Of a stretch of 37,382 bases of DNA, positions 1 to 37,382 are shown in pieces (positions within the stretch are counted from its first letter, which is position 1; each line of letters opens with the position of its first letter). Made by a program: the position numbers and the translations under genes. The notes beneath the pieces were generated by a model. It searched no databases, was not told where the DNA came from, and was given only the letters and a program-made list of their open reading frames with translations. The stretch is from Thiomicrorhabdus sp. (GTDB lineage: Bacteria > Pseudomonadota > Gammaproteobacteria > Thiomicrospirales > Thiomicrospiraceae): positions 1-37,382 of the forward strand of contig JAMOLY010000129.1 in the NCBI GenBank assembly GCA_027068835.1. Direction: 5' to 3'.

Positions 1-938
1 CCAAAGGCTTCGAGCAACAGCATGTGACCTCGCTGAATTCGACCATCCCTAATGGCTTCATCTAACGCTAAGGGGACGGATGCACTGGAGGTATTGGCGT
101 GCTTATGTACGGTAATCACCGCTTGCTCAGGTGACAGTTTTAATTTTTTAGCCGTACCGTTAATAATGCGTAAGTTGGCTTGATGTGGTACTAACCAATC
201 AATATCTTCTTTTTGCAACCCATTGGCTTCAAGCGTCTCTTTAGCAATGCGACTCAAGGTATTGATCGCCATTTTAAAGACTTCATTACCCTTCATGTTC
301 ATGCTGCGCTCTTCAATAGAGTCTGAAGCGGGCAATTTTGAAATGCCTGAAGGCACATGCAAAAGGTCTTCGTACTGCCCATCGGCATGAATGTGAGTGG
401 ACAAAATACCTTCTTGTTCTGAGGCTTCCAACAGCACAGCACCCGCACCATCACCAAATAATACACAGGTGTTACGATCTGTCCAGTTGATGATGCGCGA
501 CAAGGTTTCTGCCCCCACCACCAACACGCACTTTGCCATACCCGTTTTAATAAACTGATCTGCCACACTCAATGCATAGACAAATCCAGAACACACCGCT
601 TGAATATCAAATGCTGGACAACCATGAATGGCTAATCGCTGTTGCAGTAAACAGGCGGTACTCGGAAAAGTTTTATCAGGCGTGGTGGTCGCAACAATAA
701 TCAAATCAATGGCACTGGCCTCTAGCCCTGCCATTTCGAGTGCTTTTAAGGTAGCTTGCTCCGCTAAATCACAGGTGGTCTGACCCTCGGCGGCAATGTG
801 GCGCTGCTGAATACCCGTGCGCTCACGAATCCACTCATCACTGGTGTCTACCATTTTTTCAAGATCAGCATTGGTTAAGATTTTTTCAGGTAAATACCCA
901 CCTGTGCCAACAATACGGCTATAAACTTTTTGATTCAT
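1..938 (-). CDS. fabH: 3-oxoacyl-ACP synthase III (KAS III), 3' end truncated by the window edge
   Basis: Minus-strand reading from the cat at 936-938 gives [49 protein letters not shown]...; FabH-type motifs ([29 protein letters not shown]). Absent from the ORF track because no stop lies in the window. Confidence 0.93.
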
Positions 939-991
939 AATTACTCAACGTTAAAGGGGTTCAAAAGCAATTTTAGACAAAAAGCTCGCTT

Positions 992-2023
992 TTACTCAAC
1001 AACCAGTTCATTGGCTTGTTGCTTAATCAACTTAGATACTTCTGAGGAGATTAACTCAGGGACATTTTTTTTCACTTCCAATCGCGCTTCGGCAATGGCA
1101 TGGAAATAGGATGAACGGTCGGCACTGCCGTGACTTTTGATCACGATTTTACGCAAACCTAATAAAGAAGCTCCGTTATAGCGACTCGGATCCACTTTAT
1201 CTTTAAACGATTTTAAAACAGGGTAGGCAATGATTGCCACCAGCTTAGTCAATAGGTTTTTCTTAAACGCCGCTTTCAAATAGAAAGAGATCATTTTAGC
1301 CACCCCCTCACTGGATTTTAACGCAATATTACCGTCAAACCCATCACAAGCAACGACATCCACATCGCCTTTAAAGATATCATTACCTTCAACGTAACCA
1401 ATATAGTTAATACTGGGCAGCTGAAGCAACTGGTGCGCCTCTTTAATACGTGGGTGACCTTTCATCTCCTCTTCACCAATGTTTAGCAAGCCCACTCGAG
1501 GCGAAGCATTGTCATCAATTGCTTGCGCTAACACCGACCCCATCATAGCAAACTGCGCTAACTGCTCCCCTGTACAGCCAATATTGGCACCCAAGTCTAA
1601 AACGTGTACATGGCCTTTCATGGTTGGCATCGTGGTACAAATGGCTGGGCGCTCAATATCGGGCAGCATTTTTAGCACAAATTTAGCAACCGCCATTAAT
1701 GCACCGGTATTTCCTGCACTGACACACGCTTGCGCCTGATCTTCTTTGACCAAATTTAAGGCCACACGCATGGAAGACTGTTTTTTCTTTCTTAGTGCAT
1801 TAGAGGGTAAATCGTCCATTTCAACCACTTGTTCAGCGTGTTGCACAGAGATTCGAGAGTCATCGTATTGATGTTTTGAAAGTTCCGCATTAATTAGGTC
1901 TTCTTTACCAACTAAAATAATGTGAATATCAGAGAATTTTTTGAGTGCATCGAGGGACGCTGGAACGGTGACAGGTAAACCATGATCACCGCCCATCGCA
2001 TCGATAGCAAGATTGATAGCCAA
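992..2023 (-). CDS. plsX: phosphate acyltransferase PlsX
   Basis: MAINLAIDAMGGDHGLPVTVPASLDAL... with AMGGDHG and SAGNTGALMA motifs; adjacent to fabH and rpmF in the usual order. Confidence 0.95.
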   Translation of the reverse strand: MAINLAIDAMGGDHGLPVTVPASLDALKKFSDIHIILVGKEDLINAELSKHQYDDSRISVQHAEQVVEMDDLPSNALRKKKQSSMRVALNLVKEDQAQACVSAGNTGALMAVAKFVLKMLPDIERPAICTTMPTMKGHVHVLDLGANIGCTGEQLAQFAMMGSVLAQAIDDNASPRVGLLNIGEEEMKGHPRIKEAHQLLQLPSINYIGYVEGNDIFKGDVDVVACDGFDGNIALKSSEGVAKMISFYLKAAFKKNLLTKLVAIIAYPVLKSFKDKVDPSRYNGASLLGLRKIVIKSHGSADRSSYFHAIAEARLEVKKNVPELISSEVSKLIKQQANELVVE

Positions 2024-2029
2024 GATGAA

Positions 2030-2206
2030 TTAAGCCTTATCTTGAACGACTTTTTTGCCTTTATAATACCCGTCCGCGGTTACGTGATGACGACGGTGAA
2101 CTTCACCCGTGGTCTCATCAACGGTTAAGGTTGGTGCATCTAATGAATCATGCGAACGACGCATTCCACGTCTTGATGGGGTTTTACGGCTCTTTTGGAC
2201 TGCCAT
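2030..2206 (-). CDS. rpmF: 50S ribosomal protein L32
   Basis: Minus-strand translation [58 protein letters not shown]; classic L32, below the size cutoff of the supplied ORF list; between yceD and plsX. Confidence 0.95.
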
Positions 2207-2238
2207 GGTACTCTCCTAAAATAATACGATTATGAATT

Positions 2239-2757
2239 CTATTTTTTTAACGTTTGCAATATTGCAAACGGATTCGATTTTTCTGCCGCCTCGCGCTCGT
2301 CAACATCTGAAACCGTCTCATTTTTATAGTGCATTGAACTTGAGTCATTAATGGGAGCAAGTGGTACCGAAAGTAACAACTCCTCCTCAACCCAGTCAAA
2401 AGAGAACATTTTATCCTCTTCTGTTAACAAAAACACTTCAACTTCTGTTGGCAAATCTTTTGCCAATGCCAGTGATTCAGTAAAAACCCCTTTGGTCTCT
2501 GATTTGATCAAATATTCAAAGGTCTCTAATGAACGCTGGCACTGTAATTCTAGAACTGCCTCTAATTTCATGATAAAAGCGGGAAACTTTAACGCCTTAT
2601 CATAATAAAAGTTTAGCTCGACCTTAACATCACGATCCGATGTGCCAACAACCTCAATCAAACGCGTTAAACGGCTTTGATTGACTCGCCCCACAAATTG
2701 TTTATTATGGTTCACCGAGTTGATTGGATCGATAAATTCAGGTAGCTTGTCTAACAT
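2239..2757 (-). CDS. yceD: YceD/DUF177 family protein
   Basis: 172 aa directly upstream of rpmF with the DUF177-like pattern (LQCQRSLETFEY... FLLTEEDKMF... VEEELLLSVPLAPIN). Confidence 0.85.
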   Translation of the reverse strand: MLDKLPEFIDPINSVNHNKQFVGRVNQSRLTRLIEVVGTSDRDVKVELNFYYDKALKFPAFIMKLEAVLELQCQRSLETFEYLIKSETKGVFTESLALAKDLPTEVEVFLLTEEDKMFSFDWVEEELLLSVPLAPINDSSSMHYKNETVSDVDEREAAEKSNPFAILQTLKK

Positions 2758-2822
2758 AGGCGCGAATCATACCGTTATCATTTAATTAAGTCAAAAAATA
2801 ATATACAAAGGTCTCCCGAACC

Positions 2823-3467
2823 ATGCTTTCTCAGCCAAAAAAAACAAACGAAAAAACCATATTTCCAAACATCGTTCTCGCATCCACCTCCCCCTTTAGA
2901 AAACAACTGCTTAAAAAGCTTCACCTGACTTTTGAACAGATTGCACCCAATATAGATGAATCCCCCTTAAAAAATGAGTCCCCTAAAGCGATGGTAGCTC
3001 GGCTCTCCAATAATAAAGCACAAGAAACTTCACAACGCTTTCCAGCCAGTATTATCATTGCCTCAGATCAATGTGCGGTCTTTCAAAACACCCCCATCGG
3101 AAAACCGCATACCATGCAAAATGCCATTAAACAACTGCAACAATTTAGCCAAGAAACCATTACCTTTTATACGAGCTTGACCGTAATAAATACTGCAACA
3201 CAACAGAAATTTGAGCGAATGGACACAACACAAGTGCACTTTAGGGCTTTATCTCAAGAGGTGATTGAAAACTATCTGGACATCGAACAACCTTTGACTT
3301 GTGCTGGAAGCTTTAAGTCGGAAGGATTGGGCATTACCTTGTTTAAAAAAATAACCAGCAAAGACCCGAATGCTTTAATCGGACTGCCGCTGATTGACCT
3401 GACGGATATTTTTTATCAAATGGGGTATTCATTACCACTAAAAAATACCCCCCCCCTATCGACTTAA
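2823..3467 (+). CDS. Maf family nucleotide pyrophosphatase (YceF-like)
   Basis: IVLASTSPFRKQLLKKL, IIASDQCAVF, CAGSFKSEGLGI, ALIGLPLIDL are Maf-family motifs. Confidence 0.88.
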   Translation: MLSQPKKTNEKTIFPNIVLASTSPFRKQLLKKLHLTFEQIAPNIDESPLKNESPKAMVARLSNNKAQETSQRFPASIIIASDQCAVFQNTPIGKPHTMQNAIKQLQQFSQETITFYTSLTVINTATQQKFERMDTTQVHFRALSQEVIENYLDIEQPLTCAGSFKSEGLGITLFKKITSKDPNALIGLPLIDLTDIFYQMGYSLPLKNTPPLST

Positions 3468-4120
3468 ACCCTTGAAAGCAACCAAGCATTCAATTCCTGT
3501 AATGAATCAAGCTCCGCCACGGGTTGATAAGCTGAAAGTACTTCCATTTGATGCACACCGTGACTCAACGCAACCCGATCCATCTCAATATTTTGTGCCA
3601 TTTCCATATCAAACGTGGTGTCACCAATCATAACCGCTTCATTCGCAGACAAGCCAAATGCTTCTAAAATCTGTGCCAACATCAAGGGGTCTGGTTTTGA
3701 AGCCGACTCCACGGGCGTACGAGTCATATCAAAATACACACCCAAACCGCACTCACTTAATACACGATCTAATCCTTTACGGCTTTTACCCGTTGCAATC
3801 GCTAATTTAACCCCACTTTGGCTTAAATTAAACAGCAGTGCCTCAGCACCATCAAACGCCTCCATTTCTACGTCACACTCTTCTAAAAAAAACTGAGTGT
3901 AGGCCTCGGCCATTGCAACAATTTGATGTTGATCGGCATCAGGGTACAACCCTAAAATAGCATTCTCCAAGCTCAACCCAATAATTTGCTTAGAATCATG
4001 ATGAGAAAGCACAGGAAACCCACTGGCTTTTGCTGCATGCTGAATTGAACTTACAATACGACTTTCCGAATTCATTAAGGTGCCATCCCAATCAAAAATC
4101 ACGGCTTTATATTTTTTCAT
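3464..4120 (-). CDS. HAD-superfamily hydrolase, phosphoglycolate phosphatase-like
   Basis: DWDGTLMNSE, ATGKSRKGLDRVL, KPDPLML, MIGDTTFDMEMA (HAD motifs I-IV); next to rluC. Confidence 0.88.
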   Translation of the reverse strand: MKKYKAVIFDWDGTLMNSESRIVSSIQHAAKASGFPVLSHHDSKQIIGLSLENAILGLYPDADQHQIVAMAEAYTQFFLEECDVEMEAFDGAEALLFNLSQSGVKLAIATGKSRKGLDRVLSECGLGVYFDMTRTPVESASKPDPLMLAQILEAFGLSANEAVMIGDTTFDMEMAQNIEMDRVALSHGVHQMEVLSAYQPVAELDSLQELNAWLLSRV

Positions 4121-4129
4121 TACGTTCTC

Positions 4130-5071
4130 TTAATCTTTTTTTAATACATTAATAATTTGTTTAAAATCCGAAGATAGAGGTGCTTCAAATAACACTTGCT
4201 CTTCCGTAACGGGGTGGGTAAATCCCAAAAACTGAGCATGTAATGCCAAACGCTTCATACCCAGCTTCCGAAAGCGTTTATTCTGCTCACGATCACCATA
4301 ACGATCATCCCCCAGCAACGCACAACCTTGTGCCAGCGCATGCACTCGAATTTGATGCGTTCGTCCCGTTTTAAGCTTAACGGACATTAAATCACACTCT
4401 TTTAAATGTTGCTCCAATCGAAAATAACTCACCGCTTCTTTACCATTTTTATTTACCGATACATGCCAACCGCCTTCTTTAAAGTTCTCTTTAAGTAACG
4501 GCAAATCTACTTTTTGTATGTTTTTAGGCCACTGCCCCGTCACAATCGCTAAATAGCGTTTATCAAACTGATTGGCTCTAATTTGGGCATGAAGGTTTTT
4601 CAATACAGACGCTTTTTTAGCAATCAATAAACAACCAGAAGTATCTCGGTCAATGCGATGCACCAGCTCCAGACGCTTAGCAAGAGGCCTTAAAACACGA
4701 ACCACCTCAATCAACCCCCAATTTATCCCCCCCCCTCCATGCACCGCGATGCCAGAAGGTTTATTAATGACCATTAAGTCTTTATCTTCAAATAAGATAC
4801 TGGCTTCAATGCGCTGTAATTGTGTGTAAGGAATTTCAGATACGTCTAATTCTACTTTTTCAGGCACACTAACAGGCGGAATACGAACGCTATCGCCTGC
4901 CTTTAAGCGCGTACTGACTTTAACTCGACCTTTGTTTACGCGCACCTCACCCTTGCGGATAATGCGATAAATTAATGTCCGAGGTGCTTTACGTAAATGC
5001 CGCATCAAAAAGTTATCCACTCTCTGACCTTCATCCTCTTCGGTTACCTCAACAAATCTTACATTGGCCAT
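4130..5071 (-). CDS. rluC: 23S rRNA pseudouridine synthase RluC
   Basis: S4-like N-terminus (RVDNFLMRHLRKAPRTLIYRIIRKGEVRVNKGR), LVHRIDRDTSGCLLIAKK catalytic motif; divergent to rne as in many gammaproteobacteria. Confidence 0.93.
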   Translation of the reverse strand: MANVRFVEVTEEDEGQRVDNFLMRHLRKAPRTLIYRIIRKGEVRVNKGRVKVSTRLKAGDSVRIPPVSVPEKVELDVSEIPYTQLQRIEASILFEDKDLMVINKPSGIAVHGGGGINWGLIEVVRVLRPLAKRLELVHRIDRDTSGCLLIAKKASVLKNLHAQIRANQFDKRYLAIVTGQWPKNIQKVDLPLLKENFKEGGWHVSVNKNGKEAVSYFRLEQHLKECDLMSVKLKTGRTHQIRVHALAQGCALLGDDRYGDREQNKRFRKLGMKRLALHAQFLGFTHPVTEEQVLFEAPLSSDFKQIINVLKKD

Positions 5072-5888
5072 AATATTTTAAATTACCCACAGATTATTCA
5101 CATTTTTGCCACAGTTTACAGACAGAACCGCACGTTGTCATTGCATAGCATGAAAATGAATGCTATATTTGCACGGCTAAATTTATAGTTGATGTCATTT
5201 TTTACGAAAAAACAGTAAGAATGGCACGAAAAGAATTTTAAACACAGGTCAATAAAAGCTTAAATTTAAAGTAAATTTTATTGTCCAAATAAAACTCTAA
5301 GGCATACATACAAGATAACAAGCCTAAAAAAATTGATTGGCGCAGAACGCTGTTAAACATTCCTAAGACGCCAATACAGTGATACGAAAATTATAACGTA
5401 AACTTAAAAAAGATCGCTTTAAAAGCATTGTAAACAACAGACCATAAGTCTGCCGGCTAGAGCAAAACAGCCTAAATAGCATAGTAACAAGTAGAAAATA
5501 TTCCGTGCGTTTGCTCAATACCAATGTTACACAAAAAAGACCCGAAATATGATTTGCAATACGGCAATTCATAAGCCAAACATGGCAAGCTAATAAAATT
5601 AAAACAACAATAAAAGCCCGTTAAGTACAGAACTGAAAAGACAGAGCCGCTTATATTTAAAAAATCAAAAAAAATATAAACGCCTTACTTTTTCTTACCG
5701 ATTACCGACTGACTTGTGCTGACCAACCTTTGTATGTTTTAGTACCCACACCGTCTATTTTTGTGCGTAACAATCCGCCTAAACAAGCTTTCCTGCCTTC
5801 TTGACAGTTTTAGCCCCACCATTATTTTCGTCTGCTTATTAATCCTGTTCCATGTATCGTCTTAGCCAAACTAAGAAAGAGAAATAGC
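5072..5888 (+). promoter_or_regulatory. AT-rich rluC/rne intergenic region including the probable long rne 5' leader
   Basis: 817 bp without a convincing ORF upstream of rne. rne genes commonly have long autoregulatory leaders; that role is inferred here. Possible weak sigma70-like TTGACA at 5801-5806 with TATTTT at 5823-5828. Confidence 0.5.
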
Positions 5889-8327
5889 ATGAAAAGAATG
5901 CTCATTAATGCGACTCAAGTAGAAGAGACGCGAATTGCCCTTGTAGACGGGCAAGCCCTGTACGATTTAGATGTTGAAACCCCGCATCACCAAAAGAAAA
6001 AAGCCAATATATACAAAGGTCGAATCACTCGCGTAGAACCAAGTCTAGAAGCCGCTTTTGTAGATTACGGTTCCGAACGCCACGGTTTCCTTCCCTTTAA
6101 AGAAGTGGCTGAAGAGTACTTTCCCAAAAATAAATCTGACTCCGGCCGCCTTAGTATTCGTGACGTTTTAAAAGAAGGTCAAGAGATCATCGTTCAAGTT
6201 CAAAAAGAGGAACGAGGCAACAAAGGCGCAGCACTCACCACACAAATCACCCTTGCGGGGCCATACGTAGTGATGATGCCAAACAACCCAAAAGCGGGTG
6301 GCATATCAAGGCGTATTGAAGGCGATGACCGTTCAGGTATCCGCGATACCTTACGCGACCTAAATACACCAGATGGCATGGGATTGATTATCCGTACCGC
6401 TGGTGTTGGCAAAAACACCGAAGAGTTGCAATGGGGGGTCGATTACCTTGTACAGCTTTGGGAAGCCGTTCAAAAAGCCTCCAAAGAAAAAGCCGCTCCC
6501 TTTTTGATCCATCAAGAATCCGATATTGTAATCTTAGCAATACGCGACTATTTGCGCCAAGATATTGGTGAAATCATCATTGATAATATGGAAGTATTTC
6601 ACAAAGCGCGTGATTTTATTCAACACGTGATGCCTCAGCAAGTGTATAAAGTCAAACCATATCAAGATACGATTCCGCTGTTTACTCGCTTTCAGATTGA
6701 GTCTCAAATCGAATCTGCTTATCAACGCGAAGTAACCCTACCCTCTGGTGGTTCGATTGTGATTGATATTACCGAAGCCTTAACCGCCATCGACATCAAC
6801 TCAAGCAGAGCCACCAAAGGCAGCGACATTGAAGACACCGCTTTTAATACCAATATGGAAGCCGCTACAGAGATCGCTCGTCAACTGCGTTTACGCGATT
6901 TAGGTGGTCTTATTGTTATTGATTTTATCGACATGCACTCAAACAAACATCAACGTGATGTTGAAAATAGAATGCGTGATTCTGTAAAATCCGATCGTGC
7001 CCGTGTGCAAATCGGAAAAATTTCGCGCTTTGGTCTACTTGAAATGTCTCGTCAGCGCTTACGTCCTTCCATTGAAGAATCCACACAAATTGTCTGCCCT
7101 CGTTGTCATGGTGTAGGTGTTATTCGTGGTGTCGAGTCTTTAGGGCTCTCCATCCTTCGCTTACTTGAAGAAGAGAGCATGAAAGAGCAAACGCGCCGTG
7201 TAACAGTCCAGTTACCTGTAGACGTTGCCACCTTCTTACTCAATGAAAAACGTAATCAAATTATTAAAATTGAAGACCGTCACAGCCTGCATGTATTGAT
7301 TGTGCCTAATGAAAACTTAGCCACGCCACAATACGTTATAGAGCGCACGCGTAACGGAGACGAAACGCCCATTAATGCCAGCTATGAAATCAAAGAAATG
7401 ATGACCCCTGAGCTATCTCAACAAGAGGAAGCTCAAAATGAAAAACCACCAAAACCAAAAGAAGAGCCCGCAGTAAAAGCCATACAGCAAACGGCTCCCC
7501 CTGCCCCGACTCCTGCGGCACAAGAGAGTAAACCAGGTCTATTTTCGCGCATTTGGTCATCGCTGTTCAGTAAAGAGGAGGAAACGCAAAAAGAAACATC
7601 TAAAAAGCCACAGCGCCCTCATCAACGCAACCGCAACAGTAGCAACAGCCGTCGAGATGAAAACCGTCATCGTCGTACCCATCGCAACCGCCGTCAAATT
7701 TCGGACGATCAAGATAAAAAATCGACCTACCACGGAAAGTCGTCGGCCTCCGAGTCGTCCAAAAAACCGAATCGCCGCTCAAATAACGAGAATCACGCTC
7801 GTAAAGAGAGAGAGGTTAAAGAGCAATCGACAACAGATAGCAACGTAAACAATGACACCCGTAATGAGGCAAGTAGCACACCGCAGAATAAAAAACCTCG
7901 TTCTGGTGGAGGACAACGTCATCGTAGTCGTTACAACAGCCGCAACTACAACAGTCGCCGTCGTGCACCAGTGGGTGCAGAAGAGATGTCAATTGACTCC
8001 GTTACACCCAATACCATTACGGCTCCTGTGCAAGCAGTGGTTCCTGAAATCGTTATTGAAACACCAGTACAAGAAGCAATTCCTGACACCGTTGCTGAAA
8101 CACCAGTACAAGAAGCAATTCTTGACACCGTTGTTGAAACATCAGTACAAGAGGTAATTCCTGAAATCGTTGTTGAAACACCAGTACAAGAGGCAACTCC
8201 TGACACCGTTGTTGAAACACCAGTACAGGAGGTAACTCTTGAAGCCGTAACAGAAGTACCCGTACAAGAAACAACGCCAGAAATCATTATTGATACAATG
8301 GACGAAAAAAAGCCAAAAGAGTCTTAA
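5889..8327 (+). CDS. rne: Ribonuclease E
   Basis: [30 protein letters not shown]..., S1 domain, [26 protein letters not shown] Zn-link motif, disordered basic C-terminus. Confidence 0.97.
8043..8297 (+). repeat. 39-bp tandem repeat in rne (13-aa units like [13 protein letters not shown]), 6 units plus a partial
   Basis: Units at 8043, 8082, 8121, 8160, 8199, 8238 and partial 8277: [13 protein letters not shown] / [13 protein letters not shown] / [13 protein letters not shown] / [13 protein letters not shown] / [13 protein letters not shown] / [13 protein letters not shown] / PEIIIDT. Confidence 0.93.
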
Positions 8328-8342
8328 TTTTAGTCATTTTTT

Positions 8343-8385
8343 AAAAAAGCCCTCAATCAAACATATTGATTGAGGGCTTTTTTTT
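8343..8385. terminator. Bidirectional intrinsic terminator between convergent rne and the phosphatase gene
   Basis: Perfect stem AAAAAAGCCCTCAATCAA / TTGATTGAGGGCTTTTTT with a short loop. Confidence 0.93.
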
Positions 8386-8388
8386 GGC

Positions 8389-8874
8389 TTACGATAAATG
8401 CACTTTCTTAATTGATTGTAACAACCCTTGCGAAGCCGACTCAACCAAATCAAATACATGGTCAAATCCTTTTGCGCCTCCATAATACGGATCAGGCACT
8501 TCCGTTTCAGAAAAATCTTGTGAGTACTCTAAAAATAACTCAATTCTTTCATAATGTTCAGGCAAAGCCACATCTTTTAAATTAGAAAAATTTGCTTCAT
8601 CCATGGCTAAAACATAATCGTATTGATAAAAATCACCTAAATCGACTTGACGCGCTCTCAAATCCGTCATATCAATCCCCCGCTCTTTTGCGACCTGCAC
8701 CGAACGACTGTCTGGAGACTTACCAATATGAAATGCTGCCGTTCCCGCAGAGTCAACCTCAATCACATCTTCCAAGCCTGCCTCACGCACCATATTGCGA
8801 AATACACCGTGTGCCGTTGGCGAACGGCAAATATTCCCCAAACACACAAATAAAACAAACACTTTTTTTGACAT
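8389..8874 (-). CDS. Low molecular weight protein-tyrosine phosphatase
   Basis: VLFVCLGNICRSPTAHG P-loop (CX5R), VPDPYYGG motif. Confidence 0.94.
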   Translation of the reverse strand: MSKKVFVLFVCLGNICRSPTAHGVFRNMVREAGLEDVIEVDSAGTAAFHIGKSPDSRSVQVAKERGIDMTDLRARQVDLGDFYQYDYVLAMDEANFSNLKDVALPEHYERIELFLEYSQDFSETEVPDPYYGGAKGFDHVFDLVESASQGLLQSIKKVHLS

Positions 8875-8930
8875 GTTTTTCCTCCTATTCGTTTAAAATA
8901 AAGGCCTATTTTACAAGGCAACCTTTATAA

Positions 8931-9614
8931 ATGCACCCTTCTAATTCAAATCAACCTCAAACCCAATTCACTTTTCATAACACATGGGTTCAATACGCTG
9001 ACAACAATATTGTTATTGCCAACAAGCCCAGCGGCTTGCTCTCGGTACCAGGGCGTGGGCCTGATAAACAAGAGTGTTTGGTCTCCCATCTAACCCCGCA
9101 CTTCCCGACAATTAAAATCGTACATCGATTGGACATGGACACTTCTGGCCTTATGGTACTAGCATTAAATGCCGACGCACACCGTAACCTAAGCCGCCAA
9201 TTTCAAGAGCGTGAAACCGCTAAAACGTATCATGCAGTCTGTGCAGGTATTCCTTTAAAAACTCAAGGAACCATTAAACTCCCCATGCGCTGTGATTGGG
9301 AAAAACGCCCCCTGCAAATGATTGATTTTAAGCAAGGAAAATCAGCCGAAACACACTGGAAAATTCTCAAACAGTACACCAATCACTTTCTCATTGAACT
9401 CACCCCCATTACAGGTCGCTCTCACCAACTGAGACTTCACATGAAATCACTTGGCCATCCTATTTTAGGCGATAACCTTTATGCCGATCCGATAACCCTC
9501 AATCAATCAAAACGCTTATTGCTCCACGCAACAACCCTCTCTTTTACCCATCCCGTGACCCAAAAAACTCTGCGCTTTCAGGCGCCTAATAATTTCCCCC
9601 CTCAAAATAAATAA
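8931..9614 (+). CDS. RluA-family pseudouridine synthase
   Basis: NKPSGLLSVPGRGPDKQECLVSHL, IVHRLDMDTSGLMVLAL, GRSHQLRLHMKSLGHPILGD; closest in pattern to RluA. Confidence 0.9.
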   Translation: MHPSNSNQPQTQFTFHNTWVQYADNNIVIANKPSGLLSVPGRGPDKQECLVSHLTPHFPTIKIVHRLDMDTSGLMVLALNADAHRNLSRQFQERETAKTYHAVCAGIPLKTQGTIKLPMRCDWEKRPLQMIDFKQGKSAETHWKILKQYTNHFLIELTPITGRSHQLRLHMKSLGHPILGDNLYADPITLNQSKRLLLHATTLSFTHPVTQKTLRFQAPNNFPPQNK

Positions 9615-9615
9615 A

Positions 9616-9631
9616 TGGCACATAAAATGCT
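9616..9631 (+). promoter_or_regulatory. Candidate sigma54 (-24/-12) promoter of the 9682-11802 module
   Basis: TGGCACATAAAATGCT versus consensus TGGCACG-N4-TTGCW; GG/GC spacing exact, one mismatch in the -12 box; 50 bp upstream of the ATG at 9682. Confidence 0.7.
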
Positions 9632-9681
9632 TTTCCATCCCTAATTAGATCTCTCTAAAACACGCGATAGGAACCTTAGCC

Positions 9682-10695
9682 ATGTCGGATATTAATATTG
9701 AAAAAGACGATCAAGCCACACAAGAAATGCTCGACATGATGGGCGAGCTTTCAGAAGAGATGGACAGCACGCTGCAATCAAAAGACAGCGTGCAAACTGA
9801 TGAGCTACTTAATGAGCTAGAGGGACTGCCCAGTGAACTGGAAGCAGAACCACCAGCAACCATTGAGGTCATAGAGCCAGACAAAGAGACTCCTCTTGAT
9901 GTAAATGATATTGACAGTCTCATGGCTGAAATTAATGAAGACACCGAAACCTCTATTGAAACGTCCCCCCCCTCCATTACTACAGCACCTAAAACCATCG
10001 AAAACACTGCATCAAAAGATGCTGACGAACACATGGAACCCCCAGTAATAGAAGACCTTGAAAATCCTTCCATTGTTGAAGACGAAGATAATTTAGAGGC
10101 AACAACGCCAGATGAAATAAGCGATCTAGAGGATCAAAGCGGCACCCAGAATACAGATAATATACAAGAAACCGACGATATTCCTGACACCGAAACAGAG
10201 ATGGATTCAATAACAAACGAGGACAATATTGCCCCCCCCTCAGAAGACATTGCCGATATAAGTGCCACAGATGACGAGTCCAGTGAACCACAAGAACAAA
10301 CAGAATCTACGGATCAAGCCGAACAACTGATCTCACAAACTCAACAAGCCGTTGATACCATGAAAGAAGCAATTCAAATCGATCAAGATATTCAAGAAAT
10401 CGCTTCCAGCGTTCACGGTAATGCCCAAGAAGCGATCCAAATAGCCATTTCAACCAGTGAACAAGCGCAGCAGTCGGCCGAACAAATTCAACGCGCGATT
10501 GAAGCCACCTTTGTGGCCTCTGAAAATGCCTTTAGTGCGGCAAAAAATGCAGGCTATCACATTAATTTAGATGACATCAACGCCGAAAAATCCACTTCGG
10601 AAATTATCGAACAACTGCAAGAAATTGAAACTAAAAATAAACAATTAAAAGAAGTAAATCAAAACTTAAAACAACGAATTTCAGAGTTAAAATAA
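9682..10695 (+). CDS. Uncharacterised acidic protein with a C-terminal Ala/Gln-rich coiled coil
   Basis: 337 aa; AGGAACC-type upstream region; acidic low-complexity N-terminal about 215 aa, then predicted coiled coil (QQAVDTMKEAIQ...KQLKEVNQNLKQRISELK). No recognised family. Confidence 0.85.
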   Translation: MSDINIEKDDQATQEMLDMMGELSEEMDSTLQSKDSVQTDELLNELEGLPSELEAEPPATIEVIEPDKETPLDVNDIDSLMAEINEDTETSIETSPPSITTAPKTIENTASKDADEHMEPPVIEDLENPSIVEDEDNLEATTPDEISDLEDQSGTQNTDNIQETDDIPDTETEMDSITNEDNIAPPSEDIADISATDDESSEPQEQTESTDQAEQLISQTQQAVDTMKEAIQIDQDIQEIASSVHGNAQEAIQIAISTSEQAQQSAEQIQRAIEATFVASENAFSAAKNAGYHINLDDINAEKSTSEIIEQLQEIETKNKQLKEVNQNLKQRISELK

Positions 10696-10722
10696 AATTA
10701 ACACAAAAGCATAGGTAGCCCC

Positions 10723-11802
10723 ATGAGCAATATCGTTGACGACTTACTGCATGATGTCGAAGAACTCGAAGCCAGTACACAAGATATGGATAGCAATGTT
10801 CAAGGCCTTGAGCAACAAAAGTCCACTCTAAACGATCGCGTTAAAGCAACGCACGATAAAACATTGCTCGAAACCGCTAAAATATCACAAGAATCGGCCA
10901 AACAAAGTCACTCTGCTGCGGCCGCATCCATTAAGCTATCCGAACAACTTAAAGCCAGAAATACCGAGCTTGAAGAGCTCAGCAACAATTGGCGACAAGC
11001 GGTACGAAATACGCTAAGAGAACAGCAAACCGCCAAAAAATATTTTGCCGTTATGCTCGGGGCAACCCTAGCCATTAGCATCATATCACTTAGCTCCATT
11101 GGCTATTTTTTCTACCTTCTCAACCAACAAAACACGCAACACAAAGGTGAAATGCTTGATATTATTCAAACCGAAAGCAAGTTACTCAGCAATAAGCTTA
11201 CGGTAAAAACAGACGAACTTGCCTCTCTTACCGAAGCCATGAGTGCCGATGTAAAACGCCTAAGCAATCAAAACATTCAAAGCAGTACCAATACCAGTAG
11301 TGCCAAAGATATAAAACAAGCAACCGTTGATTCCAGTGACACCCAAAAAATTACCAACACAGAACTAAGCAAACAGGCGGCGACTCACGCCTTAAACATT
11401 AAACAACTTAATGCTCAGCACAAAGAGCTTAAAGCCTTAATTCAAAAGCTGTTCGTTCAAAAACAGACCGTTAAAAATATTCCACAAACAAAACAATCAG
11501 CAACCGATCCTGCACAACTTAAAAAATTAAACGATCTAAGCTGGCTCATTCGTAAACAAGGCAAGGCGTTAAAAACCATTCAAAAAACGCTCTCAGGAAA
11601 GCTCGAACGCCCATCTGATAACCGAAAAATCCAAAAAACATTAACCGCTCTCAAAGCAGAACTCAACACGCTTAACCAACAGCAAAATGAGATTAAACAG
11701 CAACTCAACACACTGCAAGAAAGTGTTTCAATACACCTTAAAAAGCCAGTACAAAAACCTCCCTACAGCTATAAATCAACGACCGATTACAAACTAGATT
11801 AA
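10723..11802 (+). CDS. Uncharacterised coiled-coil protein with one central transmembrane helix
   Basis: 359 aa; N-terminal coiled coil, TM segment YFAVMLGATLAISIISLSSIGYFFYLL, long C-terminal coiled coil; 27-bp gap to the upstream gene suggests an operon. Confidence 0.85.
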   Translation: MSNIVDDLLHDVEELEASTQDMDSNVQGLEQQKSTLNDRVKATHDKTLLETAKISQESAKQSHSAAAASIKLSEQLKARNTELEELSNNWRQAVRNTLREQQTAKKYFAVMLGATLAISIISLSSIGYFFYLLNQQNTQHKGEMLDIIQTESKLLSNKLTVKTDELASLTEAMSADVKRLSNQNIQSSTNTSSAKDIKQATVDSSDTQKITNTELSKQAATHALNIKQLNAQHKELKALIQKLFVQKQTVKNIPQTKQSATDPAQLKKLNDLSWLIRKQGKALKTIQKTLSGKLERPSDNRKIQKTLTALKAELNTLNQQQNEIKQQLNTLQESVSIHLKKPVQKPPYSYKSTTDYKLD

Positions 11803-11867
11803 AACCTGAATCCGTAACTTCACTATGAAATTGGCAAGGTAATCAAACTTTGGTTTTCCACAAAATT

Positions 11868-11906
11868 ATTTACAGACGCTGTAAATAAATCACGTATGAT
11901 TTATTT
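11868..11906. repeat. Two overlapping perfect inverted repeats in a convergent intergenic region
   Basis: ATTTACAG-acg-CTGTAAAT (11868-11886) and AAATAAATCA-cgta-TGATTTATTT (11883-11906) share 4 nt. Confidence 0.85.
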
Positions 11907-11988
11907 AGCTCCACACCCAAAATTAGATATTTACGATTGCCATCAGAATGATTGACAGGGTTGCTCGAACGGTCAATTCAGAAACGAA

Positions 11989-12495
11989 TTACTCAATTCC
12001 TGAAAACATATTATCAACATCAATCAAAATAATAACGTTGTCTTGAAAATGGGCAATGCCTTGAATATAACGAGAAGCGCCCTCTTTGGAAGCTGAAAGT
12101 GGCTCTATTTTATCATCTGGAATGTCTTTAACTTCCATCACAAAATCAACGAGTAACCCAACGGTTCGCTCTTCATCCAATTCAACAATAATAATTCGAG
12201 ACAAATCATTAATCTCTCGACTGGGCATGTTGTACATACTACGTGAGTCAACAACGGTTACAATCACACCGCGAACATTAATAACGCCTAAAACCCCGTA
12301 AGCGGCTCCCGCAACATTGCGAATATTACCAACCCTTAAAACTTCTCGTATTTTTTTAACCTGAATGCCATACACTTCATTTTCTAGCGTAAACAACACA
12401 CAACGAGTACAAGGGCCTAAGTACGCTGGCTCATCACCGTAATCATCTATTTGTGCATTATTACCAAAAATGGGCATCTCATCTGCTACATCCAT
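11989..12495 (-). CDS. cheW: Chemotaxis coupling protein CheW
   Basis: CVLFTLENEVYGIQVKKIREVLRV...GVLGVINVRGVIVTVVDSRSMY; CheW domain, final gene of the che cluster. Confidence 0.92.
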   Translation of the reverse strand: MDVADEMPIFGNNAQIDDYGDEPAYLGPCTRCVLFTLENEVYGIQVKKIREVLRVGNIRNVAGAAYGVLGVINVRGVIVTVVDSRSMYNMPSREINDLSRIIIVELDEERTVGLLVDFVMEVKDIPDDKIEPLSASKEGASRYIQGIAHFQDNVIILIDVDNMFSGIE

Positions 12496-12559
12496 ATCTA
12501 TAACTCCTTATTTACATGAGCTTCCCGACTCCCCAGATAGAAATATGAATTAGAGTGCA

Positions 12560-12575
12560 AGCAATTGATGTGCAT
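12560..12575 (-). promoter_or_regulatory. Weak candidate sigma54 promoter upstream of cheW
   Basis: Minus strand ATGCACATCAATTGCT: GCACA and TTGCT boxes at correct spacing, but GG at -25/-24 is TG. Confidence 0.35.
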
Positions 12576-12579
12576 AGTG

Positions 12580-12630
12580 AACTCAAAAAAAACAATGTCA
12601 CCTTATTGGTGATGTGTCCTTTTTTGAGTT
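12580..12630 (-). terminator. Hairpin with T-tract between cheA and cheW (possible terminator/attenuator)
   Basis: AACTCAAAAAA...TTTTTTGAGTT outer arms with inner TCACC-AATAA-GGTGA followed by T8 on the minus strand. Confidence 0.55.
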
Positions 12631-12689
12631 TACTAGGTGCATTAAGGGCTTATGCTATAAACGTATTTTATATCTGGGGATTCGGGAAC

Positions 12690-14723
12690 TTATTGAAAAC
12701 GCTCAACCACACCAGGCAAATCTAAAATTAAGGCGATGCTTCCATTACCCGTAATCGTTGCGCCAGCATATCCCGTCGCATTTTTTAGCATGACACCTAA
12801 TGGCTTAATGACCACCTCTTCCTGACCATTTACTTGATTAACCACAAGCCCAGCACGTTGATTTCCTACCGCAACCATAACCACTTTATCCCCCCTGTAA
12901 TTATCTTTGGGTTTGTCGGCCGCAAGCCATTCATTTAAAAAATACAGCGGAACACTTTCATCTCTTAAGCGCACCATCATTTGGCCATCAATTTTATTGG
13001 TTTTTTCAGGATTAAAATCAAAAATTTCTTGAACACTGGTTAAGGGAATCGCATAACTGTCTTCATTAAAGCCAACCATCAAAGTAGGAAGAATCGCGAG
13101 CGTAAGCGGTACTCGAATACTGATCTTCGAGCCTTCTCCCAATACTGAGTCAATATCAATACTGCCGTTAAGCTTGGTAATCATGGTTTTCACAACATCC
13201 ATTCCAACGCCACGACCAGATATATCACTCACCTGCTCTGCGGTTGAAAAACCTGCGGATAAAATTAATTCAAACGCAGACTTATCATCCATTTGACTGG
13301 CAGCTTGTTCATCCATCATGCCTTTTTCAACGGCTTTTTGGCGCAGAACGTCAGGATCCATTCCCTTACCATCATCGGTAATAGACAATAGAATATGATC
13401 CCCCTCTTGCTTGGCTGCCAGCACCACTGTACCCGTTTCAGGCTTACCTGCGGCCGCACGAATATCAGGCATTTCAACCCCATGATCCACGGAGTTTCGT
13501 ACTAAATGTACGAGAGGATCGGCAAGTGCTTCAACCAAATTTTTATCCAAATCGGTCTCTTCACCTTCTAGTTTTAACTCTATTTTTTTACCCAACTTTC
13601 GGGCTAAATCGCGTACCACTCGTGGAAAGCGTCCAAACACTTTTTTAACAGGCTGCATACGAGTTTTGAGTACAGAAGCCTGTAAATCGGTCGTAACATG
13701 ATCTAAATTAGCAACAGCATTGGCAAGGTCTTCTGGATCAGTATTTTTACCTTTTAAGGTCAGCAAACGATTACGAACCAACACCAACTCTCCCACCAAG
13801 TTCATAATGTCATCTAAACGTTTCGTATCCACTCGAACCGTCGATTCAGTGGTATTTTTAGTCGCGGGCTTTGCTTGATCTTTGGTACTTGGTTTTGATG
13901 CCGTCGCTTTAGGCGAAGGTTTCGGTTTTGCTTTAGGGGGGGGGGGAGAAATTTTAGGCGCAGAATTTGCCGCAAGCTTTGGTTCTGCTTTACTCGTATC
14001 TCGTTGATTCAACAACGCATCAAACTCTTCATCCGTCATATCGCCATCAGGGTCAACACCGTCTGGTAACGATAACGTTGCCGAATCACTGCTTGCAGAT
14101 CCACTGGTATCTCGTTGGTTTAACAACGCCTCAAATTCTTCATCCGTCATGTCCCCATCAGGGTCAACGCCTTCTGGTAACGATAACGTTGCTGAATCAC
14201 TGCTTGCAGATCCGCTAGTATCTCGTTGGTTTAGTAGCGCCTCAAATTCTTCATCCGTCATATCCCCATCAGGGTCAACACCATCCGCTAATTGCAATGC
14301 AGATTCAGCCGAATTTGATACTTCCGAAACAGGTTCCTCCACTTTCTTTCCCGTTAACGCATCCAAATCAATTAACAGTTGAGGGTCATTTTCGGGCAAC
14401 TCTCGTGCGCCATCATTCAATTTCTCCATGGCCTCACTGATGACATCAAACGCTCTTAAAATGACTTCTACAGCCACTTCATCGTATTCAACATCACCGT
14501 TACGAATTTTATCAAATACGTTTTCAGCACGATGACAAACTTCAATTAAAGGGGTAATCGCCAGAAATCCTGCCCCCCCTTTAATGGTATGAAACCCTCG
14601 GAACACCGCGTTTAATAAATCACTGTCTGTTGGCGAGTTCTCCAAATCAACCAGTTGATCATTTAATTGGTCTACTAGGTCAGAAGCTTCAACTAAAAAG
14701 TCCTGTAAAATCTCTTCATCCAC
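12690..14723 (-). CDS. cheA: Chemotaxis histidine kinase CheA
   Basis: Hpt P1 (AVFRGFHTIKGGAGFL), RVDTKRLDDIMNLVGELVLVRNRL, LVHLVRNSVDHGVE, GRGVGMDVVKTMI, C-terminal CheW-like domain. Confidence 0.97.
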   Translation of the reverse strand: MDEEILQDFLVEASDLVDQLNDQLVDLENSPTDSDLLNAVFRGFHTIKGGAGFLAITPLIEVCHRAENVFDKIRNGDVEYDEVAVEVILRAFDVISEAMEKLNDGARELPENDPQLLIDLDALTGKKVEEPVSEVSNSAESALQLADGVDPDGDMTDEEFEALLNQRDTSGSASSDSATLSLPEGVDPDGDMTDEEFEALLNQRDTSGSASSDSATLSLPDGVDPDGDMTDEEFDALLNQRDTSKAEPKLAANSAPKISPPPPKAKPKPSPKATASKPSTKDQAKPATKNTTESTVRVDTKRLDDIMNLVGELVLVRNRLLTLKGKNTDPEDLANAVANLDHVTTDLQASVLKTRMQPVKKVFGRFPRVVRDLARKLGKKIELKLEGEETDLDKNLVEALADPLVHLVRNSVDHGVEMPDIRAAAGKPETGTVVLAAKQEGDHILLSITDDGKGMDPDVLRQKAVEKGMMDEQAASQMDDKSAFELILSAGFSTAEQVSDISGRGVGMDVVKTMITKLNGSIDIDSVLGEGSKISIRVPLTLAILPTLMVGFNEDSYAIPLTSVQEIFDFNPEKTNKIDGQMMVRLRDESVPLYFLNEWLAADKPKDNYRGDKVVMVAVGNQRAGLVVNQVNGQEEVVIKPLGVMLKNATGYAGATITGNGSIALILDLPGVVERFQ
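13999..14289 (-). repeat. 111-bp tandem repeat (2 full units plus a partial) in the CheA linker
   Basis: Units start at 13999, 14110 and 14221 on the + strand; they encode GVDPDGDMTDEEF[ED]ALLNQRDTSGSASSDSATLSLP. Confidence 0.95.
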
Positions 14724-14770
14724 AGCGCTTACTCCACTTGATTATATGTGCTTAACATACTCAAAACCAA

Positions 14771-14786
14771 AGCAATGATTGTGCCA
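14771..14786 (-). promoter_or_regulatory. Candidate sigma54 promoter for cheA
   Basis: Minus strand TGGCACAATCATTGCT; -24 TGGCACA and -12 TTGCT at exact spacing, about 48 bp upstream of the cheA start. Confidence 0.75.
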
Positions 14787-14830
14787 CAAGATTTTTCTCC
14801 TCCCCCCCCTTCTCTATAACGAAAAGCTTA

Positions 14831-15520
14831 CTAAATACCAAGCTCTCCCAGTAAATCGTCTACAGCATCTTGAGAATCCATGGAGTTTTGTTTTGATTTT
14901 TGGGTTACATTGGGGCCAATGCCTTTCATTTCGTCCTGTTTTTGTTCGTCGCCTTCTTCTTTATCTGGAATGGCATCGTAGTCATGGCGGGAGTCTGAAA
15001 TGAGCTGAATTAAACTTTGCTCTAATGCTGACACAGTTAATAATACACGGTTCAAAACTTGACCCGTTAGGTCTTGAAAAGACTGCGCCAACAAAATATT
15101 GGTTAACTCTGTATTTAACTCATTCAACTGTTTTTGAAGTGGTTCTGATCGATTTTTATTGGAGCCTTCATTGAAACTTTCCTGCACCAGCAAAGCAATT
15201 GACTCACTTAGATCCATCGCCCTCTCCGTTGAAGCTAAGGTTTTTGAACACGCTTCGTCGGTGGATGAGAGTACATATTCTAAACGTTCTGTCACATCAG
15301 GAAGATCGTGTTTTGTTTGCAGCAATAGACGATTATCAACCAATTCATCTAAGGTATCGTGTAAATTATTCGTGAGACTGCTTAAGCGTTGATAAAGCTC
15401 AGACTCTCTTAATTGAGTCAGTTCATCCAATAACATTGCTGCTTGAGTTTGATCGTTTTCTTGTAACGCATTAAGCAATGCTTGAACTTTTTTTATTTCA
15501 ATGTGAGTTGCACATGTCAT
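14831..15520 (-). CDS. cheZ: Chemotaxis protein phosphatase CheZ
   Basis: LAQSFQDLTGQVLNRVL motif and C-terminal QDAVDDLLGELGI; between cheY and cheA. Confidence 0.94.
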   Translation of the reverse strand: MTCATHIEIKKVQALLNALQENDQTQAAMLLDELTQLRESELYQRLSSLTNNLHDTLDELVDNRLLLQTKHDLPDVTERLEYVLSSTDEACSKTLASTERAMDLSESIALLVQESFNEGSNKNRSEPLQKQLNELNTELTNILLAQSFQDLTGQVLNRVLLTVSALEQSLIQLISDSRHDYDAIPDKEEGDEQKQDEMKGIGPNVTQKSKQNSMDSQDAVDDLLGELGI

Positions 15521-15568
15521 TGAGTATCACTCCAATATTTTTAATTCATTATCCAGATTACTGAATAC

Positions 15569-15608
15569 AAAAAAACCCTATACAACGTCATTATCGTATA
15601 GGGCTTTA
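15569..15608 (-). terminator. Intrinsic terminator between cheY and cheZ
   Basis: Minus strand CCCTATAC-gataatgacgtt-GTATAGGG followed by TTTTTTTG. Confidence 0.75.
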
Positions 15609-15654
15609 ATTAAAACTAATCACAATTTTTTATACGGTCTTTTCACTACTTTGT

Positions 15655-16059
15655 TTAACCATTTTGCCTTTCTGCAACGCGTTCAAAAATTTTATGTATT
15701 TTGGCGTTCAGTGTAGCTGCCGTAAAGGGTTTTACAATATAGCCGTCCACACCTGCTTGTGCAGCTTCTAAAATTTGACTGCGCTTTGCCTCTGCGGTAA
15801 TCAATAAAAATGGGGTATTTTGCAGGTTAGCATCAGCACGAACATGCTTTAGTAGCTCAAGCCCTGTCATATCAGGCATATTCCAATCACTAACAATAAA
15901 GTCATATTTTCCTGTCTGCACCATGGGCCAAGCGGTTGCTCCGTCATCGGCTTCATCAAATTTATGAAAGCCTAACTCTTTCAATAAGTTTTTAACAATT
16001 CGTCTCATGGTGGAAAAATCATCAACGACTAAAATATTCATATCTCTATTCATTTGCAT
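15655..16059 (-). CDS. cheY: Chemotaxis response regulator CheY
   Basis: [49 protein letters not shown]. Confidence 0.97.
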
Positions 16060-16097
16060 TTTTTTATTCCTAATAATCTTACACTTAATTTTATTTA

Positions 16098-16826
16098 TTA
16101 TTTAATCCAATCGGCCATACGAGAACGTATTCTTTTAATGGCTTGGCTGTGTATCTGGCTAATGCGTGATTCACTGACAGACAGTACTTCACCAATCTCT
16201 TTTAAATTTAACTCTTCGTCGTAATACAGCGACATTACCAACTTTTCTTTTTCTGGCAAACTGGATATTTCGTCCACCAATGCTTCTTGAAAACCCGATT
16301 CAACCAGCTCAGCAAACGGGGTTGCGCTATTGCTGACCATTCTGTCTTCTGACAACTCATGGTGATCGGGCAAATCAATTGAGAGCAGTTGCACCGAGTT
16401 GGTATCTTGTAAAATATGATAATATTCGTCAATTGACACATCCATTTGCATAGCAATTTCATTGTCCCGTGCCTCTCGCCCTAAGCGCGATTCAACTTGG
16501 TTAATGGCCTCACTCACGGCTCTTGATTTACGGTAAACGGAACGAGGTGTCCAATCGCCTTTGCGAATTTCATCCAACATGGCGCCTCTAATTCGAATCC
16601 CCGCATACGTTTCAAAACTCGCGCCTTGATTTGAATTAAATTTTTGCATGGCCTCCATTAACCCAACGATGCCTGACTGAATTAAGTCATCCACAAACAC
16701 ACTGTCGGGCAAGCGACCTTTTAAGTGATAGGCAATTCGCTTAACCAAGGGCAGATATTGCTCAAGCTCTTGAACCCCATTGGCCGCCTGTTTCTGAACG
16801 TCTTCGTATGCAGTTGTACCTGTCAT
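16098..16826 (-). CDS. fliA: Flagellar sigma factor FliA (sigma28)
   Basis: [59 protein letters not shown], region 4 [14 protein letters not shown]. Confidence 0.97.
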
Positions 16827-16832
16827 AGAACT

Positions 16833-17711
16833 CTAATGCCCTGATTGAAATAAATTTTCAACAAAAAACTGTAAATAGCCTGTTGCCCCTTTTGGAACAG
16901 GCCATTTTTCAACCTGTTGAGCCATCGCCCTAAATGCTTGTGCCGACTCGCTGTGCGGCTTATAGACCGTAACTGGAATCTGTTTTTGTACGGCATCGCG
17001 TAAGTCGTGATCAAAAGGGATGGAACCCAAATAATCCAAACGCACATCTAAAAATTGTTCGCATACTTTAGCAAGTTTTTCATACAGTTGTCGACCATGT
17101 TTTGATGAACGACTTTGATTGGCCAATAATTTAAAACGTGTGAGTTGTTGTTCTCGGCTTAATACTTTAATTAAGGCATACGCATCGGTAATGGAAGCGG
17201 GTTCATCGGTGACCACCACCACCACTTCTTGCGCTGCTCGGCAAAAACTAATCACACTGTCGGCAATCCCTGCCGCCGTGTCTACAATTAACACATCCAA
17301 CTGGTCACTTAATTCTGAAAAGGCATTAATAATGCCTGCATTTTCTAAGGCGCTTAACTGAGCCATTCGACTTACACCCGATGCGGCAGGAATGATTCGT
17401 AACCCACCTGGCCCTTCTACAATAACCTCTTCAAGTGTTTTTTTGCCTTCAAGCACATGCAATAAATTATATTTAGTTTGCAGTCCTAACATAATATCCA
17501 CATTGGCCAGACCCATATCGGCATCCATCAATAAAACGCGGTGTCCCATTTTAGTTAATGAAACACCCAAGTTAACCGAAACATTGGTTTTACCCACGCC
17601 CCCTTTTCCACTGGCAACGGCAATCACTCTCACAGGGCTTTGTTGCTCTGTGCTGGCCATGGTTGGTTTTGACTGCATTGCTCGCAAGCCTGCTGCTTGA
17701 TCATTGAGCAT
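16833..17711 (-). CDS. flhG: MinD-like ATPase FlhG (FleN)
   Basis: VIAVASGKGGVGKTNVSVNLG deviant Walker A; downstream of flhF. Confidence 0.95.
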   Translation of the reverse strand: MLNDQAAGLRAMQSKPTMASTEQQSPVRVIAVASGKGGVGKTNVSVNLGVSLTKMGHRVLLMDADMGLANVDIMLGLQTKYNLLHVLEGKKTLEEVIVEGPGGLRIIPAASGVSRMAQLSALENAGIINAFSELSDQLDVLIVDTAAGIADSVISFCRAAQEVVVVVTDEPASITDAYALIKVLSREQQLTRFKLLANQSRSSKHGRQLYEKLAKVCEQFLDVRLDYLGSIPFDHDLRDAVQKQIPVTVYKPHSESAQAFRAMAQQVEKWPVPKGATGYLQFFVENLFQSGH

Positions 17712-18879
17712 TCGTTATCTCCTTTCCCATTCCCATTCGGAATGCTTGTTCATTTTGAGAGACATGTTTAGTTTGATGCCCCAATACAATCGCTCGGTCA
17801 ATCAACTCTCTGCTTCTCACGGCATCTAAATCCTCAGGTACACGTTGCCCACTGGACAACAGTGTAATTGGAAGCTGTGCTTCAATTAAAAGCGTTAAAA
17901 CATTACCTAACTGCAACGCTTCGTCTACCTTGGTTAATATACAACCTTTCAGCCCCATTTGACCAAACGAATCCACAATGTCCGTCATTACATTTAACTG
18001 AGTTGCGGCAGACAAAACCAAATAATTGCGCACATTACTTGCCCCTTCATGCCCAGAGGTTAGCTGTTGCGATAACTGTAAATCTCTTTGACTCATGCCA
18101 GCAGTGTCCACCAATATCATTTTTTTATGTTTTAATGAGGCGAGCAACGCATAAAGCTCCCCTTGTGTGGTTGCCACATGCACAGGAACGTGAATTAAAT
18201 CGGCAAAAGTTTTGAGTTGCGCCTGCGCCCCAATTTTATAACAATCTGTGGTGATTAACGCAAGCTCTTGGGGGGCATTTCGCATCACAAAACGGCTGGC
18301 TATTTTTGCAATGGTGGTTGTTTTTCCTACCCCTGTAGGCCCCACCAACGCAACAATGCCTCCTCGTTCAATAATATCGCGTTCTTCGACCAAAAGGTCA
18401 TGTTCCATATTCATTAAAATCTTCGACCAAGCCTGCGGGCTGTTTGCATCAACCGCTTCCACTAATTTTTGGCTCAAGTTCCAGCCTATTCCAAGTTGCA
18501 ATAATTTTTTAATCAACTCAATTTTATGCGGGTCATTTTGTGCAGTTTGCCCCCATGCCAATCCAGAGAGTTGATTTTCAAGCATTGCTTTAACCGCTTT
18601 AATCTCTGCAGCCATTCCTGCGAGTTCCTGACTATTTTCTCCCCCCCCTACAACAGAAGATGCCGAAACTTCTGGACTGTGATACGTACTGCCTGAACCC
18701 GTATGTTGACCCGTTTGCTCTTCTTGATATTGCAAAGCTTCAGGATCCAGTGCCGCCACAATTTCTACCCCCCCCTCCACATCTTTTGTGGACAATATGA
18801 CGGCATCATCCCCGTGCTCTTCTCGCACTAAATTCATCGCCAAGCGCATTGTAGGTGCAAAGTAGCGTTTTATTTTCAC
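17701..18879 (-). CDS. flhF: SRP-like GTPase FlhF
   Basis: MKIKRYFAPTMRLAMNLVREEHGDDAVILSTK, ALVGPTGVGKTTTIAKIA, ILVDTAGMSQRD, LTKVDEA. Confidence 0.97.
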   Translation of the reverse strand: MKIKRYFAPTMRLAMNLVREEHGDDAVILSTKDVEGGVEIVAALDPEALQYQEEQTGQHTGSGSTYHSPEVSASSVVGGGENSQELAGMAAEIKAVKAMLENQLSGLAWGQTAQNDPHKIELIKKLLQLGIGWNLSQKLVEAVDANSPQAWSKILMNMEHDLLVEERDIIERGGIVALVGPTGVGKTTTIAKIASRFVMRNAPQELALITTDCYKIGAQAQLKTFADLIHVPVHVATTQGELYALLASLKHKKMILVDTAGMSQRDLQLSQQLTSGHEGASNVRNYLVLSAATQLNVMTDIVDSFGQMGLKGCILTKVDEALQLGNVLTLLIEAQLPITLLSSGQRVPEDLDAVRSRELIDRAIVLGHQTKHVSQNEQAFRMGMGKEITNAQ

Positions 18880-18880
18880 T

Positions 18881-20986
18881 CTAGCCTCCTTGACCTACGT
18901 TGGCGACAACACTGATTTGCCGATTTTCGGGCACTTCAGAATACGCAAGAATAAACAGCTCAGGCAAACTGTATTTAAATAAACGTGCCAATTGCGCCCG
19001 TATTTGGGGGGCAACCAATAAAACAGGGGACTGTCCCGACGCTTCAAGTTTTTGAGATTCCTCTTTTAGCGTCGAGTGCAGTCTTTCTGCTAACCCAGGT
19101 TCAATTGCTAATTGTCCATCTGGCGCACCTTGTGTGGCTTGAAGCAAAATTTGTTCCAAGCTGGGATCCAAGGTAATCACTTTTAATTCCTCTTCACTGC
19201 CAACAATCTCTTGAACAATCGAACGACCCAATGCAACTCGAACAAACATCGTCAACTCATTTGGGTCTTTCGTATCAGTTGCGGTGGCTGTTTTTTCTGT
19301 CAATGCTTCTAAAATAGTGCGCATGTCTTTAATGGGCACTTTTTCTCTTAATAAGTTTTGAAGAACACGCACCACAACCGCTAATGAGAGTTTATCTGGC
19401 ACTAACTCTTCGACTAATTTTGGAGAACTTTTCTTTAGTTTATCAAGTAATTGCTGCGTTTCATCGTGACCAAATAGGTCATAAGCGTAATCTTGAATGA
19501 TTTGGCTCACATGTGTGGCCACCACGGTACTGGCATCCACCACGGTATAGCCTAATGCCTGTGCTTGATCCTGATCACTGGGGTTAATCCAAACGGCATC
19601 CAGCCCAAACGTTGGGTCTTTGGTTGCAATCCCTGCCACATCACCAAACACTTGCCCAGGGTTTATCGCCAGCTCTTTGTCTGGAAATACCTCTCCCAAC
19701 CCCAAAGGAACACCCATCAACATTACGCGATATTGATTGGGCTTTAAATCTAAGTTGTCACGAATGTGTACGGGAGGAACCAAAAACCCTAACTCTTGCG
19801 ACACCTTACGCCGAACCCCTTTGACCCGATCAAGCAACTGTCCATTTTGCGCTTGATCGACCATTGGAATCAGTCGATAGCCCACTTCTAACCCCAATAC
19901 GTCTACATTTTGAACGTCATCCCAACTTAAATCCGCAGGCTTAATTTCCTCTTCTGTCTCCATCGCGGATAAATCCACCTCGGATTCAGGCGTGGCTTGT
20001 TGCTTTCGATGAATCAAATAAGCCCCAGCACCCGCAACCCCTGCAAAGGTCAAGAAGGCAAAATTTGGCATTCCTGGAATCAAGCCCATCACGCCAACAA
20101 TACCTGCCGCTGTTCCAAGCGCTTGGGGGGTTGCAAACATCTGCTCTTGCATTTGCTCGCTCATATCTTTTCTGTCCGCCCCCGTTACACGGGTAACAAT
20201 AATCGCCGTTGCAGTAGAGAGGAGCAGTGCAGGTATTTGAGCAACCAAGCCATCTCCGAGCGTTAAGATGGTATAAACTTCGCCCGCCTCGGTAAAGGGC
20301 AAACCGTGTTGCGTCATCCCAATGGCTAAACCACCAATTAAATTGATAAAAAGAATTAAAATGCCCGCAATGGCATCGCCACGCACAAATTTGCTTGCCC
20401 CATCCATCGAGCCATAAAACTCGGCTTCCATAGAAATATCGGCACGTCTTGTTTGCGCTTCTTCTTGGGTAATTAGTCCTGCGTTTAAATCGGCATCAAT
20501 GGCCATTTGTTTACCGGGCATAGAATCTAAGGTAAACCGTGCGCTCACCTCGGCCACACGACCCGCACCCTTAGTGATGACCACAAAGTTAATGACCACT
20601 AAAATGGCAAAAATAACCAAACCAACCGCTAAGTTACCGCCAATAACAAATTCACCAAATGCTTCAATCACTTGACCCGCAGCGGCTCCCCCATTATGCC
20701 CTTCCAGCAAAATAACGCGGGTGGAGGCAATATTGAGCGATAAACGAAACAGTGTCGCTAAGAGAATAATAGTGGGAAATATTGCAAAATCAAGCGGCCT
20801 TTTGGCGTACAAAGTCAAGACCAATACCACCAAAGAAAGGGCGATATTAAAGGTAAAAAAGATATCCAATAAAAACGGAGGCATCGGAATGGTGACCATT
20901 CCAAGCAGTGCAAGCACGGCAATTGGAATACCTAAACCACTTTTTAATACTTCTTTAATTTTTATAAACTGTTGTTTAAAGTCCAT
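18881..20986 (-). CDS. flhA: Flagellar export protein FlhA
   Basis: Multi-TM N-terminus, RVAEVSARFTLDSMPGKQMAIDADLNAGLI (FHIPEP signature region). Confidence 0.98.
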   Translation of the reverse strand: MDFKQQFIKIKEVLKSGLGIPIAVLALLGMVTIPMPPFLLDIFFTFNIALSLVVLVLTLYAKRPLDFAIFPTIILLATLFRLSLNIASTRVILLEGHNGGAAAGQVIEAFGEFVIGGNLAVGLVIFAILVVINFVVITKGAGRVAEVSARFTLDSMPGKQMAIDADLNAGLITQEEAQTRRADISMEAEFYGSMDGASKFVRGDAIAGILILFINLIGGLAIGMTQHGLPFTEAGEVYTILTLGDGLVAQIPALLLSTATAIIVTRVTGADRKDMSEQMQEQMFATPQALGTAAGIVGVMGLIPGMPNFAFLTFAGVAGAGAYLIHRKQQATPESEVDLSAMETEEEIKPADLSWDDVQNVDVLGLEVGYRLIPMVDQAQNGQLLDRVKGVRRKVSQELGFLVPPVHIRDNLDLKPNQYRVMLMGVPLGLGEVFPDKELAINPGQVFGDVAGIATKDPTFGLDAVWINPSDQDQAQALGYTVVDASTVVATHVSQIIQDYAYDLFGHDETQQLLDKLKKSSPKLVEELVPDKLSLAVVVRVLQNLLREKVPIKDMRTILEALTEKTATATDTKDPNELTMFVRVALGRSIVQEIVGSEEELKVITLDPSLEQILLQATQGAPDGQLAIEPGLAERLHSTLKEESQKLEASGQSPVLLVAPQIRAQLARLFKYSLPELFILAYSEVPENRQISVVANVGQGG

Positions 20987-21147
20987 GTATCGCCAAGGTC
21001 AACGTATCAAAATAGTAGCTATTAATCATGGTGTTATAAAGCATTCCATATTTTAGGGCAGATTATATTTTCTAAACTAAGGGTCAATCATTGAAAAAAA
21101 ACCAATCACCAAACAAAAAAGAGCGTTCCTTTAATAGGATTCACCCA

Positions 21148-21354
21148 TTAGGTCTTGCATAAGAATCGAGTGTAAATATTTGGGTAATTAACGCTTCTTT
21201 TTTTACCCACTTGCTTTGCAGGCCGCCTTAAAGTCACATCATAGGTTATCGTTGCCATATCATACCCTTCAATTTTTTCTAAGTATATAAGGTAATTTAT
21301 CGCTTTTTTATGATTGTTACGTATATTGCCATCATCACTTTCAAATATCAGCAT
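21148..21354 (-). pseudogene. Probable C-terminal remnant of an ISAs1-like transposase
   Basis: LIFESDDGNIRNNHKKAINYLIYLEKI resembles the ISAs1-family C-terminal pattern (FxEDDSRIRKxxxxxNFAxIRHIALNLL) from memory; not searched. Confidence 0.4.
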
Positions 21355-21358
21355 TTGA

Positions 21359-21460
21359 CGGATTTTTGTTCATGTTGAACAGGGTAAGGAAGAGGCTCTA
21401 TGCTTAGGGAAAGCTGGCGACTACTTACTGGCGGTAAGTAATAACCCTTTTGGCAACCTA
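21359..21460 (+). pseudogene. Possible internal fragment of an ISAs1-like transposase on the opposite strand
   Basis: Frame from 21359 reads RIFVHVEQGKEEALCLGKAGDYLLAVSNNPFGNL*; KxGDYLLAVxxN resembles the (K)GGDYLLAVKGNQ block of ISAs1 transposases. Confidence 0.35.
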
Positions 21461-21541
21461 TAAAATTCAACCGTTACACTTCTTAGTTGATTTTAGATAG
21501 GGGGGGGTATTTTAATGCGTTGACCCTGAGAGCCCCCGTCT

Positions 21542-22669
21542 CTATACATCTATTTTCATATTATCAGGTATAGGGAGGCTATCAAAATCGACTTGCTCTG
21601 CTTTGCCATGCTCTTTTAATTGGTAAACATAAGCTAAAATTGAGGCCACTGCTTTAAACAACTCGTACGGAATGGGGCGGTCAATTTCTGCATTGTAGTA
21701 TAAAGCACGCGCCAATGGTGGTGCTTCTATAATCGTTATATTTTTCTCTGTTGCAACCGTTCGAATTTGAGCGGCCATAAAATCAACGCCCATTGCTAAT
21801 ACAATCGGTTCTTGCATGGAATCTGTGTCGTATTTTAAGGCAATGGCAAAGTGCGTTGGGTTGGTAATAATTACATCCGCATCGGGTACTTTTTCCATCA
21901 TTCGGCGCTGGGACATATCTCGTTGAACCTGTCTAATTCGGCCTTTAACCTCTGGATTACCCTCTTGCTGTTTATGCTCTTCTTTTACTTCTTGCTTGGT
22001 CATCAACAGTTGTCGATTGTGATCCCATAGCTGAAACGGTACATCAATAGCGGCCACAATTAATAAAGATAAGCTGACAAAAATAAACGCTTGCACAATC
22101 AAAAGCCCTGCATGACCCAAAGCTGACCTTAAGGGGTCTAAACCTAACGCTAAAATTTCGCCAAAAGTTGTATAAATAAAGAATATAGCCATGGAGAAAA
22201 CCAGCGTAAATTTAGCAAACGCTTTAAATAACTCCAATAAGGCTTTTGTTGAAAACATTCGCTTAAGCCCCGCAACGGGGTTAAGCTTGCTCAGTTTGGG
22301 TGAAATCGCCTTCACACTAAAAGACCACCCTCCCAGTAGGACTGGGGCAACCAACGCAACAAACGTCATCAACAATAAAAAAGGCAACAGTAAGTAGAAT
22401 GCGGTCTCAACAATCGAACCTACTAAGCTGAATAACGCCAGCGTATCAAACGCAATGGCTCGATCAAAACTTAACCCTTTCACCATAATAGTTTCAAAAT
22501 CTGCAATCATCTGGGCGCCATAAAACAGCAAAAAAACCGCCGCCGACAGCGTTACTAATAAGGTGGTCAACTCTCTTGAACGCGGAACTTGTCCTTTTTC
22601 TCTGGACTCTCGTAATTTTTTCTCGGTGGGTTCTTCGGACTTTTCGGAGCCGTCTGCATTTTCAGCCAT
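21542..22669 (-). CDS. flhB: Flagellar export protein FlhB
   Basis: KSEEPTEKKLRESREKGQVPRSREL; VIITNPTHFAIALKYD (NPTH autocleavage motif). Confidence 0.98.
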   Translation of the reverse strand: MAENADGSEKSEEPTEKKLRESREKGQVPRSRELTTLLVTLSAAVFLLFYGAQMIADFETIMVKGLSFDRAIAFDTLALFSLVGSIVETAFYLLLPFLLLMTFVALVAPVLLGGWSFSVKAISPKLSKLNPVAGLKRMFSTKALLELFKAFAKFTLVFSMAIFFIYTTFGEILALGLDPLRSALGHAGLLIVQAFIFVSLSLLIVAAIDVPFQLWDHNRQLLMTKQEVKEEHKQQEGNPEVKGRIRQVQRDMSQRRMMEKVPDADVIITNPTHFAIALKYDTDSMQEPIVLAMGVDFMAAQIRTVATEKNITIIEAPPLARALYYNAEIDRPIPYELFKAVASILAYVYQLKEHGKAEQVDFDSLPIPDNMKIDV

Positions 22670-22673
22670 TGCC

Positions 22674-23453
22674 CTAAGCCTCTGTTAATCGCAACTGGCT
22701 TATGGTCACAAGTGCACTGCGAATCAACTCTTGTAAATGGGGCAACATCAAGGGGGTAATAAGCGAGAGTAAAATAAGCCCTGCTAACAAGGTAATGGGA
22801 AAACCAACTGCAAAGATATTAAGCGCGGGCGCGGCACGTGTTACCACCCCAAATGCAATATTTACCAGTAACAGTGCTGTTACGGCGGGTAGAGCAATTA
22901 ACACGCCCGATAAAAAGATATAACTGCCAAATTCAAACACTAATCTTAAACTTTCTCTATTTAAAAATGACGTGCCGATGGGGAGATATTCAAAACTTTC
23001 CACCACGACTTGAATCACCAATAAATGTCCGTTGAGAGCTAAAAATAACAGCGTTACAATAATCGTAAAATATTGAGACACAATGGGCGATTGCGCCCCT
23101 GTTCCAGGATCAACCATGGATGCAAACGCCAACCCCATGGCCATCGCAACCATGTGCCCTGCCATCACAAATGCTTGAAAAATCACTAAAAAAATTAACC
23201 CCATTGCAAGGCCAATTAATATTTGCTGAGAAATAAACATAATGCCTTGCCATGTAAAAGGATCAACAGGCGGTGGAAGCGCTAAGGAGGGTGCAATGGC
23301 GAGGGTAATAAAAACGGTTAACATAAGTTTAAACTTAACCGAAACCGAGCGTGAAGAAAAAATAGGAATGATCGCAAACATGGCAGAGATGCGCACAAAC
23401 GGATAAAAATACAACCCTGCCAACTGTAAAAATTCGGAATAGCTAAAGGTCAT
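22674..23453 (-). CDS. fliR: Flagellar export protein FliR
   Basis: PFVRISAMFAIIPIFSSRSVSVKFKLMLTVFITLAIAP; between fliQ and flhB. Confidence 0.96.
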   Translation of the reverse strand: MTFSYSEFLQLAGLYFYPFVRISAMFAIIPIFSSRSVSVKFKLMLTVFITLAIAPSLALPPPVDPFTWQGIMFISQQILIGLAMGLIFLVIFQAFVMAGHMVAMAMGLAFASMVDPGTGAQSPIVSQYFTIIVTLLFLALNGHLLVIQVVVESFEYLPIGTSFLNRESLRLVFEFGSYIFLSGVLIALPAVTALLLVNIAFGVVTRAAPALNIFAVGFPITLLAGLILLSLITPLMLPHLQELIRSALVTISQLRLTEA

Positions 23454-23468
23454 TTCGCTACCCTCACG

Positions 23469-23738
23469 TTACCCAATCATTGCAGGAATATTTAAATACA
23501 GCTCGCGTGTAAAGGAGATTAAGGTTGTTAACATCCAAGGCCCCGCAACCACGAGTGCCACCCCAACAATCATGAGTTTTGGAATAAAACTTAAGGTCAT
23601 TTCATTAATTTGAGTGGCTGCCTGAAACATGCCCACCAATAAACCCACCAGTAACGCAGGAATTAACAACGGAGCGGTAAGCATGGCAACGACTTCCAGC
23701 ATTCGTTGCCCTAACGTTAACACAAATTCTTGCTGCAT
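23469..23738 (-). CDS. fliQ: Flagellar export protein FliQ
   Basis: 89 aa, two TM segments, GLLVGMFQAATQINEMTLSFIPK. Confidence 0.96.
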   Translation of the reverse strand: MQQEFVLTLGQRMLEVVAMLTAPLLIPALLVGLLVGMFQAATQINEMTLSFIPKLMIVGVALVVAGPWMLTTLISFTRELYLNIPAMIG

Positions 23739-24526
23739 TAGATGCCTCCTGCGACAACAAAACTATTGGCTAAGGTACCTGTTACCAATACCCAACCATC
23801 AATTAAAACAAACAGCATTAATTTAAATGGCAATGAAATAATCATGGGCGATAACATCATCATCCCCATTGCCATCAATAAGCTGGCAACCACTAAATCA
23901 ATAATCAAAAAAGGAATAAAAATCATAAACCCAATTTGAAATGCCGTTTTTAACTCACTGACCATAAACGCTGGAATCAAGACTTGAAACGGAACCGCTT
24001 GAGGATCGGACAAGGTAATGTCTGCCATTTCGGCAAACATACCCAAATCATCTTCTCGTGTTTGTTGCAACATAAATTGGTGCATCGGTTTCGAACCTCG
24101 CTCCACCGCCTCTTTAAACTGAATTTCTTCTTCTAAATAGGGGCTAACCGCTTCATTGTAAATTTTATCCAGTACGGGCGCCATAATAAAGAGGGTGAGA
24201 AATAATGCAAGCCCAATCAAAACTTGGTTAGAAGGCGTTTGCATCGTACCCAATGCTTGGCGAAGCAGAGCCAGTACAATCACAATGCGTAAAAAAGAGG
24301 TGGTGGCAATTAAAGCCGCTGGCAACAAGGTTAACCCAGTCATCAGCAGCAATATTTGCATGGTTAAGGTGTAGTCTTGTGAACCTTCTGCATCCGTTTC
24401 TACGGTAAAAGCGGGGATGCCCGGCATCGCCCACGATAAAATAGGAAAGAGAGCGAACGTAAGAAAAAGCGCCGTTTTAAGAATTTTCACGATGAGTTTT
24501 TGAAGTTTCCTTAGAGGTTTTAACAT
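23738..24526 (-). CDS. fliP: Flagellar export protein FliP (real start possibly GTG at 24490)
   Basis: LTGLTLLPAALIATTSFLRIVIVLALLRQALGTMQTPSNQVLIGLALFLTLFIMAPV; C-terminal PFKLMLFVLIDGWVLV. Confidence 0.97.
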   Translation of the reverse strand: MLKPLRKLQKLIVKILKTALFLTFALFPILSWAMPGIPAFTVETDAEGSQDYTLTMQILLLMTGLTLLPAALIATTSFLRIVIVLALLRQALGTMQTPSNQVLIGLALFLTLFIMAPVLDKIYNEAVSPYLEEEIQFKEAVERGSKPMHQFMLQQTREDDLGMFAEMADITLSDPQAVPFQVLIPAFMVSELKTAFQIGFMIFIPFLIIDLVVASLLMAMGMMMLSPMIISLPFKLMLFVLIDGWVLVTGTLANSFVVAGGI

Positions 24527-24965
24527 TTTTCTTAGGCTTTAGAGCGTCTTGCAACCGTTTAGAAAACTGGCTACTCATGGGTACATTATCCTTTACTTGC
24601 ACGGGTTCTTCAAGCTGATGTAACGTGGTAATTTTGCTTGAGGTCACGCCAACCAAAATTTGTTCTTGCCCAACCTGTAGCAGAAGAATTCGCTCTCTTT
24701 GACCCACGGATAACGCACCAATCACTTTTAAATTTCCGTCTGCCACACCTGGAAAGCGACTGTAACGACGTAAAATCCATGCCGCTAAAAAAATAATAAG
24801 CAGAACCAACACCAACGAGAGCATGATCTGCCCAAAGTATTCGCTTGGACGAGTAACCGACTCTCCAATATTTGCCGCCTCAGCAAAAACGACACTCGTA
24901 TAAAATAGGCTAGCGAATAGAGAACCTAATCCGAGTAAACCGCAGGAAAAATACGATTTATACAT
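24477..24965 (-). CDS. fliO: Flagellar biosynthesis protein FliO
   Basis: Single TM, LRRYSRFPGVADGNLKVIGALSVGQRERILLLQVGQEQILVGVT; between fliN and fliP. Confidence 0.93.
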   Translation of the reverse strand: MYKSYFSCGLLGLGSLFASLFYTSVVFAEAANIGESVTRPSEYFGQIMLSLVLVLLIIFLAAWILRRYSRFPGVADGNLKVIGALSVGQRERILLLQVGQEQILVGVTSSKITTLHQLEEPVQVKDNVPMSSQFSKRLQDALKPKKNVKTSKETSKTHRENS

Positions 24966-25441
24966 TACTTTAATTTCTTAATTCGATCTTGAGGGCTGAC
25001 CACATCGGTTAAACGCACCCCAAACTTATCATTCACCACCACGACCTCTCCATGCGCAATGAGTGTTCCATTAACCAATAAATCTAAAGGTTCACCTGCC
25101 AAACGATCCATTTCAACCACGGAGCCTTGTGTATAAGACAATAGATTTCGAATCGAAACCTTGGTACGCCCTATTTCCAATTGCAAGGTCACGGGAATAT
25201 CAAGTAGAACATCTAAATCTACTTTATTTTTACCGTCTCCACGCTCGGCGGCCAGTTGATCAAATGCGGCAGAACTTATATCGTCAGATGCTACGGATGC
25301 TTCTGCATCGGCTTGCTCCGACAACGCATCTCCCCATGGGTCTGCCTCGTCAGAATCACCCACAGGCTCTTCTGAGTCTGCTTGTTCTGCTAATGCATCG
25401 CCCCATGCACTTAGATCTTCGGTTTCGTCTTTTTCACTCAT
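24965..25441 (-). CDS. fliN: Flagellar switch protein FliN
   Basis: LLDIPVTLQLEIGRTKVSIRNLLSYTQGSVVEMDRLAGEPLDLLVNGTLIAHGEVVVVNDKFGVRLTD. Confidence 0.97.
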   Translation of the reverse strand: MSEKDETEDLSAWGDALAEQADSEEPVGDSDEADPWGDALSEQADAEASVASDDISSAAFDQLAAERGDGKNKVDLDVLLDIPVTLQLEIGRTKVSIRNLLSYTQGSVVEMDRLAGEPLDLLVNGTLIAHGEVVVVNDKFGVRLTDVVSPQDRIKKLK

Positions 25442-26453
25442 TGTACCATTCCTTCACATTTTCAATGGTTCGCTCTTGATAAGCGGGGTGATGCAATATT
25501 TGATCCACCTTCACTGCTTTTTTCTGATTACTTTCACCCAAAACACCGCGCATAATTGAGATGCCTTCTGCTTGAATGGTGACTTGCTCTGGCATATCCA
25601 AAGGAATAATGTCGCCTTTTTTCATTTTCATTAAGTCGTCCATGCTCATTTGCAACTCGGTTAAGTTTACACTGAGTCCTATTTCGATGTGTTTTGCTTC
25701 TTCTTTAAGGGTTCTTGACCAGCGATTATCGCTTTCACCTTGTAAATTTTGAACGCCCTCTTCCAGTTTATCTCGAACGGGTTCTAGCATGGCGTAAGGC
25801 ATCACAATATCCACTCGTCCTTCCACGCCTTCAAATCGCACATTAATTTGACTCACCACGATCATATCGGTTGGGTCAACAATGCCTGCAAATTTAGGGT
25901 TCATTTCCGAGTGCATGTATTCAATGTCAATATCCATGACAGGACCCCACGCCTTGGCAAGGTTTTCGGTCGTAATGTCTAAAATACTGCGCACCATACT
26001 CATCTCAACGGGCGTGTACTCTCGACCTTCAATTTTAAATGGCAACAGCCCTGTGCCTCCAAAATAGATATCCACCGCAGTAAAAATTAATTTAGAATCC
26101 AAAATAAACAGTGCAACCCCATTTAAGGGGTCAATGCGATAAATATTCAGGCTGGTTGGGACAAACAAGTTACGCAAATAATCGATCATTTTAATGATTT
26201 TAACTTCGCCCGCCGTGACTTCCACACTGGACATAATCATCTCATTAAAATGTCGCTGAAACCCTCTGGCAAATCGTTCATTAATAATGTCTAATGCAGG
26301 AAGTCGCCCTCGAACAATACGTTCTTGATTGGTAAAGTCGTAACTTTTGGCATCCGTTCCATCACCCGTTTCATCGTCTTCTGTGTCAACATCCCCCCCC
26401 CCCATTCCTTTTAAAAGGGCATCGACTTCATCTTGGCTTAGTATATCTTCCAT
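25434..26453 (-). CDS. fliM: Flagellar switch protein FliM
   Basis: N-terminal ILSQDEVDALL CheY-binding motif; switch core and SpoA C-terminus. Confidence 0.97.
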   Translation of the reverse strand: MEDILSQDEVDALLKGMGGGDVDTEDDETGDGTDAKSYDFTNQERIVRGRLPALDIINERFARGFQRHFNEMIMSSVEVTAGEVKIIKMIDYLRNLFVPTSLNIYRIDPLNGVALFILDSKLIFTAVDIYFGGTGLLPFKIEGREYTPVEMSMVRSILDITTENLAKAWGPVMDIDIEYMHSEMNPKFAGIVDPTDMIVVSQINVRFEGVEGRVDIVMPYAMLEPVRDKLEEGVQNLQGESDNRWSRTLKEEAKHIEIGLSVNLTELQMSMDDLMKMKKGDIIPLDMPEQVTIQAEGISIMRGVLGESNQKKAVKVDQILHHPAYQERTIENVKEWYNE

Positions 26454-26464
26454 AATTCAATGCC

Positions 26465-27052
26465 TTACTGCATTACAAAGCGGGTCATGTAAACATCTTC
26501 CACTAGCTCGGGGTAAACATTGTGCGCTTCCAACACTTTATGCACCACTTTAAGTACATCGGCTCTTAGATGATCAGGCCCTTCTGCGGTGTTTAGTTGA
26601 GTAAACGTTTGATTACGCAACAATCGCTGAATATCATTTTTTAAAATGGGACGTAAGTTTTCCATCTCACCATCGGCTCCCACCACTTGGGGGTAATAAG
26701 ACAAAAACTGCAAGTCCACGGCTAAAAATTTCGCTTTGCCTTCCCCATTAAAATTCACCACAAATTTATCCATCACAAAATAAACTGGCACGGCATCAGG
26801 TCCTGGAGGCTCAAATTGCTTGTATTTAGGCGAATACTCTTTCGCGTGGCTAATTTCTTCTGGCTCACCATGCTCGGCGGAACCATGCACTTCGATATCA
26901 TTTGAAGCGCTTCCGTCTTCACTGCTGGCTCCCAATAGCAAATACACTAAGGCACCGACACCAACCAAAAGCAGAACAACTAATACCGCTAATCCGATGA
27001 TTAATCCTTTGCCACCCTTTTTTTTCTCTTCAACCACTTCTTCTTCGGCCAT
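26465..27052 (-). CDS. fliL: Flagellar basal body protein FliL
   Basis: Single N-terminal TM, C-terminal domain with NDIQRLLRNQTFTQLNTAEG; upstream of fliM. Confidence 0.93.
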   Translation of the reverse strand: MAEEEVVEEKKKGGKGLIIGLAVLVVLLLVGVGALVYLLLGASSEDGSASNDIEVHGSAEHGEPEEISHAKEYSPKYKQFEPPGPDAVPVYFVMDKFVVNFNGEGKAKFLAVDLQFLSYYPQVVGADGEMENLRPILKNDIQRLLRNQTFTQLNTAEGPDHLRADVLKVVHKVLEAHNVYPELVEDVYMTRFVMQ

Positions 27053-27101
27053 GCTATTTCCTTTACATCATCAAACGATTACAAGTGAGTAAACGTTTAT
27101 T

Positions 27102-27986
27102 TTAGTGTGCCAACAAATTCATTTGACTCGTTAAATCTTCCACCTGTGGCGCGTCACTTAAGCTTCTTAATCGTGCTTCGGCCTCTTTATTAAGTACGAT
27201 GATACTAATTCGTCTATTTCGAGGATTATACGGATTTTCTTTATCAAAAGGGACGGTATCTGCCATGCCCACGGCTTGCGCAATCTTATCAGAATTTACC
27301 CCCCCCTCTAATAAAAGTCTACGCGCAGCATTCGCTCGATCAGAAGATAATTCCCAGTTGGTATATTCTGAACTGGCATGATACCCCGAAGAGTCCGTAT
27401 GGCCAGCAATGCTTATTTTATTTTGACTGAATGCCAATACGGCTCCCACCTCTCTTAATAAGTTGGCTGCATACTCTTTTGGAAGATCGACTCCCGAGCC
27501 AAACATAGGACGCTTTCTATCGTCCAAAATTTGGATTTGTAACCCATTGGGCGTAATGTCTATTTTCAATTGTTCCTTAAGCTGGTTCAGTTCAGCATTT
27601 TCTTTAATTCGTTGCTCTAGCGCGGCTTTCATCGCCTCTAAACTTGCCATCTCTTGCGCTTTACCTGCGCCTTCTCCCTCACCATCCTCAGCACTTTTAG
27701 GCGCGTCTTTAAAACCGCCCATATCAATCATGGCATCCGCAGTTTGTCCCGCTTCTTTTGATTCAACCAGTGTTGAAGGAGAGGCATCAATTACCGTAGG
27801 GTCTCGAAAAAACTCAGCCATCGCCTTCATTTCCTCATCGTTTACCCCCCCTAAAATCCATAACATCAAGAAAAACGCCATGGCTGCGGTCATAAAATCT
27901 GCAAACGCAATTTTCCATGCCCCACCATGTGCAACATGTGGGCATTTATTTAACCGTTTGATAATTATGGATTCATCATCACTCAT
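27102..27986 (-). CDS. motB: Flagellar stator protein MotB
   Basis: HGGAWKIAFADFMTAAMAFFLMLWILGG and OmpA-like IAGHTDSSGYH...NWELSSDRANAARRLLLEGG. Confidence 0.96.
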   Translation of the reverse strand: MSDDESIIIKRLNKCPHVAHGGAWKIAFADFMTAAMAFFLMLWILGGVNDEEMKAMAEFFRDPTVIDASPSTLVESKEAGQTADAMIDMGGFKDAPKSAEDGEGEGAGKAQEMASLEAMKAALEQRIKENAELNQLKEQLKIDITPNGLQIQILDDRKRPMFGSGVDLPKEYAANLLREVGAVLAFSQNKISIAGHTDSSGYHASSEYTNWELSSDRANAARRLLLEGGVNSDKIAQAVGMADTVPFDKENPYNPRNRRISIIVLNKEAEARLRSLSDAPQVEDLTSQMNLLAH

Positions 27987-28014
27987 TGCAATGCAACCTT
28001 GTGTTTAGGCCTGA

Positions 28015-28866
28015 CTATTTTTGTGACTGTAAAAACTCATCAACCTCACCAAAAGAGGGTCTCTGTTTACTCGGAATCGCTTTACGAGAAAACTCAATGG
28101 CTATTTGAGGAGCATAGCCATTTAAATTAGCCATTAAACTGGTTTTAATCACCGTAAAAAATGCACTTTCTGCCTCCGCACGGTTAGCCAAATCCGAGGA
28201 GATTGGTGCTACAAAACCATAGGCAAATAAAATTCCTAAAAAGGTTCCCACCAGTGCGACCGACATGTGATGTGCGATTTCCATTGGCCCTGCATCCAAA
28301 TATCCCATGGTCACGATAATCCCCAATACAGCGGCGACAATACCAAACGCAGGTAACCCCTCAGCTACTTTCCCAATCGCCGCACTGGGCATCATCGCCT
28401 CATGGTGATGCGCATCCAGTTCTAAAATCATTAAATCTTCCAACTGATAAGGGTTGCTTGCACCACTGATCATTAGCCTTAAATAATCACAAATAAAATC
28501 CTGTGCGTGGTGGTTTGCAGCCACTTTAGGCGCACTGTTAAACAGCTCACTCGCATGCGGGTCTTCCACATCCGCCTCAATCGACATTAACCCTTCTCTG
28601 CGTGCCTTATTAAAAATTTTAAACATCAGCCCCAAAAGTTCCATATAAAGCGCTTGATTATATGGGTCTGGCTTAGCCAGCGCTAAACTGTTTGTTACCC
28701 CAGCTTTTACAACCCAGCCTGGGTTGGCAATAATGTAAGCACCAATTGCACCACCACATATAATTAATACTTCAAGTGGTTGAACCAATATCGCAAACCC
28801 ACCATGAGGCAAGTAGCCCCCCAATAAGGTAGCGATAACAACTAATGTACCGATAATAGCCTTCAT
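28015..28866 (-). CDS. motA: Flagellar stator protein MotA
   Basis: MKAIIGTLVVIATLLGGYLPHGG...CGGAIGAYIIANP; PAFGIVAAVLGIIVTMG; precedes motB. Confidence 0.96.
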   Translation of the reverse strand: MKAIIGTLVVIATLLGGYLPHGGFAILVQPLEVLIICGGAIGAYIIANPGWVVKAGVTNSLALAKPDPYNQALYMELLGLMFKIFNKARREGLMSIEADVEDPHASELFNSAPKVAANHHAQDFICDYLRLMISGASNPYQLEDLMILELDAHHHEAMMPSAAIGKVAEGLPAFGIVAAVLGIIVTMGYLDAGPMEIAHHMSVALVGTFLGILFAYGFVAPISSDLANRAEAESAFFTVIKTSLMANLNGYAPQIAIEFSRKAIPSKQRPSFGEVDEFLQSQK

Positions 28867-28911
28867 ATTTGGCGTACCTGTTTTGGGTTAAAAGAAGGTT
28901 GGGAGACCATT

Positions 28912-29925
28912 TTACGCACTTTTAATGGCGCTCGACAGCTCGCTCTGAGCCGATTTTAACTCAGAAAGCGTTTCAACAATGCTACTTAACACATCGTTTA
29001 CTTTATTTGCTTGCGTTTGTGTCACATCCACTCGGCTCTGGCTTCCCTCCATCATTTGAACCGCATTGCGTGCATGCAATTGCAACTCTTCTATAATGGT
29101 TTGAATGTCTTTTGTAGCTTGCTGTGTTTTGCCCGCTAAAATTCGGACTTCATCAGCCACCACGGCAAACCCTCGCCCATGCTCACCCGCTCGTGCCGCC
29201 TCAATGGCTGCATTCAAGGCCAATAAATTCGTTTGTTCGGCAATGTCTCGTATCAAAACCAGCACCGCTCCAATATTACCACTGTCCGCTTCCAATCGTT
29301 TTAGGACACCGGAAGCATTTGCAACCTCCTCCGTTAAACCACCCACCTCTGAAATCACATCGCTGTTGACACTCATCACCTCAATAGAGTGCTGATTTGC
29401 TTGATTGACTAACCCTTCAAACTGAGAGGATAAGCCCACTAACTCGGAACTATCAAAACTTGACGCAGCCATAACAGGCGCTTGTTGCTGCTGAGCATAA
29501 CAAGCAGCCAAACTCTCATTAAGTTCCTCCATTTGCGTTTCAAAACTGGCCACTTTTGCTTCAACCTGTGAGGTTTCAATCATCTGCATCGTTATTTTAT
29601 TTGATGCCATCTCTAACAACTTATTAAGCGTAAACAACAACTTAGAATCAATGCTTTCGGACTTAAGTGTCACCGAAAAATCTTCGGACTTAATCACCGC
29701 TTCAACCTCTTCAATTAAGGCGCTTTGATCGCAAGTTGTCGATTTGCTGCACCAAAATAAATACATGAGTGCGCCAACCACCACCGCTGTAATTAAAAAG
29801 GTAATGATTACCACACCAAGAACAGGAACCCCGCCTGTTTCCGAACCCGCCATTGCCACCGTTGACCCTAAAGCCATACTCACGGCAAACAAAGCGCCTA
29901 CTGTTGTTTTTTTAAAAAAGGTCAT
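28912..29925 (-). CDS. Short methyl-accepting chemotaxis-like protein lacking a periplasmic sensor domain
   Basis: N-terminal signal/TM segments, then a cytoplasmic MCP hairpin tip [50 protein letters not shown]. Confidence 0.92.
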
Positions 29926-29934
29926 CTCATGCTC

Positions 29935-31419
29935 CTAAGCGTAATAGTCGATAATATTATCGGTTGAACCAGTCATTAATAGAGGGCGCTCTTCCACTTT
30001 ATTTCCCTCAACTAACGTATTTTTTGATGCATTTTTTCTATGATGTTCTTGGGCATCACCACTTTCTGAAAACTGTTTTTGATCGCTCACATTTACCGAT
30101 GCTAACTGAATGCCTGCTTGCTCCATCATCTCTTTAAGCCTAGGCAGGGCACTCTCCATGCTCTCTCGTGTTGCTCCATTTTGAGCCACTAAGCTAACGT
30201 GCATTTGCTGATCTTTATCAAGTTGCAGCATCACTTGAATTTGCCCCAATTTTTGAGGGTTTAACGTTATTTGCGCTTGCTGCATTCCATTGTTCGACAT
30301 AAAAACAATACGTTGCCCCAATGCTTGCCCCCATTGCGGATGCTTTACAGGCAAGTTAATGGTTTGTAAACCGAGTGGCAAAGCCGATTTTCGATCCAAA
30401 GAGGCAATTTCTGCCCCCCCTAACAACTCTCGTCCTTCTGTTTTAGAAACGGCATCGTCCATTGCTCTAACCGCTGCTTGCTGCTCCAACGACTGTTGTT
30501 TACCTTGGCTCATTTGCGCAAACATCATGGCCTGTTGCTGTGCGCTCTGACCTGAGCCATTTTGTGAGGGTTGACCAGAGGATTGACCTTGCTGTCCAAA
30601 CCCCTGTGATGTCTGAGCATCGGCACTCTGTGTTCCCCAGCTCACAGAGCTTTGCGTTGTTCCTTGTTGACTCGTAGCCAACCCTAAATTAGGGCTGGAG
30701 GCTCCTTGATTTAAAACACCATTAGACACCGTGCTTCCAGTTTGTACACTGGACGCGACCATCTCTTGTGCTTGCAAGCCGTTAATCGTTTGACCATTGA
30801 TATTTTGATGATTAATAGGCTGAACAAGGAATGGGTCAACAGATTCATTTTGGTTTAAAGCATCTGTTTTGGCGCTTAAAGACGTTAGATCAAGCATTTG
30901 TTGAGGCGCAGTAATGCTTTGGTCAAGAATTAAATTCGCATTGGTACCCTCGTCTAAAACAGGTGCGAATACTGCATCATTTAAAGGTTCTCTTAAAACT
31001 TCTTTTAAAGGCGCTTCAATCGTTGTCAAAACGCCGTTTAATGCATCAAGTGCTGTTAAATTCTCCCCCCCCTCTGTACTTAAGGGTTGGAGCATAACCG
31101 TCTCTGAATCTGGCTTAGTCTCTAGCATTGAGCTTAACGAACTCAATGAAGCAAACTGTGCGGTAACGTCCTCTGTTGTACCTAGTACAGAAGAAGGTGT
31201 TTTTGGCAAGTCCAATACTTCATTGCTGATACTTTGCATCGCTTGCGCTTCAGCCAAGGGTAAAGATTTTATTTCCTCCCCCCCCCCTGATTGCTCTGCA
31301 ACCATTGAAGAAAATAGACCCAAAAACCCCGTATTACCAGATGAATTTTGCGTATCAGGCGTGGAAAAAAATGCTTCCGAAGACTGTTCTGCTGGTGTCA
31401 TTTTGTTTGTTAACATCAT
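29935..31419 (-). CDS. fliK: Flagellar hook-length control protein FliK
   Basis: Gln/Ser-rich N-terminus; C-terminal domain WGQALGQRIVFMSNNGMQQAQITLNPQKLGQIQVMLQLDKDQQMHVSLVAQNGATRESMESALPRLKEMMEQAGIQLASVNV. Confidence 0.95.
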   Translation of the reverse strand: MMLTNKMTPAEQSSEAFFSTPDTQNSSGNTGFLGLFSSMVAEQSGGGEEIKSLPLAEAQAMQSISNEVLDLPKTPSSVLGTTEDVTAQFASLSSLSSMLETKPDSETVMLQPLSTEGGENLTALDALNGVLTTIEAPLKEVLREPLNDAVFAPVLDEGTNANLILDQSITAPQQMLDLTSLSAKTDALNQNESVDPFLVQPINHQNINGQTINGLQAQEMVASSVQTGSTVSNGVLNQGASSPNLGLATSQQGTTQSSVSWGTQSADAQTSQGFGQQGQSSGQPSQNGSGQSAQQQAMMFAQMSQGKQQSLEQQAAVRAMDDAVSKTEGRELLGGAEIASLDRKSALPLGLQTINLPVKHPQWGQALGQRIVFMSNNGMQQAQITLNPQKLGQIQVMLQLDKDQQMHVSLVAQNGATRESMESALPRLKEMMEQAGIQLASVNVSDQKQFSESGDAQEHHRKNASKNTLVEGNKVEERPLLMTGSTDNIIDYYA

Positions 31420-31465
31420 AAGCGTTCACCCCAAAGGCCTTAGTTGCCATCCTGAGTACAGCAGT

Positions 31466-31481
31466 AGCAACATCTGTACCA
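31466..31481 (-). promoter_or_regulatory. Candidate sigma54 promoter for fliK and downstream genes
   Basis: Minus strand TGGTACAGATGTTGCT; both boxes at exact spacing, in the 64-bp fliJ-fliK gap. Confidence 0.6.
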
Positions 31482-31483
31482 AA

Positions 31484-31945
31484 CTATTTATTGGAGATTT
31501 GGGATTTATTTGCAATCACTCTCTGAGTCGCCAACTCGTCCAACATACGTTGCTCTCGCTTATCTTGTTCAGCTTGATGTTTTTGTTTTAATTTATTAAG
31601 CAGTGCCAACAACGACTCTTTTCTCATTCTTTTTTCCAGCCACTCTTCACGCCCTTTTTCCAGCACCTCTTTTAACCGAGTTACTTTTTCAGTTTGAGCC
31701 TCAATCGCTTGGTAAAGCTTGTCACTAAACCCTCGTTGAGACTGCAAATCGATAGCGGTTATCTCTTTTTTTTGAACCGATATTTTTTCTGAAAGTTCCG
31801 CAATATAATCCGTTAATGAACTAAGTTGTTCCTCTGAACTGGTACTCTCTGCTTGCAAAGCGGCCAATGTTTGAGCCGCCTTATCCAGATCAATATCCGC
31901 CAACTCAACCAATTTACGCATTCGAATAATTCTGGATTGCATCAA
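31484..31945 (-). CDS. fliJ: Flagellar protein FliJ
   Basis: 153-aa coiled-coil protein between fliI and fliK. Confidence 0.9.
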   Translation of the reverse strand: MMQSRIIRMRKLVELADIDLDKAAQTLAALQAESTSSEEQLSSLTDYIAELSEKISVQKKEITAIDLQSQRGFSDKLYQAIEAQTEKVTRLKEVLEKGREEWLEKRMRKESLLALLNKLKQKHQAEQDKREQRMLDELATQRVIANKSQISNK

Positions 31946-31949
31946 AAAT

Positions 31950-33305
31950 TTAACCTTTTGAAAGTGTCTCGTTTAACGCAGCAATGGACGCTTCAACCGA
32001 AAAGGCATCCTCCATATTTTGAGATAAAAAAGCCGTTAAATCCGCCTGCTTGGCAATGGCTAAATCGATCAAAGGATCGGCTCCTTTTCGATAAGCCCCC
32101 ACACTGATTAAATCTTTATTTTGCTGGTAGCTTGAATACAGTTTTTTAAAAGCTCTGGCTTGTTCCAATTGCTCTTTTGAAACAATGTCCACCATCACTC
32201 GACTGACGGAAGATTCAATATCAATTGCAGGGTATCGTCCTCCGTCTGCAATATCACGAGACAGCACGATGTGACCGTCCAATACTCCTCGCGCGGAATC
32301 GACCACGGGATCGGACTGGTCGTCTCCTTCTGCCAATACAGTATAAATAGCCGTAATGGAACCTGAGTTTTCTTGACCATTCCCCGCACGCTCAACCAAT
32401 TGAGGTAATTTAGCAAACACCGAAGGCGGATATCCTTTACTGGCGGGTGGTTCACCCACTGCCAACGCAATCTCTCGTTGCGCTTGTGCAAAACGCGTTA
32501 AGGAGTCCATCAACAACAAAACATTTAACCCTTGGTCTCGAAAATATTCGGCAATGGCCGTTGCCAACATCGCACCATGCAACCGCATTAACGGAGGATC
32601 ATCCGCAGGTGTGGCAACGACGACAGCGCGCTTTAAACCCTCTTCTCCTAACGTGTGTTTGACAAATTCATTTACCTCTCGGCCACGTTCGCCAATCAAT
32701 CCCACAACCACCACATCGGCACTGGTAAAACGCGTCATCATCCCCAACAATACACTTTTTCCAACCCCTGTTCCCGCCATTAAACCCACGCGCTGACCTT
32801 GCCCAATCGTCAACAATCCGTTAATGGCTTTAATGCCGACATCCAACACTTTATGAATGGGATGGCGATCCAAAGGGTTAATACGCTCTCCTGCAAGTGA
32901 AACATATTGATCCACTTCAATTGCTCCCAAGCCATCAAGAGGAAGTCCCGAGCCACTTACCACACGACCCAGCATTTTAAGACCCACCCCAATTTTTACC
33001 CCCCCCTCTGCGGGAATCACTTTTGCATTGGGTTTTAGACCATGAGTATCGCCGATGGGCATTAAAAAAAGTCGGTCATTATGAAAGCCAACTACTTCGG
33101 CTTCAACGGGCGGTTTATTGCCGTTGAGTATTTGACAGCGTGCACCAATCGGAGCATAAGTGCCAACCACTTCCAACGTCATACCCACCATGCGAACAAG
33201 ACGTCCTGCCACTTTAAGAGAAGGGGGGGGGGGAAAATTTTGGTGAATGTCTTTAAGGTTAGAAACCATTGCTTGGTTAAAAGTTTGCGAATTACTCATA
33301 ACCAC
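31950..33305 (-). CDS. fliI: Flagellum-specific ATPase FliI
   Basis: GQRVGLMAGTGVGKSVLLGMM Walker A, LLLMDSLTRFAQAQREIALAVGEPPASKGYPPSVF. Confidence 0.98.
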   Translation of the reverse strand: MVMSNSQTFNQAMVSNLKDIHQNFPPPPSLKVAGRLVRMVGMTLEVVGTYAPIGARCQILNGNKPPVEAEVVGFHNDRLFLMPIGDTHGLKPNAKVIPAEGGVKIGVGLKMLGRVVSGSGLPLDGLGAIEVDQYVSLAGERINPLDRHPIHKVLDVGIKAINGLLTIGQGQRVGLMAGTGVGKSVLLGMMTRFTSADVVVVGLIGERGREVNEFVKHTLGEEGLKRAVVVATPADDPPLMRLHGAMLATAIAEYFRDQGLNVLLLMDSLTRFAQAQREIALAVGEPPASKGYPPSVFAKLPQLVERAGNGQENSGSITAIYTVLAEGDDQSDPVVDSARGVLDGHIVLSRDIADGGRYPAIDIESSVSRVMVDIVSKEQLEQARAFKKLYSSYQQNKDLISVGAYRKGADPLIDLAIAKQADLTAFLSQNMEDAFSVEASIAALNETLSKG

Positions 33306-33339
33306 CTCAAGAAGGTCATTTGAAAGAAAAGAATAGGGT

Positions 33340-34116
33340 TTAAGATGGATTATTATTTAAGTGCTTAACTGCATCATCAAATCGATTTTTCCAACTGTTT
33401 AAAACGGAAGAGTTTTCCTGTTTAACCAAACAGGTTCCTTGAAGCAAAGTGGGGTTTTCAACCAACTCCCAATTCTCCATAGCAGAATGATTTAACGCGT
33501 TTAACGCCTCTAAATCCTCTGGGTGCAACTCAATTGAAAATGCTTTTGACTCATCGGGTAAGGTTTTAATGGCCTCTTTAATCGCCTCAAACACCCACTC
33601 TTTATTTGCACTCACCTCTTTTTGAGTCACACGCTCGGCAATGTGCAGTGCAAATTCAGTTAGCTCCGAAAACACCTGTTTTTCAAGCTGGCCATACGGC
33701 TGTTTAAACAATAACAAAAGCGCATCCAGTTGAGCCAACTTGGGGGACAGTGCTTCATCATTCACTTGTAAAGCTAATGCCTGAGCCTCAGTTCGTCCCT
33801 GCTCTGCCCCCTCACTCAATCCTTTTTCAAACCCTACTTGATACCCCTCTTGGGAGGCTAGTTCGTAGGCTTCTTTGGTTAAAATCTCAACTTTTTGTGT
33901 TTCGGCTTTTATGTCTACCTCGGCTGCGTCTTCTAATACAGATTCTGCCTGAATGTTGCTCGGTTCAGAATCCTCTTTTTTTTTATGAGACTCTTTTAAA
34001 TCAAAGCGATTGGGTTGCCACGTTTCAACCGTAGAATTTGCAAAACCATCCGATGAGACCAGCCGAGTCAAAACTGGCGCTTCTAATACATCATTCAACG
34101 ATTTAAAGCCTTTCAT
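33340..34116 (-). CDS. fliH: Flagellar assembly protein FliH
   Basis: GYQVGFEKGLSEGAEQG and FliH/YscL-type C-terminus; between fliG and fliI. Confidence 0.93.
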   Translation of the reverse strand: MKGFKSLNDVLEAPVLTRLVSSDGFANSTVETWQPNRFDLKESHKKKEDSEPSNIQAESVLEDAAEVDIKAETQKVEILTKEAYELASQEGYQVGFEKGLSEGAEQGRTEAQALALQVNDEALSPKLAQLDALLLLFKQPYGQLEKQVFSELTEFALHIAERVTQKEVSANKEWVFEAIKEAIKTLPDESKAFSIELHPEDLEALNALNHSAMENWELVENPTLLQGTCLVKQENSSVLNSWKNRFDDAVKHLNNNPS

Positions 34117-35160
34117 TTACAAAAACTCCTCTCCACCACCAGGCATCATTACTTTATCTTCATCCGCCAAACGCCTAACGGTAAGAATGATTTCACGCTG
34201 TGCATCTTCTACTGCACTGAGCTTCACAGGTGGCCCCGTTTCTAAATCGTCACGCATAATATCGGCTTGGCGCTTGGATAAATTGCCCAAAAATTTCTCT
34301 TTAAGCTCTTTGTCCGCGCCTTTTAATGCCACAATCAGCACATCACTGGGCACTTCCGCCACAATGGTTTGAATGCCTCGGTCATCAATACCACCAATGT
34401 CTTCAAAGACAAACATTTTATCTTGAATATTTTTACTGATGTCTTCATGCTCTTCCGCAATATCATCCAAAATTCGAGTATCCACCCCACCACCAACCAA
34501 GTTTAAAATTTCAGCCGCACGTTTTTCACCACCAATCGTAGCGAGTTTACCGCCCTCACCATCACTGGAAGCATTTTCAAGCACACTGTTTAAATCAAAA
34601 AGTGCTCTGGGCTGGATCGTGGTCAAGGTTGCGATTCGGTAAACCACCTCTGCTTGGAATCGTTCTGGAATGCCTCTCAACACTTCTGCGGCTTGATCGG
34701 AATCAAAATAGGACAGTACAATGGCAACCACTTGAGGGTGCTCATTGCGCAACATATTGGAGATGGTGGATGGATGTTGCCACTTAAGCGCTTCAAGCCC
34801 TTTCACCTGATCGCCCAACAATGCGGCATCCATCAAGTGTCCACCACCGTCGCCTAAAGCATCGGCCATCAACGTTTGCGCATATTCACTTGGGTCAATG
34901 CCCAACGCATCTTCACCAGCCTCATCCAAAAAGCTTTTCATGACCGTGTGAATATCGCCATGAGAAACATTATCCACCGAAGTCATAGCAGATCCCACTT
35001 GCTGTACTTCTCGTGGATTCAGCTCTTTCAAAATACTCGCGGCCGTCTCCTGCCCTAAAGAAAGCAATAAAATTGCCGCTTTATCTAAGTTTGATAACTC
35101 TTTTTCAGGTTCCATTTCTTCAATTGCAGACTCGGGCATACTTACTCTCCTGACAGCCAT
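34117..35160 (-). CDS. fliG: Flagellar motor switch protein FliG
   Basis: LSNLDKAAILLLSLGQETAASILKELNPREVQQVG; EHPQVVAIVLSYF; MFVFEDIGGIDDRGIQ. Confidence 0.98.
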   Translation of the reverse strand: MAVRRVSMPESAIEEMEPEKELSNLDKAAILLLSLGQETAASILKELNPREVQQVGSAMTSVDNVSHGDIHTVMKSFLDEAGEDALGIDPSEYAQTLMADALGDGGGHLMDAALLGDQVKGLEALKWQHPSTISNMLRNEHPQVVAIVLSYFDSDQAAEVLRGIPERFQAEVVYRIATLTTIQPRALFDLNSVLENASSDGEGGKLATIGGEKRAAEILNLVGGGVDTRILDDIAEEHEDISKNIQDKMFVFEDIGGIDDRGIQTIVAEVPSDVLIVALKGADKELKEKFLGNLSKRQADIMRDDLETGPPVKLSAVEDAQREIILTVRRLADEDKVMMPGGGEEFL

Positions 35161-36839
35161 TGTTTAATGACGTGTGCAGCCATTTTGGGATTTTCTGCGG
35201 CAATCGCTCGCACTCTTTCAAGCAATAGGTGTTCTTCTTCAGATCCTGCGCCCACTTCCTCAGCCGTTTGTTCAACCTCTTTATTCATCTCTTCGAGTGC
35301 TTTGGCAATTTCATCAGTATTTTCAAGCTCAACCCCATCGTCCATCGCATCTTCGGGGTAATCCAAATAGGTTTCTTCTTTCTTCGAAAGGTCTTTTAAC
35401 ATGGGACGAATCACGCCAAAAATAATAATAAGAACCGCCAACCCTGCCAAAACTTGCTTCACTAAATCTAAGAACCAGCTCTCTTGCCAAATAGGTTGAG
35501 ATTCAAACACCTCTTCTTGCATCACAATAAAAGAGGCGTTTACAATGCTTAAAGTATCACCTCTTGCTTCATCCAAACCAACCGTATCACTTATCAACCG
35601 TCTAAAACGCAATAATTCATCTTCCGTTAATGGGGTACGAACCAAAACCCCTTCTTCATCTAAATGTGCTTTATCATCCAGCACTACGGCAACCGAGAGG
35701 CGGTGAATATTGCCTACGGCATTTTTAATGTGACTAATGGTTTTGTCCAGTTCATAATTTACGGTATTTTTTTCACTGGAACTTTTTAAATTTGGATCTT
35801 TATTTGCCCCCGTATACCCCTCTTCTGGCGCTAATCCTGCTCGTGGTGGTTGGTTAGTTAATGCCCCAGGGATGCCTGTAGGCCCCTCATTTCGATTGAT
35901 GTCTTTTTGAAATTGTTTCGAACGAATGGCTTCTGGATCGGGTTCGTAATTTTCACGCGTTTGCTCTTGCTGAGTAAAATCAAGTTCGGCGGTAACTTGC
36001 GCTCGAACCTTGTGCTCTCCGCCAACAATGGGGGTCAATAAACTGACAATACGATGGGACAACGTCTCTTCAACCGCACGCGTATAATCCAGCTGCTTCA
36101 TACTCATGTTCATGCCCGTATTTACCGAGCTACTGGTCAACAAATTTCCCTGTTGATTAACAACCGTGACCGACTTTGACTCCATGTTTGGCACGCTGGA
36201 TGAGATCATATGCACGATAGCACTGACTTGCTCTTCATTTAAAGAACGTCCAGGATAAAGTTTAATCACAACGGAAGCGGAAGGTTTTTGGCGTTTTCGA
36301 ACAAACACCGAACGTTTAGGAAGCCCCAGCATTACACGAGCCGATTTTACGGCATTCAGTGATGCAACCGATTTTGCCAGCTCCCCTTCTAAAGCTCGAT
36401 GGTATCGTGTGGTCTCTTTAAATTGCGAAATACCAAAGCCCTGCTCAACATCCAGTAATTGATAACCCGTTGCGGCCTCTTTAGGAAAACCCGCCGCCGC
36501 CATTTTTAAACGTAAGGAAGGAACCAGCTCAGTGGGTACTAAAATTCCACCACTGCCATGATCTATTTTATAGTCCACGGCTTGTTGCTCTAGGGTTTGA
36601 ACAATTTCGCTTAAATCTTTTGCGTCCATACTGCCAAACAGCAGAGAGTAAGGTTTGCTTTGAGACCAAAACAATAAGCCAACGATGAGTGCGATGGTGG
36701 CTGCCAGCGCAATCACCAAGCTAATTTGTTTTGCAACGGAAAGCGCCGTTAAATTATTTAACAGCGTTGAACCAGACGTTTCTGGCAACTGAGGTTCTGG
36801 CGTATTATTTATGTTTATAGAGGCTTGCTGTTCGGCCAT
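35142..36839 (-). CDS. fliF: Flagellar MS-ring protein FliF
   Basis: YSLLFGSMDAKDLSEIVQTLEQQAVDYKIDHGSGGILVP; GYQLLDVEQGFGISQFKETTRYHRALEGELAKSV. Confidence 0.98.
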   Translation of the reverse strand: MAEQQASININNTPEPQLPETSGSTLLNNLTALSVAKQISLVIALAATIALIVGLLFWSQSKPYSLLFGSMDAKDLSEIVQTLEQQAVDYKIDHGSGGILVPTELVPSLRLKMAAAGFPKEAATGYQLLDVEQGFGISQFKETTRYHRALEGELAKSVASLNAVKSARVMLGLPKRSVFVRKRQKPSASVVIKLYPGRSLNEEQVSAIVHMISSSVPNMESKSVTVVNQQGNLLTSSSVNTGMNMSMKQLDYTRAVEETLSHRIVSLLTPIVGGEHKVRAQVTAELDFTQQEQTRENYEPDPEAIRSKQFQKDINRNEGPTGIPGALTNQPPRAGLAPEEGYTGANKDPNLKSSSEKNTVNYELDKTISHIKNAVGNIHRLSVAVVLDDKAHLDEEGVLVRTPLTEDELLRFRRLISDTVGLDEARGDTLSIVNASFIVMQEEVFESQPIWQESWFLDLVKQVLAGLAVLIIIFGVIRPMLKDLSKKEETYLDYPEDAMDDGVELENTDEIAKALEEMNKEVEQTAEEVGAGSEEEHLLLERVRAIAAENPKMAAHVIKQWLSGE

Positions 36840-36913
36840 AATTAGTCTTCTACAATTCTCAGTTTGGACGTGATAAAAGCCAAGAGAGCACTATTGCACT
36901 CCTAACATTCAGA

Positions 36914-37267
36914 TTACATTGGCATATTAATAACTGTTTTGTAAGCTTCGACCAATTTATTACGAATTTGAGTCATCGCTTGAAAGGACAAACTGGCCTT
37001 TTGTGCCTGCAACATAACTTCAGACAGCTCCATATCAGGATCCCCTTTTTCAAAAGATTTTTTCATATCAGCCGATTTATGCTGCTCTGCGCTCACCGCT
37101 TCAACCGATTTAGCCAATAACTCCGCAAAACCGTCCGCAGTTTCTTGCCCCGTCTCTTTTTTTCCGACACCCGACACCTCTGTCAAATTATCGACAGGTT
37201 TCGACTGTGCCTGAGCCGCTAACGAGCGCATTTGCAACATTAAACTTTGGGTATCAATTTGACTCAT
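36914..37267 (-). CDS. fliE: Flagellar hook-basal body protein FliE
   Basis: C-terminal [42 protein letters not shown]. Confidence 0.96.
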
Positions 37268-37353
37268 GGCTGTTTACCCCTTTAAATAAAGGTCTCTCTG
37301 GTTTTTTCATTACGTTTCTACTGTTATTATCACACAATCCTACCTGTCAAAAA

Positions 37354-37369
37354 AGCAATAAATATGCCA
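37354..37369 (-). promoter_or_regulatory. Candidate sigma54 promoter for the fliE operon
   Basis: Minus strand TGGCATATTTATTGCT, exact -24/-12 spacing, about 90 bp upstream of the fliE start. Confidence 0.7.
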
Positions 37370-37382
37370 GAAAACTAGGCTG

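Follow-up and report, generated by a model that had tools for sequence, protein, structure and literature searches.

FipA is a membrane partner of FlhF, found in polarly flagellated gammaproteobacteria that possess FlhF and FlhG; it is small, crosses the membrane once, and includes a coiled region, its DUF2802 domain is cytosolic, and it has almost no periplasmic part (PMC11620751). In HubP/FimV proteins, coiled coils flank a single membrane helix, one part of the protein is periplasmic, and the cytosolic region is large and acidic and contains repeats (PMC8789113). In Vibrio cholerae, HubP recruits the membrane-bound motility regulators MotW and MotV, described with Ig and TPR/MIT-type architectures, MotW having a large periplasmic part and a coiled coil (PMC8789113). 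Here, we describe a pair of adjacent genes, O1 and O2, which shares parts of these layouts and probably constitutes a membrane scaffold of the flagellum, made of two parts and not described before.

The pair lies in a window of 37,382 nucleotides of a Thiomicrorhabdus sp. genome (the whole stretch that was analysed, contig JAMOLY010000129.1), where 27 bp separate the two genes on the + strand (Table 1). The original prediction had described two tightly spaced ORFs, the first encoding an acidic soluble protein and the second a coiled-coil protein with a single transmembrane segment, and all of this was found as described. The net charge of O1 is −73 in the window and ranges from −35 to −145 among its relatives, whose size, from 203 to 522 aa, is set by the acidic linker. 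Indeed, both ends of O1 are conserved (the N-terminal stretch of 22 residues reads MSDINIEKDDQATQEMLDMM in the window), and the acidic arm is strongly variable in length, some linkers containing expanded simple repeats (VAELDE, SADIED, ESELES). In the AlphaFold2 model of O1, the C-terminal helices reach a pLDDT >90 and the middle is disordered; the C-terminus includes a coiled coil. The membrane helix of O2 lies near residue 110 in most sequences. Since its N-terminal flank is more basic than its C-terminal one in 37 of 38 sequences, with a tie in the other, an N-in/C-out topology is predicted. In the alignment of O2 relatives, the juxtamembrane segment reads KGEVLDIIQTE..LK.DEL, with a conservation equal to the strongest of any O2 part, and the tail is of the PYSYK type.

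Table 1. Coordinates of the O1/O2 pair, of its parts and of related features (nucleotide positions in the window unless a locus is named; residues for protein parts).
Feature	Position	Strand	Remarks
rluA-type pseudouridine synthase gene	8931..9614	+	PF00849 E 4.5e-35; not thought to be a functional part of the pair
sigma54-type (-24/-12) promoter TGGCACATAAAATGCT	9616..9631	+	perfect consensus match, 50 bp before the O1 ATG
O1	9682..10695	+	337 aa, soluble, acidic
O1, N-terminal helix	residues 1-22		conserved
O1, acidic low-complexity linker			variable length
O1, C-terminal helical domain	residues ~208-337		conserved
O2	10723..11802	+	359 aa, predicted bitopic membrane protein
O2, VDDLL motif	start of protein		N-terminal half
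O2, coiled coil	residues ~45-105		predicted cytoplasmic
O2, membrane helix	residues ~108-126		N-terminal half
O2, juxtamembrane segment KGEMLDII..DEL	residues 141-170		conserved, predicted periplasmic
O2, linker			variable
O2, C-terminal coiled coil			
O2, PYSYK tail			conserved
FlhG gene	16833-17711		identified by reading the sequence
FlhF gene	17701-18879		identified by reading the sequence
Shortened pair, L165 (G076)	7326-8564		proteins of ~110 and ~297 aa
Shortened pair, L166 (G083)	7635-8881		proteins of ~110 and ~297 aa
Remote pair, L194 (G119 contig C118)	2-1367	-	downstream of cca

That neither protein belongs to a recognisable family had been noted from the outset, and our searches agree. 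Pfam, NCBIfam, and PDB sequence searches with O1 and O2 gave nothing above chance coiled-coil similarity; Foldseek returned no match for the O1 model and only unrelated helical proteins, at E >0.4, for the O2 model; and no mention of the pair turned up in literature searches. An internal duplication linking the C-terminal domain of O1 to the N-terminal half of O2 was considered and rejected, the similarity being weak (hhalign probability of 43%). The order to which the pair belongs consists of sulfur-oxidising chemolithoautotrophs. Near-universal in its flagellated members and yet missing from every family library that we searched, the pair could be annotated as a new family.

We looked for both genes in 63 genomes, partly drafts, which represent one family and also the whole order examined (Thiomicrorhabdus, Thiomicrospira, Hydrogenovibrio, and relatives). 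O1 was found in 54 of them by single-sequence search and O2 in 60 by profile search. Divergent O2 genes are present in genus g2 and in G076 and G083, which the O1 search had missed, and divergent, unaligned ORFs stand directly upstream of O2 in G058, G059, G060, G076, and G083. The shortened pair of G076 and G083, two genomes in which flagella are present, keeps a YRNPQQF-type C-terminal tail and is possibly a minimal or decaying version. Among 369 genomes of the class outside the order, the profile search gave weak matches only. Those of G305, G414, G144, G037, G201, G299, and G284 were discarded as unrelated coiled-coil, ATP- or GTP-binding, or other proteins, and the sole convincing remote pair among the class matches examined was that of G119, from another gammaproteobacterial family. 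There, the O1-like gene carries the O1 C-terminal signature (hhalign probability of 97.7%) and overlaps by a few bases the O2-like gene, whose product starts with DELLDEMAELD and has one membrane helix; a sigma54-like sequence, TGGCAAGGTTGTTGCA, lies upstream, ~75 bp before the ATG. This genome has a motA/motB pair and no other flagellar gene in the roughly half of it that was read. The remote pair supports O1/O2 as a functional unit. Within the order, the distances between O1 C-terminal domains correlate with those between O2 N-terminal halves (r 0.79; partial r 0.70 given two neighbour genes), the corresponding partial r being 0.48 with the O2 C-terminal half and 0.27-0.51 for the controls. 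As the two genes are also adjacent in nearly all loci, the sequence comparison supports the idea that O1 and O2 would act together.

A sigma54-type site at 9616 had been predicted, as well as the same motif upstream of cheA, fliK, and fliE, and these sites were recovered. The window contains only two perfect matches to TGGCACN5WTGCW, one before O1 (9616) and the other upstream of cheA (14771), and near-perfect sites precede fliE (37354) and fliK (31466). The GG-N10-GC core expected for RpoN, within TGGCAY-N6-TGCT, is present at 9616-9631. When up to two mismatches are allowed, the pattern is found 49 times against 38 expected, and because this loose pattern is no commoner than in some shuffles, the promoter argument rests on conservation and not on a single match. 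TGGCA[CT]N6TGCT precedes O1 in 40 of the 40 main-set loci (the automatic count gave 39 in the standard interval, the ORF start of the last one, L087, having been called upstream of the site). In these loci, it precedes none of the 197 ORFs from the RluA, LMWP, RNase E, HAD, and O2 families and 7 of the 388 remaining ORFs. At the level of sequence, its conservation before O1 excludes chance as the origin of this putative promoter. In one locus (L089, from G029), ~300 bp separate the conserved site from O1; this stretch, which the closely similar locus of the window lacks, is perhaps an insertion. The genome of the window has 21 occurrences of the site pattern versus 8 of the reversed control. 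Besides the pair, sigma54-type sites are found there before fliD, fliE, flgB, cheA, and a gene with an MCP signalling domain, and also before non-motility genes (a nitrate-reductase-delta-type chaperone gene, a PBP-type gene, and DUF3305). No site of this pattern was seen before the pair in the five divergent genomes of genus g2 and G076/G083, where flagella are present. The putative sigma54 link of the pair is therefore not universal in the order.

The rluA-type gene lies directly upstream of O1 in all mapped loci of the main set, usually preceded by the genes of an LMWP phosphatase and of RNase E; it is absent as a neighbour of the pair in genus g2. The 3' end of the RNase E gene of the window (7946-8300) encodes tandem repeats, in an acidic tail that is probably variable. 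Downstream, the neighbours of the pair differ from clade to clade, and flhA is far from it in most complete genomes. The placement of the pair next to the chemotaxis genes, which the original prediction had emphasized, holds locally. The flagellar cheW/cheA cluster follows the pair only in the window and in its close relative G029, and conserved linkage to che genes was not found across the 40 main-set loci, in which the rluA-type gene is the constant neighbour. The adjacency is thus incidental, an accident of the clade of the window. In several genomes of genus g5, the pair stands a few genes from a second cheA. The CheA gene of the window (12690-14723, - strand) contains a tandem in-frame repeat, LPEGVDPDGDMTDEEFEALLNQRDTSGSASSDSAT, in three copies between its Hpt and dimerisation domains, and a gene between fliK and motA (28912-29925, - strand) encodes a short MCP-like protein with a membrane helix and an MCP signalling domain (PF00015 E 2.4e-39).

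The link to the flagellum comes from the losses. Only G007, G010, and G035 lack FlhA among the 63 genomes of the order. Flg rod-type genes are missing from them as well; FliG_C has no match in G035 and only weak double matches, untypical of FliG, in G007 and G010. As for CheA, G010 and G035 have none and G007 has the second, non-flagellar type alone. As for a flagellar component, O2 is present with flagellar genes (58 of the 60 genomes with FlhA) and lost or broken without them (none of the three intact). The flagellated genomes without detected O2 are G001 (79% complete) and G032 (97% complete), and a further one, G018, has a frameshifted O2 in an assembly that also splits neighbouring genes. 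In G035, the next gene after rluA is the one found behind O2 in G076 and G083, the pair having been cleanly removed; this genome corresponds to Thioalkalimicrobium cyclicum ALM1, a strain described as having non-motile cells (PMC4891895). O2 is frameshifted near residue 160 in G007 and after about residue 35 in G010; in both, the neighbouring genes are open and the lesion is a single frameshift in a draft assembly. An uninterrupted O2 is found in 57 of 60 flagellated genomes versus 0 of 3 aflagellate ones (Fisher p = 0.0005, kinship ignored), and the value becomes p = 0.14, again with kinship ignored, when any trace of O2 is counted. The O2 of G007 is closest to that of the flagellated T. arctica (88% over the N-terminal part), that of G010 is closer to others, and G035 belongs to another genus, the three loss events having occurred in different backgrounds. 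Genomes without flagella, where the original prediction had held that the pair should not occur, thus carry no intact copy (one deletion, two frameshifted O2 genes), and its suggestion of a membrane-anchored scaffold or accessory is supported for the flagellum, through this co-loss, and not for the chemosensory array specifically, the adjacency being unconserved and O2 being broken in G007, which keeps the second, non-flagellar CheA. It is likely that the pair is part of the flagellar system in one way or another.

We propose that O1 and O2 together make up a two-part scaffold in the inner membrane, dedicated to the flagellum, produced within a sigma54 (RpoN) flagellar regulon and with a HubP-like layout split over two genes, and we give this reading a probability of about 0.4. 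O2 would span the inner membrane once, N-in/C-out, probably as a coiled-coil oligomer, and its periplasmic coiled coil and PYSYK tail would dock on a structure of the envelope or of the flagellar base. On the cytoplasmic side, the C-terminal helical domain of O1 would bind the coiled coil of O2, and the long acidic arm of O1 could collect client proteins from the cytosol at the flagellated pole, for instance, FlhF/FlhG, switch, or Che proteins. Against this scaffold, it can be said that acidic disordered arms and coiled coils occur in many proteins, and that the likeness to HubP, with neither LysM nor TPR, is architectural only. Moreover, G001 and G032 have flagella and no detected O2, the proteins of G076/G083 are much shortened and these genomes, like genus g2, have flagella and no sigma54 site, and the lesions of G007 and G010 are single frameshifts in drafts.

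The flagellar co-loss and the promoter also fit a motor or basal-body accessory, in which O2 would surround and brace the stators or the rod in the periplasm, with its periplasmic coiled coil and tail as the working part and O1 as a cytoplasmic foot, and which would tune torque or stator assembly, not the placement of the flagellum. The strong conservation of the periplasmic juxtamembrane segment and the retention of the PYSY tail argue for such a brace; however, Pfam scans found no MotB, FliL, T-ring, or disc-type domain, and a brace would not account for the long acidic arm that O1 has in the cytosol. We regard this accessory as rather unlikely. It is quite improbable that the pair is a sigma54-controlled envelope or pilus factor, dispensable for flagella, whose losses coincide with those of flagella by chance or through shared regulation. 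Sigma54-type sites do precede non-motility genes in the genome of the window, the loss events are only three, and G076/G083 retain the pair without the site, but these losses fall in different backgrounds (another genus for G035, different closest relatives for the O2 of G007 and G010) and O2 is kept in nearly all flagellated genomes.

The start of O2 bears on the remaining readings. In the window, O2 starts with MSNIVDDLL, CheZ ends with AVDDLLGELGI, and FliM starts with MEDILSQDEVDALL (VDALL). Together with the adjacency of the pair to cheW, the promoter of the same type at cheA, and the second cheA close to the pair in several g5 genomes, this resemblance to the CheZ tail (VDDLLGEL) and to the FliM start would suit an accessory that anchors or positions the chemoreceptor array. 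Yet the che adjacency is not conserved, and G007, whose O2 is broken and which lacks the flagellar genes, keeps its second CheA. In addition, the O2 start is DDLL-like in 37 of 38 sequences, but the preceding residue is V, I, or M in only 14 of the 38, which makes a link of O2 to CheY through this motif a speculation. We regard an array accessory as very unlikely. The same motif enters a bolder form of the scaffold, about which we are doubtful, where the pair would be a split-HubP polar flagellar organiser replacing FipA, and where O1/O2 may carry CheZ/FliM-like DDLL motifs, touching CheY or competing with the switch.

How does the proposed scaffold compare with the known systems? O2 and O1 jointly have the features listed above for HubP/FimV, over two genes instead of one and with no detectable sequence relation. 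LysM, a feature of HubP/FimV, has no match in the O2 of the window nor among the families listed for the 38 aligned O2 sequences, and the TPR/FimV_C domain none in O1 or O2. MotW resembles O2 by its periplasmic part and coiled coil, and the Ig and TPR/MIT-type architectures by which MotW and MotV are described, not seen in O1/O2, set them apart (PMC8789113). As for FipA, it shares with O2 its small single-span form with a coiled region; O2 differs by its predicted N-in/C-out topology, its long periplasmic part, and a helix at about residue 110 instead of at the N-terminus. Pfam scans found no DUF2802 in the pair of the window or in the aligned O2 sequences, and DUF2802 (PF10975) was detected in 0 of the 63 genomes of the order, versus 104 of 229 genomes of the class as a positive control. 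It is attractive to think that the pair may replace FipA in this order. Having FlhF/FlhG-type genes and no detectable FipA, the order has in O1/O2 a concrete candidate for placing or tuning a polar flagellum.
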